Source of the DNA: Bacteroidota bacterium
GTDB taxonomy: Bacteria; Bacteroidota; Bacteroidia; B-17B0; Aurantibacillaceae
Direction: 5' to 3'
Assembly: GCA_020403265.1 (NCBI GenBank)
Contig: JADBXZ010000009.1
Coordinates: 62,001 to 126,000 of the forward strand
DNA: 64,000 nucleotides
The position numbers and the translations under genes are program-made. The stretch's first letter is position 1, and each line of letters starts with the position of its first letter. This document shows positions 1-64,000 of this stretch, in pieces. Under the pieces are notes generated by a model. That model was not told the origin of the DNA and did not search any database. It saw only the letters and a list, made by a program, of their open reading frames with translations.

Positions 1-301
1 GTGGTTGCGAAGAAGATCCTATTACGCTTTGCTGTAATGTTAATTTTAATTGCTTGTAGTTATATAATTCGCCATTATAAACAATTATATACCTTTTATC
101 ATTTGAATAAAACGGCTGATTACTTTCAGGTGATAAATCTATAATTGAGAGTCTGGTGTGGCCAAGAGAAATAAATTCGTCATTAAATGTGGCGTTAGCG
201 TCAGGGCCACGATGTGCCAAGAGGTCATTCATTTTTAGAATGAATTTGCGCCTTTCATTGGCAGGTATTGACTTACTGATTATTCCGTTTATTCCACACA
301 T
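1..301 (-). CDS. asnB: Asparagine synthetase (glutamine-hydrolysing), N-terminal fragment
   Basis: This gene runs off the left edge, so only its first 100 codons are present, and the ORF track omits it. Reading from the ATG at 301, the protein opens MCGINGI. Cys2 would be the nucleophile of a class II glutamine amidotransferase. RGPD follows at residues 31-34 and YNGELYN at 75-81, both hallmarks of AsnB. The family uses glutamine-derived ammonia to amidate aspartate. In surface-polysaccharide clusters, relatives amidate uronic acid sugars. Five bases separate it from the upstream Wzy-like gene on the same strand, so it probably belongs to the murB-wzy-asnB unit. The synthetase domain is outside the window, so the substrate is inferred only from context. 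Confidence 0.9.
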   Translation of the reverse strand, partial: MCGINGIISKSIPANERRKFILKMNDLLAHRGPDANATFNDEFISLGHTRLSIIDLSPESNQPFYSNDKRYIIVYNGELYNYKQLKLTLQQSVIGSSSQP

Positions 302-306
302 TTTAC

Positions 307-1656
307 TTAAAGCGCGGTTTCAAGATGCTGATTATCAATTTTTTCTTTTTCTTGAAGTGTTGCCTCTTCATTAAGCATGTTTACGTAATTGTAATAATAC
401 ATCCAGCAAAAAAAGAAGAATCCTGCTAAGGAATAATTTCCTTGTCGTAGGTATTGTAAAAATATCACAATGAAAATAGCGTTACTGATTAGCCAATATT
501 CTTCTTGCATCACGTCGCCGACTCGAGGTTTACTGATGTAAAAATTAAACATAAAGAAAAGAAGAAAGCCAATCCCAATAAGTCCAACTTCTGATAAAGT
601 TCTTAAGAAAGTTGAATTAGCATCCGCAGCATTAAATTGATAGTTACCACCTAATTGAGCAGTTAGATTATACTTTTTAAAAGCTATTTCATGAGAGCCT
701 AATCCACTACCAAAAAGATAGTTATTTTCTAAATTTTTCATGGCAACATAGTAATTATTATACAAAACAAAAGAGGAGCCGTGTATATTTCGTATTAAAC
801 TAGTTGCTCTTGCTCTACTTGCTTTTTTATTTAAAACTTGATCATCATCATCTAACATGCCTTCAATAAATGTTTTATTCAAACCATCTAATCTAAGTCT
901 AAAGTCTTTTGATGAATTATAAGTATATATGAAGGCAATGATGATAATAGGTATTGTAGCCAGAAAGTATTTAATTGCCCCAAAATTTAAACTGATTAGT
1001 ATTATGCTTAAAAAAATTCCAATAAACGCTAGGCTTGATGAAGATAATAGATAACAAATTAAAATAACAACTGCTTTTGGAAAATCGATAAGTGTTGTTC
1101 GTGGTTTAATTAATTTGTAAATACTTACAAAGGCAGCTGGAGCATGTGTTGTGCCGAGATAGGATGCTTCTGCATGGATTGAGTTGACACGAATGCCAAA
1201 ACCTCCTAAGCTGAAATTCCATTTATTTAAACTTAAGGTTCCTCTAAAGTAATAACCCTGTTCGAACCCAATTAAGAATGATACAAACTGAAAAATACCT
1301 AAACATGATATTAAAAAAACACCGGTAAGATATTTTTTAAAAACTAGTTTTACATCATAGTTATAGTAATGCATCACATATTGGTAAAAGACTAGGTTGA
1401 TGGTTATATTTAAAAAAATTTTTAAAAAATTATTAATAGTGTTATTTCCGATAAGGATATTAAACACACCAAACAAAATTAATGGAATGAGAATGTATAG
1501 GTTTGGTGTGTAAAATGGAAATTTGATTGCAAAAATGATCAATAAAAGAATAAGAGGGGCATAACTGTAGTAAAATTCAAAGGGTTCTCTAAAAAGTATA
1601 GCAGCAGTACTGAAAAAATTACTGAAAATTCCGATATCAATAAGAATACTTAACAT
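307..1656 (-). CDS. O-antigen ligase / polymerase-like membrane protein (Wzy_C family)
   Basis: A 449-residue polytopic protein with about ten or more hydrophobic segments spread over its length. Near residues 310-370 it carries the pattern LFGSGLGSHE followed by an extended polar loop and STFLRTLSEVGLIG. This resembles the periplasmic loop and following helix of PF04932 O-antigen ligases and polymerases. Such proteins join lipid-linked glycan repeats or transfer them to lipid A core in the inner membrane. Its ATG shares one base with the murB stop (TAATG), so translation is probably coupled. Neighbouring murB, asnB and glycosyltransferases support a cell-envelope glycan role. Polymerase and ligase cannot be told apart from sequence alone. 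Confidence 0.8.
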   Translation of the reverse strand: MLSILIDIGIFSNFFSTAAILFREPFEFYYSYAPLILLLIIFAIKFPFYTPNLYILIPLILFGVFNILIGNNTINNFLKIFLNITINLVFYQYVMHYYNYDVKLVFKKYLTGVFLISCLGIFQFVSFLIGFEQGYYFRGTLSLNKWNFSLGGFGIRVNSIHAEASYLGTTHAPAAFVSIYKLIKPRTTLIDFPKAVVILICYLLSSSSLAFIGIFLSIILISLNFGAIKYFLATIPIIIIAFIYTYNSSKDFRLRLDGLNKTFIEGMLDDDDQVLNKKASRARATSLIRNIHGSSFVLYNNYYVAMKNLENNYLFGSGLGSHEIAFKKYNLTAQLGGNYQFNAADANSTFLRTLSEVGLIGIGFLLFFMFNFYISKPRVGDVMQEEYWLISNAIFIVIFLQYLRQGNYSLAGFFFFCWMYYYNYVNMLNEEATLQEKEKIDNQHLETAL

Positions 1657-2672
1657 TAAATGATGTTGACCTCTCTTTCGAGGTTAACCCCAAATTTATT
1701 AAATACTTTTTGTATAACATAATTTGAGAGTTCTAATACATCTTTACCCGAACAATTACCTTTGTTAACGAGAACCAGAGCCTGTTTTACATGCACAGCC
1801 GCATTATTTATTTCGAACCCTTTTAAGCCACATTCCTCTATTAACCAGCCGGCCGCCAATTTGTATTTATTCTCAGGTAAAGCATAAGATACTAATTTAG
1901 GAAATACTTTTTTTAGATTCTCATGTTTTTCCGCATCAATCTCTGGATTTTTAAAAAAACTACCAGCATTACCTAACTCTTTAGGATTGGGCAGCTTACT
2001 TTGTCTGATTTTAATGACTGCATTAGAAACATCTTTTATTGTTGGTTTCAATATGTTTAACTTGGTTAATTCTTCGTTAATGGCACCATAACTGGTGTTT
2101 AAAATTGGTGTTTTTTTTAATTTGAAAAACACATTAGTAATGAGGTATTTGTTTTTTACTTTATTTTTAAAGATGCTTTCACGGTAGCCGAAGTTACAGT
2201 CATTATTTGAAAACACCTTTTTATCTCCTGTATTCAAATCCAAGGCCTCAAGTTGATGAAAAGTGTCTTTTATTTCTACACCATAAGCTCCGATATTTTG
2301 CATAGGGCTTGCGCCAACGTATCCGGGTATTAAACTTAAATTTTCTAATCCTCCTAAGCGATGTTCAATTGTCCATAAAACAAATTCATGCCAGTTTTCT
2401 CCGGCGCCTACCTTAACAATTTGATAATTTTCCGAATCCTCCGTGATATTTATCCCTTTGATTTTGTTATGGAGAACAAAACCATTGAAATTCTTCGTAA
2501 ATAAGATATTACTCCCTCCACCAAGAATTAATTTTTCCGAATTAACAAATACGCTGTTTGTTAGTAAAGTTTTGAATTCGACTTCTTCGTTGAGTTCAAT
2601 GTAATACTTTGCGTATGACTCAATGCCAAATGTGTTTAACGCTTTTAAATTAAAATTGTTGTGGATCAGCAT
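1656..2672 (-). CDS. murB: UDP-N-acetylenolpyruvoylglucosamine reductase
   Basis: MurB reduces UDP-GlcNAc-enolpyruvate to UDP-MurNAc with FAD and NADPH in the cytoplasm, the second committed step of peptidoglycan synthesis. The FAD site is visible as LGGGSNILF, then NIGAYGVEIKD, FGYRESIFK (the tyrosine loop of type I MurB) and GNAGSFFKNP with the catalytic serine. The open frame extends 26 codons further upstream, but I place the start at ATG 2672 (MLIHNNFNLK). That gives the usual N-terminus ahead of LNTFGI, and a TAAATTTG box sits three bases before this ATG. Length is then 338 residues, normal for the family. It leads a short operon with the Wzy-like gene and asnB. Confidence 0.95.
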   Translation of the reverse strand: MLIHNNFNLKALNTFGIESYAKYYIELNEEVEFKTLLTNSVFVNSEKLILGGGSNILFTKNFNGFVLHNKIKGINITEDSENYQIVKVGAGENWHEFVLWTIEHRLGGLENLSLIPGYVGASPMQNIGAYGVEIKDTFHQLEALDLNTGDKKVFSNNDCNFGYRESIFKNKVKNKYLITNVFFKLKKTPILNTSYGAINEELTKLNILKPTIKDVSNAVIKIRQSKLPNPKELGNAGSFFKNPEIDAEKHENLKKVFPKLVSYALPENKYKLAAGWLIEECGLKGFEINNAAVHVKQALVLVNKGNCSGKDVLELSNYVIQKVFNKFGVNLEREVNII

Positions 2673-2675
2673 AGT

Positions 2676-2683
2676 CAAATTTA
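2676..2683 (-). promoter_or_regulatory. Bacteroidota -7 promoter box (TAAATTTG) for murB
   Basis: TAAATTTG fits the TAnnTTTG consensus. Only three bases lie between it and the murB ATG, so the expected transcription start falls on the A of ATG, implying a leaderless mRNA. No clear -33 TTG was found. Confidence 0.5.
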
Positions 2684-2735
2684 CAATTTTGCTAACTGTA
2701 ATTTTATTATATTTAAAAGCAATATTAACAGTAAC

Positions 2736-3866
2736 TTGGTAACAAATCAAAAAACAGCAGTTGTTTCAATCATTAACAGTATTCACACGGATGCACGTGT
2801 TCAAAAAACATGTAAGGAACTATTTTTGGCTGGTTTTGAGGTAATTGTAATCGATAGAAAGCTTGGATCACTTGGGTTTCAAACAACCTATAATTTTAAA
2901 CTTATTTCGCTTCAGTTTTTTATCAATACTGGGGTGTTATTTTATTTTTGTTATCAAGTTAAGTTGTTTTTTAAATTATTAAGCTTACGTCCAAATCTTT
3001 TATTTAGCAACGATTTGGACACTTTGCTCCCAAATTATTTAGTATCAAAAATTAAAAATGTACCACTGATTTATGATTCCCATGAGCTTTTTATTGAAGT
3101 TCCAGAGCTTCAAAATAAGCGTTTAAAAAAAGGTTGCTGGAAAATGTTGGAGTCCTTTTTAATTCCAAGATTGAAGCATCTTATTACAGTTAACAATAGT
3201 ATTGCAAATGTCTACAAGTCTATATACGATAAAGACTTTAAGGTTGTTAGAAATATACCCGATAACAAAATTCCCGAAAAGTTAAAAACCAGAAAAGAGC
3301 TTGGTTTACCGGAAGATAAATTCATCGTTATACTGCAAGGTGCAGGTATTAATATTGATAGGGGAGCAGAGGAACTGATTGAAAGCTTTAAATTATTGGA
3401 CGATCGTTTTTTTCTGCTAATTATTGGTAGCGGTGATGTTTGGCAGAAATTGGTTGAATTATGTCTGGATGAAAAGTTAAAAACTAAAACTAGATTGATT
3501 GAGCGTTTACCCAAAAATGAATTAATGCAATATACATTTAATGCAACTATTGGTGTGAGTATTGATAAATCAACTAATTTGAATTATTACAACAGTTTAC
3601 CTAACAAAGTTTTTGATTATGCAAACGCCGGATTGCCCATTTTAGCGAGTAATATACCTGAAATTGCCTTTTTGGTGAATAAATATCAAGTTGGTTTAGT
3701 TATTACTTCTCATGAGCCTTCTGAAATTGCAAAAGGAATAAGCGAAATGGTTAGTAGCGCACATTTTATGGAGTGGAAAGAAAATTATAAAAAATTAATT
3801 CTCGAAAATAATTGGGAAATTGAGAGTAAAGTGCTTAAGGCAATAATTAAGCATGCTGCCAATTAA
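2736..3866 (+). CDS. Glycosyltransferase family 4 (GT-B fold)
   Basis: A cytoplasmic sugar-nucleotide-dependent glycosyltransferase, probably acting on an envelope glycan. The N-terminal half has the acceptor-domain strand KTAVVSIIN and the GT4-like segment YDSHELFIEVPE. The C-terminal half has a nucleotide-sugar domain with VILQGAGINIDRGAEEL and PNKVFDYANAGLPILASN, the usual GT4 donor region. Start choice is uncertain because no ATG lies near the first strand. GTG 2661 would add 25 residues and overlap murB by 12 bases, while TTG 2736 places the first strand a few residues in. I prefer TTG. It diverges from murB and overlaps the convergent GT9 gene end by 20 bases. Donor and acceptor are unknown. 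Confidence 0.83.
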   Translation: MVTNQKTAVVSIINSIHTDARVQKTCKELFLAGFEVIVIDRKLGSLGFQTTYNFKLISLQFFINTGVLFYFCYQVKLFFKLLSLRPNLLFSNDLDTLLPNYLVSKIKNVPLIYDSHELFIEVPELQNKRLKKGCWKMLESFLIPRLKHLITVNNSIANVYKSIYDKDFKVVRNIPDNKIPEKLKTRKELGLPEDKFIVILQGAGINIDRGAEELIESFKLLDDRFFLLIIGSGDVWQKLVELCLDEKLKTKTRLIERLPKNELMQYTFNATIGVSIDKSTNLNYYNSLPNKVFDYANAGLPILASNIPEIAFLVNKYQVGLVITSHEPSEIAKGISEMVSSAHFMEWKENYKKLILENNWEIESKVLKAIIKHAAN

Positions 3867-4821
3867 GATTCACAATTTTCGAAAAATCAATTTTATTCAT
3901 ACAGTTAAAGTGTTTCTTTGGACATTGGTGATGGCCTAATTTAGAGCATGGCCTGCATGACAATTCATTAACTTCTAAAATCACATTTTCCTTATGAGGC
4001 ATGTACGGTTCCATTCCAAACTCAGGAATCGTATTCCCCCAAACTGAAATGATTTTTTTATGAAAGGCTGCGGCTACATGCATTAAACCGGTGTCTGATG
4101 TAATTACCCATTCAGAGTGTTTAATCACGTATGCACTTTCGTTAAATGTAAGTTTGCCACAAAAATCAGATATGCTTGGAAAAAGGCTCGAAATTTTTTT
4201 GCCCAAATCAGCTTCTTTAGCTGAACCCAGCAGCACAATTGGTAAAGGTACAATTTCACATATTTCAAGTACTTTATTAAGAGGAATCTGTTTAGTATAA
4301 TAACTGCCACCCAAAACAATTGAAACGTATTTCGATGGTATTTGCGACTTTATCTCATAAAGCTTAAGTTTAGATTCATCCATGAAATACTCTAAACCTT
4401 TGTTGTCTTTTACAACTCCTAACTCTTTGATCCCTTCAAAATACCGATCAACAATATGCTTTTTGGGCATAGGCTGTTTGCTTTTAAGCAATACACTTAA
4501 AAATTTATTTATGTTCAATTTGTTGAACGAAACGCTCTTAGTATTTAAGGCCCTGATTAATCTATAACTTCTTAAGTTTTTATGTAAATCAACAATTAAA
4601 TCAATTTTTTCTTTCTTTAGTTCTCCAATAACTTCAGCGATCGACTCATTAAATACATGTATTTTAGAAATATTTGGATTTGCAGCTATAATATCCTGAA
4701 AAGCTTTTTTAGTAACAAAATGTATCTCCGCGTTTAACTGCTCTTTTATAGCACGTATAATTGGCGTAGTTAAGATGATATCACCAATTGAACTAAAACG
4801 TATAATGAGTATTTTTTGCAA
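3847..4821 (-). CDS. Glycosyltransferase family 9 (ADP-heptose:LPS heptosyltransferase-like)
   Basis: GT9 enzymes transfer heptose or related sugars to the LPS core on the cytoplasmic face of the inner membrane. The start ILIIRFSSIGDIILTTP is the family signature, and the donor-binding half includes SEWVITSDTGLMHVAAAF and ISVWGNTIPEFGM. The C-terminus has a Cys-rich tail (LSCRPCS, HHQCPKK, FNCMNK) as in many Bacteroidota members. Length is 324 residues. The only workable start is TTG at 4821, five bases after the EamA stop, so it is probably cotranscribed with that gene. The sugar cannot be read from sequence. Confidence 0.87.
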   Translation of the reverse strand: MQKILIIRFSSIGDIILTTPIIRAIKEQLNAEIHFVTKKAFQDIIAANPNISKIHVFNESIAEVIGELKKEKIDLIVDLHKNLRSYRLIRALNTKSVSFNKLNINKFLSVLLKSKQPMPKKHIVDRYFEGIKELGVVKDNKGLEYFMDESKLKLYEIKSQIPSKYVSIVLGGSYYTKQIPLNKVLEICEIVPLPIVLLGSAKEADLGKKISSLFPSISDFCGKLTFNESAYVIKHSEWVITSDTGLMHVAAAFHKKIISVWGNTIPEFGMEPYMPHKENVILEVNELSCRPCSKLGHHQCPKKHFNCMNKIDFSKIVNLNWQHA

Positions 4822-4826
4822 AGTTA

Positions 4827-5711
4827 TTAGTATTTAGCTGTTTTTTTCTTGATATATGCATTTAAGAATACGGCGGCCAATATAATTGAAACACCTATGT
4901 AGAACGTTGGTTTCACATCTTTATTTTCTTTAAAAAACAGGATAGCCCAAATAATACCATATACCGTTTCTAAATTTACAGTTAAAATAATTGTATATGG
5001 GCTCAGATATTTGGCAAGATTAACACTTGCTATAAAAGGAAAAACAGTACAAATCAAACTTAAAATGGTAATGCCAATCCATGACGATTGATCAATATTA
5101 AAATTTTGCAAGTTTGTAGAATTTGAAACTAAAAAATAAATAATCAAACCAACTAACGCAAAGCTAAGTTCATAAAAACTTAAAATGGCAGGTTTTACTT
5201 CTTTAACAAGGATGCCATTGATAACACCAAATATAGCAGACGTTAATGCAGCAAGAACGCCTAAGCCAGCACCTAACCAATATTTCCCTTCAACAGAAAA
5301 TATCATAAGTATGGCAATAATAATAATTAAACCAATACCAATTTCATATAACCTTACCCTTCTTTTAAAGAAAATTGGTTCAATAATGGCGCTGAACAAT
5401 GTACCTGTGCTAAATGCCGCCATTGTTACGCTTACATTAGATACTTTGATGGCTGCATAAAAGGTTAGCCAATGCACCAAAATAATAATACCGGTTAAAG
5501 CGAGCTTTAAAAGCAATTCTTTAGAGCAAATTAGACTTTGACTACTGAATTTGATGTACAAAAACATTACGATAACTGTAATGATTAACCTGTACCAAAT
5601 TATAATAAATGCATCAGCAGTGATAAATTTCCCAAGAATTGGAGAAAAACCCCATATAAAGACAATAAAATGTAATAATAAAAAATGTTTATTTATAACT
5701 TTACTCTCCAA
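4827..5711 (-). CDS. EamA/DMT-superfamily membrane transporter
   Basis: A 294-residue protein with about ten hydrophobic helices in two EamA repeats. The first begins around HFLLLHFIVFIWGFSPILGKF and the second around LGVLAALTSAIFGVINGILV. It ends with a lysine-rich tail. DMT transporters export metabolites such as amino acids or nucleotides across the inner membrane, and the substrate here is unknown. No ATG is available before the first helix; TTG 5711 is the best start. A TAACTTTG box lies five bases upstream, which would make the message nearly leaderless. The gene is followed closely by the GT9 gene and diverges from the cysteine desulfurase with only 21 bases between starts. Confidence 0.85.
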   Translation of the reverse strand: MESKVINKHFLLLHFIVFIWGFSPILGKFITADAFIIIWYRLIITVIVMFLYIKFSSQSLICSKELLLKLALTGIIILVHWLTFYAAIKVSNVSVTMAAFSTGTLFSAIIEPIFFKRRVRLYEIGIGLIIIIAILMIFSVEGKYWLGAGLGVLAALTSAIFGVINGILVKEVKPAILSFYELSFALVGLIIYFLVSNSTNLQNFNIDQSSWIGITILSLICTVFPFIASVNLAKYLSPYTIILTVNLETVYGIIWAILFFKENKDVKPTFYIGVSIILAAVFLNAYIKKKTAKY

Positions 5712-5716
5712 GTACG

Positions 5717-5724
5717 CAAAGTTA
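5717..5724 (-). promoter_or_regulatory. -7 promoter box (TAACTTTG) for the EamA gene
   Basis: It matches TAnnTTTG on the minus strand in the 21-bp gap between two divergent genes. The spacing to TTG 5711 is five bases, predicting a leader of about two bases. Confidence 0.45.
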
Positions 5725-5732
5725 ATTTTATT

Positions 5733-6863
5733 ATGTTGAATAACAAGCCAATTTACATGGACAACAATGCTACTACAAAAGTAGACGATTTGGTATTAGA
5801 AGCCATATGGCCTTATTATAATCAATTTTACGGAAACGCTTCAAGTAACCTGCACGCGTATGGCTGGGAAGCCAAGGCGGCAACTGAAACTCATATTGAA
5901 CAAATAGCCGGATTAATTGGCTGCGAACCTCATGAACTTATTATAACTTCCGGAGCCACCGAGTCAATTAATCTTGCAATTAAAGGTATTGCTGAGGCAT
6001 ATAAATCAAAGGGTAACCACATTATTACTTGTGAAACAGAGCACAAAGCAGTTCTGGATGTTTTAAAGGTACTTGAGAAATTTGGTTATGAGATAAGTTA
6101 CTTGAGTGTTAATAAGGAAGGTTTAATTGATTTGGAGGAATTAAAAAGCGCTATTAGAACAACTTCTATTATGGTTTGTATCATGTCTGTTAATAACGAA
6201 ACTGGCGTAATGCAAGATATAGAGTCAATTGCTCAAGCATGCAATCAAAATGATGTATTTTTCTTTTCGGATGTAACTCAACATGTAGGAAAACTTAAGC
6301 TAAATGTTAAAGAGATAGGATTGGCTTGCGCCTCTTTTTCTGCGCATAAATTCCATGGCCCAAAGGGGATTGGTGCATTGTATTTAAGTAGTAAAAATCC
6401 TAGAGTTAATATTATAGAGCAGATAAATGGTGGCGGACATCAAAACAAGAAAAGGAGTGGTACACTAAATGTTCCTGGAATTGTTGGTATGGCAACGGCT
6501 TTAAAGCTATTTGATGAGAATTATTGGGAAATAACTGCTCATGTTTCAAAAATCAAAAATTATTTTGAACACCAATTACTGGATGTTGATGGTTTGAGAA
6601 TTAATGGTTCAACTAAACACCGAATTTATAATACAAGTAATATTTTTTTTCCTGAAAAGTGTGATTTAAAATTGCTAAAGCAAAGATTTGCGTTTGCCTC
6701 AGGATCCGCCTGTTCCAGCGCTAGTGATGAGCCATCACACGTTTTGAAAGCCATGTCTATTCCAATTCAAGAAATTAAGGGAAGCTATAGATTCAGTTTT
6801 TCAAAACACAATACCTTGGATGATGTGAAATTATTTGTTAAAATGTTGAAAGAAATCCTATAA
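5733..6863 (+). CDS. Cysteine desulfurase (NifS/IscS family, PLP-dependent)
   Basis: It converts cysteine to alanine and hands the sulfur on as a persulfide, for Fe-S clusters, thiamine or tRNA thiolation. Visible features are the opening IYMDNNATTKVD, the substrate-binding ASSNLHAYG, the PLP region ITSGATESINLAIKG, the Schiff-base lysine in SFSAHKFHGPKGIGALY, and the sulfur-accepting cysteine in FASGSACSSASDEPSHVL. Length is 376 residues from ATG 5733; the 16 upstream codons in the ORF track precede the conserved start and overlap the divergent EamA gene. No iscU or isc genes are adjacent, so the partner is unknown. The last six bases overlap the convergent ABC ATPase. Confidence 0.93.
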   Translation: MLNNKPIYMDNNATTKVDDLVLEAIWPYYNQFYGNASSNLHAYGWEAKAATETHIEQIAGLIGCEPHELIITSGATESINLAIKGIAEAYKSKGNHIITCETEHKAVLDVLKVLEKFGYEISYLSVNKEGLIDLEELKSAIRTTSIMVCIMSVNNETGVMQDIESIAQACNQNDVFFFSDVTQHVGKLKLNVKEIGLACASFSAHKFHGPKGIGALYLSSKNPRVNIIEQINGGGHQNKKRSGTLNVPGIVGMATALKLFDENYWEITAHVSKIKNYFEHQLLDVDGLRINGSTKHRIYNTSNIFFPEKCDLKLLKQRFAFASGSACSSASDEPSHVLKAMSIPIQEIKGSYRFSFSKHNTLDDVKLFVKMLKEIL

Positions 6864-7595
6864 ATAGCCTGCGCTGAGTTTATTAAACTCTGTATCTCTT
6901 TTTGCTTCAGTAACATTAATACAGTTTATACTTTGGTTTGCGACAATAAGAATAGCATCGCAGTAGCGCATAACAAAGTCCAGTTCATGTGTACTTAAGA
7001 TTATGCATTTATTTTCATGATTGGCAAGTGCCGACAAAGTTTTAAACAGCTCGTGCTTTGACGCAAAGTCCAGATAAGCTGTAGGCTCGTCAAACAACAT
7101 GACCGGTGTTTCTTGCAAAATACTTTTTGCAATCATAGTTTTTTGATATATTCCATCACTTAATTCGTGCAAAGGTTTATTTTTATAGGATGATAAGTTA
7201 AATTCTTCTAAAAGCTTTTCAGCTTTTTCCAAATTCACTTTGCCAATTTCGCCAAACAACGAGGCGTTTCTTATCATTCCTGAGCAAACAGCATCAAAAC
7301 AGGTAAGGTTAAAACCATGTATTTTTTCTGTTAATGTAATTGAAATTTTTGTTGCAAGTTTGGCTATTGGAATTGTGTTAATAGATTGTTGTTCTATAAT
7401 TATCTCACCTTTTAATAGCGGTTGAAATTTGCATAATGTTCGCAAAAATGTCGACTTTCCACTTCCATTTAAGCCAACTAGTGCAATTAACTTTCCTTTT
7501 GGAATAGAGATTTTTGGTACACGGATAACTACTTGTTGATTCGGATGATATCCAAACTCCGCATCCTTCATTAATATAGTTTCTTCGTTTACCAT
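6858..7595 (-). CDS. ABC transporter ATP-binding protein (BtuD/FecE/FhuC type)
   Basis: This is the cytoplasmic ATPase of a type II importer for vitamin B12, iron-siderophore or heme. Walker A is GLNGSGKST, the signature region is LHELSDGIYQKTMIAKSI (a modified LSGGQ in which SDG replaces SGG), Walker B is PVMLFDEPTAYLD, and the switch histidine is in ILSTHELDF. The 245-residue length is normal. It overlaps the permease gene by seven bases and is last in the metH-HK-binding protein-permease-ATPase run. The company of cobalamin-dependent MetH suggests B12 as substrate, but iron chelates remain possible. Confidence 0.9.
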   Translation of the reverse strand: MVNEETILMKDAEFGYHPNQQVVIRVPKISIPKGKLIALVGLNGSGKSTFLRTLCKFQPLLKGEIIIEQQSINTIPIAKLATKISITLTEKIHGFNLTCFDAVCSGMIRNASLFGEIGKVNLEKAEKLLEEFNLSSYKNKPLHELSDGIYQKTMIAKSILQETPVMLFDEPTAYLDFASKHELFKTLSALANHENKCIILSTHELDFVMRYCDAILIVANQSINCINVTEAKRDTEFNKLSAGYL

Positions 7596-8563
7596 GTTTT
7601 AGACTTAAATAGTAAACTAATTACAATTGGTGCTCCAACTAAGGAAGTTAGTGTATTAATTGGTATGATTACATCTTTTATCAGTGCGTTGGAAACCAGA
7701 TCGCAAATTAGTAATAAGGTGGCGCCAAGAATCATACTAGAAATTAGCTGTAGTCCTTGATGAGATGTTTTAAGTACCCATCTGCTGAGTATCGGAATAG
7801 CTAAACCAACAAAGGCAATAGGACCACAAAATGCGGTAATCACACCGGTTAAAACGGAAGCTATTAGGATTAAGTAGAATCTATACTTTGTGTAGTTAAA
7901 ACCCAAATTAACAGCATAATCTTCGCCAAACAAAAAAGCGTTAAGCGGTTTTATGAGAAAAATTAATGAAGATAAGGTTACTATAGTAATTGACAATAGT
8001 ACAAAGGCTTCAGTTTGATTACTAATGGTTAAACTACCCATTGAAAATACAATGAAATTTTTAAGATTGTTAGGATTAGCTGTATACTCTAATACTCCTT
8101 GAATTGCAGAGCAGATTTGAGCAACCATTAAGCCAACTAGTAATAATATTAAATTACTTTTTATTTTTTTACTTATTGACAGTATAAGAAAAGTTATGAT
8201 TAAGCCTCCTACAATGGAGAACAGAATAGAAAGACCTTTATCCATAAACTGTAATTTAAATGGAGTAAGACTTAGGTTGCTTAAAGTTAATATGGCTAGA
8301 AATAAACTTGAACCTGAACTGATACCAAGTGCATAAGGACCTGCTAGAGGATTTCTGAAAATAACCTGAAGGATTAAGCCTGCTGCCGATAAACCAGCCC
8401 CTGCAGCCAAACAAGTTAGTGCTTTTGGAAGCCTGATTTCCTGAAAAACAAAATCATTGAAGTTGATTGAATAACTTGCTGTTCCGGCAAAACAAATGTT
8501 TAGAATAAAACATAGTACTATTAAAGTGCCTGTTACTAAAAAATATATTTTATGGCTTTTGAT
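7589..8563 (-). CDS. ABC transporter permease (BtuC/FecCD family), no canonical start codon
   Basis: An inner-membrane permease forming the channel of the B12/iron-type importer. FecCD signatures are EIRLPKALTCLAAGAG, IFRNPLAGPYALGISSGS and AFCGPIAFVGLAIP. The ORF track starts at TTG 8410, but the frame is open upstream and encodes EIRLPKAL plus a first hydrophobic helix, both conserved in the family, so that start is too late. Between the upstream stop and TTG 8410 there is no in-frame ATG, GTG or TTG. The frame begins TAATCAAAAGC, where TAA ends the binding-protein gene and ATC AAA sits where ATG AAA is expected. This gives 324 residues, normal for FecCD. Either ATC initiates or the sequence carries a mutation or error here. 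Confidence 0.85.
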   Translation of the reverse strand: MKSHKIYFLVTGTLIVLCFILNICFAGTASYSINFNDFVFQEIRLPKALTCLAAGAGLSAAGLILQVIFRNPLAGPYALGISSGSSLFLAILTLSNLSLTPFKLQFMDKGLSILFSIVGGLIITFLILSISKKIKSNLILLLVGLMVAQICSAIQGVLEYTANPNNLKNFIVFSMGSLTISNQTEAFVLLSITIVTLSSLIFLIKPLNAFLFGEDYAVNLGFNYTKYRFYLILIASVLTGVITAFCGPIAFVGLAIPILSRWVLKTSHQGLQLISSMILGATLLLICDLVSNALIKDVIIPINTLTSLVGAPIVISLLFKSKTW

Positions 8564-9696
8564 TAGTTAAGTTGTTGGTAATAATAAAGTGAATCAAATT
8601 TACGGAAATGAAAGATGGAAATCATATCGTTTAAAATTTTGTTTGGGTATAATAAACCGCTTTCCCAATAATTACTATAGCCGTAGGAGTTTAAAACTTT
8701 GGTATTATTAAACAAATGGTTAAGTTGAAACGCTTTAAATTCTTTGTTTCGAATATCGTTTTTAAGCAGATCTTTTTTTTCTCTGGAAGTGGATAGGTTT
8801 AACCAAAAATCTGCTGATTTACATTTTAAATAAACGGTTTCGTAGCTTAGAGCCAAACTTCCGGTGTGAGTGTCGCTTTTAAAAATATAATCGGCACCTG
8901 CATCAGCTAGGAGATTTGACATAAAACTTTTTCCACCGGGTACATACCACACATCACCATATTTTAATTCAGTAAAAACAGTTGGCTTATTCTGAACGTC
9001 TGCCGCTATTGATTTAGTTTTTAGATAGTCTGCCTCAATTAAATTAAACAGTGAATCGGCTAGTTCATATTTTCCGAGGAAGCAAGCATAAAATTTAAGC
9101 CATTCAGCACGAGCAAGAGGGGATTCTTCAAGGTGGTCAAAGCTCAACACAGTTGGGATATTAGCTTCATTTAATTTTTTAAAAGATGAATTAATTTCGT
9201 TTGGCATGCCAAAACCAAAAACAATGGATGGATTTATTTTGATTATTTTTTCAAGATTCAATTCAGCACCGGTATGCACCTGATCAGTTTTCCCTTCTTT
9301 GATTTGCTGTATTATTTGAGGGTTAGAATAGTATTCAATATTTTCAATTGCCTTTATGGCAATGCCTGAACCTAATTCAGTTATCATGTAACTATATAAA
9401 GAACTTAAGCTGATAATCGATTTTACAGGTGTTTGAATTGCATAAAAGCCTGATGTAACTTTTTGTTCTATAGAATCACTTAGAATGTAGACATTGGTTG
9501 TGTCTACCAATGATTTATTCCCAAATAGATAAATGATTGTTTTATTACCGTTTTTAGCAATGGAGAAACGTTTTGCGTATTTCAAAGCTTGAGGCACACT
9601 CCTTTGGTTTACCAGTAATGTTTTTTCAATATCTGTTTTGCAAGCAAACATGATTGTAAAAAAACAAAAAATGAAATATTTAATTTTGGCATTCAA
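8563..9696 (-). CDS. ABC transporter substrate-binding lipoprotein (BtuF/FecB type)
   Basis: A lipid-anchored periplasmic binding protein that delivers its ligand to the adjacent permease. From TTG 9696 the product is 377 residues. It has a short lipoprotein signal ending FTIMFAC, then a TroA/BtuF-like fold: PVKSIISLSSLYSYMI in lobe 1, LNLEKIIKINPSIVFGFG, and later KPTVFTELKYGDVWYVPGG with FMSNLLADAGADY in lobe 2. The GTG 9792 start in the ORF track would bury the signal peptide and overlap the kinase gene by 113 bases. An alternative start is ATT AAA at the natural position of an MKYFIF signal peptide. Ligand is inferred as cobalamin or another metal chelate from MetH proximity. Confidence 0.85.
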   Translation of the reverse strand: MNAKIKYFIFCFFTIMFACKTDIEKTLLVNQRSVPQALKYAKRFSIAKNGNKTIIYLFGNKSLVDTTNVYILSDSIEQKVTSGFYAIQTPVKSIISLSSLYSYMITELGSGIAIKAIENIEYYSNPQIIQQIKEGKTDQVHTGAELNLEKIIKINPSIVFGFGMPNEINSSFKKLNEANIPTVLSFDHLEESPLARAEWLKFYACFLGKYELADSLFNLIEADYLKTKSIAADVQNKPTVFTELKYGDVWYVPGGKSFMSNLLADAGADYIFKSDTHTGSLALSYETVYLKCKSADFWLNLSTSREKKDLLKNDIRNKEFKAFQLNHLFNNTKVLNSYGYSNYWESGLLYPNKILNDMISIFHFRKFDSLYYYQQLN

Positions 9697-10612
9697 TTTT
9701 AAATACGGTGCCTTTGGGTTGATTAGGATAGAATGAAACTTTAAATTTAGATAACTCACAAAGATAGCTAACAATGTAAAGACCCAATCCACTTCCTTTG
9801 GTTATTCGCGTTTCTTCACTCCCTACTCGATAAAATGGTTTAAAGATATTTTCGCCATCTTCTTTTGGAATTCCGATTCCATTATCTTTTATTAATAGTT
9901 CAGTTTCATCTTTACCTTTATATAATTCCACATTTATTTTAACGTTATCATGTGAATATTTAATAGCGTTATTGATAAGGTTAGTAAGAATTGATATTAC
10001 TGCATTTTCATCTGCAATCAAATGGATATCTGACTGTATCGACAACTCAAGTTGTTTTTTGCTTATTAAATCTGAATAATATCTGTTACAACAATTTGAA
10101 ATGACTTGAGAAAAGTTAATGTTACTTTTATTTAGTTTAAATCCGCCACTGTTAAGTTGATTAGCCAATAGCACATTATCAATTAATTGATTTATGCGTT
10201 CGTTTTCAGTAAGTGCATGCTGTAGTAGTTCTTTTTGTTTTTCGGTATCAAGTTGATGTTTTAGCAGTGTTTGAAGCTGAAGTTTTGTTGCGGCAATAGG
10301 TGTCTTTAGTTCGTGGGTAATACTTAACAGGAAATTGTTTTTTTGTTGAGTTAGTTTATCTTCTCTATCATGTGCCTGTTTTATTTTGAAAATCCCATAT
10401 AATAGTAGTAAAAGGAAAACGGTTCCTTCTCCGACAATCATTAGTGTTTGCTTTAATTTTTTAGCATGCAATTCTTTAACCTGAAAAATTAAATCAGAGT
10501 CATTGGATATGGAAAGTTCTAACAGTTTTTGTTTTTGTTCGATAATACTATTATTCTGTTTTACTAATAAAATTTCCCACCAAATGAATTGCAAAATGAT
10601 ATAGCCAAACAC
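9680..10612 (-). CDS. Sensor histidine kinase, orphan, in the metH/uptake operon
   Basis: A membrane sensor kinase. A helix occupies roughly residues 1-20, a short extracytoplasmic stretch follows, then a second helix TVFLLLLLYGIF. The dimerisation domain has the phospho-acceptor in SITHELKTPIAATKL. The catalytic domain shows the N box LTNLINNAIKYS, the G1 box IKDNGIGIPKE and the G2 box KGSGLGLYIVSYL. GTG 10612 is the first canonical start but cuts the first helix short. Twelve codons upstream, at ATT 10648, the frame gives KSKRSIVILSIV, which looks like the true N-terminus. No response regulator lies nearby. Its place between metH and the uptake genes suggests regulation by cobalamin, methionine or metal status, which is inference. 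Confidence 0.85.
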   Translation of the reverse strand: MFGYIILQFIWWEILLVKQNNSIIEQKQKLLELSISNDSDLIFQVKELHAKKLKQTLMIVGEGTVFLLLLLYGIFKIKQAHDREDKLTQQKNNFLLSITHELKTPIAATKLQLQTLLKHQLDTEKQKELLQHALTENERINQLIDNVLLANQLNSGGFKLNKSNINFSQVISNCCNRYYSDLISKKQLELSIQSDIHLIADENAVISILTNLINNAIKYSHDNVKINVELYKGKDETELLIKDNGIGIPKEDGENIFKPFYRVGSEETRITKGSGLGLYIVSYLCELSKFKVSFYPNQPKGTVFKIECQN

Positions 10613-10670
10613 TATACTAAGTATAACTATGCTTCGTTTAGATTTAATCTTATTTTAGTCTATGTTCAAG

Positions 10671-13600
10671 TTAATAACCCAAAACAGGTCCTAACCATTT
10701 TTCTATTTTTTCAAAAGTTTCTCCTTTACGTTGAGCGTAATCCTCCACTTGTTCTTTTGTTATTTTTCCTATACCAAAATAATGACTTTGAGGATGAGCA
10801 AAATACAAGCCGCTAACGGCTGCTGTAGGAACCATTGCTAAACTTTCGGTTAATGTTATTCCTGTATTTTTTTCAACATCTAATAATTTCCAAATAGTTA
10901 ACTTCTCTAAATGGTCTGGTTGAGCCGGATAACCTGGAGCAGGACGAATACCATCATACGATTCGTTGATTAGTTCATCATTACTTAATTTTTCATTTTT
11001 GGCATAGCCCCATAGATCTTTTCTAACCTTTTGATGTAAATATTCGGCAAGTGCTTCTGCTAATCTATCGGCTAAAGCCTTTAACATAATGGCACTGTAA
11101 TCATCATGCGCTTTTTCAAATCGGGCAACATGCTCATCAATTCCAAAACCCGTGCTGCAGGCAAATGCACCAATGTAATCTGATTTTTCTTTTGAGTTAA
11201 TAAAATCAGCTAAAGCAACATTGTATTGTCCGGCAGGTTTTTTAGTATTCATTCTGATAGAATGAAATTTTGCTAATTCTTTTCCGGCTTCGTTATAAAC
11301 TTGTATATCGTCATCATTAACCTGATTAGCGGAAAATAAACCCACAACAGCTTTTGCTTCTAACCATTTTTCATTGATTATTTTAGTTAACATACTTTGA
11401 GCATCTGCGAATAATTTTCTTGCCTCTGCTCCGCGTTCCTTATCCTCTAATATTTTTGGGTAAGAGCCCTTCATTTCCCAACTTATAAAAAATGGTGTCC
11501 AGTCAATATAGTCAACTAATGTTTTTAAATCAATGTCATCTATAACTGTAACACCTAGTTGATTAGGTTTAACAATGTTGGTAGTGCTCCAGTCTATTTT
11601 GAATTTATTGGCTCTAGCCTCAGCTAAAGAAATAAATTTATTTTGTGCCTGTGCATTTTTATTTTGTTCACGCACACGTTCATAATCCTTTTTAACATCT
11701 TCAACAAAATTTGCTTTTAAATCTTGACTAATTAAGCTACTTACAACAGGAATTGATTTACTGGCATCATTTACATGTACAACAGGATGTGAATAATGCG
11801 GCGCAACCTTGACTGCTGTATGAACTTTACTTGTTGTAGCCCCTCCTATTAGTAGTGGTATATTAAGACCTCTACGCTCCATTTCTTTTGCTACGTCGAC
11901 CATTTCATCTAAAGACGGAGTAATCAAACCACTTAACCCAATAATATCAACTTTATTTTTAATGGCTTCATCTAAAATTTTTTCTTTAGGAATCATTACG
12001 CCTAAATCAATGATTTCATAATTATTACAAGCCATTACAACACCTACAATATTTTTACCAATATCATGCACATCGCCTTTTACTGTTGCCAATAGAACTT
12101 TGCCGGCAGAGGTGCTGGTTGTCCCTGTTTTTTCTGCTTCCAGATAGGGTTGAAGATAGGCTACCGCTTTCTTCATTACACGGGCACTTTTCACCACTTG
12201 AGGTAAAAACATTTTCCCTTGCCCAAACAAATCACCAACTACATTCATACCATCCATCAAAGGACCTTCAATAATGTGAAGTGTTTTTTCATACTGACTT
12301 CTGCATTCTTCAACATCAGCATCAATATGATCTGTAATACCTTTAACAAGAGAGTAAGTTAAACGTTCTTGAACAGTACCATTTCTCCATTCTTCATTTT
12401 TCTCTTCTTTTGCTTTACCTTTGTTTTTCAGGCTTTCTGCTTTTTCTATTAAACGTTCAGTGGCGTCATCTCTTCTGTTTAATAATACGTCCTCTATTTT
12501 TTCAAGCAAATCTTTTTCAATATCGTCGTATACAACTAATTGAGATGGATTAACAATTCCCATATCCATGCCATTTTTTACAGCATGGTATAGAAAGGCT
12601 GAATGGATGGCTTCTCTTACATGGTCATTGCCTCTGAACGAAAAACTAACATTACTTACACCACCGCTCACTTTTGCATGCGGTAAATTATCTTTAATCC
12701 ATTTGGTGGCATTAAAAAAATCCAGAGCATTCAGTTTATGCTCATCCATTCCCGTAGCCACAGGAAAGATATTAGGATCGAAAATAATATCCTGTGCCGG
12801 GAAATCAACTTTGTTAACAAGTATGTCGTATGCACGTTTACAAATATCAATTCTACGTTGCAGAGTGTCGGCTTGTCCAACTTCATCAAAGGCCATTACA
12901 ATTACCGCAGCGCCATAACTTTTCACAACATTTGCTTGCTCAATAAATTTTTCTTCACCTTCCTTTAATGAAATTGAATTAACGATTCCCTTTCCTTGTA
13001 TACACTTTAAGCCGGCCTCAATAACGTGAAACTTACTGCTATCAATCATAATCGGCACGCGTGCAATATCTGGTTCTGAAGCAATTAAATTTAAGAAGGT
13101 TGTCATTGCTTTTTCAGCATCTAGCATCCCTTCATCCATATTTACATCAATTACTTGTGCTCCTCCTTCTACTTGCTCTCTGGCAACAGCAAGCGCTTCT
13201 TCATAGCGTTCTTCAATAATCAGTTTAGCGAATTTTTTACTGCCTGTTACGTTTGTACGCTCCCCTACATTCATGAAATTACTTTCAGGACGCAGTGTTA
13301 CAGGTTCTAAACCGCTTAAATGCATTAGCTCATTTGCTTTATTTTTTTTGTGAGGTGGATAATTTTTTGCCAGTTCAGAAATGCGCTTGATATGGGCCGG
13401 AGTGGTTCCACAACATCCACCAACAATATTTAGAAAACCTGCTTTTAGAAAATCTTCAATCTGGTGACCCATTTGATGAGCGTCTTCATCATATTCTCCA
13501 AATTGATTTGGTAAACCAGCATTAGGATATGCACTTACATAAAATTCAGATTTATTTGCCAACTCTTCTAAATACGGACGCATGTCTTTAGCACCTAATG

Positions 13601-14336
13601 CACAATTTAAACCTATACTCAATAAATCAACATGTGAAACGGAATTTAAAAAAGCTTCGGTAGTCTGTCCGGATAGGGTACGCCCACTGGCATCCGTAAT
13701 TGTTCCACTAACCATTACAGGCATCTTTATGTTCCGTTCTTTGCAAACATTTTGTATGGCCATTAATGCAGCTTTGGCATTAAGTGTATCAAAAATTGTT
13801 TCGATTAACAATAAGTCAACACCACCATCAAGTAGACCTTTTACCTGCTCTGTGTATGCAGTAACCATTTCATCCCAACTTACAGCGCGATATCCTGGAT
13901 TGTTTACGTCTGGGGAAATAGAAAGTGTACGATTAGTTGGTCCCATAGCTCCGGCCACGAATCTTGGTTTAGTTGGGTCTTTGGCAGTATATTTATCAGC
14001 CGCAACTCGAGCAACTTTAGCAGCAGCAACATTTAAATCGTAAACAATGTGTTGCATGTCGTAATCTGCCATGGCAATTGTGGTGCCGCTAAAACTGTTC
14101 GTTTCAATAATATCGGCACCTGCCTCTAAATACTGTGAGTGTATTTCTTCAATCACATCTGGGCGGGTGATACATAACAAATCATTGTTACCCTTCACAT
14201 CTTTGTGGAAGTTTTTAAATTGTTCTCCTCTAAAGTCTTCTTCACTCAATTTGTATTGTTGTATTAAGGAGCCCATGGCGCCATCAATTACCAATATTCT
14301 TTTTTCAAGTTCAGTGTATATGTTAGGTTTGCTCAT
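10671..14336 (-). CDS. metH: Cobalamin-dependent methionine synthase
   Basis: It transfers a methyl group from 5-methyltetrahydrofolate to homocysteine through methylcobalamin in the cytoplasm. All four modules are present in 1221 residues. The homocysteine domain starts [14 protein letters not shown] and has its zinc cysteines in GLNCALGA and [10 protein letters not shown]. The folate domain has [15 protein letters not shown]. The B12 domain has [14 protein letters not shown], where the histidine replaces the lower cobalt ligand. The reactivation domain has [15 protein letters not shown] for AdoMet. Full length and intact motifs argue for function. No B12 riboswitch is apparent upstream; instead the 5' flank carries 12-bp repeats. 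It heads a run that continues into a kinase and B12/iron-type uptake genes. Confidence 0.97.
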
Positions 14337-14353
14337 AATATGTTTAATTAAAA

Positions 14354-14401
14354 ATGTCCGATGAAATGTCCGATGAATTCGTATTTAAAATGTCCGATGA
14401 A
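14354..14401. repeat. 12-bp repeat ATGTCCGATGAA, first cluster (3 copies)
   Basis: Two adjacent copies, one 12-bp non-matching unit (TTCGTATTTAAA), then a third exact copy, all in the same phase. The cluster lies 18 bases upstream of the metH start. Read on the plus strand each unit is M-S-D-E in frame. The plus frame from 14354 runs 33 codons and stops at 14455. Confidence 0.9.
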
Positions 14402-14454
14402 AATATCTCAAAACCCTTGAATTTATTGGTGCATCAAGGCTATCTATTAAAATA

Positions 14455-14514
14455 ATGTCCGATGAAATGTCCGATGAAATGTCCGATGAAATGTCCGATG
14501 AAATGTCCGATGAA
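14455..14514. repeat. 12-bp repeat ATGTCCGATGAA, second cluster (5 tandem copies)
   Basis: Five exact head-to-tail copies with no mismatch, ending eight bases before the AlbA_2 gene stop. Perfect identity suggests recent expansion by slippage. In the plus direction it encodes (MSDE)x5, and its first ATG overlaps the TAA of the preceding short MSDE frame (TAATG). In the minus direction it is the 3' flank of the AlbA_2 gene and a distal 5' flank of metH. Confidence 0.95.
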
Positions 14515-14521
14515 ATCTTCA

Positions 14522-15844
14522 TTATTTATTCAGTTTGTAAATGGTGAATTGTTTATTTGGCCCCTCTTTTGTTATATATCCTAATTCTACTAATTCATTC
14601 AAATCTCTGTAAGCAGTTTTTTCGTTAGTTTTATTAATTACCTGATAAGTTGAGTTATTAATATCACCATGTTCTTTTAAATAGCTTAAGGTATTAACTT
14701 GTCTGCTATTTAATTTTTGGTTCGATTCATGGCTTATTTTTTTACCAAAAATTGTAAGCTGTGTTCCCCCACTGATAGCTTCAAATAGTGGTTCTTTTCC
14801 GCTTACTGTTTTGCACAATTCAACTATGTTTAGTGTGCCTCTGCCCCAAGCTTCAATTAAACCTGCTTTGTAAAAAATTTCTGCTACTTTTGGATTATTA
14901 GGCCTGGAAGGATGTTTCTTTTTTAAATCATCAATAGAAATATCTTCATGCAAGTTTCCATCGTTCCAAAAAATTAGTTTGTTTTCATACACACTAATTA
15001 AAGTTGAATTACCGCTATAATCTCGATGAACAATAGCGTTTAATATAGCTTCACGAATGGCTGCATACGGATAGGGCCACTCTTCTTTGCGGTAAATGCC
15101 TTGATATCTTATGAGTGAAGGAAAATATTTTTTATCAAGTAGTTCAATTGTTTGTTCAGTAACATCAATTAAATTTCCTGTAATTTCATCTTGAAACAAT
15201 AAATCATCATCTGTTTTTCCAAACTTTCCAATCTTAACAGAAGCACCTAAATAGTATTTTTGAGGGTCTTTCCCAAATAACAAAATGGCGGCTCGTTTTA
15301 ATTTTTTGCCTTCAAATAAATTCAAATTACTTAAAACGGCATGTGTACCTCGCTCTTGAGAAATACTTTTTAAGCGCAAACTATTTACGGCTAATTTTTT
15401 AAAGTTCTGGATAGCCTTTGTATCAATATCTTTAATGGTTGCGTTTGGTTCAGGCATTATGTCCCAAGTTTTGCCCGATTTTTTGAGTAGAAATTGTTCT
15501 AATGCTTTGCCTTTAAGCTCTTGCTTTGTAGCACCGCTTCTATAATAGTATTTGCCATTTAAAGAAATAGGAACGGTGTATTTAGGAACTTTAATTTCGA
15601 TGTACTGGATTTTGTTTTTGTGTTTTAGATTTACATCGCAAATAACACCCAAATGTTGCACTAATTTATTAGGAATATCTTCTAATAATTTAAGTGTTTT
15701 ATTCTTTAAGCCAACGTATTTTCCACTATCATCAATACCAATATAAATTTTACCGCCATTAGCATTGCAAAAACCGGCTACCCACTTTAAACATTCGTCA
15801 TGCCAAGCTTCTTTATATTCTATATTTTGGTTCTCTTTATTCAT
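14522..15844 (-). CDS. AlbA_2 (Schlafen-like) ATP-binding transcriptional regulator, COG2865 type
   Basis: A 440-residue protein. The N-terminal AlbA_2 domain is visible as NIEYKEAW, FCNANGGKIYIGIDDSG and the YYRSGATKQEL stretch. In the centre is a HATPase_c_4-like region with YPYAAIREAILNAIVHRDYS and NNPKVAEIFYKAGLIEAWGRGT. The C-terminus holds a winged helix after LNSRQVNTLSYLKEHG. Proteins of this type are often called RecG-like or putative transcriptional regulators and are common in mobile and defence-associated regions; their biochemistry is poorly defined. The ATG lies directly after a putative terminator and ncRNA unit on the same strand. The repeat array at its 3' end and the accessory family suggest the gene was acquired. 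Confidence 0.8.
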   Translation of the reverse strand: MNKENQNIEYKEAWHDECLKWVAGFCNANGGKIYIGIDDSGKYVGLKNKTLKLLEDIPNKLVQHLGVICDVNLKHKNKIQYIEIKVPKYTVPISLNGKYYYRSGATKQELKGKALEQFLLKKSGKTWDIMPEPNATIKDIDTKAIQNFKKLAVNSLRLKSISQERGTHAVLSNLNLFEGKKLKRAAILLFGKDPQKYYLGASVKIGKFGKTDDDLLFQDEITGNLIDVTEQTIELLDKKYFPSLIRYQGIYRKEEWPYPYAAIREAILNAIVHRDYSGNSTLISVYENKLIFWNDGNLHEDISIDDLKKKHPSRPNNPKVAEIFYKAGLIEAWGRGTLNIVELCKTVSGKEPLFEAISGGTQLTIFGKKISHESNQKLNSRQVNTLSYLKEHGDINNSTYQVINKTNEKTAYRDLNELVELGYITKEGPNKQFTIYKLNK

Positions 15845-15878
15845 AAAAAAATCCCTACTGTTTTTATCAGAAGGGATT
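15845..15878 (-). terminator. Rho-independent terminator directly before the AlbA_2 start codon
   Basis: On the minus strand AATCCCT-t-CTG, a 7-base loop and CAG-t-AGGGATT form a ten-pair stem with one mismatch, followed by seven Ts running up to the ATG at 15844. This closes the upstream ncRNA-like unit, or acts as an attenuator for the downstream gene. Confidence 0.7.
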
Positions 15879-16097
15879 AGTATTTTTATTTGATTTGTAC
15901 TAAATTGTTTCTGACTTATTTATTGAAGCTAATGCTTCATCACGATTTACCACCTTCTTTTAAAAGTTAGATTTTATATTTTAGAATTAAGATTTATACT
16001 TCTTACTTCTAAAATTGGACTTCTTAAATTAAAAAGGGTTGGGAAGACTTCACCGGGCGTGTCCCTCTGTCTTTCTGAATAAGTGTTAAAGAACGAA
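15845..16097 (-). ncRNA. Putative structured non-coding RNA or long attenuator leader (about 250 nt)
   Basis: No plausible coding frame covers this 321-bp gap, but the minus strand holds a complete transcription unit. A TATATTTG box at 16108-16101 is followed by GTTCTTTAACA, which resembles the boxA of rRNA leaders. Then come GC-rich GGGACACGCCC and GAAGTCTTC motifs and a nine-pair stem (15978-15986 with 16007-16015) continued by a five-pair inner stem. A six-pair TGAAGC/GCTTCA hairpin (15924-15939) and the terminator at 15845-15878 follow. A seven-base complementarity (15914-15920 with 16078-16084) could close the whole fold. It does not look like RNase P RNA, tmRNA or SRP RNA; 6S RNA cannot be excluded. 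It may be independent or may attenuate the AlbA_2 gene. Confidence 0.5.
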
Positions 16098-16100
16098 CCA

Positions 16101-16108
16101 CAAATATA
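16101..16108 (-). promoter_or_regulatory. -7 promoter box (TATATTTG) for the putative ncRNA
   Basis: An exact TAnnTTTG match on the minus strand, followed by the boxA-like GTTCTTTAACA within the first bases of the predicted transcript. No convincing -33 TTG was found. Confidence 0.5.
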
Positions 16109-16165
16109 CGAATCATTCTTTAAATTTTAGGATTTAAAGCTTAATTTCGGTTAAAATTTTAGATA

Positions 16166-16585
16166 ATGTTTTTAAAAAGCTGGATTATTATTTGCTGTGT
16201 TTTTCTGCTAAAAACAGGAAATGCTCAAAGTACTAAACAGGTTATTGACCTCATGAAAGAACAGGAGAAGGCATGGAATGAAGGGAATATAGAGGGATTT
16301 ATGAAGTACTATTGGAAAAGTGATAGCCTTAAATTTATTGGAAGTAAAGGAATTACATACGGTTGGGAGAAGACCCTGACGAATTATAAGAAGAGCTATC
16401 CAAATGTTGAAGCTATGGGTAAATTGAGGTTTAGTATATTGGAATGCACGCAATTGGGTAAAAGGGCAATATATGTGATTGGAAAATGGGAATTAGCAAA
16501 GGAGAAGCCGTCCGGCGGCCATTTTACGCTGCTTTGGAAAAGAATTGATGGTAAATGGGTTATTGTTTCTGATCACACAAGTTAA
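16166..16585 (+). CDS. Exported NTF2-like / DUF4440 family protein
   Basis: A 139-residue protein with a cleavable signal peptide (WIIICCVFLLKTGNAQ) followed by a single small alpha+beta domain. The pattern MKEQEKAWNEGNIEGFMKYYW and the C-terminal GGHFTLLWKRIDGKWVIVSDH are typical of DUF4440/SnoaL-like NTF2 folds. These bind small hydrophobic ligands or act as minor enzymes. The precise role is unknown. It is first in a four-gene operon, and its TAA overlaps the ATG of the next gene by one base (TAATG). Its periplasmic location contrasts with the cytoplasmic enzymes that follow, so it may be only transcriptionally linked. Confidence 0.78.
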   Translation: MFLKSWIIICCVFLLKTGNAQSTKQVIDLMKEQEKAWNEGNIEGFMKYYWKSDSLKFIGSKGITYGWEKTLTNYKKSYPNVEAMGKLRFSILECTQLGKRAIYVIGKWELAKEKPSGGHFTLLWKRIDGKWVIVSDHTS

Positions 16586-17406
16586 TGGATCTAAAACCTA
16601 CATACGTTTTTGCACTCCAGCAAGAGGCATATCCTTTTATCGAGCAATTAAAGGTTAAACAGATTCATCAACAAAAAAACATAAGATTGTACGCAAATGA
16701 TCATAGCTTTTTGTTGATAACCGGTATTGGAAGCATAGCTTGTAGCACAGCGGTAGGCTGGTTTTTGGCACTTCACAAAAATGTTGTGATGTGGAACATT
16801 GGCTGTGCGGCATCGCAGGCGAATCTCCATAAATGGCAACGTATCATAGAAGTTAAGAACAAAGAACTTACTTTTTACCCTGAACTAATTGGTAAATCTG
16901 AGTTTGAACTAAATTCGTTAAATACTGTAAGTGATTTTGTTGGAGTTGAAGATCTTATGAGTTATGGTAATGAATTGGTTGATATGGAGGGCATTTCATT
17001 TGCAAAAGCAGCCCAACTATTTTTAAATTCCAATCAAATACAAATTTTTAAATGGGTTAGTGATGCCGGACATAAAGATTTTTATAAGGATGGAACCTGG
17101 TTCAAAAAATATGAAAGACAAATCCCCGAAATAATAACTGTCGTTGACCTGGAAACGAAATTGATCTCAACGGAGGTGAATGCGATTTTTAAAAATACCA
17201 ATCAGTTTGTAAGTAAAATTGATAATTTACTAAAACTTTCATTTACACAAAAAGAACAACTAAATAAAGCCTGCTTGTGTTTTTTGGCTTATAAGACAGA
17301 GTTACAGTTAGCAGAGTTAATTGAAGAATTTACAGACAGCGTTGAAAACATTTCTCAACGTAAGAGTTTATTAAACCAACTTTTAGAAAAGTTAAGACAT
17401 GTTTAA
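16585..17406 (+). CDS. Nucleoside phosphorylase / nucleosidase-like protein
   Basis: A 273-residue cytoplasmic protein of the PNP/MTA-SAH nucleosidase fold. Supporting segments are YVFALQQEAYPF at the start, LLITGIGSIACSTAV (glycine-rich strand), VDMEGISFAKAA (the substrate-ribose methionine-glutamate motif) and KWVSDAGHKDF, whose aspartate corresponds to the base-contacting residue. The family splits N-glycosidic bonds of nucleosides. The C-terminal third (from about residue 185) is not typical of MTAN and may be lineage-specific. It overlaps the next gene by eight bases, so coexpression with the radical SAM enzyme is very likely. The substrate is unknown. Confidence 0.75.
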   Translation: MDLKPTYVFALQQEAYPFIEQLKVKQIHQQKNIRLYANDHSFLLITGIGSIACSTAVGWFLALHKNVVMWNIGCAASQANLHKWQRIIEVKNKELTFYPELIGKSEFELNSLNTVSDFVGVEDLMSYGNELVDMEGISFAKAAQLFLNSNQIQIFKWVSDAGHKDFYKDGTWFKKYERQIPEIITVVDLETKLISTEVNAIFKNTNQFVSKIDNLLKLSFTQKEQLNKACLCFLAYKTELQLAELIEEFTDSVENISQRKSLLNQLLEKLRHV

Positions 17407-18388
17407 GCAGTTTATATATATTGAAAAGCAAATCGCTGAACATGAGAATACTAAACGAGTTTTAACAAAGTTTACAGACGCTAAAATTGTTTACATTGAT
17501 CATTATAAAGATGTATTTAATCAAAGTGGTTCTGAGTGGCGTTTACAGAAACAAGCTCAAAAGTTAATTCTGGCAAAACGCACGGATCACTTCTATTACA
17601 AAGGCTCAAACGTTACTCCGGATTTCGGATTTAAAAATTTTTATTACAATACACTGGCATTGAATTGTGTTTACGATTGTGACTATTGTTATTTACAAGG
17701 TTTATTTTCATCAGCTCATTTTGTACTATTTGTAAATAACGAAGATTTTATCTCTGAAACAATTAAACTGATTAACCAAAGCAGCGAACAAGTTTATTTA
17801 GCACTTTCATACGATACAGATTTATTAGCCATTGAAAATTGGTTGCCGTATTGTAAAACCTGGATTGATTTTGCAGCCAGCCAACAAAATTTAACAATCG
17901 AGATTAGAACAAAAAGCGCAAATTATAAGTCTTTAGAATATTGTAAGCCTGTTGATAACGTAGTTTTAGCATGGACACTCTCGCCTCAAGAAATTATTAA
18001 CCTAAACGAGGCCAAAACGCCTTCATTAATTCAGAGATTAAAAGCAATTAAAGCATTTCAAACATTAGGTTGGAAAATAAGGTTATGTTTTGATCCACTA
18101 CTAATTGTAAAAAATTGGAGGGCTTATTATAAGGAAATGCTAAAATTGCTCCAGCAAGAAATTGATATTGATAAAATTGACACAATAAGTTTGGGAGTAT
18201 TTAGAATGAACAAATTGTTTTTAAAGAATATGCAAAGGCGGAGAGAAGATACCTCAGTACTTTATTATCCATATGAGCTAAATGAAGATATATATACTTA
18301 CAACAAATATGAGAAAGAGGAGCTCCAAAATTATTTAATAGAACAATTATTAAATATTAATGCTAATTTTAGGATAGAAATAATTTAA
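17399..18388 (+). CDS. Radical SAM protein, spore photoproduct lyase-like
   Basis: The CX3CX2C iron-sulfur motif is CVYDCDYC with cysteines at residues 90, 94 and 97, and is followed by YLQGLF, as in spore photoproduct lyase (SPL). SPL repairs 5-thyminyl-5,6-dihydrothymine in UV-damaged spore DNA. This organism is not expected to sporulate, and the protein has no cysteine between 97 and 152, so the hydrogen-donor cysteine near residue 140 of true SPL is missing. The SPL-like segment YDTDLLAIENW is present. Length is 329 residues. It may act on another photolesion or a different nucleic-acid substrate. It sits between a nucleosidase-like gene (overlap) and an SDR gene (TAATG). Confidence 0.78.
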   Translation: MFKQFIYIEKQIAEHENTKRVLTKFTDAKIVYIDHYKDVFNQSGSEWRLQKQAQKLILAKRTDHFYYKGSNVTPDFGFKNFYYNTLALNCVYDCDYCYLQGLFSSAHFVLFVNNEDFISETIKLINQSSEQVYLALSYDTDLLAIENWLPYCKTWIDFAASQQNLTIEIRTKSANYKSLEYCKPVDNVVLAWTLSPQEIINLNEAKTPSLIQRLKAIKAFQTLGWKIRLCFDPLLIVKNWRAYYKEMLKLLQQEIDIDKIDTISLGVFRMNKLFLKNMQRRREDTSVLYYPYELNEDIYTYNKYEKEELQNYLIEQLLNINANFRIEII

Positions 18389-19086
18389 TGAGCAATCATG
18401 TATTAATTACCGGACACAGTAAAGGTGTTGGAAAAAAGGTGGCAGAAATGTTACTTCTAAAAAATTATCAAGTTACTGGCATTGCCAGAAGTATGCTGCC
18501 TGAACACCATAATCTTACTCAGTTTTCGGCAGATTTAAGCGTTGAAAATGAAATCAATAAGGTTTGTAATTACTTAAATAATAAGAAGTTTAACGTTGTA
18601 TTATTAAACGCCGGTTTTAACCGAATTAAGCCTGCTGAGAGCTATTCAATTGATGAAATTATCAGAATCACAAACGTTAACTACACCTCACAAGCTGCTA
18701 TTTTAAATGCCTGTTTACCGGCTTTACTAAACAACAAAGGGAGAGTAATTGGCATGGGAAGTATTTCCGGTAAGGAAGTTGCCCGTTGGAATAATTTTTA
18801 TGGTGCTTCAAAAGCATCCATGAATCATTTGTTGAACAACTATTTTGAGCAATACCGAAAACAAAACTTAAAGGTTACTACAATTGTTCCTGATATTATT
18901 AATTCTGAGTTTTACCAAGAGCAGGATTTTGAACCTTCAACCAATGACGATGCTTATATCAATGTTAATGATATAGCAGAACTCATAGTTGATCTAATTG
19001 AATCAAAAAAGAATTACAATCTAAATGAAATTGTAATTAAGCCTCAACGTTTTGAGATAAACAGAAAAAAAACTGATTCAAAATAA
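18388..19086 (+). CDS. Short-chain dehydrogenase/reductase (SDR)
   Basis: A 232-residue classical SDR with Rossmann motif ITGHSKGVGKKVAEML (TGxxxGxG), the strand motif LLNAGFN (NAG), the catalytic serine in GSISGKE and YGASKAS, which contains the Tyr-x-x-x-Lys pair. It would oxidise or reduce a hydroxyl or carbonyl with NAD(P)(H). The substrate cannot be inferred. Its ATG overlaps the radical SAM stop by one base and it is last in the operon starting at 16166. Confidence 0.88.
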   Translation: MSNHVLITGHSKGVGKKVAEMLLLKNYQVTGIARSMLPEHHNLTQFSADLSVENEINKVCNYLNNKKFNVVLLNAGFNRIKPAESYSIDEIIRITNVNYTSQAAILNACLPALLNNKGRVIGMGSISGKEVARWNNFYGASKASMNHLLNNYFEQYRKQNLKVTTIVPDIINSEFYQEQDFEPSTNDDAYINVNDIAELIVDLIESKKNYNLNEIVIKPQRFEINRKKTDSK

Positions 19087-19113
19087 ACCCAGCAAGGTTT
19101 TTTGGTTTCGGAT

Positions 19114-21924
19114 TTATTTTTTTTCCGGGTTCAACACAAATTGTTTGTACTCGTTATCGTTAAAATACTGTTTAGCAAACTTTTTAAAGTCTTCACTTTT
19201 TAAAGAATTAATCCAATTATTGTATTCCTCAATTTCCTTTATAGATTCCTTATTAATTTCACTTTGAATAATTAGTGACAACCAGAAATTATTGTCTTTT
19301 AATTGTGTTTCTCTTTCTTTCAAAAAGGTTTCTTTTATTTTTCCTAAATTAATTTCACTGCACCCGTTTGTTTTTGCCTTATTGATTTCTTCCTTTACTG
19401 CATCAATTAATTTGTTTACATTGTCCGGTGCACATGAAAACCCACAGATAAATTTATAACTTCCTTTAGGATAATGTTCTGATTGAGGCCCAATACCTAC
19501 ACCATAAACACCACCTTTATCTTCACGTAAATTTTCGCGCAATGTAATATTCAATAGATTGGCTAATGCCCTCATTTCAAAACGTGATTTTCTGTTATAA
19601 TCAAATTCACCAGTCCACATTAACTGCACAGTACTGCGTGGGTTGTTTCCTTTGTAGATTGTTTTGGTTAATTGTCCCTTAGGAGCTTTAATGGAATTTG
19701 GTGTAAATACCTCCCGTTTCATTTCATTTGATATCCCACCAATATATGATTCTATCAATGGTTTAATGCTGTCTTCATTAAATGAACCAACGAATAAAAA
19801 TGTAAAATCGGTTGGGTCCTTAAAACGTTCTTTAAAAACCTGGTGAGATTTTAACAAGTCAATTTTTGCTAAATCTTTTTCAGTTAATGATTTCCCGCGG
19901 ATATTGTAACCACTCATGATGTAACGAATTGAATCTTGAAAAACAGTTGATGGGTCGTTACTCATGTTTTGCATCATGCCTTTTTGCATGCTTATAAAGC
20001 TTAAAAACCCGGCGCTATCTTTTTTAGGCATTGTAAAACCGGCATAAACCAGTTGCAACATCGTTTCAAAATCTTTTTTGCTGCTGCTTCCATTAATTAG
20101 TTCACTATCCTTAGAAACGCCAAAACTCACTCTTGCGGTTTTACCGTCTAAATATTTTTCTAATGCTGTTGCATCAAATTTTCCATAACCCATCATGCTT
20201 TGAACGGCATTACTCATGTCAGCGTTTATATATTCATTATCCGGATAGAGGTTGGTGCCACCCCAGCTATGCGCAGTAAAAAGAATTTCGTCATCTTTAA
20301 AATTTGTTGACTTTAATAAAACTCTTACGCCATTACCTAATGTCCATTCAGTTATTCCTTCATCCAGTTTAGCAGTTTTAATTACTTTCTGACCTCTAGG
20401 TTTTTTACTTACCAGTTCTTCTTTTATAACCTTGTCTTCATATGGTTTAATGTCAGTATTGGATTCTGCTTTGAGAAATACGTCAGTAATTTCTTTTTCG
20501 GTAGGAATTTTATTGCCGTCTTTTTCAGCCATCATTAAAACAGCTACTGCATTATCACCTTTAATACTAATCCATTGTTTTGCTAATGCGTTCACTTCTT
20601 CCAAAGTTATTTTTGGAAGTAATTCTTTAGTTAAATTGTATTCGACTTCAATGCCGGGGCTAGCTTCGCCTGTTAAAAAATTCTGTACTAATTCTCCTAC
20701 AATAGATTTAGATTCTGTTTTAGCCCTTTCATTAAAAGAGTTTTGCGCATCATTTAAAATTTGTTTTTTCTTTCTTTCAAATTCAGAAGTTGCAAAACCA
20801 TATCGTTTTACACGCTCATTTTCTGTAACAGCAGCTGTTATAGCCGCTTCAGCCTTGCCATTTGGAAATACAGCAAATGTTGAATAGGCTCCTTTATTTC
20901 TTATTAATTCATTGAAGCCAGCGCCGGAGAATAAGAAAGGAGCATCCGGCTTTTTAGCCAGTTCTGATAATCTGGCACTTAACATGCCGTTGTATAATTG
21001 ATGTTTTAATGACTCTTTAAAGTCACCCACAGTTGCATATTCAGTAGGTGGCTGTAAATACATCAATTGTAAAATATTGTATGGCGATTCCTTATCACTT
21101 GCAACTACACTTCTGAATCCTTTCTGATCTGGTATTTGCCATTTTGTTAATGGTTTCGGATTTTTAGATGGACTAAGTTTACTGAATTGTTCTTTTATTA
21201 ATTTTTCTGTAGCCTCTACATCTACATCTCCAACTACAATGATGGCCTGTAAATCTGTGCGGTACCAATCTTTATAATAGCTCTTTAAATAATGTTGTTT
21301 GCAATCTTTTAAAATTTCAGGCTTCCCAATTGGCAATCGATTGGCATACCTTGAATCTTTAAACATGGCAGGAAAGGTCGTTCTCATCATCCTTTCGAAG
21401 GCACCTTGTCCAAGTCTCCATTCTTCCATAACAACACCTCTTTCTTTTTCAATTTCTAAACTATCAAAACTTAAATTGGCTGCCCAGTCTTCTAAAATTA
21501 AAAAGGCTTTATTAAAAATATCTTTTTTATCGGTTGGTATCTGAAGCATGTAAACCGTTTCATCAAAACTGGTGTAGGCATTAAGATCGGGACCAAACTT
21601 AGTTCCAATGCCTTCTAGGTAGTTTACCAAGTCGTTTTTCTTAAAGTTTTTACTGCCATTAAATGCCATGTGCTCAACAAAATGAGCTAAACCTTGTTGC
21701 TCATCCGACTCGTTGGTTGCGCCTGAATTAACAGCTAAACGAAGTTCGGCTCTGTTTTCCGGTTGTATGTTTTTTTTCACGTAATAACGCATCCCGTTCA
21801 ACAATGTCCCTGTTCTAACACTTGGGTCAAGTAATAGTTTCTTATTTGGATCTGAATAATCTGCGTTTTGTGCAGTTAAAATTCCTGCAAAAAGGAGAGC
21901 AGAGAGTAATAGTTTTGCTGACAT
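19114..21924 (-). CDS. M16 family zinc metallopeptidase (insulinase/pitrilysin type), exported
   Basis: A 936-residue peptidase with an N-terminal signal peptide (LLLSALLFAGILTAQ). The active N-terminal M16 domain has the inverted zinc motif in LAHFVEHMAFNGS (HxxEH) and the downstream glutamate in RGVVMEEWRLG. It is followed by a second inactive M16 repeat (EWTLGNGVRVLLKSTNF onward). The two halves form a clamshell that degrades peptides, here in the periplasm. The length is typical of Bacteroidota two-domain forms. No T9SS domain is seen. It stands alone, convergent with the SDR operon and divergent from uvrC. Confidence 0.92.
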   Translation of the reverse strand: MSAKLLLSALLFAGILTAQNADYSDPNKKLLLDPSVRTGTLLNGMRYYVKKNIQPENRAELRLAVNSGATNESDEQQGLAHFVEHMAFNGSKNFKKNDLVNYLEGIGTKFGPDLNAYTSFDETVYMLQIPTDKKDIFNKAFLILEDWAANLSFDSLEIEKERGVVMEEWRLGQGAFERMMRTTFPAMFKDSRYANRLPIGKPEILKDCKQHYLKSYYKDWYRTDLQAIIVVGDVDVEATEKLIKEQFSKLSPSKNPKPLTKWQIPDQKGFRSVVASDKESPYNILQLMYLQPPTEYATVGDFKESLKHQLYNGMLSARLSELAKKPDAPFLFSGAGFNELIRNKGAYSTFAVFPNGKAEAAITAAVTENERVKRYGFATSEFERKKKQILNDAQNSFNERAKTESKSIVGELVQNFLTGEASPGIEVEYNLTKELLPKITLEEVNALAKQWISIKGDNAVAVLMMAEKDGNKIPTEKEITDVFLKAESNTDIKPYEDKVIKEELVSKKPRGQKVIKTAKLDEGITEWTLGNGVRVLLKSTNFKDDEILFTAHSWGGTNLYPDNEYINADMSNAVQSMMGYGKFDATALEKYLDGKTARVSFGVSKDSELINGSSSKKDFETMLQLVYAGFTMPKKDSAGFLSFISMQKGMMQNMSNDPSTVFQDSIRYIMSGYNIRGKSLTEKDLAKIDLLKSHQVFKERFKDPTDFTFLFVGSFNEDSIKPLIESYIGGISNEMKREVFTPNSIKAPKGQLTKTIYKGNNPRSTVQLMWTGEFDYNRKSRFEMRALANLLNITLRENLREDKGGVYGVGIGPQSEHYPKGSYKFICGFSCAPDNVNKLIDAVKEEINKAKTNGCSEINLGKIKETFLKERETQLKDNNFWLSLIIQSEINKESIKEIEEYNNWINSLKSEDFKKFAKQYFNDNEYKQFVLNPEKK

Positions 21925-22030
21925 AGTTTGTATTTTGACAGCAAGTTACAATTATATTTTGCTTTAGGATTAGTTCATTGGAAATAAAGTGTTAAAATTA
22001 AAATTTTACTCAAAAAGTGTTGTAAGGTCT

Positions 22031-22038
22031 TATCTTTG
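22031..22038 (+). promoter_or_regulatory. -7 promoter box (TATCTTTG) for uvrC
   Basis: An exact TAnnTTTG match, four bases before GTG 22043, predicting a leader of about one base and supporting the GTG as start. Confidence 0.5.
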
Positions 22039-22042
22039 TTTT

Positions 22043-23857
22043 GTGATAGACGACTTTTCTGAACAGCTTCAAAGCCAATTAAAATCCTTACCGGAAACAC
22101 CCGGTGTATATCAGTTTTTTGATGGAGATGAGATTCTTTTATATGTTGGTAAGGCCAAAAGTCTCAAAAAACGGGTTAGCAGTTATTTTAGCAAGGAGCA
22201 TGATAATGGGCGATTGAGGTTAATGGTTAAAAAAATCGTCTCAATTAAAACAATTAAGGTTGAAACAGAATTAGATGCGCTGCTACTCGAGAATAATCTC
22301 ATTAAAAATCTAAAGCCTAAGTACAACATTAACTTACGTGATGATAAAACGTACCCATGGATTATTATCAAAAACGAACAATTTCCGAGAATATTTCACA
22401 CAAGGCAAAAGCGAAAAGATAACAGTGAGTATTTTGGACCTTATGCTAACGTTAAGGTGATGTTCTCCATTTTAGATGTCATCAGGCAGAATTACAAACT
22501 AAGGACATGTAGTTTAGACCTTAGCCCTGAGCAAATTGAAAAGAAAAAGTATAGACCATGTTTGGAATTTCATATTGGTAAATGCAAAGCTCCATGCATA
22601 GGAAATCAATCCATGACCGAATATGATGAGCAAATAATGGAGGTCAGACGATTACTGAAGGGTGATGTCGGTTCAACAATAAAGGAATTGAGGGCAAGCA
22701 TGTATTCTGCGGCAGAAGAGTTGAATTTTGAAAAAGCAGAAGAATATAAAGTTAAGTTACTTGCACTGGATAGTTATCAGGCCAAATCAACAATCGTTCA
22801 TCCAAGTATTGACAATACAGACGTTTTAAATATTATTAGCGATGATAAAAATGCATATATCAATTATTTTAAAGTAAAGAATGGTACTATTGTGAATTCA
22901 CAAACATTAGAATTAAAGAAGAAGTTGGATGAAACTGACGAAGAGCTTTTATTGTTTGCCATTATCGAATTCAGAAACAGATACAACAGTGAATCTAAAG
23001 AAATAATTTTACCTTTTGAGTTGGAAATAAAATTGGAGGGTATTAATTATTATGTTCCAAAAATTGGAGATAAAAAGCATTTGCTGGATTTGTGTTATAA
23101 AAACGCAATGATGTACAAACAGGAGTTGGAGGCACAACAAGCTATTCTCGATCCGGAAAAACACACTGAGCGTTTAATGAATCAAATGATGAAAGATTTG
23201 AGATTGACTGAACAGCCGAGGAGAATTGAAGGGTTTGATAACAGTAATATACAAGGTAATTATGCTGTAAGTGCAATGCCTGTTTTTATAAATGGTAAAC
23301 CGGCAAAATCAGAGTATAGACATTTTAATGTTAAAACAGTTGAAGGTCCAAATGATTTTGCAACTATGGAGGAGGTGATTTACAGAAGATATAGCAGAGT
23401 TTTAGATGAAAATTTACCAATGCCGCAACTTATTGTTATTGATGGCGGTAAAGGACAGTTGGGCGCGGCTTGCGAGAGTTTAAAAAAGCTAGGCCTGATG
23501 GGTAAAGTTGCAGTGATTGGAATTGCAAAACGCTTAGAGGAAATTTATTTCCCGGATGATTCTTTGCCTTTATATCTGGATAAAAGAAGCGAAACACTTA
23601 AAGTTATTCAACAGATTCGTGATGAGGCGCATCGTTTTGGTATTACGCATCATCGAAATAAACGAAGCAGAGAAACTTTTAAAACAGAATTAAATAGTAT
23701 AAAGGGAATAAGTGATAAAACGGCTGAGAAATTACTCTTAACGTTTAAAAGTGTAAAAGGGGTTAAAGAGGCTGCAGAGAAGGAGATTATTAGTGCAATT
23801 GGTTTGGCAAAGGCAAAGCTCGTTATCCAATATTTTAAAGATAATTCAAATAGTTAA
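22043..23857 (+). CDS. uvrC: Excinuclease ABC subunit C
   Basis: UvrC makes the two incisions around a DNA lesion in nucleotide excision repair. The GIY-YIG domain is visible (LPETPGVYQFF with LLYVGKAKSLKKRVSSYF), then the cysteine cluster (PCLEFHIGKCKAPC), a UVR motif (ELNFEKAEEYK), the RNase H-like 3' nuclease (RIEGFDNSNIQG, VIDGGKGQLGAA) and C-terminal helix-hairpin-helix (IKGISDKTAEKLL). I choose GTG 22043 (product starts MIDDFSEQ) because a promoter box lies just upstream and family proteins start near this point. Length is then 604 residues. It stands alone between divergent M16 and convergent GH2 genes. Confidence 0.96.
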   Translation: MIDDFSEQLQSQLKSLPETPGVYQFFDGDEILLYVGKAKSLKKRVSSYFSKEHDNGRLRLMVKKIVSIKTIKVETELDALLLENNLIKNLKPKYNINLRDDKTYPWIIIKNEQFPRIFHTRQKRKDNSEYFGPYANVKVMFSILDVIRQNYKLRTCSLDLSPEQIEKKKYRPCLEFHIGKCKAPCIGNQSMTEYDEQIMEVRRLLKGDVGSTIKELRASMYSAAEELNFEKAEEYKVKLLALDSYQAKSTIVHPSIDNTDVLNIISDDKNAYINYFKVKNGTIVNSQTLELKKKLDETDEELLLFAIIEFRNRYNSESKEIILPFELEIKLEGINYYVPKIGDKKHLLDLCYKNAMMYKQELEAQQAILDPEKHTERLMNQMMKDLRLTEQPRRIEGFDNSNIQGNYAVSAMPVFINGKPAKSEYRHFNVKTVEGPNDFATMEEVIYRRYSRVLDENLPMPQLIVIDGGKGQLGAACESLKKLGLMGKVAVIGIAKRLEEIYFPDDSLPLYLDKRSETLKVIQQIRDEAHRFGITHHRNKRSRETFKTELNSIKGISDKTAEKLLLTFKSVKGVKEAAEKEIISAIGLAKAKLVIQYFKDNSNS

Positions 23858-23872
23858 AGGTTAAAACTAAGG

Positions 23873-26359
23873 CTATTTCGTTTCCAGTTCATTCAAACAT
23901 TTCCACTTTAGGGTTTCAATTTTATTGCTAGCACTAATGATTTTTGTTTCATGAGGTAATAAATCAAAAAAATTTTCTTCAAAAAAAACGCCTTCACTTT
24001 CCAGATATAAGTTCTTAACAAGCATGTTACTGCTAAGTTGTATTTTATTATTATTCAAATAAGTGATGTTCACTTTTGGTTCGGCTAAATTCAGGTCTTT
24101 GGTTCTAGCCAAATAATGTATACAACTTAAGTCCAGAAGTTTGTTTTTAAAACTTATCCTAATGAAACTGTTATTTCTGTCTAATGTGTGGATTGCTTCA
24201 AGCTTAATGCTATCTAGTATTCGAGAAGAATTAGCATCAAAGTGAGCCGATTGTTCTTTTTGCCAGATCACATTGCCATAAAAGTCGATTAGTTCTATTT
24301 TTAAATTTCCTTCTATTTTTTTTAGTTCGTCATTAATTCCGTAGATGTTTAAATTATTATTTCTCTCATCAATAGAAATGAGTTGTTTTGCATAACTCTT
24401 TTTAACCTGGTAATGTAATGCTTTCCATTGATTATTGTGATCTATTGAACTCCAGGATGTGACGGGCCAGCAATCGTTAAATTGCCAATATAAAGTTCCC
24501 ATACAATATGGCATTGCTCTTCTGTGTGATTCAATAGCTATTTTCATTCCATATGCTTGCAGAAGTTGGGAAACATAAACGTAATCTTCAAAATGAAGCG
24601 GAATTTTAAAATCTCTTGCCATGTATTCTTGTATGGTTTCAAAACCGGTTGGATGTTTTTGATGAGTTTTAATACTTTTATTGTCCCATGATAGCTCTTT
24701 GGTAAATTTTCGAAAATTAGATACAGCCGGCATTCCCTGAAATCCGTATTCACTCATAAATCTTCCTGTTTTTTCCTTATAAATATCAAAAGGTTCTTTT
24801 CCCCACCAAACACCCCAATAATGAGCGTCGCCTTGCGTTAAGCTCTCTTTCCTTCCCCAACCTTTAGATGGTGAAGATGGCCAATAGAAATATTTATTCT
24901 CTCCTAAGGTTTCTTTCAATGCATTTGGAATGATGGTATCAAATAATGTTTGATAATCTTTCCAGATTTTGTTTTCAATTTCCTTCGAGTAATTAAATTG
25001 TTTTTGCCAGCCCCAGTTGTGCCAACCTTCGTCATTCTCATTATTTCCACACCAAATTACAATGGATGGATGGTTTTGAAGTCTTGTAATATTATCTTTT
25101 ACTTCTTCCTTTATATTGTTTAAAAAATCCGAATCTCCAGGATACATACCACAAGCAAACATAAAGTCTTGCCAAACCAAAATGCCATTTTTGTCACATT
25201 CATTATAGAAAACATCATCTGCATAAACACCACCGCCCCAAACTCGCAACATATTCATGTTTGCTTTTTTAGCTTGCATTATCAGGTGATTGTATTTTTC
25301 AGGCGTTACCTCCGGCAAGAAACTGTGTGGCGGAATATAATTGGCACCTTTTACAAAAACCGGAACGCCATTTAGTTTTAAGTAAAAACTTCTTCCTTTT
25401 TGGCCTGCTTTACCTTCAGGCAGGTCTTTTTCCTGAATCCACTCGACGGTTCTTAAGCCTATGCTTAATTTTTTACTCGAGAGTAGGGTTTGTTCTTTAA
25501 ACAATTCAATAGTGAAATTGTATAAATACGGCTCTCCAAGTCCATTACACCACCATAGTTTAGGTTTTTTTAAGTTATAAGGAATTTCTATACTGTTTAT
25601 TCCTTTTTTTAAGTTTATCTTTTTTTTGATGTTGCCAATCTTTATAAGATAATCAGTATTTTCATTAGAAATAATTTTTGTAACAAAGTTTAAGGAGGCT
25701 TCGGTTTTATTTATGGTCTTTTGTTGTATGTAACATTTTTCAATATAGGCGTGATTACTGAAATGGAGACTAACATTTTTCCATACACCCGCAGTAACAA
25801 ATCTTGGCCCCCAATCCCAGCCAAAATGATATTGTGCTTTTCGAACAAAAACTCTTTCATTTTCAGGTAGGGTATAAGTTAATTTGCTTGCAAGTTCTTT
25901 ACCTTTTATAGAGCTTGATTTAAAGATGATTTTCAAATTGTTACTACCATGGTGTAAATATTTTTTTGCATCCACATACCAACATCTAAACATGTTATTG
26001 GCTTCTAAAATCAGAGCTTGATTTAAATATACAGAAGCATAAGTGTCTAATCCTTCAAATTGTAATTGTATTGATTGATTTTTAAGTTCATTTTCAGTTA
26101 GATTAAAATTGCATTCATAAATCCATTCTTCTTTTTCAATCCATTGTAATTTCGTTTCATTGTCTTCAAGGAATGGATCTTCTATTAATTTGTTTTCCAG
26201 TAAATCTGTGTGAATGGTGCCTGGAATTTTTGCCTTGTATTTTTCAGTTTTACCTGCTTGCAGGAAAAACCAATTTTCGTTACTCAAACTTCTAAATTGT
26301 TCTTGTCCTTTTACGAAGGTTATTAGTAGTAAAAGAATGTATAATACTGATTTATTCAT
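23873..26359 (-). CDS. Beta-mannosidase, glycoside hydrolase family 2
   Basis: An 828-residue exported enzyme with a short signal (YILLLLITFVKGQ), a jelly-roll sugar-binding domain, an immunoglobulin-like domain and a TIM barrel. Around residues 430-450 WCGNNENDEGWHNWGW carries the acid/base glutamate. The nucleophile is the glutamate in FMSEYGFQGMP. CMGTLYWQFNDCWPV is a beta-mannosidase signature. It removes beta-1,4-linked mannose, as found at the N-glycan core. It is last in an operon with GH20, glycosylasparaginase and CutC, whose end it overlaps by eight bases. This context points to N-glycan rather than plant mannan breakdown. Confidence 0.92.
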   Translation of the reverse strand: MNKSVLYILLLLITFVKGQEQFRSLSNENWFFLQAGKTEKYKAKIPGTIHTDLLENKLIEDPFLEDNETKLQWIEKEEWIYECNFNLTENELKNQSIQLQFEGLDTYASVYLNQALILEANNMFRCWYVDAKKYLHHGSNNLKIIFKSSSIKGKELASKLTYTLPENERVFVRKAQYHFGWDWGPRFVTAGVWKNVSLHFSNHAYIEKCYIQQKTINKTEASLNFVTKIISNENTDYLIKIGNIKKKINLKKGINSIEIPYNLKKPKLWWCNGLGEPYLYNFTIELFKEQTLLSSKKLSIGLRTVEWIQEKDLPEGKAGQKGRSFYLKLNGVPVFVKGANYIPPHSFLPEVTPEKYNHLIMQAKKANMNMLRVWGGGVYADDVFYNECDKNGILVWQDFMFACGMYPGDSDFLNNIKEEVKDNITRLQNHPSIVIWCGNNENDEGWHNWGWQKQFNYSKEIENKIWKDYQTLFDTIIPNALKETLGENKYFYWPSSPSKGWGRKESLTQGDAHYWGVWWGKEPFDIYKEKTGRFMSEYGFQGMPAVSNFRKFTKELSWDNKSIKTHQKHPTGFETIQEYMARDFKIPLHFEDYVYVSQLLQAYGMKIAIESHRRAMPYCMGTLYWQFNDCWPVTSWSSIDHNNQWKALHYQVKKSYAKQLISIDERNNNLNIYGINDELKKIEGNLKIELIDFYGNVIWQKEQSAHFDANSSRILDSIKLEAIHTLDRNNSFIRISFKNKLLDLSCIHYLARTKDLNLAEPKVNITYLNNNKIQLSSNMLVKNLYLESEGVFFEENFFDLLPHETKIISASNKIETLKWKCLNELETK

Positions 26360-27023
26360 TCAATAACTTTTTTAGAGATGCAATCTCCTTTTCATCAGCA
26401 CTACTCATGCCTTTTTGCATTATTGCCGCTGAGTGGTAATGTGTGGCGTTTAGAAATTTATTTAACTCTGAAATATTACTGGAGCGTACACCGCCGGCTA
26501 CAATAATATTGATTTTATTATTTGCAAGTTCAATTAATTCTTTCAAAATACTTTTTCCTTCCAAAGCTGTCTTTTTAGTTCCCGAGGTTAAAACATTTTC
26601 AAATCCACAATTTATGCAATCTACTAAGGCTTGTTTATAATCTGAAATTTCATCAAAGGCTTTATGAAAGGTGCATGGGAGCGGGTAAGCAATTTTTAGT
26701 AATTCTTTGTTTTTGATTTTATCAACTTTGCAATCATTGGTTAAAACACCAAAAACAAATCCATTTATTTTTTTAATTTTTAATTGAGAAATACTTGTTT
26801 TCATGTGTTCAAATTCCTCTTCGGTATATGTAAAATTTCCGCCTCTTGGTCTTATCATAACATACTTTACAATATCATAACCGTTTGCAAATTCTATCAT
26901 ACTTTCAGATGGTGTGATTCCGCCAACGGACATTTCATTGCATAATTCTAATCTGTCCGCACCGTTTTTACAGGCTTTAGCAATGGATTCTTCATTAAAA
27001 CAAGCTATTTCGAGCAATCTCAT
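26352..27023 (-). CDS. cutC: CutC family TIM-barrel protein
   Basis: A 223-residue cytoplasmic barrel with clear CutC features: LLEIACFNEESIAKA, GADRLELCNEMSVGG, YVMIRPRGGNF, TFHKAFDEI, LTSGTKKTALEG and IIVAGGVRSSNI. The family was named for copper homeostasis in E. coli, but its enzymatic function is unresolved. Here it lies inside an N-glycan degradation operon, sharing one base with the asparaginase-family gene and eight with the mannosidase. That position suggests a part in sugar or glycosylamine metabolism rather than copper handling. No copper genes are nearby. The symbol reflects homology, not proven function. Confidence 0.92.
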   Translation of the reverse strand: MRLLEIACFNEESIAKACKNGADRLELCNEMSVGGITPSESMIEFANGYDIVKYVMIRPRGGNFTYTEEEFEHMKTSISQLKIKKINGFVFGVLTNDCKVDKIKNKELLKIAYPLPCTFHKAFDEISDYKQALVDCINCGFENVLTSGTKKTALEGKSILKELIELANNKINIIVAGGVRSSNISELNKFLNATHYHSAAIMQKGMSSADEKEIASLKKLLNE

Positions 27024-28015
27024 TACTTTACAGAATAGGTGGCGTTTATTAAACTGTTTCCACTTGAATCATATTTTGCATAATTAAATCCTGAATGAAT
27101 GCAATAGGCTCCACATTCTCCTTTTTTATTCAATGCAATAAAGCCTACCTGAATATCATTTAAGTTTTTGTTTCTGCTTTTGGTTAACTTAATAATTCGT
27201 TGCACTGCTTCTTCACAAGCTTGCTGTGGACTTTTTCCTTGCCTCATTAATTCTACAACAAGATGACTGCCTGCTATTCGTATCACTTCTTCACCATGTC
27301 CTGTTGCGGTTGCAGCGCCAATTTCATTATCTACGTATAATCCAGCACCTATAATTGGCGAATCTCCAAGCCTGCCATGCATTTTATATGCCATGCCGCT
27401 GGTTGTGCAAGCGCCTGATAAATTGCCTTGCGCATCCAAAGCTATCATGCCAATTGTATCGTGATTTTCAATATTAATAACCGGTTTATATTCACTTTTT
27501 TTAAGCCATTCTTTCCATTCTTTCTCGGAAGCTTCTACTAATAAATTTTCTTTTTTAAATCCTTGCGAAAGTGCAAATTGTAACGCACCATCGCCAACTA
27601 ACATTACATGTGGTGTTTTTTCCATCACTGCTCTTGCTACGGAAATTGGATGTTTAATGTGTTCAAGGCAAGCAACAGATCCTATGTTGGAGAATTCATC
27701 CATGATACAAGCATCCAATGTAACTCTGCCATCTCTGTCGGGTCTACCGCCATAACCAACGCTTCTTTCAGTAGGGTCGCCTTCCGGCACTTTAACACCG
27801 GCTTCTACTGCATCCAATGCCCTTCCATTATTTTTTAAAACCGTCCATGCAGCTTCATTGGCTTGTATTCCAAAATTCCAAGTAGATAATACGATAGGTT
27901 TATTTACTTTTTTATCGGACGAACTATTTGTATGTGCTTTGTATTCAAGGCTTGATAGTGCAAATGCTGTTGTTGCTAATGCCCCCTTTTTTATAAAATT
28001 TCTTCTACTTGTCAT
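27023..28015 (-). CDS. N(4)-(beta-N-acetylglucosaminyl)-L-asparaginase (glycosylasparaginase), Tat-type signal
   Basis: An Ntn-hydrolase that cleaves the GlcNAc-Asn bond left after N-glycoprotein degradation. The proenzyme autocleaves before a threonine; the motif is ENHDTIGMIALDAQG, with the new N-terminal threonine in HDTIG. Further signatures are CTTSGMAYKMHGRLGDSPIIG and GAATATGHGEEVIR. The N-terminus MTSRRNFIKKGA carries a twin-arginine motif and a hydrophobic stretch, so export as a folded protein is expected. It is 330 residues and overlaps cutC by one base. It supplies the asparagine-linkage step of the operon. Confidence 0.93.
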   Translation of the reverse strand: MTSRRNFIKKGALATTAFALSSLEYKAHTNSSSDKKVNKPIVLSTWNFGIQANEAAWTVLKNNGRALDAVEAGVKVPEGDPTERSVGYGGRPDRDGRVTLDACIMDEFSNIGSVACLEHIKHPISVARAVMEKTPHVMLVGDGALQFALSQGFKKENLLVEASEKEWKEWLKKSEYKPVINIENHDTIGMIALDAQGNLSGACTTSGMAYKMHGRLGDSPIIGAGLYVDNEIGAATATGHGEEVIRIAGSHLVVELMRQGKSPQQACEEAVQRIIKLTKSRNKNLNDIQVGFIALNKKGECGAYCIHSGFNYAKYDSSGNSLINATYSVK

Positions 28016-28021
28016 GATTCA

Positions 28022-30274
28022 TTAATGTATTTCTATTTCGTCAACAAATAACCAACTTTTTGAGCCGGCACCTGGTTTACCTTCTTGGATAATACCGTTG
28101 TTCTTAGCAATTACTTTTATAAACCTAGAATTTATATTTAGATTGTTTATTACTAGAACGCCATTATATGCATAAACTTCGTCACGAGTAACGTTTTTTG
28201 AATCAACAAAGTTCTTGTTATCATTACTGTCCCAGATTTCTACTTGTGTCGGAAAGTAAATCCAACTCCCTTCGCTCTTCAAAAAATTGAGCGCTACACT
28301 GTTTATGTCAGTTGGTTTACCCAAATCAATAGTTGCCTCTAAATCTTTACCTGAAAAGCCTAGCCAGTTGTTTCCATATTTTTCTGGGTTTCCTTTTATT
28401 CCGTTTACTAAAGTAGATGGCCCATCTGTTGCATAATTTTCATGAGGCAAGTTTTTTAATTGAATGCTTTTTCCGGTTGATTTAGAAACGAAAAATTTTT
28501 GTTCTAATATTGCACTTTTCTGATTACCGTTTTTAAAATAAGCAGCTTTTATCGTTTGGCTGTTTTTTACATTCAACGGACTAACATAAACCTTTGAATT
28601 TTTATCCGGATCCGTTCCATCTATTGTGTATTTTATTTCCGGCTCAACAGATTGTAAATTAAACAGAACGCCATCTCTAGTATTATTCGCACTAACTTTT
28701 GTTGAAAGTTCGAATATTGCTTTACTGTAATTGTAATTATAGTATTCGTAAAAGTTAAAATGGTGTAACAATCTGCTTTCAAAATTTTTAAGTTCTGCTG
28801 GATTGGAAGTTCCCCATACTACTTCAGACAAAGCAGCTATCCTTGGCAACACCATGTACTCAACATGCTTGAATGTTTTCATGTATTCTGTCCATACATT
28901 TCCCTGTGCGCCAAGAATATATTTTTCCTCATCTTTTGTTAGTTCTTTTGGTATGGGATCAAAACTGTAAACTTTTTTATAGGTTGTATGTCCGCCAATG
29001 GCCAATGGTTCGTACTCCGGATTCCCTTGGTAATGATCAAAATAACAATGCGAACCCGGGGACATCACAACATCATGTTTTTGTTTGGCAGCAGCTATCC
29101 CGCCGGAGGTTCCTTGCCAACTCATCACAGCGGCATTTGGTGCCAATCCACCTTCTAGAATTTCATCCCAACCAATAATTTTTCTTCCTTTGCCATTCAC
29201 AAATTTTTCAATTCTTTGAATGAAATAACTTTGTAAACCATGCTCATCTTTTAATTTATTCTTCTCAATTAACTTTTGACAATAATTACTAGATTTCCAT
29301 CTGATTTTAGGGCATTCATCACCACCAATGTGAATATATTCTGAAGGAAAAAGCGAAATCACTTCATCCAGCACATTTTCCAAAAATGTAAAAGTTGAAT
29401 CATACGGGCAAAACACATCATCAAAAACTCCCCATTTTGTTCCTACTTCTAGTTTTTCTCCGGTGCAAGATAATTGCGGATAGGCAGCTATTGCAGCCAA
29501 TGCGTGACCTGGCATTTCTATTTCAGGTACAATAGTAATATGTCTTTCTTTCGCATATTCTACAATTTCTTTGATGTCGTTTTGTGAATAATAGCTACCA
29601 TATGCGATGGAGTCAATTTTTTGAGCATTGTAATGCCCTACCATGGTTCCTTTTCTTTTACTTCCAATATCTGTTAGTTTCGGATATTTTTTAATCTCAA
29701 TCCGCCAACCTTGATCATCAGTTAAATGCCAGTGAAATGTATTTAATTTATAGAAGGCTAATAAATCCAGGTACTTTTTAACTTCAACTGGAGTAAAATA
29801 ATGCCGAGATACATCCAGATGCATGCCCCGCCATTTAAATTTTGGTTTATCGTTTATCGTTGTATTGGCAAGTAAAATTGTCTCACTTTTTTGTAAAGGC
29901 AACATCTGAATTAAAGTTTGTATGCCATAGAATACGCCATGCGCATGAGAAGACTTTATGCTAATTTGATTTGATTCAATTTTTAACTCATAAGCTTCTT
30001 TTTCTATTTTAGATGTTGTATCAACTATTAAAATAATTTTGTTGTTGTTTTCAAGATTATTCTTTAAAGAAATGCCGGTTTGTTGATGTATAGTTTTAAT
30101 TAAAAAACTTGATTCAAACTTTAATTCATCTGAATAAAGGATGGAAGTGTTTGAACTTAAATGAAAAATGCTTTTCTCGTTTTTTTGATAAGTTGGTTTT
30201 GGAATAATAGAGTTGTTGACTTGGCTGAAAGTGAAATTGTAAAAGAAAAGAAATACAAAAGGAAGCTTATTCAT
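28022..30274 (-). CDS. Beta-N-acetylhexosaminidase, glycoside hydrolase family 20
   Basis: It removes terminal GlcNAc or GalNAc by substrate-assisted catalysis. The order is signal peptide (FVFLFFYNFTFSQ), GH20b domain, catalytic barrel with FKWRGMHLDVSRH, FHWHLTDDQGWRIEIKK and HIGGDECPK (the Asp-Glu pair), a chitobiase-type C-terminal domain and an F5/8 discoidin-like domain (YFPTQVEIWDS, KSWLFVDEIEI). I start at ATG 30274 rather than TTG 30295, as the signal peptide follows directly. The product is 750 residues. It heads the N-glycan operon; six bases separate it from the asparaginase gene. Confidence 0.93.
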   Translation of the reverse strand: MNKLPFVFLFFYNFTFSQVNNSIIPKPTYQKNEKSIFHLSSNTSILYSDELKFESSFLIKTIHQQTGISLKNNLENNNKIILIVDTTSKIEKEAYELKIESNQISIKSSHAHGVFYGIQTLIQMLPLQKSETILLANTTINDKPKFKWRGMHLDVSRHYFTPVEVKKYLDLLAFYKLNTFHWHLTDDQGWRIEIKKYPKLTDIGSKRKGTMVGHYNAQKIDSIAYGSYYSQNDIKEIVEYAKERHITIVPEIEMPGHALAAIAAYPQLSCTGEKLEVGTKWGVFDDVFCPYDSTFTFLENVLDEVISLFPSEYIHIGGDECPKIRWKSSNYCQKLIEKNKLKDEHGLQSYFIQRIEKFVNGKGRKIIGWDEILEGGLAPNAAVMSWQGTSGGIAAAKQKHDVVMSPGSHCYFDHYQGNPEYEPLAIGGHTTYKKVYSFDPIPKELTKDEEKYILGAQGNVWTEYMKTFKHVEYMVLPRIAALSEVVWGTSNPAELKNFESRLLHHFNFYEYYNYNYSKAIFELSTKVSANNTRDGVLFNLQSVEPEIKYTIDGTDPDKNSKVYVSPLNVKNSQTIKAAYFKNGNQKSAILEQKFFVSKSTGKSIQLKNLPHENYATDGPSTLVNGIKGNPEKYGNNWLGFSGKDLEATIDLGKPTDINSVALNFLKSEGSWIYFPTQVEIWDSNDNKNFVDSKNVTRDEVYAYNGVLVINNLNINSRFIKVIAKNNGIIQEGKPGAGSKSWLFVDEIEIH

Positions 30275-30292
30275 TAACTTTATATTATTACT

Positions 30293-30300
30293 CAAAAATA
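30293..30300 (-). promoter_or_regulatory. -7 promoter box (TATTTTTG) for the N-glycan operon
   Basis: An exact TAnnTTTG match on the minus strand, 18 bases before ATG 30274. A CTG (near the -33 TTG) lies 19 bases further upstream. Confidence 0.5.
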
Positions 30301-30551
30301 ATATAATTTTATAGGTCTACAGTTAAAAGTTTACCAATGGTTAAAAATCAATTAATCGTTTATTTATGTCTGTGTTTCTAAATATTTTAGCCCTGCTTAT
30401 CAAATTATTTTATCCGGAAAAAGAGATTATACACCTTAAAAATTTAAAGAGGAAAACGGTTTGTCTTTCAATATTGAATGGTTGTCCGGTCATCTAAATG
30501 GATTAAGTTGTTAATTTATGGATGGGTTAAGAAATACTAAAAACTATTTTC

Positions 30552-30559
30552 TATTTTTG
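30552..30559 (+). promoter_or_regulatory. -7 promoter box (TATTTTTG) for the GH18 gene
   Basis: An exact TAnnTTTG match four bases before the ATG at 30564, predicting a leader of about one base. The rest of the roughly 290-bp divergent gap shows no other feature I can support. Confidence 0.5.
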
Positions 30560-30563
30560 AGTT

Positions 30564-32348
30564 ATGAAGTTATTTACTAAATATTTAGTTTTAATTAGTT
30601 TTTTTTATGGCTCAATGGTTGTTGCACAGCAGCCTGCATTTAAATCTATTATGCAAGAACAAGCCAACTTTTATAGTCAGTATAAAAATTATACCGATGT
30701 ACAGTTTGACTCACTTAACAATATAACAAACAATAAATTAGCTTCATCAAAGCAAGCTACATGTAATTTAACTAAAAAGGTATTGGGTTGGCACCCATAC
30801 TGGGGAGGTACAACATATACCAATTACCAATGGAGTTTGTTAAGTGATTTAGTTTATTTTGATTATGATGTTAGTCCAACCACTGGTAACAACATTAATA
30901 CTTCTTTTGCCTGGAGCACAGCAAGTGTTGTGACTGTTGCTAAGGCTAATGGCACAAAAATTCATATATGTGCGACCATGTTTTCGGGGCATAGTTCTTT
31001 TTGGGCAAGTTCAACTGCACAAACAACTTTTATCAATAACATTATTAGTTTGTTAAATGCGCGGCAGGGAAATGGTGTTAACATTGATTTTGAAGGCATG
31101 GGCAGTTCTGATAACGCACCTTTTGTAACCTTTATTACCAATTTAAATAATGCTTTAAATGCTGCAAATCCTTCCTACGAATTATCACTTTGTTTGTATG
31201 CGGTAGATTGGAGTAATACCTTTAATATACCTGCATTAACAGCTCAAGTTGATTATTTTACGATTATGGGCTATGATTATTATTATGGTGGAAGTTCGCA
31301 GGCAGGCCCTACAGCGCCTTTATATAATTATCAACCAAGTTATAATTATACTTTAGGTAAAACCATTACTTACTATATTAAACAAGGTGCGCCAGCGAAC
31401 AAACTATTAATGGGCTTACCTTACTATGGCAGAGAATGGGAAGTGACTCAAAACTCCACCTTACCTGCTGCAACCACAGGAAGTTTTAATACCAGCCGGA
31501 CCTTGGCGGCTGTAAGCACAGGAACAGCCTACACTCCGGGTAATAAATTTTGGGAAGGTAATTGTTATAGTCCATATTATAAGTTTACGAGTGGCACCAG
31601 TTTACGTCAATGTTGGATAGATGATGTTTACAGCATGGGACGTAAATTTAAAATGGTTAATCAGCGTGGGCTGGGGGGTATTGCTATATGGGCACTTGGA
31701 TATGATAATGGCTTAACAGGTTATTGGAATTTAATCAAAGATCATTTTAGTACCTGCGAACTGATTACTTGTAATGACAGTATTTTTGATATGGGAGGAC
31801 CAACCAGAAATTACTACGATAATGAAAATTATGCCTACACCTTATCAGTACCAAGCGGTAGTTTGGCGCAATTACAATTTATAAGTTTTGGCACGGAATT
31901 AAATTATGATACGTTATGGTTATATAACGGGGCAAGTACATCAGCTGCGGCACTTATAGGAAGTTATACAGGCACTAATTCTCCAGGTATTAAGGTTTCT
32001 ACCTCAAACAGTATAACAGTTAGGTTTAAGAGTGATGGCGCAACCACAAGCTTTGGATTTAAAGCAATGAAAAGTTGTATTACACCAAGTATTGCCACCG
32101 GGTTTTTGGAATGGGCTGATCATTCAATTCAAGTGTATCCTAATCCAACATCTGATAAGGTGACTTTTAAAAATTGTTCACTTGCTAAGGTCTACGATTC
32201 TACTGGTAAATTATTAGTTAACGTTTCATCAATGGAACCCATTACTAATTTTGATTTCGGGTATTTGGGCACAGGGCTGTATTTTGTGGAAGTTGTTACG
32301 CCAACTCATTCAAAAAAAATACTCAAAATAATAGTCAGTTCTAATTGA
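30564..32348 (+). CDS. Secreted GH18 chitinase-like hydrolase with CUB-like domain and T9SS sorting domain
   Basis: A 594-residue secreted protein. A signal peptide (FYGSMVVAQ) leads to a GH18 barrel at about residues 68-390. There KKVLGWHPYWGG starts the barrel and GVNIDFEGMG holds the catalytic DxE; FTIMGYDYYYGG and LPYYGREW are further barrel strands. A CUB-like domain (about 400-505, SIFDMGGPTRNYYDNE onward) and a type A T9SS C-terminal domain (VYPNPTSDKVTF to the end) follow. GH18 enzymes hydrolyse beta-1,4-GlcNAc linkages in chitin, or the chitobiose core of N-glycans (ENGase type). The nearby N-glycan operon makes the second option attractive but unproven. The T9SS tail implies export across the outer membrane. 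Confidence 0.9.
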   Translation: MKLFTKYLVLISFFYGSMVVAQQPAFKSIMQEQANFYSQYKNYTDVQFDSLNNITNNKLASSKQATCNLTKKVLGWHPYWGGTTYTNYQWSLLSDLVYFDYDVSPTTGNNINTSFAWSTASVVTVAKANGTKIHICATMFSGHSSFWASSTAQTTFINNIISLLNARQGNGVNIDFEGMGSSDNAPFVTFITNLNNALNAANPSYELSLCLYAVDWSNTFNIPALTAQVDYFTIMGYDYYYGGSSQAGPTAPLYNYQPSYNYTLGKTITYYIKQGAPANKLLMGLPYYGREWEVTQNSTLPAATTGSFNTSRTLAAVSTGTAYTPGNKFWEGNCYSPYYKFTSGTSLRQCWIDDVYSMGRKFKMVNQRGLGGIAIWALGYDNGLTGYWNLIKDHFSTCELITCNDSIFDMGGPTRNYYDNENYAYTLSVPSGSLAQLQFISFGTELNYDTLWLYNGASTSAAALIGSYTGTNSPGIKVSTSNSITVRFKSDGATTSFGFKAMKSCITPSIATGFLEWADHSIQVYPNPTSDKVTFKNCSLAKVYDSTGKLLVNVSSMEPITNFDFGYLGTGLYFVEVVTPTHSKKILKIIVSSN

Positions 32349-32394
32349 GCCTGTGTTAATTGGTAGATATGCGACTTTTAACGTAAACCAATAA

Positions 32395-32838
32395 TTAATT
32401 ATCTTTTTTACGTTTTTTTTCATTACTGATGTTTTTAACAATTATTTCGCTTGCACCAAATTTATTTTTTAGACTATCTCGGAATGACTCGATGAATTTT
32501 TTATTTGGCGGTCTGCTTCGCGAACCATGAAAGGCAAAAAATGTAAAATGAATGTTTGTAGTGTCTTTAGACTCGGTTATTATAAATTTTAAAGTATGGT
32601 AGTCAGGCCCATAAAAATTAAGCGTGTCGTAAGTTGGCTATTTATAGCGGCTGTAAGGTTTAGATATGTATGATTGTCTGTAGATCATTTGCCCAGTTTT
32701 GTAACTCAAATTAGCATCAGAATTTTTTTTTGGAATAATAAAATTACTTTCGTAAGATGCGCGGTAGTTATAGAATAAAAATCCGCATGATTGAAAAAGG
32801 GTTGATAATGAAGAAATTATTATAAGATTTCTAATCAT
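32395..32838 (-). pseudogene. Small lipoprotein gene interrupted by an in-frame TAG
   Basis: The ORF track lists only the first 66 codons (32638-32838). The same frame continues without interruption for 80 more codons after the TAG, to a TAA at 32395. The first part has a lipoprotein signal ending LFQSC. The second part (TYDTLNFYGPDYHTLKF, FAFHGSRSRPPNKKF and a lysine-rich tail) has normal coding character. The whole would be about 147 residues. I do not recognise the family. A nonsense mutation is the simplest reading; readthrough or sequencing error are alternatives. TAG ends other genes here (for example the SpoIIE gene at 42628), so genome-wide recoding is unlikely. Confidence 0.65.
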
Positions 32839-33266
32839 TGATAATTGTTTTTAGGAGTCATTTTTATAATTCGATACAGTTTATGTTGGAGGTTAATTAA
32901 ATTCTAGACTGAAGATACAAACATTTTTGCATAGAATCAATATCGAAATATTTACAACGCGTTTTAATTATTGGTACTGACATTTTCGGGATTTGCTATG
33001 ACGGGTTTTCGGAGCCTCCTCTGTCCAATAGCACAAAAGGTTGGTTAAATATATAAATGTTTTTAGCACGGCAAAAGTACAGAGCACTTTTGAGCGATGT
33101 GGCGCGTAAGCAATCCGCCCGGTGGAAAAAAATGTCCAGAAGAGGCGAAGCGAGGAGGGCTTTGATTTAAGCCGAAGTTCTTATTGTCTCGCCGCTTGCA
33201 CTTGCTTGGTGTTACGACGTCGTATGGTCGCACACAGCTTAAATTATGCTCTTTTCTGTCGTTAAA
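32839..33266. other. Non-coding spacer with palindromes, of distinct base composition
   Basis: A 428-bp gap without a supported gene. Roughly 33060-33245 is visibly more GC-rich than its surroundings. It contains the hairpin CAAAAGT/ACTTTTG (33072-33092), purine-rich GAGGCGAAGCGAGGAGGG and the perfect palindrome TACGACGTCGTA (33213-33224). The mix of small lipoprotein genes and such spacers suggests an exchangeable cassette-like region. I found no integrase or recognisable attC consensus. Confidence 0.5.
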
Positions 33267-33464
33267 TTATTTTATTAAACCGCATTTACTTTCGTTAAAT
33301 GGATTTTTAGTGCCTTGACATTTTTTAGTTGCTTTACTTTTCGTGTCATGAATAATAAAGCCGCTTTGGTCTATAAGAGGGTCTGGACAAATACAGGTGT
33401 AGTCCTTTTTACAACCTAATAATAACATTGTTGTCAGAATTGTTAAGAGGATTTTTAGTTCCAT
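33267..33464 (-). CDS. Mini-lipoprotein, CKKxYxCxC family (copy 1)
   Basis: A 65-residue lipoprotein with signal ILTTMLLLGC and mature start CKKDYTCICPDP. Beyond the lipidated cysteine it has a CxC pair, then ATKKC and a final KCGLIK. The same pattern recurs in two nearby genes (33510-33740 and 35674-35898), so this is a small paralogous family. Four non-lipid cysteines could form two disulfides or bind metal in the periplasm or at the outer membrane. Function unknown. It is probably expressed with the upstream copy 2, 45 bases away. Confidence 0.65.
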   Translation of the reverse strand: MELKILLTILTTMLLLGCKKDYTCICPDPLIDQSGFIIHDTKSKATKKCQGTKNPFNESKCGLIK

Positions 33465-33509
33465 AAATTTATATTGTCTTTAATATTTTTATTGGACATG
33501 TGCGAAAGG

Positions 33510-33740
33510 TTATTTTATCACGCATGTTGTATAATTACCGAAACTGTCAGGCTGCGTTGATTTGTCAGTGCACACTTTAGCTTTGTCCTTTTTTTTAACG
33601 GTATAATTCGAGCGTCCGCCAGATTCTGGATTATTTGTATTGTATACAGTGCACTCACAAGTATACTTTTTACAACTTGTCAGGGTAAACGTAGTTAAAA
33701 ACACTGTGGTAGTAATTAAATTAAATTTGAGTCTATTCAT
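33510..33740 (-). CDS. Mini-lipoprotein, CKKxYxCxC family (copy 2)
   Basis: A 76-residue lipoprotein with signal ending FTLTSC. The mature part starts CKKYTCECTVYN, continues through a polar Gly/Ser/Asn stretch to KKKDKAKVC and ends YTTCVIK. Cysteine spacing and the C-x-I-K tail match copies 1 and 3. One residue is missing between CKK and Y compared with the others. Function unknown; the extracytoplasmic location is inferred from the lipobox. It lies in the accessory stretch between the GH18 and M28 genes. Confidence 0.65.
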   Translation of the reverse strand: MNRLKFNLITTTVFLTTFTLTSCKKYTCECTVYNTNNPESGGRSNYTVKKKDKAKVCTDKSTQPDSFGNYTTCVIK

Positions 33741-33999
33741 TGTCTTATTGATTTAGTTTGAATAATATATTTTTTTTTAAAAATGTCAACTGTAATTTTG
33801 TCCGAAGCCTATGAGTGGTAGATCCTCATACCCGCTATAAATTCGTTTGCAAACTATTGCAAGCAAGTAAATTTGTTTTGTTCATATCAAATATAATAAA
33901 AATGCGTCATTTTTCAATTAACTCGGTTGAATGAAGGGGATGGGTTAATATTTAATATTGTAGTTGATAATAGGAAACCCTGATTACCAAATCCGTTGC

Positions 34000-35382
34000 T
34001 TAATAATACAGATCCAACAAATACAAAAGCGCACCAATAGCTGCAGAGCCTAATTCCAGTTCACGTTTATGGATTTTATCAAAGGTATCTTGTTTGGTGT
34101 GGTGGATGTCAAAATAACGTTGGGTGTCGGGTTCAAAGCCAATGCAAGGTACGTTTAGTTTTTCCAATGCTATTAAATCTGCACCACCGCCTTCGTTACC
34201 AATTCTATCTGCAAAATAGGGAGCCAATAATTTTTGCCAGGTCATTACTTTTTTATAAAGGCCGTTTAAGGTATCTACGCCAAAACCTCTTGGTGTATGG
34301 CCTCCGGCATCTGTCTCTAATGCAGCCAGGTGTTTTTCATTATTCTCTTTTGCAAATTTTGCATAAGCTTCTCCACCGCGTAATCCATTTTCTTCGTTCA
34401 TAAAGGCAATGGCTCTAATGTTGTTTTTTGGTTTTACACCTAGTTTTTTATAAAGTCTTAGAATTTCCATACACTGTACAACACCTGCACCATCGTCATG
34501 CGCACCTTCGCCATTGTCCCAGGCATCTAAATGTCCGCCTGCCACAATGTAATTGTTTTTATTTGTACTCCCGTTAATTTGCCCTATCACATTATAAGAT
34601 AAAACATCGGGTAGTGTTTCGCAATAACATTTTAATTCAACTAAAGTGGTTGGGTCGTTTTTAATGGCTTGGCTTAACTTGTCTGCGGCAACATAACTTA
34701 ATGCCAAGGATGGTATTTTAATTTTTGAAACACTGGTGTCGTAATTCATGTTGCCGGTGTGTGGCTCATCATCGGCTAAACTAGTCATGCTTCTTACCAG
34801 CGTGGCCACTGCACCATATTTGGCCGCATAACTAGCGCCTTTACTTCTGAACTTAACGGTTTCGCCGTAAGCAGAGCCGGTTTTTACATGTGCTTGATTG
34901 AAGAACACATTGTAAAATACAATTTTGCCCTTTATGTTTTTTTCGCCCAATTTTTCTAATTCTTCAAAATTTTTCACTTCAATGATTGATGCTTTAATGC
35001 CTTTCTCTCCTGTACCTACTGAACTGCCAAGTGCAGTAACATTCAATTTAGTGGATTTATTTTTTTCTATTAATTGGCATTGCTCGGCTTTACCTCTCAC
35101 CCAATGCGGTACCATACAGGGCTGTAGTATCACTGTATCGGCACCTGCTTCATACATGGCTTTTTTAGCCCAAGCTACGGCATCTTCTGCACCTTTACTG
35201 CCACTTAGCCTTGGACCAATTTTTTTACATAAATGTTCTAAATTCGAATAGCATTTGCTTTCGGTTAAATAGAAGTCGTAAATTTTTCTTAACTGAATAG
35301 AATCATTTTTTTGTGCCAGTGCAATTACACTAAAAAAAAGAATAGTGATGCTGAATGAAAGGCGATTTAATTTAAAATTCAT
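34000..35382 (-). CDS. M28 family zinc peptidase (carboxypeptidase Q-like), exported
   Basis: A 460-residue peptidase with signal sequence (FSITILFFSVIALAQ), a protease-associated insert and a co-catalytic zinc domain. Metal ligands and catalytic residues appear in VAGGHLDAWDNGEGAHDDGAG (His, Asp), AFMNEENGLRGG (Glu-Glu), LETDAGGHTP (Asp) and DIHHTKQDTFDK (His). M28 enzymes act as aminopeptidases or dipeptidases in the periplasm. Its ATG overlaps the DciA-like gene stop by four bases (ATGA), so it ends the seven-gene minus-strand run from TetR. Confidence 0.92.
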   Translation of the reverse strand: MNFKLNRLSFSITILFFSVIALAQKNDSIQLRKIYDFYLTESKCYSNLEHLCKKIGPRLSGSKGAEDAVAWAKKAMYEAGADTVILQPCMVPHWVRGKAEQCQLIEKNKSTKLNVTALGSSVGTGEKGIKASIIEVKNFEELEKLGEKNIKGKIVFYNVFFNQAHVKTGSAYGETVKFRSKGASYAAKYGAVATLVRSMTSLADDEPHTGNMNYDTSVSKIKIPSLALSYVAADKLSQAIKNDPTTLVELKCYCETLPDVLSYNVIGQINGSTNKNNYIVAGGHLDAWDNGEGAHDDGAGVVQCMEILRLYKKLGVKPKNNIRAIAFMNEENGLRGGEAYAKFAKENNEKHLAALETDAGGHTPRGFGVDTLNGLYKKVMTWQKLLAPYFADRIGNEGGGADLIALEKLNVPCIGFEPDTQRYFDIHHTKQDTFDKIHKRELELGSAAIGALLYLLDLYY

Positions 35383-35672
35383 TGAATGACGATTTGGTCA
35401 ATTAGTCGATTAGAAACGTAAGTATTTATTTTTTTTATGACACTCTCTTTTTGATAGGCAAGCTCAGATTTAACTACTTCAGAATTGAGTGTGATAAATA
35501 GGGTTTTGTTGTTGAAATATAAATTGGTGGTATGGTTTGCTATCATGGTGCCAACTATATCTTGCCAGCCGTTTTTAATTGCGTGACGTGCAATTTTAAC
35601 ATCCAAATTTTCTTGCTTAAGAAATTGCTGAATGGCATCCCCTAGTTTTATAAGATTCGTATTTTTTGCCAT
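35379..35672 (-). CDS. DciA-like (DUF721) protein
   Basis: A 97-residue protein of the DUF721/DciA family, which helps load the replicative helicase DnaB. Recognisable pieces are IKLGDAIQQFLKQENL, NGWQDIVGTMIANHT and LFITLNSEVVKSELAYQKE, the KH-like fold found in Bacteroidota members. It is short and lacks the extended C-terminal tail of proteobacterial DciA. It lies one base after the mini-lipoprotein gene and overlaps the M28 gene, which is an unexpected operon for a replication factor. Confidence 0.83.
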   Translation of the reverse strand: MAKNTNLIKLGDAIQQFLKQENLDVKIARHAIKNGWQDIVGTMIANHTTNLYFNNKTLFITLNSEVVKSELAYQKESVIKKINTYVSNRLIDQIVIQ

Positions 35673-35673
35673 T

Positions 35674-35898
35674 TTATTTGATACTACAAGTGTAATCAGT
35701 TAAAGAATGTCCGTCTGCAATTAAATCTTCTTCACATTTTTTTTGCGCTTGTTTTTTGGTAACCTTGTTGTATTGATAATTAACCTCCCAAACGAAAACA
35801 AAGCCCCTTCTTTCTTCATTTGTTGTGCACTTACAGGAGTAATTTTTTTTACATCCGGTTATAATGATCATCATACAAAGTAGTAGGACTTGTTTCAT
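35674..35898 (-). CDS. Mini-lipoprotein, CKKxYxCxC family (copy 3)
   Basis: A 74-residue lipoprotein with signal LLCMMIIITGC, mature start CKKNYSCKCTTNE, a central aromatic stretch (FVFVWEVNYQY), then KKQAQKKC and the end YTCSIK. It shares the CKKxY[ST]CxC, KxC and C-x-I-K pattern of the copies at 33267 and 33510. Unlike those, it sits inside a housekeeping operon between purE (17 bases) and the DciA-like gene (one base). Function unknown. Confidence 0.68.
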   Translation of the reverse strand: MKQVLLLCMMIIITGCKKNYSCKCTTNEERRGFVFVWEVNYQYNKVTKKQAQKKCEEDLIADGHSLTDYTCSIK

Positions 35899-35915
35899 GT
35901 AATATCCAATTAATT

Positions 35916-36425
35916 TTAAAGGTATTTCTTCGGTGTGTGATTTCTTAATTCATCACTGGCTACTAAAACTTTTTCTTTTAAGTCTGATTTAAATTGAATG
36001 AGTTTTTGCAACACTGTTGCATCTGATGAGCCAATAATTTGCGCCGCTAAAATACCTGCATTTTGTGCAGCATTTAAAGCAACTGTGGCAACCGGCACAC
36101 CGTTAGGCATTTGTAAAATACTTAATATACTATCCCAGCCATCAATGCTGTTAGAGCTTTTAATGGGCACACCAATTACAGGTAAAGGTGTTAAGCTGGC
36201 TACCATACCCGGTAAATGAGCGGCTCCACCGGCACCGGCAATTATCACTTTAAGTCCTCTTTCGTGTGCGTTTTTAGCATAGTCAAACATTTTATCAGGC
36301 GTTCTGTGTGCCGACACAACGTCTATTTCATAGGTTATGCCTAAGTCTTTTAATATATCTGCAGCTGCTTGCATAGTGGGCAAATCACTTTTACTGCCCA
36401 TAATAATTCCTACATGTGGATTCAT
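35916..36425 (-). CDS. purE: N5-carboxyaminoimidazole ribonucleotide mutase
   Basis: PurE converts N5-CAIR to CAIR in purine biosynthesis. The 169-residue protein has GIIMGSKSDLPTM, VVSAHRTPDKM, AGAGGAAHLPGMVA and PVIGVPIKSS, the usual class I signatures that bind the ribonucleotide and hold the catalytic histidine. purK is not adjacent. It is four bases from the metallo-beta-lactamase gene and followed by a mini-lipoprotein. Confidence 0.96.
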   Translation of the reverse strand: MNPHVGIIMGSKSDLPTMQAAADILKDLGITYEIDVVSAHRTPDKMFDYAKNAHERGLKVIIAGAGGAAHLPGMVASLTPLPVIGVPIKSSNSIDGWDSILSILQMPNGVPVATVALNAAQNAGILAAQIIGSSDATVLQKLIQFKSDLKEKVLVASDELRNHTPKKYL

Positions 36426-36428
36426 AGA

Positions 36429-37421
36429 CTAAAAGTACATTTTATTTCCAAGTTGTGGAAACAAAACGTGTTCTTTTTTGCCTGATGCAGTGATTAATTT
36501 TTTCAACTCTTCTTCAGGATAAAACAATGGCTCATCACTTAAATCAAAGGTTCCATAATGCATAGGAATTAAGTGTTTGGCACCTAAATCTTGAAAGGCT
36601 TTAAAAGCTCTTTCAGGGCTGGTGTGTGATGATTTCATGAACCATTCCGGTTCACATGCGCCAATACCAAGTATGGCATAATCTATTTTTCTAAACAATT
36701 TACCTATTTCTTCAAAATGAACACAATACCCGCTATCTGCACCAAAGTAAATGGTTTTGATTTTGCTTTCTATCAAAAAACTTCCCCATAGCATTTGATT
36801 GAGATCTAAAAGTCCTCTTCTGTTCCAGTGTTTAGCAGGTAAAAAATGGACATTGAATTCCTCGTCTAAAGCATACGATTGATACCAGCCGGCTTCTACA
36901 ATTTTATTTTTTATTCTCCACTTATTCAGTAGAGTCGAAATTTGCAAAGCAGTTAAAATGATGGCATTAGGGTTTTGCTTGCAGATTAATTGTAAGCTTT
37001 TTTTATCTAAATGATCACGATGATTATGGGATAATAGAATGTAATCCACTTGCGTAAGTTCTTCCGGTTTAAAAGGCATAGGACTCATACGTTTTACCGG
37101 TCCTACGTTAAATAGCACCGGATCTGTTATAATATTTTTACCATGTAGGGTAAATAAAAATGTAGCATGTCCAATGTAAAACAGTCCATCTTGTATGTCA
37201 TTGGGTTTGTATTCGTTAGTTGAAACAGAAAATGGACTCTGCTGATTTTTTTTAAGTGATTTAAATTGGTTTTTACCGGTTAACCATTTAAATAGGTCAT
37301 TATAGCTTCTTTCGCTCGGTTTAATTAAGTTAACATATTGATTTTTGTGATTAACGAAATTTCCTTTCCAGTCATCTTTAATAAAGTTCAACTCGGGATT
37401 ATGTGTGGGTCTCTTTTTCAA
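36429..37421 (-). CDS. Metallo-beta-lactamase-fold hydrolase (UlaG / NAPE-PLD-like)
   Basis: A 330-residue cytoplasmic hydrolase. YIGHATFLFTLHGKNIITDPVLF and the metal site LLSHNHRDHLD (HxHxDH) place it in the UlaG/NAPE-PLD branch. Further ligands are in LPAKHWNRRG, YFGADSGY and PMHYGTFDLSDEP. Related proteins cleave phosphodiesters or lactones; the substrate here is not deducible. The start is TTG 37421 (product MKKRPTHNPE); no ATG is available at the N-terminus. It is 17 bases after the SDR gene. Confidence 0.87.
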   Translation of the reverse strand: MKKRPTHNPELNFIKDDWKGNFVNHKNQYVNLIKPSERSYNDLFKWLTGKNQFKSLKKNQQSPFSVSTNEYKPNDIQDGLFYIGHATFLFTLHGKNIITDPVLFNVGPVKRMSPMPFKPEELTQVDYILLSHNHRDHLDKKSLQLICKQNPNAIILTALQISTLLNKWRIKNKIVEAGWYQSYALDEEFNVHFLPAKHWNRRGLLDLNQMLWGSFLIESKIKTIYFGADSGYCVHFEEIGKLFRKIDYAILGIGACEPEWFMKSSHTSPERAFKAFQDLGAKHLIPMHYGTFDLSDEPLFYPEEELKKLITASGKKEHVLFPQLGNKMYF

Positions 37422-37438
37422 ATTAAGTCAGTTGCGAA

Positions 37439-38221
37439 TTAGACTTTATCTTGCATAAAACGCACAATTTTTAAAACCAGGTTTCTTGGTGCGAATCGTG
37501 TTGTATTGGCCAAAATGTAATTCATGGTACCATGGATGGCAACTTTTTTTCCTTTAAGTAGGGCGTTGTAACCATACAAGGCTACTTCTTCGGAACTTGG
37601 CAAGTTTTTGTTTTTAAATAATTTACTATTTTCCAAAGATGCTGAAGTTTCAAAGCCGCTTTTAGTAGGTCCGGGGCACAAAGCGGTTACTGTTACCCCT
37701 GTATTTTCCAATTCGTTGGCAATGGCTTCACTGAAATGTAATACATAAGCTTTCGTAGCGAAGTAAACGCTCATCAAAGGCCCCGGTTGAAATGCCGCAA
37801 TTGATGAAACATTTAAAATTTTTCCCGATTTATTTTTAACCATCGCCGGCAAAAATAAATGTGTTAAATAGGTTAATGTTGTTATGTTTAAATTAATCAT
37901 CTGCTCTTGTTTGGTCCAATTGCTCTCGGCAAAGAAGCCAAAATCACCAAATCCGGCGTTGTTAACCAGGTGCGTAACATTTAGATTTTCATTGGTACAG
38001 TAATTAAATATTTCAAGGGCTGATTCGTAGTTACTTAAATCTTTCGCAAGTAACGTTACTTCAACTTTGTATTTTGAAATGAGTTCGTTAGCTAGCATTT
38101 CAAGTTTGTCTTTGCTTCTCGCTACCAAAAGAAGATGTTGATGATTGTTTTCAGCAAATATTTTTGCAAGTTCCATGCCTATTCCGCTAGAGGCGCCTGT
38201 TATGATGACGGTGTTTTTCAT
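37439..38221 (-). CDS. Short-chain dehydrogenase/reductase (DltE-like SDR)
   Basis: A 260-residue SDR with cofactor motif ITGASSGIGMELAK, NNAGFGDFG, the catalytic serine in NVSSIAAF and YFATKAYV carrying the Tyr-Lys pair. The C-terminal LCPGPTKSGF matches acyl/keto-reductase-like members. The substrate is unknown. It lies 39 bases after the TetR gene and is probably controlled by it together with the hydrolase that follows. Confidence 0.9.
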   Translation of the reverse strand: MKNTVIITGASSGIGMELAKIFAENNHQHLLLVARSKDKLEMLANELISKYKVEVTLLAKDLSNYESALEIFNYCTNENLNVTHLVNNAGFGDFGFFAESNWTKQEQMINLNITTLTYLTHLFLPAMVKNKSGKILNVSSIAAFQPGPLMSVYFATKAYVLHFSEAIANELENTGVTVTALCPGPTKSGFETSASLENSKLFKNKNLPSSEEVALYGYNALLKGKKVAIHGTMNYILANTTRFAPRNLVLKIVRFMQDKV

Positions 38222-38260
38222 AAGTTGATAATTGATTATTTATTCATTAATTTATTTATT

Positions 38261-38836
38261 TTATTTTCGAATGGCCTGCCAACTCATCTCAAAACATAGA
38301 TGTATGTTAGTTTTGGTTGGTTTTATTTTGTTGGCCAGTATTAATTTAATTGTTTCGTGAATGGGCCCTGAGATTTGCGATTGGATGATTAATACATCTC
38401 CTTTTTTAATTAATTCGTTGTTTTGCGCTTGTTTTATAAACTCAAATACGGGTTCCATAATGGAATGGGCAAAATCTATCGTTTGTTTCGAAAGCAGTCC
38501 GCTATGGAAAAAATGTTCTACAAATAGCATTTTTTCAGGAAATTTCATGCAAAAATTAAAGTAACTCAACCACATTTTTTGAAAGGTGTTGTAAAAACTT
38601 AGGGAGTGATGTTTAGGATTAATTAAAACCTGAACGATTTCTGATTTAACCTCCTTAAAAAGTGAATTAATCAAGGCTTCTTTTGTTGGGTAGTAAACAT
38701 AAAGGGTCCCGGCAGCTACGTCGGCTTCTTTTGCTACATCAGCCATTTTTAGACCGGCAAACCCTGTTTTTAGTACTAATACACATGCGGCTTTGTTAAT
38801 TTGTTCAAGTTTGTGTTGATCCTTTATTCTTGCCAT
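38261..38836 (-). CDS. TetR/AcrR family transcriptional regulator
   Basis: A 191-residue repressor-type protein. The N-terminal helix-turn-helix lies in LKMADVAKEADVAAGTLYVYYPTKEALINSLF, the canonical TetR pattern, and the remainder is a ligand-binding helical domain. It heads a minus-strand run (SDR, MBL-fold, purE and others) and diverges from the alpha/beta hydrolase. A TAATTTTG box lies seven bases before its ATG, and the inverted repeat GAATA-TT-TATTC lies just upstream, a plausible autoregulatory operator. Confidence 0.92.
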   Translation of the reverse strand: MARIKDQHKLEQINKAACVLVLKTGFAGLKMADVAKEADVAAGTLYVYYPTKEALINSLFKEVKSEIVQVLINPKHHSLSFYNTFQKMWLSYFNFCMKFPEKMLFVEHFFHSGLLSKQTIDFAHSIMEPVFEFIKQAQNNELIKKGDVLIIQSQISGPIHETIKLILANKIKPTKTNIHLCFEMSWQAIRK

Positions 38837-38843
38837 TACAGCA

Positions 38844-38851
38844 CAAAATTA
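38844..38851 (-). promoter_or_regulatory. -7 promoter box (TAATTTTG) for the TetR gene
   Basis: An exact TAnnTTTG match on the minus strand, seven bases from the ATG at 38836. Confidence 0.5.
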
Positions 38852-38853
38852 AT

Positions 38854-38865
38854 GAATATTTATTC
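38854..38865. promoter_or_regulatory. Candidate TetR operator (GAATA-tt-TATTC)
   Basis: An inverted repeat with perfect five-base arms between the TetR -7 box and the divergent hydrolase promoter. Position suits autoregulation. The arms are short and AT-rich, so chance occurrence is possible. Confidence 0.35.
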
Positions 38866-38902
38866 GGTAATAAAATTATTATGTTAATACTTGCTAAAAA
38901 GG

Positions 38903-38910
38903 TAATTTTG
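38903..38910 (+). promoter_or_regulatory. -7 promoter box (TAATTTTG) for the alpha/beta hydrolase gene
   Basis: An exact TAnnTTTG match, eight bases before the ATG at 38919, predicting a leader of about five bases. Confidence 0.5.
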
Positions 38911-38918
38911 CAGTTGAT

Positions 38919-39689
38919 ATGGAATTAGCATTTAGAAAATACGGAGAAGGACCATCTCTTTTAATTTTGCATGGTCTTTTTGGTCAAATGGATAACTGGA
39001 ATTCATTAGCAAAACAGTTTGCTTCGCTTGGATTCACTGCCATTACAATTGATCAGCGTAATCATGGTTTATCTCCTCATTCGTACGAATGGACTTATGA
39101 ATTAATGGCGCATGATTTAATGGAGTTTATTGAACACCATAACCTTCAATCTCCAATAATTCTTGGTCATAGTATGGGCGGTAAGACGCTAATGTTTTTC
39201 GAAAAACTATTTCCAAAAATTGCACAAAAACTTATTATTTGTGATATAGCCGCCCGTGCATATGAACCAAAGCATAATGAAGTTGTTGCCGCACTGAATG
39301 CCGTTGATTTTAATCATGTTAAAACGCGTAAAGATGCTGAATTGGTTTTAAATTCGTTTATTAAGGATTTTGGAACCAAACAGTTTTTGCTAAAGAACAT
39401 TTATTGGAAAGATACCGATGCTAATTTAATGGATTGGCGATTTAATCTTAAAGCCATTACCGACAATTATAATAATGTAAGCGTTGCTGTGCCTGAGTTT
39501 ATTTCCAACTCACCAACCTTAATCATCAGGGGTAGTTTATCTGATTATATTAATGAAGAGGATATACAGAACTTTAACCTTAGGTTTAACAATATTACAA
39601 TTGAAACGATTTTGGATGCAGGGCATTGGGTGCATGCTGAAAAACCTTTAGACTTTTTTGAATGTGTAAAACGTTTTATAGTAAATTAA
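38919..39689 (+). CDS. Alpha/beta hydrolase (YbfF-like esterase)
   Basis: A 256-residue cytoplasmic esterase. LLILHGLFGQMDNW forms the oxyanion region, DQRNHGLSPH follows, the nucleophile is in ILGHSMGGKTLM (GHSMGG), and the C-terminal histidine is in LDAGHWVHAEKP. The arrangement matches YbfF and related acyl esterases. It diverges from the TetR gene and overlaps the convergent HAD gene by 14 bases. Confidence 0.9.
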   Translation: MELAFRKYGEGPSLLILHGLFGQMDNWNSLAKQFASLGFTAITIDQRNHGLSPHSYEWTYELMAHDLMEFIEHHNLQSPIILGHSMGGKTLMFFEKLFPKIAQKLIICDIAARAYEPKHNEVVAALNAVDFNHVKTRKDAELVLNSFIKDFGTKQFLLKNIYWKDTDANLMDWRFNLKAITDNYNNVSVAVPEFISNSPTLIIRGSLSDYINEEDIQNFNLRFNNITIETILDAGHWVHAEKPLDFFECVKRFIVN

Positions 39690-40305
39690 GTTTTTCAAGT
39701 AACGTTTGAACCTCCATGTTTTTCTCAAGGAGGTGCGCATTAATACCAACTTCTCCTGCACCTTTCACGTGCTGTATAGAGTCGTCAATAAAAATGGTTT
39801 CAGTTGGATTAAGTTTATTTTCATTTAATACAAACTCAAATATTTCCGCATCAGGTTTTCGCATGCCTAATCTGCATGAATAGTAGAGTTTATCAAAGTA
39901 ATCTTCAAAATTTTGTATGCCGTGTGTTCTTCTCAAATCGCGTTCAAATACCTCAATATGCGTTTCATTGGTATTACTTAATAAAAAGGTATTGTAACGT
40001 TGTTTAGCCGAAACTAATGTATCAAAACGATGTTCAGGAAAGTCCAGTAACATGGCATTCCATGCGTTGTATAATACATCCATTTCACCATTATAACCAA
40101 TTGTTTTTGCAAGCTCATAAAAAAAAGTTTCCTGCGAGATTGTACCCTTATCAAATGAATTAAACAAGTCTGATTGTTTGGCTTGTGTATAAATTTCTTC
40201 AAACGGTTGCGTGCTAAAAGCGTTAAAAGCTTTAATAGATTTATTAATGTCAAGGTTAATAATTACGCCGCCCAAGTCGAAAATTATATTTTTAATATGC
40301 CGCAT
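39676..40305 (-). CDS. HAD-superfamily phosphatase (subfamily IA, YihX-like)
   Basis: It carries motif I IIFDLGGVIINLD (nucleophile Asp10), motif II FLLSNTNETH, motif III RKPDAEIF and motif IV FIDDSIQHVKGA. The family hydrolyses sugar phosphates such as glucose-1-phosphate. The ORF track starts 33 codons earlier, inside the divergent SpoIIE gene; I choose ATG 40305 (product MRHIKNIIFD), 209 residues, since motif I then begins at residue 7 as usual. It diverges from the SpoIIE phosphatase gene. Confidence 0.9.
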   Translation of the reverse strand: MRHIKNIIFDLGGVIINLDINKSIKAFNAFSTQPFEEIYTQAKQSDLFNSFDKGTISQETFFYELAKTIGYNGEMDVLYNAWNAMLLDFPEHRFDTLVSAKQRYNTFLLSNTNETHIEVFERDLRRTHGIQNFEDYFDKLYYSCRLGMRKPDAEIFEFVLNENKLNPTETIFIDDSIQHVKGAGEVGINAHLLEKNMEVQTLLEKLNLL

Positions 40306-40311
40306 TAAAGT

Positions 40312-40319
40312 TATATTTG
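40312..40319 (+). promoter_or_regulatory. -7 promoter box (TATATTTG) for the SpoIIE phosphatase gene
   Basis: An exact TAnnTTTG match about 30 bases before the ATG at 40349. A short frame ATG ACG...TAA (8 codons) begins two bases after the box. Confidence 0.45.
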
Positions 40320-40348
40320 AATGACGAAAATAAACATTAGAAGTTAAC

Positions 40349-42628
40349 ATGAAAATAGGCATTAAACTCACCTTAACATTTTTTGGAATTTCTTTACTCG
40401 CCATGTTGGTTGCCGGTGTTATTAGTTACCGCGATGCCAAAGAAACACTGCAAGAGGAATCTTTTAAAAAACTAACTGCCATCCGTGAGATGAAATCTAG
40501 TCAGGTTGTGGATTATTTTACACAAATTGAACATCAATTATTGGCCTTTGCAGAGAACCCCTCTACTGTTGAGGCCATGAAAGGATTTAAAGAAGGATTT
40601 CGTTTAATGACCAAGGATTTTAGTAATCGAGACCCGAATGACATTCATCGCAACAATAGAATGGAAGACTATTTAGATACTTTTTTTATTCCGCGATTAA
40701 ATGCCCAAAGCCTCAATGTAGTTAATAAAAAGAGTTTAAGACCATTGAATTTAAACGCTTTGTTATTACAGGAGTTATACATCGCTAACAATAAGTATAC
40801 TTCTGAAAACAGATTAAATTGTGATTCTTTGCCGCAAAAATTTGTTTATAATAATATTCATAAAAAATACCACCACGTTATCAGAAACTATATGTTGCGC
40901 TTTGGTTTTTATGATGTTTTTTTTATTGATAACGAAAGTGCAGATATTGTTTATACGGTATATAAAGAGATAGATTTTGCTTCTTCCTTAGAATCCGGTG
41001 CCTACCGAAATACTAATTTAGCGAGAGCATTTAATGGAGCCCTATCACTTGATTCAAACAAGAAATCTATTCTTGTTGATTTTGAGGAATATCTTCCATC
41101 CTACAATTTACCTGCCTCATTTATAGCATGCCCGGTAAAGGAAAATGGTAAAATAATCGGCGTTGTAGCATTTCAAATGCCTATTGACAATATTAATAAG
41201 TTAATGACGAATAACAATAAGTGGAAAGAAATTGGTTTAGGCACAACAGGTGAAACATACATAGTAGGGGAAGATTTTACATTGAGAAACCAAAGTAGAT
41301 TTTTAATAGAGGATAGTGCAGGCTATTTTAAGTTGTTAAATGAAATAGGCGTAAGTAATCTCAGAATTCAAAAAATAAAAACCTATCATAGTACTGTTGG
41401 GTTGCAGGAAGTGAAGACGAAGGGGACAAGGGAAGCTTTAACAGGTAAAACTGCCAATATGATTTTTGAGGATTATAGAGGTATTCCTGTATTGTCGTCT
41501 TTTATGCCATTAAACTTATTCGGTATGAAGTGGGTTATTTTAAGCGAAATTGACGAAAGTGAAGCGTTTGAGCCGGCTAAACAATTGAGAAATAAAATCA
41601 TTAATGCTTCTATTGTTTTAATCGTTTTTGTATTACTAATTTCTTACTTTATCTCCAGGAAGGTAACCAAACCGATTAAAGAGTTGGAATACGATGCCTA
41701 CGAGTTAGCCAAAGGTAATTTAGATGTTGAAATTGTGAATGATAGGGTAGATGAAATTGGTTCATTAGCCAGCAGCTTTCAGCAAATGCAGCATTCAATT
41801 AAAGATTTGATTCACGGATTGGAAGATAAAGTTCTGGAGCGCACACAAGAGGTAGTTCGTCAAAAAGATATTATTGAACATAAACAAAAGGAAATTGTAG
41901 ACAGTTTAAATTATGCGGGTAGAATCCAAAGTACATTACTTGCAAACGAAACTTTTTTAAATAAATACTTACCGAATCATTTTATTTTGTTTAAACCAAA
42001 GGATATTGTTAGTGGAGATTTTTATTTTGCAACTAAAACCGCCACTCATTTTTACATAGCAGTTTGTGATAGTACCGGACACGGAGTGCCCGGCGCCATT
42101 ATGAGCATCCTTAATATGGCTTTCATCAACGAGGCAATTGGTCAGCATAAATTAGCCGAGCCGGACAAAATATTAAATCATGTAAGAGAGCGTTTGATTA
42201 ACAGTTTATCAAAGTATGGCGGACAAGATGGTATGGATGGTATTTTGTTTTGTATTGATCTACAATCTAAAAAAATAACTTATGCCGCTGCCAATAATGC
42301 GCCTATTTTAATCAGAAAAGGAGAAGTAATTGAGCTGGAGTGCGACAAAATGCCAATTGGTAAAGGTTTAATTGAGAAGCAGTTTAGGTTATTTGAAATG
42401 AATGTGCAAAAAGATGATTTATTAGTGGCTTATACGGATGGGTTTGCAGATCAATTTGGCGGGCCAAAAGGCAAAAAGTTAATGTATAAACCGCTCAAAC
42501 AACAATTATTGGCTTTTAGTAGTTTAGATGTTAAAGATCAAAAGCTTAAATTAGATAATTATTTTGAAGAGTGGCGAGGTGATATTGATCAAGTAGATGA
42601 TGTTTGTGTATTGGGTATTAAATTTTAG
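40349..42628 (+). CDS. Membrane sensor PP2C/SpoIIE phosphatase (Cache-like, HAMP)
   Basis: A 759-residue signalling protein. One helix lies near the N-terminus (LTFFGISLLAMLVAGVIS) and a large extracytoplasmic sensor, probably double Cache, covers about residues 35-415. A second helix (SIVLIVFVLLISYFIS) and a HAMP domain (KPIKELEYDAYELAKGNLD) follow. A coiled linker (QKEIVDSLNYAGRIQ) leads to a SpoIIE-type PP2C domain with VSGDFYFA and VCDSTGHGVPGAIMS, which hold the metal-binding aspartates. It would dephosphorylate an anti-sigma-antagonist-like partner. A lipoprotein gene follows four bases after its TAG stop. No STAS or anti-sigma gene is adjacent, although a SpoIIAA-like gene lies at 54.5 kb. 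Confidence 0.9.
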   Translation: MKIGIKLTLTFFGISLLAMLVAGVISYRDAKETLQEESFKKLTAIREMKSSQVVDYFTQIEHQLLAFAENPSTVEAMKGFKEGFRLMTKDFSNRDPNDIHRNNRMEDYLDTFFIPRLNAQSLNVVNKKSLRPLNLNALLLQELYIANNKYTSENRLNCDSLPQKFVYNNIHKKYHHVIRNYMLRFGFYDVFFIDNESADIVYTVYKEIDFASSLESGAYRNTNLARAFNGALSLDSNKKSILVDFEEYLPSYNLPASFIACPVKENGKIIGVVAFQMPIDNINKLMTNNNKWKEIGLGTTGETYIVGEDFTLRNQSRFLIEDSAGYFKLLNEIGVSNLRIQKIKTYHSTVGLQEVKTKGTREALTGKTANMIFEDYRGIPVLSSFMPLNLFGMKWVILSEIDESEAFEPAKQLRNKIINASIVLIVFVLLISYFISRKVTKPIKELEYDAYELAKGNLDVEIVNDRVDEIGSLASSFQQMQHSIKDLIHGLEDKVLERTQEVVRQKDIIEHKQKEIVDSLNYAGRIQSTLLANETFLNKYLPNHFILFKPKDIVSGDFYFATKTATHFYIAVCDSTGHGVPGAIMSILNMAFINEAIGQHKLAEPDKILNHVRERLINSLSKYGGQDGMDGILFCIDLQSKKITYAAANNAPILIRKGEVIELECDKMPIGKGLIEKQFRLFEMNVQKDDLLVAYTDGFADQFGGPKGKKLMYKPLKQQLLAFSSLDVKDQKLKLDNYFEEWRGDIDQVDDVCVLGIKF

Positions 42629-42632
42629 TATT

Positions 42633-43358
42633 ATGAGATATAGTTTGTTTATGTGTATGCTACTTGCAATAGTGGCTTGTAAAAAAGAAGAGATTAAAAA
42701 TCCTGATAAAAACCAAACTATTGCTACTTCCACAAAAATAGCCGGGGTTTTAAATTATGATATTTTAAGAACGAGTGTAGCTCCTTCTAATACCTTTTCA
42801 TCAGTGATGCAACTTAATGCCAGATTTTATTCACCGGAGGTGCCAGCCGGAGCAGCTAATGCCAACAACACTGTAAATGCAGGAACGGTAACAGCCAACG
42901 GTTACGGACTTAAACAAATCATTACCAACAGTACCACTGTATCTTATGTTGATACAACAGGCATGATTAGTAATTTCCCAATAACCTATTCACTCAGTGG
43001 CAGCAGTGTTTTCACCATCACAACTTTTACCAATTCATTAATTGCAACGCCTTCTATTAGTAATTTTAATACGCTGCCTTCCTTTATTTCAAAAGCCAGT
43101 GCATTTACTTTTACATTAGTTGATGCCGTAAATGTAAAAGATGCAGAATTATTGATTCACAACATTCCCGTTACCTTTACAAATAATGTGGTGAATGTGC
43201 CGGTTAATGTGCTTTCTACAATTCCTACCGCAACATTTATAAATGTTCAGTTAAAACTCACACCAACTGATGCTTCTATATATGTTTTTAACGGCAAAAA
43301 CTTTAGCGCCAGCTGCAATACAATTTATCTCAAGAAAAACGTTTACGTTACACCATAA
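42633..43358 (+). CDS. Hypothetical lipoprotein
   Basis: A 241-residue protein with a lipoprotein signal MRYSLFMCMLLAIVAC followed by KKEEIKN. I start at ATG 42633, as the twelve upstream codons of the track overlap the SpoIIE gene and hide the signal. The mature part is rich in Ser/Thr/Asn/Val with alternating beta-strand character and no recognised domain. It sits between the SpoIIE gene (four-base gap) and rlpA-like (TAATG overlap), so an envelope role is likely. Confidence 0.7.
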   Translation: MRYSLFMCMLLAIVACKKEEIKNPDKNQTIATSTKIAGVLNYDILRTSVAPSNTFSSVMQLNARFYSPEVPAGAANANNTVNAGTVTANGYGLKQIITNSTTVSYVDTTGMISNFPITYSLSGSSVFTITTFTNSLIATPSISNFNTLPSFISKASAFTFTLVDAVNVKDAELLIHNIPVTFTNNVVNVPVNVLSTIPTATFINVQLKLTPTDASIYVFNGKNFSASCNTIYLKKNVYVTP

Positions 43359-43747
43359 TGAAATGGATTTTTGTAATTGCTGTTTTTCCTTCTTACCTTC
43401 AAGCTCAACAGGATTCAATAAGTAGTAAAGAAACCGTAAAGCCAATTCAATTTGAGGCTTGCATGGCCAGTTATTATGCTAAAAAATTTGAAGGAAGAAA
43501 ATGCAGCAGCGGCGAACGTTTCAGAAATGACAGTTTAACGGCAGCACATAAAAATTTACCTTTTGGCACGAAACTAAAAGTAATCAATTTAAACAACGAT
43601 AGTTCTGTTGTTGTGCGAATTAATGACCGCTTACCAAAAAAATCAAAACGCTGCATCGATTTAACACAGCGGGCTGCCAGGCAGTTGAATTTTATCGAAA
43701 GTGGTGTAACGAAGGTAAAATTCGAAATATTAAAAGATTCAATTTAA
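43358..43747 (+). CDS. RlpA-like double-psi beta-barrel protein
   Basis: A 129-residue exported protein with a signal peptide (FVIAVFPSYLQAQ) and one double-psi beta-barrel. Diagnostic segments are ACMASYYAKKFEGRKCSSGERF, LTAAHKNLPFGTKLKV and VVVRINDRLPKKSKRCIDLTQRAARQL. RlpA proteins are septal ring lytic transglycosylases that cut denuded glycan strands. The SPOR domain of the classic form is absent, as is common in Bacteroidota. Its ATG overlaps the lipoprotein stop by one base. Confidence 0.88.
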   Translation: MKWIFVIAVFPSYLQAQQDSISSKETVKPIQFEACMASYYAKKFEGRKCSSGERFRNDSLTAAHKNLPFGTKLKVINLNNDSSVVVRINDRLPKKSKRCIDLTQRAARQLNFIESGVTKVKFEILKDSI

Positions 43748-44206
43748 ACACAGCCCTTTTTATACCATTCATATATCTTAAGTGGGCCATAGTCAGTCTG
43801 AGCGGAGTCGAAGACTGCAGACACACGTCTCTTAATAATTTTTTGTCAGACAAGTACACACTTTGACAAGCTCAAATATAACAGACAACTTAACCCATTT
43901 TATTCATTTGGTTTTCCAAATGAATAAACGATGTAAGAAAATCAACCATTTGCTAAGGAATACATGAAATCCAAATGGTGATTTTCTAAATCGGGCTTGC
44001 CTGCTTAATCCATGTTTACCTAGCTTTAGCAGCCCTACCTGCAATAGGCAGGATAACCCCAATTAATACAAGTAGTTCGGCTAATTCTTAGCCTCCTATT
44101 GCATAAATTGGGTTTAATACTTATGTATGGTATTAGTTAATTACCTGTTTATAAATCAAGGTTAATTGCCTTCTGAATCCTTATACATTTACTTTAAAAT
44201 TTAATT
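43748..44206. other. Hairpin-rich non-coding region, including a REP-like element
   Basis: A 459-bp gap without a gene, holding a run of inverted repeats. At 43796-43835 CAGTCTGAGCGGAGTCGAAG resembles REP-type elements of Bacteroidota. Then a ten-pair hairpin ATTCATTTGG-TTTT-CCAAATGAAT (43902-43925), a sixteen-pair stem AGAAAATCA(a)CCATTTG with its complement (43936-43987), a CCTGC/GCAGG hairpin (44038-44052), AACCC(C)AATT/AATTGGGTT (44055-44114) enclosing GGCTAA-TTC-TTAGCC (44079-44093), and TAATAC/GTATTA after that. It could be a REP/MITE-like insertion or a structured RNA leader of the SPFH gene. Confidence 0.6.
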
Positions 44207-46123
44207 ATGGAAATAGTATTAAAGTATTGGTGGATTATTATTCCGGTTTTATTGCTGGTGTTTTACAAGGTGTTATTCAGATTGTTCGGAATAGTCATTA
44301 TTCCGGAAGATAAAATTGGATTGGTGACAAAGAAGTTTGTTTTGTTCGGAAAATCAGAATTGCCTCCGGGGCGCATTGTGGCTGTTGAAGGCGAAGCGGG
44401 TTTTCAAGCGCAGAGTTTAGCGCCGGGCATTTATTTTTGGAAATGGATTTGGCAATATGAAATTACCATGCAACCTTTAACCATTATCCCGCAAGGCAAA
44501 ATTGGGTTGTTGGTGGCAAAGGATGGTAAAGAATTAGAAACTGGTCGTATTTTGGCGCGCAAGGTGGAGTGTGATAGTTTTCAGGATGCAGTTGCATTTT
44601 TAACGAAAGGCGGCAGCAAAGGTCGTCAGAGTGCTTATATCACTGCCGGTACTTACCGTATCAATACCTTTTTATTTGAAATTTTTACAGTGGATATGTT
44701 TACGGTAAATGAAAACATGGTTGGGATTGTAACCACCTTAGATGGTTATCCGATTGAAGAAGGTAACATTGCAGGTAAAACAGTGGCAGGACATAATAAT
44801 TTTCAGGACACCGATGCTTTTCTAAGCGCAGGTGGTAATAAGGGTTTGCAGCCACAGGTAATTTTAGCCGGTAGTTACTATTTGAACCCTTGGTTTGCAA
44901 GCGTTGAGCAAATTAAAATGACCGAAATTCCGATTGGTTATGTAGGTGTAGTGATTTCTTATGTTGGACAAGAAGGTAAAGATTTAAGCGGCGCAGAATT
45001 TAAACACGGTAACATTGTAAGCAAAGGCGAAAAAGGTGTATGGGCAGAACCGTTAGGTCCCGGTAAGTATCCGGTAAATACTTACATCATGCGTGTAGAG
45101 TTGGTACCTACAACCAATTTAGTTTTAAATTGGGCCAATGCAAGAAGCGAGGCGCATCAATTAGATAAACATTTAAGTACCATTACCGTTCGAAGTAAAG
45201 ATGGTTTCCCTTTTAATTTAGATGTGAGTCAAATTATTCATATTCCAACCAACGAAGCGCCAAAAGTAATTGCACGTTTTGGAAACATGGTTAACCTAGT
45301 AGGGCAAGTACTTGAACCAACCATTGGAAATTATTTCAGAAACTCTGCGCAAGATAGCGATGTAATTGCTTTTTTAAGCAGCCGTAAAGAACGACAAGAT
45401 GCAGCGAAGAAACGAATCAGTGAGGTGTTGGATCAATACAATGTGAATGGTGTTGACACCTTAATTGGCGACATTGTACCACCTGAAAGTTTAATGAAGA
45501 CCTTAACCGATAGAAAAATTGCGGAGGAACAAAACACCACGTTTGAAACACAGAAAAAAGCAGAGGTAACCCGCCAGGCTTTAGAAAAGGAAACAGCCGT
45601 AGCCGATATGCAAAAAGAAATTGTGAAGGCAGACCAAGGGGTATTAATTAGTGAGCGTATTGCCGATGCAGCAGTGAAGAAAGCAACCGGTGAGGCGCAG
45701 GGGGTAAAAATATCGTCTAATGCAGAGGCAGATCGTTTAAAAGTGATTGCGGCGGCAGAAGCAGAGCGTACCAAATTAGCAGCCAATGCTGAAGCCGAAA
45801 AAATTAAGGCTTTAGCTAATGCGGATGCCGAGAAGATAACAGTGACCGGTAATGCGGAGGCCAATAAAATTTTAGCGATTGGAAAATCAAACGCCGAAAG
45901 TTATAAATTAAGTGTAGAGGCCATGGGTGGCGATAATTTTACCAAGTTAAAAGTAACCGAACAAATAGGTAAAGAGCGCATTAAAATTATACCTGAAGTT
46001 TTAATTACCGGCGGGGGAGAAGGTCAGAACGGTCCTATTAATGGCTTGTTGGGTTTGCAATTATTGGATGGGATAATGGAAAGAGGTAAGAAGGAAGGTA
46101 ATATTGATAAAGACACTAAGTAA
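44207..46123 (+). CDS. SPFH/flotillin-like membrane protein
   Basis: A 638-residue protein. An N-terminal helix (YWWIIIPVLLLVFYKVLF) is followed by a long beta-rich section and an SPFH/band 7 domain in the middle (around VRSKDGFPFNLDVSQIIHI and VNLVGQVLEPTIGNYFRN). A charged Ala/Glu-rich coiled coil follows (ADRLKVIAAAEAERTK, ANAEAEKIKALANADAEK), typical of flotillin heptads. Such proteins form membrane microdomain scaffolds. The N-terminal repeated beta module, seen in YPIEEGNIAGKTVAGHNNFQ and GRILARKVECDSFQ, is a Bacteroidota-type extension. No NfeD partner is adjacent. Confidence 0.85.
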   Translation: MEIVLKYWWIIIPVLLLVFYKVLFRLFGIVIIPEDKIGLVTKKFVLFGKSELPPGRIVAVEGEAGFQAQSLAPGIYFWKWIWQYEITMQPLTIIPQGKIGLLVAKDGKELETGRILARKVECDSFQDAVAFLTKGGSKGRQSAYITAGTYRINTFLFEIFTVDMFTVNENMVGIVTTLDGYPIEEGNIAGKTVAGHNNFQDTDAFLSAGGNKGLQPQVILAGSYYLNPWFASVEQIKMTEIPIGYVGVVISYVGQEGKDLSGAEFKHGNIVSKGEKGVWAEPLGPGKYPVNTYIMRVELVPTTNLVLNWANARSEAHQLDKHLSTITVRSKDGFPFNLDVSQIIHIPTNEAPKVIARFGNMVNLVGQVLEPTIGNYFRNSAQDSDVIAFLSSRKERQDAAKKRISEVLDQYNVNGVDTLIGDIVPPESLMKTLTDRKIAEEQNTTFETQKKAEVTRQALEKETAVADMQKEIVKADQGVLISERIADAAVKKATGEAQGVKISSNAEADRLKVIAAAEAERTKLAANAEAEKIKALANADAEKITVTGNAEANKILAIGKSNAESYKLSVEAMGGDNFTKLKVTEQIGKERIKIIPEVLITGGGEGQNGPINGLLGLQLLDGIMERGKKEGNIDKDTK

Positions 46124-46340
46124 GATTGAAATACAACGTGAAGGATTATTATGCTCGCTTTGGTTAGAGCAAAACTTTATGGTTAATGGCATATTTAGTT
46201 CAATTAATAAGGCATCGGAAATGTCTTTGATTCTTTCAAAAAACAGTGAATTGCAAACACGTTGCGTTCAATGTGATAATTATTGAAGCAAAAAAGCATG
46301 TAATTTTTAAAATTTTAGTTTATAAATAAATTGAAGGGTA

Positions 46341-48857
46341 TTAATTAAATTTTTGTGAGGACAGTTTTTCAATTTCCAGATGTTGGAATATGTAATTTAG
46401 CATACCATTTTTTAATTCGCCCTTTTTATTTTCAATTACATAGATAAATTCTTGTATTTTTTTGTTTTCTGAATATATCTCTTGTTTCAAAACATCCTTG
46501 AAGTTTAAAATATCGAGTAATTTAATAGTAATATCTGATAAGCAATAAAGTCCAGTCCAATTATTTATAACTATAACACTTTCTGCAAATTTCTCAATAT
46601 TTGCAAAAGTGCCCATAATTAAAGTTAGTAAACTATTTTTTATATAATGGTTTTCGCACACAAAATGATAATTTGATATAATTTGAAATAATCTCCATAA
46701 GTCTTCTTTAAAAATGTTTGTAGAACTATCGAGCTTAATTTTGTATCCCTGAATAAAATAACATATTTGTTCGATGATGACGGATTTTTCAAAATCCAAC
46801 TTGTTGCTATTTTCAGAAAATTCATGACAAAGGAAACCAATTTCAGAATAGTAAGGGTATTCACCTTCATGCAAAACCTTTAAAAAGTAATTATGAAAGT
46901 CTGAATCAAATACTCTTTGGAGTTGTTTTTTTAATGAAAATATGTAAATATATAAGCGCTTCTCATTTATATTAGATTTAGGCAAAATTAAATTTTCAAA
47001 ATAGAATAGGATTTTTAATCTTACAGCCATTATAACGGGATCATTAATGTCGTCAAATAATTTCCCGGTTTTGTAAAACATATTCGAAATTGAAGAGATT
47101 GATTTGTTTTCAATCCAATAGTTTATTTTTTCCTTAATTTCTCGTACTTCCAATTTCAACACATCATCAAACTCCGCATTACTTAATTCTGCGTGAGGAA
47201 AAATTTTTGTAAAATAAAAATCAAAATAATTATCGTTACAAATACAATATTTATTAAGTGTTGATCTGAAATTGTTTTTATCAAATAGAAACTTAATAAT
47301 TCCGAATATAGGATTAACCATATCATTCTGAATATTCAGAAGATCTTTGTTGTCTTTGAGATAATCGGATAAAATTGTCTCATTAATTTTTGTTGGAATA
47401 AGTGATAAATCACTATTATTATCTGATTTAAAAAAAAGCTCCTTTGAGAAGTAAATCAATTTAGCCACTTGTGGATACTTGTACCTTAATAATTCAATAA
47501 AATATAGAGAAGTTAACTCAAATTCCTTAAAATTTGTGGAGTATGATTCCTTGAATATTGCAGTGAATTTCTTTACATCTCGTATATTCTTAATGAATTT
47601 AGTAAGTTGAATATCTTTCCGTGTTGTTATGTGTCGTATTCTACGTTTAAAAACTACTAAGTCATTATTTAATGTACCTATATAATAAAAGAACAATTGA
47701 TGTACTTTTTCTAAATCAGTGTATATTAATTCAGCTTCGTAAAAGATAATTTTATCTAAATAGGAGTTATAGTTATAATAATTTTCTTGCTTTAATGCAT
47801 ATATTATGTTTTCTCTATCATAAGCCAAAACAAATTTTAGTCCTTTGAAGTTAATAGTATTACGGATCAATTTTAGAAAATTTACTATTTCTCTATTATT
47901 TAGTCTGTCTAAATCATCTATAACAATATAAAAACATCTATTACTTCTTTCTATAGCTTTGTTTATTCTATTTAAGTTATATGAATAAGTATTATTATTG
48001 AAAATTTTATTAATTGTAGAATAAACATAATCCTTTAAATTGCCTGAAGAATTTATGGAGGTGCTTTCAAATAAACTATCAATCCAATAATTTAAATTAC
48101 CGTCATATTTTCCAAACTCTTTGTTTAAAGTTATTTGCAATTCTTTTTCAATCCCATCAATTTTGTCATACAAGCGCCATGGATTAAATTCAATAACAAC
48201 ATTTTTAGAATCTTTTTTCAGCATTTCGATTAACAGATTTAAGAAAAATGTTTTACCGCTTCCCCATTCTGAATTAATCGCAAAACAGATAGCTTCTGAA
48301 TTATTGCTATTAACTAAAGTTTTATAAAAACTTTGAACTTCTTTTTCTCTTTCCAGCAAATCTAGTTTCTCTTCGACTGATTGATTTATCATTATATTTT
48401 TACCTCGAACAAGAATGATAGGAAATATAATGAAATGTAAAATTGAAAGTATAAGTAGAGAATCTGAAAATATAAGTAGAGAATCTGGAAATTTAGACTT
48501 TAAAGTGTAAATATTATTGGAGTCGTTAAATCTATAAAGCAAATAGGAAATAATCCATATAAAGAATACATAAATTAAATAGTAATTTGGAGTGTAGTTA
48601 TTATTTTTTTTACTTATAAAGTATAGTATCGATAAAACTATCGAAATAGCTGTAAAACAATTAATAATCAAAGGATTAACATGATTCAAAAAGAAATCAT
48701 TTAGCTCCATAAATTTGTTTTTTAGATCATCTCTGAAATAAATGGTTAAAAAAATTGGTGATGTATATTTTATAAATGAAGATAGAGTAAGATTCTCTAA
48801 AATATTACTCAATATCCTATTGAAATTAGTTTTAATATTAACCACTTTTTTATTCAT
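46341..48857 (-). CDS. KAP family P-loop NTPase with N-terminal membrane helices
   Basis: An 838-residue protein. Three to four hydrophobic helices occupy about residues 60-155, followed by a KAP domain. Walker A is EWGSGKTFFLN (about 197-207), the KAP motif is IEFNPWRLYD, and Walker B is YIVIDDLDRLNNRE (about 315). A helical C-terminal half follows. KAP NTPases (PF07693) are membrane-associated and patchily distributed; many occur in phage-defence or plasmid contexts, but cellular roles also exist. The gene is very AT-rich compared with its neighbours, stands alone and faces large gaps on both sides, so transfer is likely. Function unknown. Confidence 0.85.
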   Translation of the reverse strand: MNKKVVNIKTNFNRILSNILENLTLSSFIKYTSPIFLTIYFRDDLKNKFMELNDFFLNHVNPLIINCFTAISIVLSILYFISKKNNNYTPNYYLIYVFFIWIISYLLYRFNDSNNIYTLKSKFPDSLLIFSDSLLILSILHFIIFPIILVRGKNIMINQSVEEKLDLLEREKEVQSFYKTLVNSNNSEAICFAINSEWGSGKTFFLNLLIEMLKKDSKNVVIEFNPWRLYDKIDGIEKELQITLNKEFGKYDGNLNYWIDSLFESTSINSSGNLKDYVYSTINKIFNNNTYSYNLNRINKAIERSNRCFYIVIDDLDRLNNREIVNFLKLIRNTINFKGLKFVLAYDRENIIYALKQENYYNYNSYLDKIIFYEAELIYTDLEKVHQLFFYYIGTLNNDLVVFKRRIRHITTRKDIQLTKFIKNIRDVKKFTAIFKESYSTNFKEFELTSLYFIELLRYKYPQVAKLIYFSKELFFKSDNNSDLSLIPTKINETILSDYLKDNKDLLNIQNDMVNPIFGIIKFLFDKNNFRSTLNKYCICNDNYFDFYFTKIFPHAELSNAEFDDVLKLEVREIKEKINYWIENKSISSISNMFYKTGKLFDDINDPVIMAVRLKILFYFENLILPKSNINEKRLYIYIFSLKKQLQRVFDSDFHNYFLKVLHEGEYPYYSEIGFLCHEFSENSNKLDFEKSVIIEQICYFIQGYKIKLDSSTNIFKEDLWRLFQIISNYHFVCENHYIKNSLLTLIMGTFANIEKFAESVIVINNWTGLYCLSDITIKLLDILNFKDVLKQEIYSENKKIQEFIYVIENKKGELKNGMLNYIFQHLEIEKLSSQKFN

Positions 48858-49185
48858 TATTTTATTTCTATGATATATAAAACAAAGTATAGAGAGAATA
48901 ACAAAAAAGTTATCCTATACGGAGCTAAAATCTATTTTCTTTATTTTTATAACTTCTGTTTTTTATTCTTTTGGCAAAAATTTAATACTAAAGTTAGCCA
49001 AGTAATGGGTTGTAGATGGCTATAATTTGTAGTATTTTAGATTTTCTGCTACGCATAGTATACCCAAGGCTACCGCACGAATCCCTTAGTGTGGTGGATT
49101 AAATAAAGGAAGATAATTTTACACTCTACAAAGGAAATCTTTTAATCATTTTGCAGTAAAAATTCTACTTCTGTTCACTTAATAT
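48858..49185. other. Non-coding gap
   Basis: A 328-bp gap between the KAP NTPase start and the TPR gene stop. I see no conserved frame, no match to the missing SpoIIE domain of the TPR gene, and no clear promoter box in front of the KAP gene. Confidence 0.5.
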
Positions 49186-50640
49186 TTATAATCTCCTTAA
49201 CTCTTCAATTTTTTTGGCGGTAAGGTTTTCGTTTGGCAGCATGGTTAATTGGATGCGCTTTGCGTAATGAATGGAGTCCAGTATTTCCCGTTGCTTTTCT
49301 TCAACCAAATATTTTTGATGTAAAATTATTTTGTTTGCTTTTTGTTTTTGTTTGTAATTACGGTACATAAATAAAATTAGAATTAAAACTAAAATAAATC
49401 CAACAATAAAATAGTTTCTTTCCTTTTCACGTTGCTTAAGTTGCTGTTGGGTTACTAGATCTTTTTTTTCTTGAGCTAATTTCGCCTCCAATTCTTTTTT
49501 CTCGTAAATATATTGTACGTCTTTTCTTATGGCTAACTTTTGTACCTCTTTGTTATTCATGCTGTCGCGCATTTTAATTTCCAAATTAAACATTTCATAA
49601 GCCAGTTTATAGTTCTGTTGTTTTTCGTAAACACGTTTTAAAGTGTTAGCAGAGTTCATAATTATTTTAGGGCTTGTAATTTTAACTGCTGTATCAAATC
49701 CTTGTTTGGCAAAGCCATAGGCTTTAACTAAATCGTTTATTTCTAAATAACATTGTGCCAAATTGTCTAACGTATTAGCAATGGCTTTTTTATCCAATAA
49801 TTTCATGGAAATATCTAAACTTTTATTAAAAAAATTAATGGCTTTTGGTAGTTGACTTGTACGCTTAAAAGTTGTACCGATGTTGTTGTAGCATTGCGAA
49901 ATACCTACTAAATCATTTAATTCCTCTTTGATTTTTAAACTTTTGTAAAAATAATCTAAGGCTTCTGTTTTATTTCCTTTTATCTGGTAGATTATGCCTA
50001 TAAAATTATAGGCATGAGCTATGCCGTTTCTATCTTTATTTTTTTCACTCACTAGGAGGGATTTTTGATAGTATCTCAGCGCTGCCTCATGATCATTGAG
50101 TTTTTTATAAACATTACCAATATTGATATAGCAAGCTATTAAAGCTTCAATATTTTCTTCAACCTCTAGTATTTTTAAACTTTGGTGATAATAATCAAGC
50201 GCTCTGTTTAAGTCACCTTGATTATCATAAGTGCCACCAATGTTGATTAAACAGGCGGCGTAATTTTTTTTATCTCCAAGTTTTTCATAAACAACTAAGG
50301 CCTGGTTAAATAATTCAAGTGAATTAATTATATCACCATGAATTTGATTAATACTGGCTTTGTTATTCAAGCTGGTAGCATAATTGCGATGATAAAAGGT
50401 GTCTAACGTTGTACGTAACGAAGTTAAATGTTTTCCGGAAATTTGAATTAATATATTGTAACATTCCCCCCACACTGTCATGTCGGTTTCATGATCAATG
50501 CAATAATTTACCGCTGCGATTTTTGCTGAGTCATTCTTTAATAAAGACAATTTTATTTTCAATGAATCAAGTTTACTGTTTTGACCAAACAGACCAAATT
50601 GAGTAAACAGAAGTAGAGTAAAATATACTGTTTTTTTCAT
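49186..50640 (-). CDS. TPR sensor protein ending at the SpoIIE linker (output domain missing)
   Basis: A 484-residue protein with a signal peptide (LLLFTQFGLFGQ), about seven tetratricopeptide repeats (such as ACLINIGGTYDNQGDLNRALDYYHQSL), a transmembrane helix (YFIVGFILVLILILFMY) and a coiled coil. It ends just after EEKQREILDSIHYAKRIQ and MLPNENLTAKKIEELRRL. That YAKRIQ motif normally leads directly into a SpoIIE phosphatase domain, as in the gene at 40349. Here the stop follows within 25 residues and the downstream gap contains no remnant I could see. It is either a truncated gene or a dominant-negative/adaptor form. Confidence 0.85.
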   Translation of the reverse strand: MKKTVYFTLLLFTQFGLFGQNSKLDSLKIKLSLLKNDSAKIAAVNYCIDHETDMTVWGECYNILIQISGKHLTSLRTTLDTFYHRNYATSLNNKASINQIHGDIINSLELFNQALVVYEKLGDKKNYAACLINIGGTYDNQGDLNRALDYYHQSLKILEVEENIEALIACYINIGNVYKKLNDHEAALRYYQKSLLVSEKNKDRNGIAHAYNFIGIIYQIKGNKTEALDYFYKSLKIKEELNDLVGISQCYNNIGTTFKRTSQLPKAINFFNKSLDISMKLLDKKAIANTLDNLAQCYLEINDLVKAYGFAKQGFDTAVKITSPKIIMNSANTLKRVYEKQQNYKLAYEMFNLEIKMRDSMNNKEVQKLAIRKDVQYIYEKKELEAKLAQEKKDLVTQQQLKQREKERNYFIVGFILVLILILFMYRNYKQKQKANKIILHQKYLVEEKQREILDSIHYAKRIQLTMLPNENLTAKKIEELRRL

Positions 50641-50667
50641 TATTAAAGAATTAGTATTAAAGTCAAA

Positions 50668-51204
50668 TCAGTTCTTTTTGGCAATTTTGATATGCTCTAA
50701 ATGGTGCAGACAATGCCAGCTGTAAAGCCCAAGAAAATCATATAGTTTAAATTCTTTTTGATATTGAGGGTGCAAATAGCTTTTGTTAAAGTCATCCTTA
50801 TTCATTGAATTTAGTAAGGTGGTAAACCTATTATGCACACCTAAGATAATTGACAAACTCGATTCAATGGGTTCGTTAACCGTATCGGCTAATTCTGCAA
50901 ATAATTGTTCAGGATAAGGTTTAATAGTTGGTTGATGTTCAGTTAATGCTAATTTTAAACGAATTAGCCCATTCATATGGCTATCCGCACAATGATGTAC
51001 AACTTGTTTTATACTCCAGCCATTTGCACGGTAGGTTTTTTGTAAATCTGTTTCTGTTAAACCCTTTGTTTCATTAACCAGTAATTCATAAAAATTACGA
51101 ATGGTTAAAATTTCATTTTTTACCTTCGTTTCATTATAAAAAAGGGTAGCCTTATAATCCCCAATGGGGTAGCGCAATTTATCGTCGTCATTGGTTGTAT
51201 GCAT
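50668..51204 (-). CDS. DinB/YfiT-family protein (bacillithiol S-transferase-like)
   Basis: A 178-residue four-helix metal-binding protein. RYPIGDYKA at the start, WSIKQVVHHCADSHMNGL in the middle and YSWHCLHHLEHIKIAKK at the end supply the three histidines of the DinB/YfiT metal site. YfiT-like proteins include bacillithiol S-transferases and putative metal-dependent hydrolases; whether this organism makes bacillithiol is unknown. Length is normal. It follows the TPR gene on the same strand but is upstream of it by 27 bases. Confidence 0.87.
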   Translation of the reverse strand: MHTTNDDDKLRYPIGDYKATLFYNETKVKNEILTIRNFYELLVNETKGLTETDLQKTYRANGWSIKQVVHHCADSHMNGLIRLKLALTEHQPTIKPYPEQLFAELADTVNEPIESSLSIILGVHNRFTTLLNSMNKDDFNKSYLHPQYQKEFKLYDFLGLYSWHCLHHLEHIKIAKKN

Positions 51205-51428
51205 GTTGTAAATTTAATTATTTTTTACGGAATTAACATGGCGCAAAGCGTGTTAAATGGTTATTCAAATGCTTTATTAAAACAATAGTTTGCTTCGTAG
51301 TTACTTGATTTTTGACTAGTCGGATTGTGTTTGTTTTAACTTTATCTTTTCAAGGCGATCCTAAATTTCTCAGTTTTTAAACTGACTTTTGTTAGTTAAT
51401 CTTTATTTTTTTCAATGAACTTTGTTAA
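51205..51428. promoter_or_regulatory. Divergent intergenic region with a TCAGTT/AACTGA inverted repeat
   Basis: A 224-bp region between the YfiT gene and the ABC export operon. An inverted repeat TCAGTT-TTTA-AACTGA lies at 51370-51385, and GAACTTTG, one mismatch from the -7 consensus, sits four bases before the ATG at 51429. The repeat may be an operator or a hairpin. Confidence 0.35.
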
Positions 51429-52511
51429 ATGAAAGGTTTAAACTACTTTAGTTTACTAGTATTATTAATAAGTGCTTGCGGTAAAAAGCAAGAAACGATT
51501 AAACCGGAATTAACATCCATCACGGAATCGGTTTATGCAAGCGGGTATTTAAAGAGTGAAAATCAGTATCAGGTCTTTCCGTCTGTTAACGGTGTTATTT
51601 CAAAAATTTATGTAGAAGAGGGAGACACGGTAACTACTGGCGAACCTTTGATGTTATTAGCGCATGATACACAACGCTATTCTAAGGAAAATGCACAATT
51701 AGCCGAACGTTTAAACGATGTTAAGGAGAATGAAGGAAAGAAATTAGATGCGCAGTTAACCGTTGAACTGGCAAAGAACAAACTACTCTTTGATTCGAGT
51801 TTGTTTTTTCGTCAAAAAGCGCTTTGGGAACAAAAAATCGGAACAAAGGTTGAGTTGGAGCAAAAGGAAGTAGCTTATGCAGCTTCGAAAAGTAATTATT
51901 TCTCGGCACTTATTCGTCAGCGCGATTTGCTTAAACAACTTGAGTTTAATTCGAATCAATCCAAGAACAATTTAAAAATATCTGATCAACTTGAAAGCGA
52001 TTTTACCATTAAAAGTGAAGTTAATGGCAGAGTGTATGCACTTTATAAATCAGTCGGGGAGTGGGTTGGGGTGCAAACACCATTAGCTATTTTGGGCGAC
52101 GCTAAACAATTTCGCTTACAAATGCGAATTGATGAATATGATATCTTAAAAATTAAAATCGGTCAGGATGTTTTGGTAACCATGGACAGTTATAAAGGTA
52201 AAGTGTTTATGGCGTCTGTTTCCAAAATAAATCCTTTAATGAACGAAAAAACAAAGTCATTTACCATTGAGGCTAAATTTAGTGATCCGCCGGAGAAACT
52301 ATACCCGAACCTTACATTTGAAGCCAACATTATTATCCAAAAAAAGGACAACGTTATAATTGTGCCTAATCGTTATTTTGTAAACGATTCAACGCTTCTT
52401 TTATCAAATGGCGAGAGCGTAAAGGTAATTACCGGACTGAAAGATTATCGTTGCACAGAAATATTAAAAGGTGTTGCAATAACGGATGAACTACTAATGC
52501 CTGAAGAATGA
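51429..52511 (+). CDS. HlyD/MacA-type periplasmic adaptor, lipoprotein
   Basis: A 360-residue membrane fusion protein with lipoprotein signal FSLLVLLISAC. A biotinyl-lipoyl half (GVISKIYVEEGDTVTTGEPLMLL), an alpha-helical hairpin (about residues 90-180), the second lipoyl half (INGR-type segment EVNGRVYALYKSVGEWVG) and a beta-barrel domain follow. It bridges an inner-membrane ABC exporter to an outer-membrane channel. The stop overlaps the permease start by four bases (ATGA). No TolC-type gene is adjacent. The substrate is unknown. Confidence 0.88.
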   Translation: MKGLNYFSLLVLLISACGKKQETIKPELTSITESVYASGYLKSENQYQVFPSVNGVISKIYVEEGDTVTTGEPLMLLAHDTQRYSKENAQLAERLNDVKENEGKKLDAQLTVELAKNKLLFDSSLFFRQKALWEQKIGTKVELEQKEVAYAASKSNYFSALIRQRDLLKQLEFNSNQSKNNLKISDQLESDFTIKSEVNGRVYALYKSVGEWVGVQTPLAILGDAKQFRLQMRIDEYDILKIKIGQDVLVTMDSYKGKVFMASVSKINPLMNEKTKSFTIEAKFSDPPEKLYPNLTFEANIIIQKKDNVIIVPNRYFVNDSTLLLSNGESVKVITGLKDYRCTEILKGVAITDELLMPEE

Positions 52512-53761
52512 AGTATCAATTAATTTTTAAACTATCAAAAGCTTTGTTGTTAGCCAGAGTTAAGCAAACATCTGTAGCTGCTATAGGCGTTACGTTTAGC
52601 ATTATGATGTTTATTGCACTTTTAAGTTTTATGACGGGTTTAAACGATTTGTTGGATGGATTAGTGGTTAACAGAACACCCCATGTTAGATTATACAATG
52701 AATTAAAACCGGCTTTAACTCAACCGGTAGATAAATTAAAGTTGAAAAGTTATCATTTTATACATTCTGTTAAACCGAAGGCAAGTAAAACAGAACTATA
52801 CAATGTAGCCTCCATAAGCACTGAGCTGTCAAGAGATCCAAGGGTTTTAGGGATTTCACCACGCATCACTACCCCAATTTTTTATAACATTGGCAATACC
52901 AATTTATCGGGTGTCATCAATGGATTGGATGTTGTAAAAGAAAGTGAGTTATTTTCATTTAGTGATTATGTGGTGGAAGGCAAAGAACTGGACTTAAAAA
53001 ATGTTCCGAATAGCATTATACTAGGTAAGGGTGTAGCAGAAAAAATGTTGGTCACGGTTGGCGACGTAATTAGTATAACCACACCTAACGGCGAACAATT
53101 TTCATTAAAAGTGGTTGGCTTTTTTCAATCTGGCTTATTGGATTTAGATAAGGTACAAAGCTATGCCTCGGTTAGCACAACTCAAAAGTTAATAGGTGCT
53201 TCCAATGATTACATTACTGATTTACAAGTAAAGTTAAAAAACATCTTATTGGCGCCTGCACTTGCAAAGGAGTATGCAAAACGTTTTGAGTTGGATGCCA
53301 TTGATATCCAAACAGCTAATTCTCAATTCGAAACCGGAAGTTCTGTTAGAACCATTATTTCATATGCTGTAGGGATTACCCTCCTGATAGTAGCGGGGTT
53401 TGGCATTTATAACATTTTAAATATGATGATTTACGAGAAGATGGATTCGATTGCGATTATGAAGGCTACAGGGTTTTCAGGCCGTGATGTGAGATATGTA
53501 TTTATCACCATCGCTTTATCTATTGGTTTAGTAGGCGGTTTGCTTGGTTTACTATTTGGGTATGGTTTATCGGCTTTAATTGATCAAATTCCATTTAACA
53601 CAATGGCGCTGCCAACAATTAAAACTTATCCAATCAATTATAGTTTTAAATTTTATTTAATTGGTGCTATTTTTTCTGTCATCACAACGTATTTAGCCGG
53701 GTATTTTCCTTCACGGAAAGCAAGTAGGATAGACCCGGTGGTTATTATTAGAGGAAAGTAA
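52508..53761 (+). CDS. ABC transporter permease (MacB/LolE-type, FtsX domain)
   Basis: A 417-residue protein. One N-terminal helix (TSVAAIGVTFSIMMFIALLSF) is followed by a periplasmic MacB-like domain (about residues 45-270), then three C-terminal helices of an FtsX domain. Those include AVGITLLIVAGFGIYNILNM, the coupling-helix region EKMDSIAIMKATGFSGRDV, and a final SRKASRIDPVVIIRGK. It uses the mechanotransmission mechanism of MacB/LolCDE exporters. It is placed between the adaptor and the ATPase, forming a complete inner-membrane part of a tripartite system. Confidence 0.9.
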   Translation: MKYQLIFKLSKALLLARVKQTSVAAIGVTFSIMMFIALLSFMTGLNDLLDGLVVNRTPHVRLYNELKPALTQPVDKLKLKSYHFIHSVKPKASKTELYNVASISTELSRDPRVLGISPRITTPIFYNIGNTNLSGVINGLDVVKESELFSFSDYVVEGKELDLKNVPNSIILGKGVAEKMLVTVGDVISITTPNGEQFSLKVVGFFQSGLLDLDKVQSYASVSTTQKLIGASNDYITDLQVKLKNILLAPALAKEYAKRFELDAIDIQTANSQFETGSSVRTIISYAVGITLLIVAGFGIYNILNMMIYEKMDSIAIMKATGFSGRDVRYVFITIALSIGLVGGLLGLLFGYGLSALIDQIPFNTMALPTIKTYPINYSFKFYLIGAIFSVITTYLAGYFPSRKASRIDPVVIIRGK

Positions 53762-53762
53762 C

Positions 53763-54443
53763 ATGCACGATAAAATTTTAGAAGCCATCGCCATTTCCAA
53801 GTACTTTCAAGATCCGGTCAGTGTTCAGGTATTAAAGGATGTTAGCTTTGATCTGTATAAAGGTGAATTTGTTTCAGTAATTGGTAAATCCGGTTGTGGT
53901 AAATCTACTTTACTTTATGTTCTTTCAACCATGGATACGGATTTCACAGGTGATTTATTAATTGATGGGGTAAGCACCAAAGGTTTTTCGGAAGCAAATT
54001 TGGCAAAAATCCGAAACGAAAAAATTGGATTCGTATTTCAGTTTCATTATTTATTGAACGAGTTTAGCGTGCTTGATAACGTGATGTTGCCCGGTTTAAA
54101 GCTTGGCAAATTTTCGAATGCCGAAGTAAAGGAACGCGCTTATGAAAAATTAAAGATTTTAGGCATTGAAAAGGAGGCGCTTAAAAAAGCAAATCAATTA
54201 TCCGGCGGGCAAAAACAACGGGTGGCCATTGCAAGAGCCTTAATTAACGACCCGCTTATTATAATGGGCGATGAGCCAACCGGTAATTTAGATAAAAAGA
54301 ATAGTGAAATTGTATTTGAGATTTTTGAGAATTTAGCTAAAGACCATAAACAAAGCTTATTAATAGTAACGCACGATAATGATTTTGCAGAAAGAACCCA
54401 TCGAATTATTGAAATGGAAGATGGCAGGGTAATCAAATCATAA
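53763..54443 (+). CDS. ABC transporter ATP-binding protein (LolD/MacB type)
   Basis: A 226-residue ATPase: Walker A GKSGCGKST, Q loop GFVFQFHYLLNEFS, signature NQLSGGQKQRVAIARAL, Walker B IIMGDEPTGNLDKK and H-loop IVTHDNDF. The Q-loop FQFHYLL pattern is typical of LolD/MacB ATPases. One base separates it from the permease stop. It powers export or lipoprotein handling together with the two genes before it. Confidence 0.93.
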   Translation: MHDKILEAIAISKYFQDPVSVQVLKDVSFDLYKGEFVSVIGKSGCGKSTLLYVLSTMDTDFTGDLLIDGVSTKGFSEANLAKIRNEKIGFVFQFHYLLNEFSVLDNVMLPGLKLGKFSNAEVKERAYEKLKILGIEKEALKKANQLSGGQKQRVAIARALINDPLIIMGDEPTGNLDKKNSEIVFEIFENLAKDHKQSLLIVTHDNDFAERTHRIIEMEDGRVIKS

Positions 54444-54463
54444 TTAAAATAATGTGACTAAGG

Positions 54464-54471
54464 TAGATTTG
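54464..54471 (+). promoter_or_regulatory. -7 promoter box (TAGATTTG) upstream of the SpoIIAA-like gene
   Basis: An exact TAnnTTTG match five bases before an ATG (54477) that opens a nine-codon frame. That frame ends in TGA at 54504-54506, overlapping the presumed CTG start of the SpoIIAA-like gene. Confidence 0.4.
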
Positions 54472-54502
54472 CTTTGATGGAAGTTTTTATTATCTTAGAA
54501 TT

Positions 54503-54940
54503 CTGAAACAGCCTTTATTTTATAAAGCTTCCGATATTATCCGAGAAGTTAGTACGGATACGATCAGACTTAGATTGTTAGGTCAATCTGTTATTCATTA
54601 TACTTATTTGGCAGGTGCTGAGGTTGAGATAAAGAATGCCATAATGAATCATGAATTATTTATGAACTTTGCACCTTCAAAACCCGGACTTATCATTGAT
54701 TCGGAGGATGGTTTGGTGCAAATTTCTACGGAGAGTGTGCGTTACATTAGGTCAATGGAACCATCGACGCCTTTAGTTGGAAGAGCATTTGTAACCAATT
54801 CTTTGGCGAATCAATTAATGATTTCCATCTTTTATAAGAAAACACCTTCTTTGTATCCGGTAAAAGTATTCCGTGATTATTTGAAGGCGTTGCAATGGTT
54901 ATTGGAATTGGAAAATAGAAAGTTTAAAGCTTTTAGTTAA
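54503..54940 (+). CDS. SpoIIAA-like (STAS-type) protein, start codon non-canonical
   Basis: A small protein of the SpoIIAA-like/DUF7793 kind. It shows a strand-helix pattern with VIHYTYLAGAEVEIKNA, LIIDSEDGLVQISTESVRYI, AFVTNSLANQLMISIFYKK and PVKVFRDYLKALQWLL. The ORF track starts at TTG 54575, but the frame is open upstream with family-like sequence (ASDIIREVSTDTIRL) and no ATG. CTG 54503 before AAA CAG is my best start (145 residues); ATT 54500 or a frameshift with the upstream nine-codon frame are alternatives. STAS proteins can be partners of SpoIIE phosphatases, such as the one at 40349, but a link is only suggested. Confidence 0.65.
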   Translation: MKQPLFYKASDIIREVSTDTIRLRLLGQSVIHYTYLAGAEVEIKNAIMNHELFMNFAPSKPGLIIDSEDGLVQISTESVRYIRSMEPSTPLVGRAFVTNSLANQLMISIFYKKTPSLYPVKVFRDYLKALQWLLELENRKFKAFS

Positions 54941-54951
54941 AACACTTCTTA

Positions 54952-55674
54952 TTAATCGTTTTCCTTTTCCTTATACTGATAGGTAATTTTAATGGTGGGA
55001 TTGTTCTCTTCCTTTAAATTTTCGGTGTGATTTTCCTCCCAATAATTATCAGTTGTTTCCTCTTCCTCTTCTTTGGGCCAGTAATAACCTGATGATCTGG
55101 GTCCTTCTTTACGATAATTATAGGCTACTAATGCCCCACTGATCGCTCCAAATAAATGCCCTTCCCAACTGATGCCTTGTTGAATTGGGAAGATGCCATG
55201 TGTAATACTTCCATACAGAAATACTACCAAGGCAGATATCACCATTAATCGTTTGTGTTTTCTTAGAATGCCGCTAAAGAATAAAAAACTCGAAAGTCCA
55301 TAAATAAGGGTGCTTGCGCCAATGTGGTAGTTAGGATTTTCAGAGCTGTTTCTACCGCCAATCCAAAGCCAAATACCACTTATAATCCAAATCCAGATAA
55401 ATGCTTGCTTGGCAATTTTTTTGTAAAAATCAAACAACAACATTCCTAATACCAAAATTGGCAGTGAGTTGGAGGTAATATGCTCTAAATCCCCATGAAT
55501 AAAAACAGACGAAAAAACACCTTTTATGCCTTCAAGATCTCTTGGTAGCACGCCATATTTATAGTAATTTAATTGATAATACTGGTTTAGGAAAAATAAA
55601 ATCCAGCATATTGATAAAAACAGCAATGGCCATTTTGCTACATAAACTATTTTTTTTCTTAGGTAATTTTTCAA
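54952..55674 (-). CDS. Rhomboid family intramembrane serine protease
   Basis: A 240-residue protein with about six helices. SSVFIHGDLEHITSNSLPILVLG gives the family HxxxN region, YHIGASTLIYGLSSF contains the catalytic serine (GAS), and GISWEGHLFGAISG holds the catalytic histidine. A charged Glu-rich cytoplasmic tail follows (EEEEETTDNYWEEN). Rhomboids cleave transmembrane segments; the substrate is unknown. The only N-terminal start is TTG 55674 (MKNYLRKK). It is convergent with the SpoIIAA-like gene and has no partner. Confidence 0.93.
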   Translation of the reverse strand: MKNYLRKKIVYVAKWPLLFLSICWILFFLNQYYQLNYYKYGVLPRDLEGIKGVFSSVFIHGDLEHITSNSLPILVLGMLLFDFYKKIAKQAFIWIWIISGIWLWIGGRNSSENPNYHIGASTLIYGLSSFLFFSGILRKHKRLMVISALVVFLYGSITHGIFPIQQGISWEGHLFGAISGALVAYNYRKEGPRSSGYYWPKEEEEETTDNYWEENHTENLKEENNPTIKITYQYKEKEND

Positions 55675-55794
55675 TTTAATAATGCTTTGGGTGTTGATTC
55701 AAAGCTATATTCAAGCCAAACAACAAACGTTAATTAAATTAGCTTTAATTGATTTGTGCACAAATAAAATTGAAATGAAATGCGGAATTATTAA

Positions 55795-56448
55795 TTACTC
55801 CCGCTCGTCGATGATTTGGTCAGGTTTTAAACCTTTAGTGTCAAACACAAACAAATTGTCAGCAAGCGCTAAATTCGGCTTAATACCCTTAAGTTCATAA
55901 ACTTGTTTGGTGCCGTCTTTCATTATCATTTTAATTTGAGATACTTGTTTTTTAGCTTTATCTACATATAATTTTATGGTGTGAAATTTTTTCTTTTCAG
56001 GTTTATCAGCAGGGTACAAATCAATAACAGAACAAGTTACTGTTCCCACTTTCTCTTCTTTGTCAAATTTATATTTGTAACCGGTTTCATATAATGTAAA
56101 AAGTTTGCTAGGGTTTAACTGATCTTCGTTTTTACCATCAAAATTTTTGATAGTCACTTCTTTTGCATCTTTATTGTAATTCCATAGCGTTTTGCTATCA
56201 CATACGATTGTATTTCCCGGAATTTCAAGTTTAAACTTTTCTCCTTTTATTTGAACTTTCCCGTTTTGTTTTTCAGTTTGTTTTCCATCTTTATTTAACA
56301 TCGTAAACACATAATCCGCGGAAATCGTTTTGTAAGTTTTAGTTGTTTTGCTTAAATCATCCAAAATAGTTTTCGCTTTTGGATCCTGATCTTGAGCGTG
56401 AATTGTTATGCCGGAAAGCAAAATTAAATTTAAAATTATTTTTTTCAT
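55795..56448 (-). CDS. lolA: LolA-like outer-membrane lipoprotein carrier protein
   Basis: A 217-residue periplasmic protein with signal LNLILLSGITIHAQ. It has the half-barrel pattern of LolA (YKTISADYVFTMLNKDG, GKVQIKGEKFKLEIPGNTIVCDSKTLWNYNKDAKEVTI) and the C-terminal FVFDTKGLKPDQIIDER. LolA takes lipoproteins from the LolCDE exporter to the outer membrane. It follows ftsK on the same strand, 62 bases downstream. The nearby MacB/LolD-type ABC genes are interesting but lie on the other strand. Symbol by homology. Confidence 0.87.
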   Translation of the reverse strand: MKKIILNLILLSGITIHAQDQDPKAKTILDDLSKTTKTYKTISADYVFTMLNKDGKQTEKQNGKVQIKGEKFKLEIPGNTIVCDSKTLWNYNKDAKEVTIKNFDGKNEDQLNPSKLFTLYETGYKYKFDKEEKVGTVTCSVIDLYPADKPEKKKFHTIKLYVDKAKKQVSQIKMIMKDGTKQVYELKGIKPNLALADNLFVFDTKGLKPDQIIDERE

Positions 56449-56459
56449 TAGTTAGGGTG

Positions 56460-56467
56460 CAAAATTA
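56460..56467 (-). promoter_or_regulatory. -7 promoter box (TAATTTTG) for lolA
   Basis: An exact TAnnTTTG match on the minus strand, 11 bases before the ATG at 56448, in the 62-bp gap after ftsK. Confidence 0.45.
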
Positions 56468-56510
56468 GTATCAATTAGACATGAATAATGCCAATTAGTT
56501 TAAAGTTCGA

Positions 56511-59207
56511 CTATTTATTTCTTAAATTTTGTAAAATTGACTCCAAATGCATCATGTCCTTGCATAAAACTTCTCGCGCTTTACTTCCTTCGAAAGGACC
56601 AATAATGCCGGCAGCTTCAAGCTGATCAACAATTCTACCTGCCCTATTATAGCCTAATTTCAGCTTTCGCTGTAAAAAGGAGGCGCTTCCTTGTTGGAAT
56701 TGAACAACCAATTTTGCTGCATCATCAAACATTTTATCCCTCTCTGTCAAATCAATTTCTTCTTTTCCATTGGAACCGTCTTCTCCAACATATTCAGGCA
56801 ATAAAAAGGCAGTAGGGTAAGCGCGTTGTCCACCAATAAAATCTGTAATTTTTTCAACTTCCGGTGTGTCAACAAACGCACATTGAATCCTAACTAGATC
56901 ATTACCTGTGCTCAAAAGCATGTCGCCACGACCAATCAACTGATCTGCCCCACCTGCATCTAAAATAGTTCTGCTGTCGATTTTGCTGGTCACTCTAAAG
57001 GCAATACGGGCAGGGAAATTGGCTTTAATTGTACCGGTAATGATGTTAACTGATGGTCTTTGTGTAGCTATAATTAAATGAATACCAATGGCCCTGGCCA
57101 GCTGTGCCAATCTTGCAATTGGCGTTTCAACTTCTTTGCCCGCAGTCATAATTAAATCTGCAAACTCGTCAACTACCAAAACGATGTAAGGTAAGTATTT
57201 GTGACCATCATTTGGATTTAATTTACGGGCAATAAATTTTGCGTTGTATTCTTTAATGTTTCTAACCTGCGCATCTTCCAGTAAGGCATAACGATTGTCC
57301 ATCTCAATGCATAAGGAATTGAGGGTATGAATAACCTTTGTATTGTCTGTAATAATAGCATCTTCTGCATTCGGTAATTTAGCTAAAAAGTGACGTTCTA
57401 TTTTCTTGAACAATGTTAGTTCTACTTTTTTTGGATCAACCAAAACAAATTTAACCTGAGCCGGATGCTTTTTGTAAAGAAGTGAAACGAGCACAGCATT
57501 TAAGCCAACAGATTTACCTTGCCCGGTAGCACCAGCCATCAAGAGATGCGGCATTTTTGCCAAGTCAGCAATAAAAATTTCATTGCTGATAGTTTTCCCT
57601 AATGCTATTGGCAATTCAAAATTAGAATTATTGAATTTTTCTGAGGCCAAAATATTTTTCATTGGCACCATTTCAGGGTTTTGATTAGGCACCTCAATAC
57701 CAATGGTTCCCTTACCCGGAATTGGCGCAATAATACGAATTCCTAGAGCTGCAAGACTTAATGCGATGTCGTCTTCCAAATTTTTTATTTTACTTATACG
57801 AACACCTGCCGCAGGCACAATTTCGTATAAAGTAACTGTTGGACCAACGGTTGCGCTGATGCGTTCTATTTCAATTCCAAAATTCTTAAGGGTATTAATG
57901 ATTTTATCCTTATTAGCAACAAGCTCTTCCTGTGTAACTTTTCCTTTACTGTCGCCGTAATCTTGTAAAAGATCAAATGCAGGGAATTGATAGGAGCCCA
58001 AGTCTAAAGTTGGATCATATTCTCCGAATTGCTCAACCAATTGTTGCGCTTTGTTTTCTTCACTTAAAACTTCATCTTTATTTACAGGTTGCTCTATTTG
58101 AAACTCAGGTTCCGAATCCTTTTTTTCGTCAACTACACTAGGAGGAATTTCTTTAGTTTCACTTGGGATATCAATTGGTGTTACTTCTTGTTCAACTGTA
58201 AATGGAATATCCTCTGTTTTTTGAATAATGCTATCTTGCCCCGGTGGCGTGATTTCTAGTACAGTTGGTTTTGTCGTATTCGGATCAATCTTTTCTATAA
58301 TTAAATCGTCGCCTTTTTGTTTAATTTCGAAGTTGAGCAAGGCTTCCTCCTCCTCTGGCGTGAGTTTTAATTCCTTTGTTTCATTAAAGGCATGGTTATA
58401 CTCCCTTATAGCTTTATTACTTTCTGTCTCCGGTAAAATCACTTCATTTTCAATTTCTTCATCATTTTCAATAACCGGCTTTGAAGGGAGTTTAAAATTA
58501 AGATTGATGCTTAATACCAAGAAAGTTAACATGCTGAACCCGAGCAGTGCTAACAAACCAACATTACCAACATAGTTACTAATGGCTTCATTAACAAAGT
58601 AACCGAAACCGCCACCCATAAAAAATAGATTTTCTTTAAAAAAATAACCCATTAACATGGATGACCAAACCATTAAGAACAGCCATTTAGCGTTAAACGA
58701 ACTGATGTTGATGAATTTTTTCTTGGTCATCTTTTGTAAACCATACATAAAAACTACCGGAACCAAAAAGAAGGAAGCTGCTCCAAATCCCTTGTAAATA
58801 AGCTTATGAGAAATTAGAGCCCCAATTTTCCCTAGCCAATTAGTTACTTTAGTCTCATTAGAAAACAGACTATCACTCAACACTTTATCCTGATCAACAT
58901 CCCAAGTAAAAAAATAAGAAGTGAAGGCAATGGCTAAATAAAAAGCGGAAAGCGCTAGGGTTAAACCAATTACTTTTTGAGATTGTTCGCTTAAATAAAA
59001 GTTCTTGGCAACCTCCCAACGTTGTTTAAAGGTTATTTTATTTTTAATAGGTTCACTAACATTAGCAGACTGTGTTTTGTTTTTCGACTTGTTTTTTTTC
59101 GAATCAGATTTTTTATTCTCATCTGATTCAGGAGCAGTTTTACTAGCTTTCGATTCCTTTTCTTCAGGAATTTCATCGTTTACTTTTGCCCTAAATTTAT
59201 TACTCAT
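56511..59207 (-). CDS. ftsK: DNA translocase FtsK/SpoIIIE
   Basis: An 898-residue motor for chromosome segregation at the septum. A lysine/serine-rich N-terminus leads to four membrane helices (about residues 80-250), then an acidic linker rich in Glu and Pro. The motor follows: alpha domain, beta domain with Walker A LLMAGATGQGKSVGLNAVL and Walker B IVLVVDEFADLIM, and LIIATQRPSVNIITGTIKANFP. A C-terminal gamma winged helix (SFLQRKLKLGYNRAGRIVDQLE) reads KOPS-type sequences. I start at ATG 59207 (MSNKFRAKVN); the upstream 39 codons of the track overlap the divergent gene. Full length and intact. Confidence 0.95.
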   Translation of the reverse strand: MSNKFRAKVNDEIPEEKESKASKTAPESDENKKSDSKKNKSKNKTQSANVSEPIKNKITFKQRWEVAKNFYLSEQSQKVIGLTLALSAFYLAIAFTSYFFTWDVDQDKVLSDSLFSNETKVTNWLGKIGALISHKLIYKGFGAASFFLVPVVFMYGLQKMTKKKFINISSFNAKWLFLMVWSSMLMGYFFKENLFFMGGGFGYFVNEAISNYVGNVGLLALLGFSMLTFLVLSINLNFKLPSKPVIENDEEIENEVILPETESNKAIREYNHAFNETKELKLTPEEEEALLNFEIKQKGDDLIIEKIDPNTTKPTVLEITPPGQDSIIQKTEDIPFTVEQEVTPIDIPSETKEIPPSVVDEKKDSEPEFQIEQPVNKDEVLSEENKAQQLVEQFGEYDPTLDLGSYQFPAFDLLQDYGDSKGKVTQEELVANKDKIINTLKNFGIEIERISATVGPTVTLYEIVPAAGVRISKIKNLEDDIALSLAALGIRIIAPIPGKGTIGIEVPNQNPEMVPMKNILASEKFNNSNFELPIALGKTISNEIFIADLAKMPHLLMAGATGQGKSVGLNAVLVSLLYKKHPAQVKFVLVDPKKVELTLFKKIERHFLAKLPNAEDAIITDNTKVIHTLNSLCIEMDNRYALLEDAQVRNIKEYNAKFIARKLNPNDGHKYLPYIVLVVDEFADLIMTAGKEVETPIARLAQLARAIGIHLIIATQRPSVNIITGTIKANFPARIAFRVTSKIDSRTILDAGGADQLIGRGDMLLSTGNDLVRIQCAFVDTPEVEKITDFIGGQRAYPTAFLLPEYVGEDGSNGKEEIDLTERDKMFDDAAKLVVQFQQGSASFLQRKLKLGYNRAGRIVDQLEAAGIIGPFEGSKAREVLCKDMMHLESILQNLRNK

Positions 59208-59309
59208 AACTACTAAAATTAAGAGATTTATGTTTAGAATAAATTTCCTTGAAAACAATCTTTTTAACTGCCGGATGTTAATCAAAAAATGCGTATTATT
59301 GAACTGTAT

Positions 59310-61193
59310 ATGGGTAAAAAACATTTAATAATTGGCCTATTTTATGTAAGCTTTTTCTTTCAGATAAATGCTCAATATAATGATAGTGCTTGGGTAGTTA
59401 ATAATTACAATAAAAGCGAAATTTTAATAAGTGCCAGAGATGGCATTAAATTGTTTACATGTATTTATGCGCCAAAGGATGAAAGTAAAAAACATCCAAT
59501 TTTGATGATGAGAACACCTTATTCCTGCTCACCATATGGTTTGTCTAATTTTTCGCCAAGATTATATAAAACGCATTGGCTTAATTACTTGAAACTGGGC
59601 TACATTATTGTGATGCAGGATGTGAGAGGCAGATACATGAGTGAAGGAGAGTTTGTTGATGTTAGACCTTTTATAACAAATAAACAAAGCAATACTCAAA
59701 TTGATGAAGCTTCAGACACTTATGATGTTGTGGACTGGTTAGTGAAGAATATACCTCATAACAATGGGCGCGTTGGCGTTTTCGGAATTTCTTATCCCGG
59801 ATTTTATAGTACAATGGCTGCTTTGAGTAATCACCCGGCCATTAAGGCAGTTAGTCCGCAAGCGCCTGTTACAGAATGGTTCCTTGGTGACGATTTCCAT
59901 CATAATGGTGCTTTTGCGTTAATGGATGGATTTAACTTCTATTCAAGCTTTGGAAAACCACATCCAAAACCAACAACTGAACATGAAAAGGGTTTTGATT
60001 TTCCTGAAAAAGATGCCTATAACTTCTACTTAAAACAAGGAGCAATTCAAAATCTTGGGAAATATATGACCGGGATTCAGTTTTGGACAGACTTAATGAA
60101 TCATCCAAATTACGATGAATGGTGGAAGGCCCGTGATGCAAGGAGAGCATGCAAGGACATTAAGCCTGCGATGATGATAGTTGGAGGCACCTTTGATGCT
60201 GAAGATTGTTACGGAGCTTGGAATTTATACAAGGCAATTGAAGAGCAATCTAAATTAACTACTAATAAAATTGTAATGGGTCCATGGTTCCATGGGGGCT
60301 GGCACAGAGGTGATGGTTCAAGTTTGGGTAATGTAAGATTTGAAAGTAAGACTGCTATACGTTATCAAACACAAATGGAACTCGGCTTTTTTGAACATTA
60401 TTTGAATAACGGCCCAATTACAGATGTTCCGGAAGAGGCCTCTATTTTCTTTACAGGTGAAAATAAATGGCGATTTTTTAGCGAGTGGCCTACAAAGAAT
60501 GTTATAAATACACCAATTTATTTTGTATCGAATCGTAAATTAAGTTTTAATAAAGAACCCTCTACAACTAATTTTTATAGGTATCAAAGTGATCCTAATA
60601 AACCGGTGCCTTATGCAGATGGTGTTCATTTAAACAGAACTCGTGAATATATGATTGATGATCAGCGTTTTGCAGCTAAGCGGCCTGATGTGTTAGTTTT
60701 TGAAACAGATGTTTTGACTGATAATTTAACATTAGGTGGCCCGCTAACTGCTGAGCTTTTGGTGAGTTTATCTACAACAGATGCAGATTTTGTAGTTAAA
60801 TTGATTGATGTTTTTCCTGATGATTTTAAATACAGTGATTCGATTTGCTGCAAAGGCGTAAAAAACGAAACAGAAATGGCAGGATATCAGATGTTAGTAA
60901 GAGGAGAAATAATGCGAGGGCGTTACAGAACAAGTTTCGAAAAACCAACCGCATTTGTGCCAAACAAAATTGAGAAGGTAAAGTTTGTTTTGCCTGATGT
61001 AGCACATACTTTTAAAAAGGGGCACAAATTAATGATACAAATACAAAGCAGTTGGTTCCCTTTGTTTGATAGGAATCCTCAGAAATTTGTAGACATTTAC
61101 AAATGTGATGATAAAGATTTTACATTAAGTGAGGTAAAAGTGTATGCCAATAAAATTAATGCAAGTAATGTTATTTTGCCAATTATAAAGTAA
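59310..61193 (+). CDS. CocE/NonD-type X-Pro dipeptidyl-peptidase-like hydrolase (S15), exported
   Basis: A 627-residue secreted hydrolase. The signal peptide is IIGLFYVSFFFQINAQ; I start at ATG 59310 because it places this directly after a basic MGKKH, while ATG 59289 is seven codons earlier. The alpha/beta hydrolase core has VMQDVRGRYMSEGEF, the nucleophile in VFGISYPGFYS (GISYPG), the aspartate near GTFDAEDC and histidine in PWFHGGWHRGDG. The C-terminal jelly roll (DVLVFETDVLTDNLTLGGP) is typical of X-Pro/CocE acyl hydrolases. The natural substrate may be a peptide or ester. Confidence 0.9.
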   Translation: MGKKHLIIGLFYVSFFFQINAQYNDSAWVVNNYNKSEILISARDGIKLFTCIYAPKDESKKHPILMMRTPYSCSPYGLSNFSPRLYKTHWLNYLKLGYIIVMQDVRGRYMSEGEFVDVRPFITNKQSNTQIDEASDTYDVVDWLVKNIPHNNGRVGVFGISYPGFYSTMAALSNHPAIKAVSPQAPVTEWFLGDDFHHNGAFALMDGFNFYSSFGKPHPKPTTEHEKGFDFPEKDAYNFYLKQGAIQNLGKYMTGIQFWTDLMNHPNYDEWWKARDARRACKDIKPAMMIVGGTFDAEDCYGAWNLYKAIEEQSKLTTNKIVMGPWFHGGWHRGDGSSLGNVRFESKTAIRYQTQMELGFFEHYLNNGPITDVPEEASIFFTGENKWRFFSEWPTKNVINTPIYFVSNRKLSFNKEPSTTNFYRYQSDPNKPVPYADGVHLNRTREYMIDDQRFAAKRPDVLVFETDVLTDNLTLGGPLTAELLVSLSTTDADFVVKLIDVFPDDFKYSDSICCKGVKNETEMAGYQMLVRGEIMRGRYRTSFEKPTAFVPNKIEKVKFVLPDVAHTFKKGHKLMIQIQSSWFPLFDRNPQKFVDIYKCDDKDFTLSEVKVYANKINASNVILPIIK

Positions 61194-61221
61194 CAATAGT
61201 CAGGTAGGTTGTTTAGCATTA

Positions 61222-63441
61222 ATGAGTAATTTCAAACATAAAATAAAATCAGATAGAGGGATTTGTTGGTTATTGTTATTAGCCTCTTCAATTTATTATA
61301 CAGGTTATTTTAGTAAAGTAATTTTGCACCTTAATGATGTCTTATCATGTTGGGATGGTGACGCAATTAAAAATTATTACACTTTTATATATTATATTAC
61401 TATTAATCCGGGTTGGATTAGTTTTAACGGATTAAATTATCCCTTTGGAGAACAATTAGTATATACCGATTGTATTCCTTTGTTAGCAGCAACTTTAAAA
61501 TTGTTACCATTTACGCATGATTATGCAATTGGTATTCTTCATTTTTTGATTTTTTTCTCTCACGCAATTACCTCTGTTATTATTTTTAAAACAGCTCGTT
61601 TATTGGGTTTAAATCAAATTGGTAGTGCCTTACTTGGTTTTTCTTTAATGCTACTTTCGCCGCAACTATTGCGAATTGATTATGGGCACTTTGCACAAAC
61701 CTTCGGATGTATCATTCCTTTCTTAATATATCTGTTGGTTGTTTATTTTAAGTCTTTAAAAAGAAAGTATATTGTTTTAATAGGGGTTTACATTTTGCTA
61801 ACTTACTTTATTCACCCGTATACAGGTTTTGGTTTAAGTTTATTTACTATTATTTCTTTAACTCTTTTCGAATTATTTATAAATAAGCAACGTATTGCCG
61901 AAAAAATTTTAAACATTTTTACCTCATCAATCATTCCAACTATTTTATTTAAAGTCTTTATGATTCTAACAGACACACATGTTGGCAGAACTGAGTCTCC
62001 TTTTGGTAAAACTGTTCATATCGCCAATATTCAATCGATTTTTGTGCCAAGACAGGGCCCATTTAAATCATTTTTGGAGCAAATTTACGGCTCTGAAATA
62101 CCGGATGTTGAGGGGTTATGTTACATGGGTTTATTATTTCCTGTTTTGATCATTGTAAGTTGTGTTGTATTAATTATCAAATTTAAGTCAATCAGCGCCC
62201 CACCAAAAATTTTATTCATATCAGGGTTCATGCTATTACTTTTTTCTTTTGGAATTCAAAACAATTTAATGGAATTAGTTAATGTTAAGTTAAACTTCAT
62301 TAACCAATTTAGGGCATTGGGTCGTTTTGCTTGGTTTTTCTATTATTCGCTGCCTATTGCTGCATTGCTAATCCTGAAGGACGGTCTGAATTCATTTGGA
62401 TTCATAAAAGAAAGATTCATAACAAATACACTTTTAGTTGCTTGCTTATTTGTTAACATTATTGATGCTCATTATTATTTTAAGTATATAGATGGCTTAG
62501 TATTTAATAAGAGCAACATTTATAAATTTGAAAACTTAAACTTAGCTGAAAAAAGTCTTGTAAAGAATATAGAGTCAAAAAAATTCCAAGCTATTTTTCC
62601 AATACCATTTTATCAGTATAGCAGCGAAATTTTTGAACTTGACAGAGATGGATTTGAATCAGCTCATTTAGCGATGTTATTGTCTTATCACACTAAATTA
62701 CCTTTAATGAGTTTTCATTCAGCCAGAATTTCAGGGGTTGAGGCAAGACATAAAATGGATTTATTAAATATTTATTCTCCGCATCACGATTCGATTTTAA
62801 GTTTATTGACTCATCACTCTATTGCTTGCGTTAAATATCGCAAAGCAAACAAGCCGGATGAAAATAGACTGTTTCGAAACGCTCCTATTTTATACAGTGA
62901 TAGTGTTTATCAACTTTATGAAATTAATAAAGAAAGCTTTAATTTTAAATTAGCAGAACAAAATCAAAAAAATTATTTTTCTATTGATTCCATGTCATAT
63001 AGAAGTGATTCATTAATTTTCACGCATTTAGGCAGCGAAGCATTTTATAATTCTGCTAAAATTCAAGGATATGAAAAATTATTTGTTATAGAGCCCGGTT
63101 CAGTGCTTCCTGGTGATTATGTTGTTAGTTTTCATTATTGTTTTAAAGAGAAGAATCTTGATAACATTCATTGTCATTTTATTATAGAGGAGACGGATGT
63201 GAATAAAACTGCAATTTGGAGTTTATTTAATTCAGTAAGGCGATCACATAGTTATTCGAATTTTTTTGTGTATGAACAAAATTTCAGAATAGAAAAGAAC
63301 AGAAAGTATGTTTTGTTCTTAAATGGACCAGGGAAAGGTGAATTCTATATTCGAAATTTATTACTCCGACCAGAACGACTTAATGTATATTTTAAGAGAG
63401 ACCCTGAACATCCATTACTTGTTAATAACTATCCGTTTTAA
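61222..63441 (+). CDS. Large polytopic membrane protein, putative GT-C glycosyltransferase
   Basis: A 739-residue protein with about ten to twelve hydrophobic helices in the first 420 residues and a soluble C-terminal region of about 320 residues. An early loop contains LSCWDGDAIKNYY, whose acidic pair resembles the catalytic loop of GT-C enzymes. FRALGRFAWFFYYSLPI is a motif of such membrane families. The C-terminal part ends with a beta-sandwich-like region. A GT2 gene follows after 28 bases, so a role in lipid-linked sugar transfer is plausible. I do not recognise a named family. Confidence 0.6.
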   Translation: MSNFKHKIKSDRGICWLLLLASSIYYTGYFSKVILHLNDVLSCWDGDAIKNYYTFIYYITINPGWISFNGLNYPFGEQLVYTDCIPLLAATLKLLPFTHDYAIGILHFLIFFSHAITSVIIFKTARLLGLNQIGSALLGFSLMLLSPQLLRIDYGHFAQTFGCIIPFLIYLLVVYFKSLKRKYIVLIGVYILLTYFIHPYTGFGLSLFTIISLTLFELFINKQRIAEKILNIFTSSIIPTILFKVFMILTDTHVGRTESPFGKTVHIANIQSIFVPRQGPFKSFLEQIYGSEIPDVEGLCYMGLLFPVLIIVSCVVLIIKFKSISAPPKILFISGFMLLLFSFGIQNNLMELVNVKLNFINQFRALGRFAWFFYYSLPIAALLILKDGLNSFGFIKERFITNTLLVACLFVNIIDAHYYFKYIDGLVFNKSNIYKFENLNLAEKSLVKNIESKKFQAIFPIPFYQYSSEIFELDRDGFESAHLAMLLSYHTKLPLMSFHSARISGVEARHKMDLLNIYSPHHDSILSLLTHHSIACVKYRKANKPDENRLFRNAPILYSDSVYQLYEINKESFNFKLAEQNQKNYFSIDSMSYRSDSLIFTHLGSEAFYNSAKIQGYEKLFVIEPGSVLPGDYVVSFHYCFKEKNLDNIHCHFIIEETDVNKTAIWSLFNSVRRSHSYSNFFVYEQNFRIEKNRKYVLFLNGPGKGEFYIRNLLLRPERLNVYFKRDPEHPLLVNNYPF

Positions 63442-63451
63442 TAATTTTGAT

Positions 63452-63459
63452 TAAATTTG
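63452..63459 (+). promoter_or_regulatory. -7 promoter box (TAAATTTG) in front of the GT2 gene
   Basis: An exact TAnnTTTG match, ten bases before TTG 63470. A second match, TAATTTTG, lies at 63442-63449, so either could be used. Both fall just after the stop of the large membrane protein. Confidence 0.35.
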
Positions 63460-63469
63460 AAAGAATAAA

Positions 63470-64000
63470 TTGATACATTTAAGCATAATCATCCCTTCAT
63501 ACAAGAACGCTTCGGTACTAGAAAATAATTTGCCATATCTTTTTCAAAATTTAATGCAATGTAATTTTTCTTTCGAAGTAATTGTTGTGGATGATGGAAG
63601 CAACGATAATGGCAAAACAAAGGAAGTTGCCGATAAATTCAATTGTATTTATATTTTAAGTGAACAAAATAAAGGGAAGGGTAATGCAGTTAGATTGGGA
63701 ATGCAAAATGCAAAAGGCAGATTCAGAATATTTACAGACGCTGATGTTCCTTACCAATTTACAAATGTTAAAAATATGCTTCATTATTTGGATTTTAAAG
63801 AGTTTGATATGGTAGTTGGTGATCGAACATTAAAAGATTCCAAGTATTTTTCAGAAATAACCGCCTCGCGAAGTATCGGTAGTAAAATATTTTCATTTAT
63901 CGTGGGAAGATTTATTGCCGGTGGACAGTTTGATACTCAATGCGGACTGAAGGGTTTTAGAGACTCTGTTGCAGATGATTTGTTCAGTGTTTCGCGAATT
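63470..64000 (+). CDS. Glycosyltransferase family 2 (dolichyl-phosphate sugar synthase-like), partial
   Basis: The gene runs off the right edge and is absent from the ORF track. From TTG 63470 the product opens MIHLSIIIPSYKNASVLENNLPYL, then FEVIVVDDGSNDNGKT (DDGS), KGKGNAVRLGMQNAKG, IFTDADVPYQF (DAD, metal and donor phosphate) and QFDTQCGLKGFR. These are GT2 features, closest to polyprenyl-phosphate glycosyltransferases. It probably builds a lipid-linked sugar used by the preceding membrane protein, which is inference. TTG is the only start near the first strand. Confidence 0.85.
   Translation, partial: MIHLSIIIPSYKNASVLENNLPYLFQNLMQCNFSFEVIVVDDGSNDNGKTKEVADKFNCIYILSEQNKGKGNAVRLGMQNAKGRFRIFTDADVPYQFTNVKNMLHYLDFKEFDMVVGDRTLKDSKYFSEITASRSIGSKIFSFIVGRFIAGGQFDTQCGLKGFRDSVADDLFSVSRI

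Follow-up and report, generated by a model that had tools for sequence, protein, structure and literature searches.

A SAM-I riboswitch leader of the metH operon in a Bacteroidota genome and its GTTCTTT element shared with tmRNA genes

Identification of the leader RNA

What is encoded by the roughly 250 nt without a coding frame that precede an AlbA_2-type gene on the minus strand of this DNA? In an earlier note on the same 64-kb stretch (hereafter the window, i.e. the whole DNA that was analyzed), a promoter box, a boxA-like sequence, a possible closing helix and a terminator that ends in a run of seven T residues had been read as a candidate novel structured non-coding RNA. All these elements were found again where the note had placed them and in one orientation, on the minus strand. 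The novelty did not survive: a search of Rfam with Infernal, which the note itself had named as a means of refutation, returned the known family RF00162. Judged from its sequence, minus-strand segment 16108-15845 is a leader containing a SAM-I (S-box) riboswitch of the metH operon.

The RF00162 match extends from 16085 to 15913 and comprises model positions 1-108 of 108. Its score (57.8 bits) exceeds the curated gathering score of 44.4 across the whole aptamer and is moderate, with a few non-standard pairs in the aptamer. The corresponding E-values were 9e-11 for the 64-kb window and 5.9e-13 for a 421-nt stretch. No other Rfam family exceeded its cut-off in the window or in the 421-nt stretch; matches to ncr1575, SpF51 and MIR396 in the latter were far under cut-off and were taken as chance. 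Compared with dinucleotide shuffles, the leader had a folding z-score of -2.7. The suggestion of the earlier note that such an arrangement would rarely arise by chance is borne out by the E-value for the window, by this z-score and by the recurrence of the whole leader layout in 40 relatives.

Based on the RF00162 alignment and the fold, helix P1 is formed by the 5′ strand ACUUAUU (16078-16084) and the 3′ strand AAUAAGU (15914-15920). Helix P3 carries an expansion of about 70 nt (15957-16031), which the alignment to RF00162 shows as 68+ inserted nt. This expansion is typical of the metH-type leader of the family, whose fetched RF00162 matches measure about 160-180 nt, compared with 108 model positions.

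SAM-I riboswitches acting by transcription attenuation are well established. The leader shares with known members of RF00162 (i) the full-length aptamer; (ii) the mutual exclusivity of P1 and an antiterminator; (iii) the terminator; and (iv) a target in methionine biosynthesis. It differs from them in the P3 expansion, in a swap of G-C to C-G in P3 (CCAACC/GGUGG, not GCAACC/GGUGC), in a GTTCTTT element at the 5′ end and, in the window genome, in the AlbA_2 gene that separates the terminator from metH. The SAM-I class was already known from Bacteroidetes (PMC2258182).

Promoter and transcript start

A -7 promoter box, TATATTTG, matches the Bacteroidota consensus TAnnTTTG exactly and is located at 16101-16108 on the minus strand. 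It is the nearest exact minus-strand match upstream of both the AlbA_2 gene and metH. A scan for the exact consensus yielded no further minus-strand TAnnTTTG from 9767 to 16100, and hence no second exact consensus -7 box is available close to either gene. Since the published placement of this box is -12 to -5 (PMC9723704), the RNA is expected to start near 16096. Scans with sigma-70 and terminator consensus sequences of the E. coli type gave numbers near the shuffled expectation.

Terminator, antiterminator and proposed switching

An intrinsic terminator (AAUCCC..CUG / CAG..GGGAUU followed by T7; 15845-15878, minus strand) was evident from sequence and fold and is conserved in relatives. The terminator and its T run thus agree with the initial description, whereas the stem consists of AAUCCC/GGGAUU plus an inner CUG/CAG and not of ten uninterrupted pairs. 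As had been pointed out, the unit ends exactly at the start of the AlbA_2 gene: the T run ends at 15845 and directly abuts the ATG at 15844.

The sequence also contains a predicted antiterminator. Its 5′ half (GUCAGAA ... UUAGUA, 15898-15915) overlaps P1, and its 3′ half (UACUAA ... UUCUGAU, 15866-15882) overlaps the 5′ arm of the terminator; the duplex of the two halves has a predicted energy of -11.0 kcal/mol. Across relatives, duplexes of a leader's own halves averaged -11.7 kcal/mol, compared with -9.1 +/- 0.35 kcal/mol for re-paired halves, and the observed mean was reached in 0 of 10,000 permutations, a procedure that ignores species relatedness. One row of this test (L039) was mis-registered, which weakens the test and does not help it. 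The pairing is kept with differing sequences, i.e. CGG/CCG versus CAG/CUG as well as the L041-like, L060 and L070-like types, and the predicted antiterminator is backed by compensatory change. As in the transcriptional members of SAM-I, P1 and the antiterminator exclude each other, and the antiterminator competes with the terminator. For the window RNA, the fold with P1 and terminator and the fold with the antiterminator had equal predicted energies (-45.5 kcal/mol each) in a model that ignores tertiary contacts of the aptamer, as expected for a poised switch.

The layout is that of an OFF switch, in which stabilization of P1 by SAM would free the terminator; both SAM binding and the direction of the response are taken from family membership. 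RNA polymerase would start near 16096. At low SAM, the 3′ P1 strand and the adjoining downstream nucleotides would base-pair with the terminator's 5′ arm, and transcription would run through the AlbA_2 gene into metH, such that methionine is made; this read-through into metH is what we infer. At high SAM, the aptamer would bind its ligand and hold P1 (16084-16078/15920-15914), the terminator (15878-15845) would form, and the transcript would end before the ATG.

Linkage to metH in relatives

The conserved target is metH (10671-14336, minus strand), encoding a B12-dependent methionine synthase of 1221 aa with the Pfam domains Met_synt_B12, S-methyl_trans, Pterin_bind and B12-binding. SAM-I riboswitches were detected in 77 of 87 genomes of the family, and the window genome has two. 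The form with the long P3 was located upstream of metH in all 40 relatives fetched and, including the window, at 41 of 41 loci, i.e. in the sulfur/methionine gene context that is characteristic of SAM-I. In the alignment of these relatives, the aptamer core and the terminator are nearly invariant. With these data, the leader is almost certainly a SAM-I riboswitch attenuating transcription of the metH operon, a judgment that leaves aside the role of the GTTCTTT element.

At some loci (L037, L059, L060 and others), an extra gene separates the SAM switch from metH. In the three cases tested, it encoded a methyltransferase (Pfam Methyltransf_11).

Occurrence of the GTTCTTT element

The element GTTCTTT (16088-16094, minus strand) is part of the boxA-like stretch GTTCTTTAACA (16084-16094). 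With the box at -12 to -5 (PMC9723704), it begins at about +2/+3 of the transcript. In 38 of the 40 metH leaders scored, from which the truncated L061 was left out, a gap of 5-6 nt separates the -7 box from the element; for the remaining two, the longer gaps obtained (23 and 25) may have been produced by the search pattern itself. The same heptamer was present upstream of 22 of 30 tmRNA genes, including 19 of 19 in the genus of the window. At these same-genus loci (among L085-L114), it follows the -7 box by 3-7 nt and lies upstream of the mature tmRNA. Among SAM leaders sampled across the class, 21 of 30 contained GTTCTT, and the looser pattern GTTC[TA]T was found in almost every class-wide leader that had a MetH match (exceptions: L217, L232 and L235).

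Other RNA genes hardly carried the element: it was detected in 0 of 30 RNase P leaders, 0 of 25 TPP leaders, 1 of 30 cobalamin leaders and 1 of 29 SRP leaders. On these counts, we rejected GTTCTTT as a general mark of structured-RNA promoters. Neither was the combination of an exact -7 box with GTTCTTT enriched in the window genome (12 occurrences versus 10 for a reversed control); within the 12 places, an Rfam RNA followed only at tmRNA and at the metH leader. The 16S leaders in the window's family contain GTTCATTGA and not GTTCTTT, and the rRNA leaders of three other families of the class have GTTCTTTGAA shortly before 16S. The sharing of GTTCTTT between metH leaders and tmRNA genes is the part of this locus that looks new, and the boxA-like remark in the earlier note proved a good lead.

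boxA or promoter element

boxA is an RNA element bound by NusB-S10 in rRNA, suhB and phage leaders. GTTCTTTAACA resembles the boxA core of E. coli rRNA and, like boxA, is found where an untranslated, structured transcript begins. Conservation of the core G(C/T)TCTTT extends over the metH leaders of this family and all 19 same-genus tmRNA leaders, and a further likeness is that other families of the class carry GTTCTTTGAA in their rRNA leaders. In contrast to known boxA, GTTCTTT is among the first nucleotides of the transcript, and rRNA of its own family has GTTCATTGA. A published survey of boxA covers gamma-proteobacteria, and the words riboswitch and tmRNA are absent from its text (PMC5725501). 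In a literature search of titles and abstracts, no entry was found that links boxA with a riboswitch, tmRNA or Bacteroidetes.

As a separate conserved element, the 5′ GUUCUUU may recruit an elongation/RNA-folding complex of the NusB-S10 (boxA) type, and binding of NusB-S10 to it is plausible. More broadly, the metH SAM-I leader and the tmRNA precursor of Bacteroidia might share a 5′-terminal GUUCUUU boxA that loads a NusB-S10 elongation/chaperone complex, such that Nus factors would assist the folding or protection not of rRNA alone but also of a metabolite riboswitch and of tmRNA. We hold this proposal tentatively, at somewhat less than an even chance.

The main alternative is that GTTCTTT acts as DNA, as a promoter element at the start site or in the initially transcribed region, and is not an RNA boxA bound by NusB-S10; we give this explanation a chance just short of even. 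It would account for the near-fixed distance to the -7 box in metH leaders and tmRNA genes, for a spacing that puts the element at about -1 to +4 (box position from PMC9723704), and for its replacement by GTTCATTGA in the 16S leaders of the family. A promoter element fits less well with its rarity at promoters, where it barely exceeded the reversed control and preceded an Rfam RNA only at tmRNA and metH. In some leaders of other families, moreover, hairpin-like extra sequence separates the -7 box from the element (L238) or the element from the aptamer (L218 and L243), and GTTCTTTGAA shortly before 16S occupies the place of a boxA. Whether GTTCTTT is a boxA rather than part of the promoter start is, in our estimate, about evenly balanced.

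The AlbA_2 gene and its repeats

In the window genome, the gene that directly follows the terminator (14522-15844, minus strand) encodes a protein of 440 aa with SLFN_AlbA_2 (PF04326, 1.6e-14) and HATPase_c_4 (PF13749, 2.1e-14) domains. We take it to belong to the predicted regulators of the COG2865 type, with which it shares the domain order AlbA_2 then HATPase_c_4; it differs from them in its position behind a SAM riboswitch and in an array of 12-nt repeats after the gene. The array (TTTCATCGGACA; seven exact copies and one with one mismatch; 14355-14515, minus strand) lies between the AlbA_2 gene and metH. A role of the AlbA_2 protein as a defense system was rejected, as PADLOC matches span only parts of Argonaute-related models.

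Among the 41 loci, the AlbA_2/HATPase_c_4 gene occupies the junction of terminator and metH only in the window and in one relative (genome G010, locus L038), where the 12-nt repeat array is likewise present. Since these two genomes belong to separate supported clades of the metH tree, the cassette either arrived twice at the same junction, moved by transfer or underwent many losses. Several other AlbA_2 homologues bear different short repeats, which directly follow the gene in L248-L250 and are located within it in L253-L255, and the repeats therefore seem to be part of the cassette and not of metH.

The abutting ATG and the location of the repeats just upstream of metH, in the window as in G010, could mean that the switch now acts chiefly on the AlbA_2 gene, whose product would control metH through the repeats. 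We consider this unlikely: binding of the repeats by the AlbA_2 protein is a guess, the leader is kept at other loci without the gene, and repeats of other kinds accompany several homologues elsewhere. The idea of an attenuator for an accessory regulator keeps its first half, an attenuator in front of AlbA_2, and loses its second, as this gene is present in only 1 of 40 relatives and metH follows in the others.

A free-standing small RNA ending at the terminator, e.g. the divergent 6S RNA considered before, is very improbable: although the roughly 250 nt from promoter to terminator contain no coding frame and the terminated riboswitch RNA may well build up as a short transcript, the RF00162 match, the conserved metH linkage and the lack of any other Rfam family (6S included) above its cut-off in the window or the 421-nt stretch argue against it. 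A search of 31 genomes for 6S-Flavo gave no match, in control genomes either, and was thus uninformative.

SAM leaders of the metX type

The second SAM riboswitch of the genome (L001, G000:C89:112490-112619) belongs to another SAM-I type, which is followed by metX where the gene was identified. GTTCTTT was absent from these metX-type leaders. In 18 of 19 of them (L001 and loci among L004-L032), the aptamer is followed by a short frame of 33-49 aa with a Cys/Met-rich end, e.g. MMACCMCCCCCMC; the single exception, L017, reads N at this frame, and a second scan with a stricter pattern caught slightly fewer Cys/Met-rich frames. From its sequence, the frame is a possible candidate for a polycysteine attenuator in tandem with the SAM switch.

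Implications

The identity of the riboswitch settles what had been noticed at this locus. The riboswitch itself is ordinary, a further SAM-I representative of a known class with one conserved accessory element. The pairing of a SAM switch with a conserved polycysteine frame behind it, as in the metX leaders, suggests that methionine synthesis is controlled by two signals. The presence of GTTCTTT at metH-type SAM leaders and tmRNA, with next to no occurrence at the remaining RNA genes that were tested, provides a clean and testable lead. If GTTCTTT is indeed a boxA, both riboswitch folding and tmRNA production would be connected with the Nus complex, and this in a phylum whose transcription signals are unusual.
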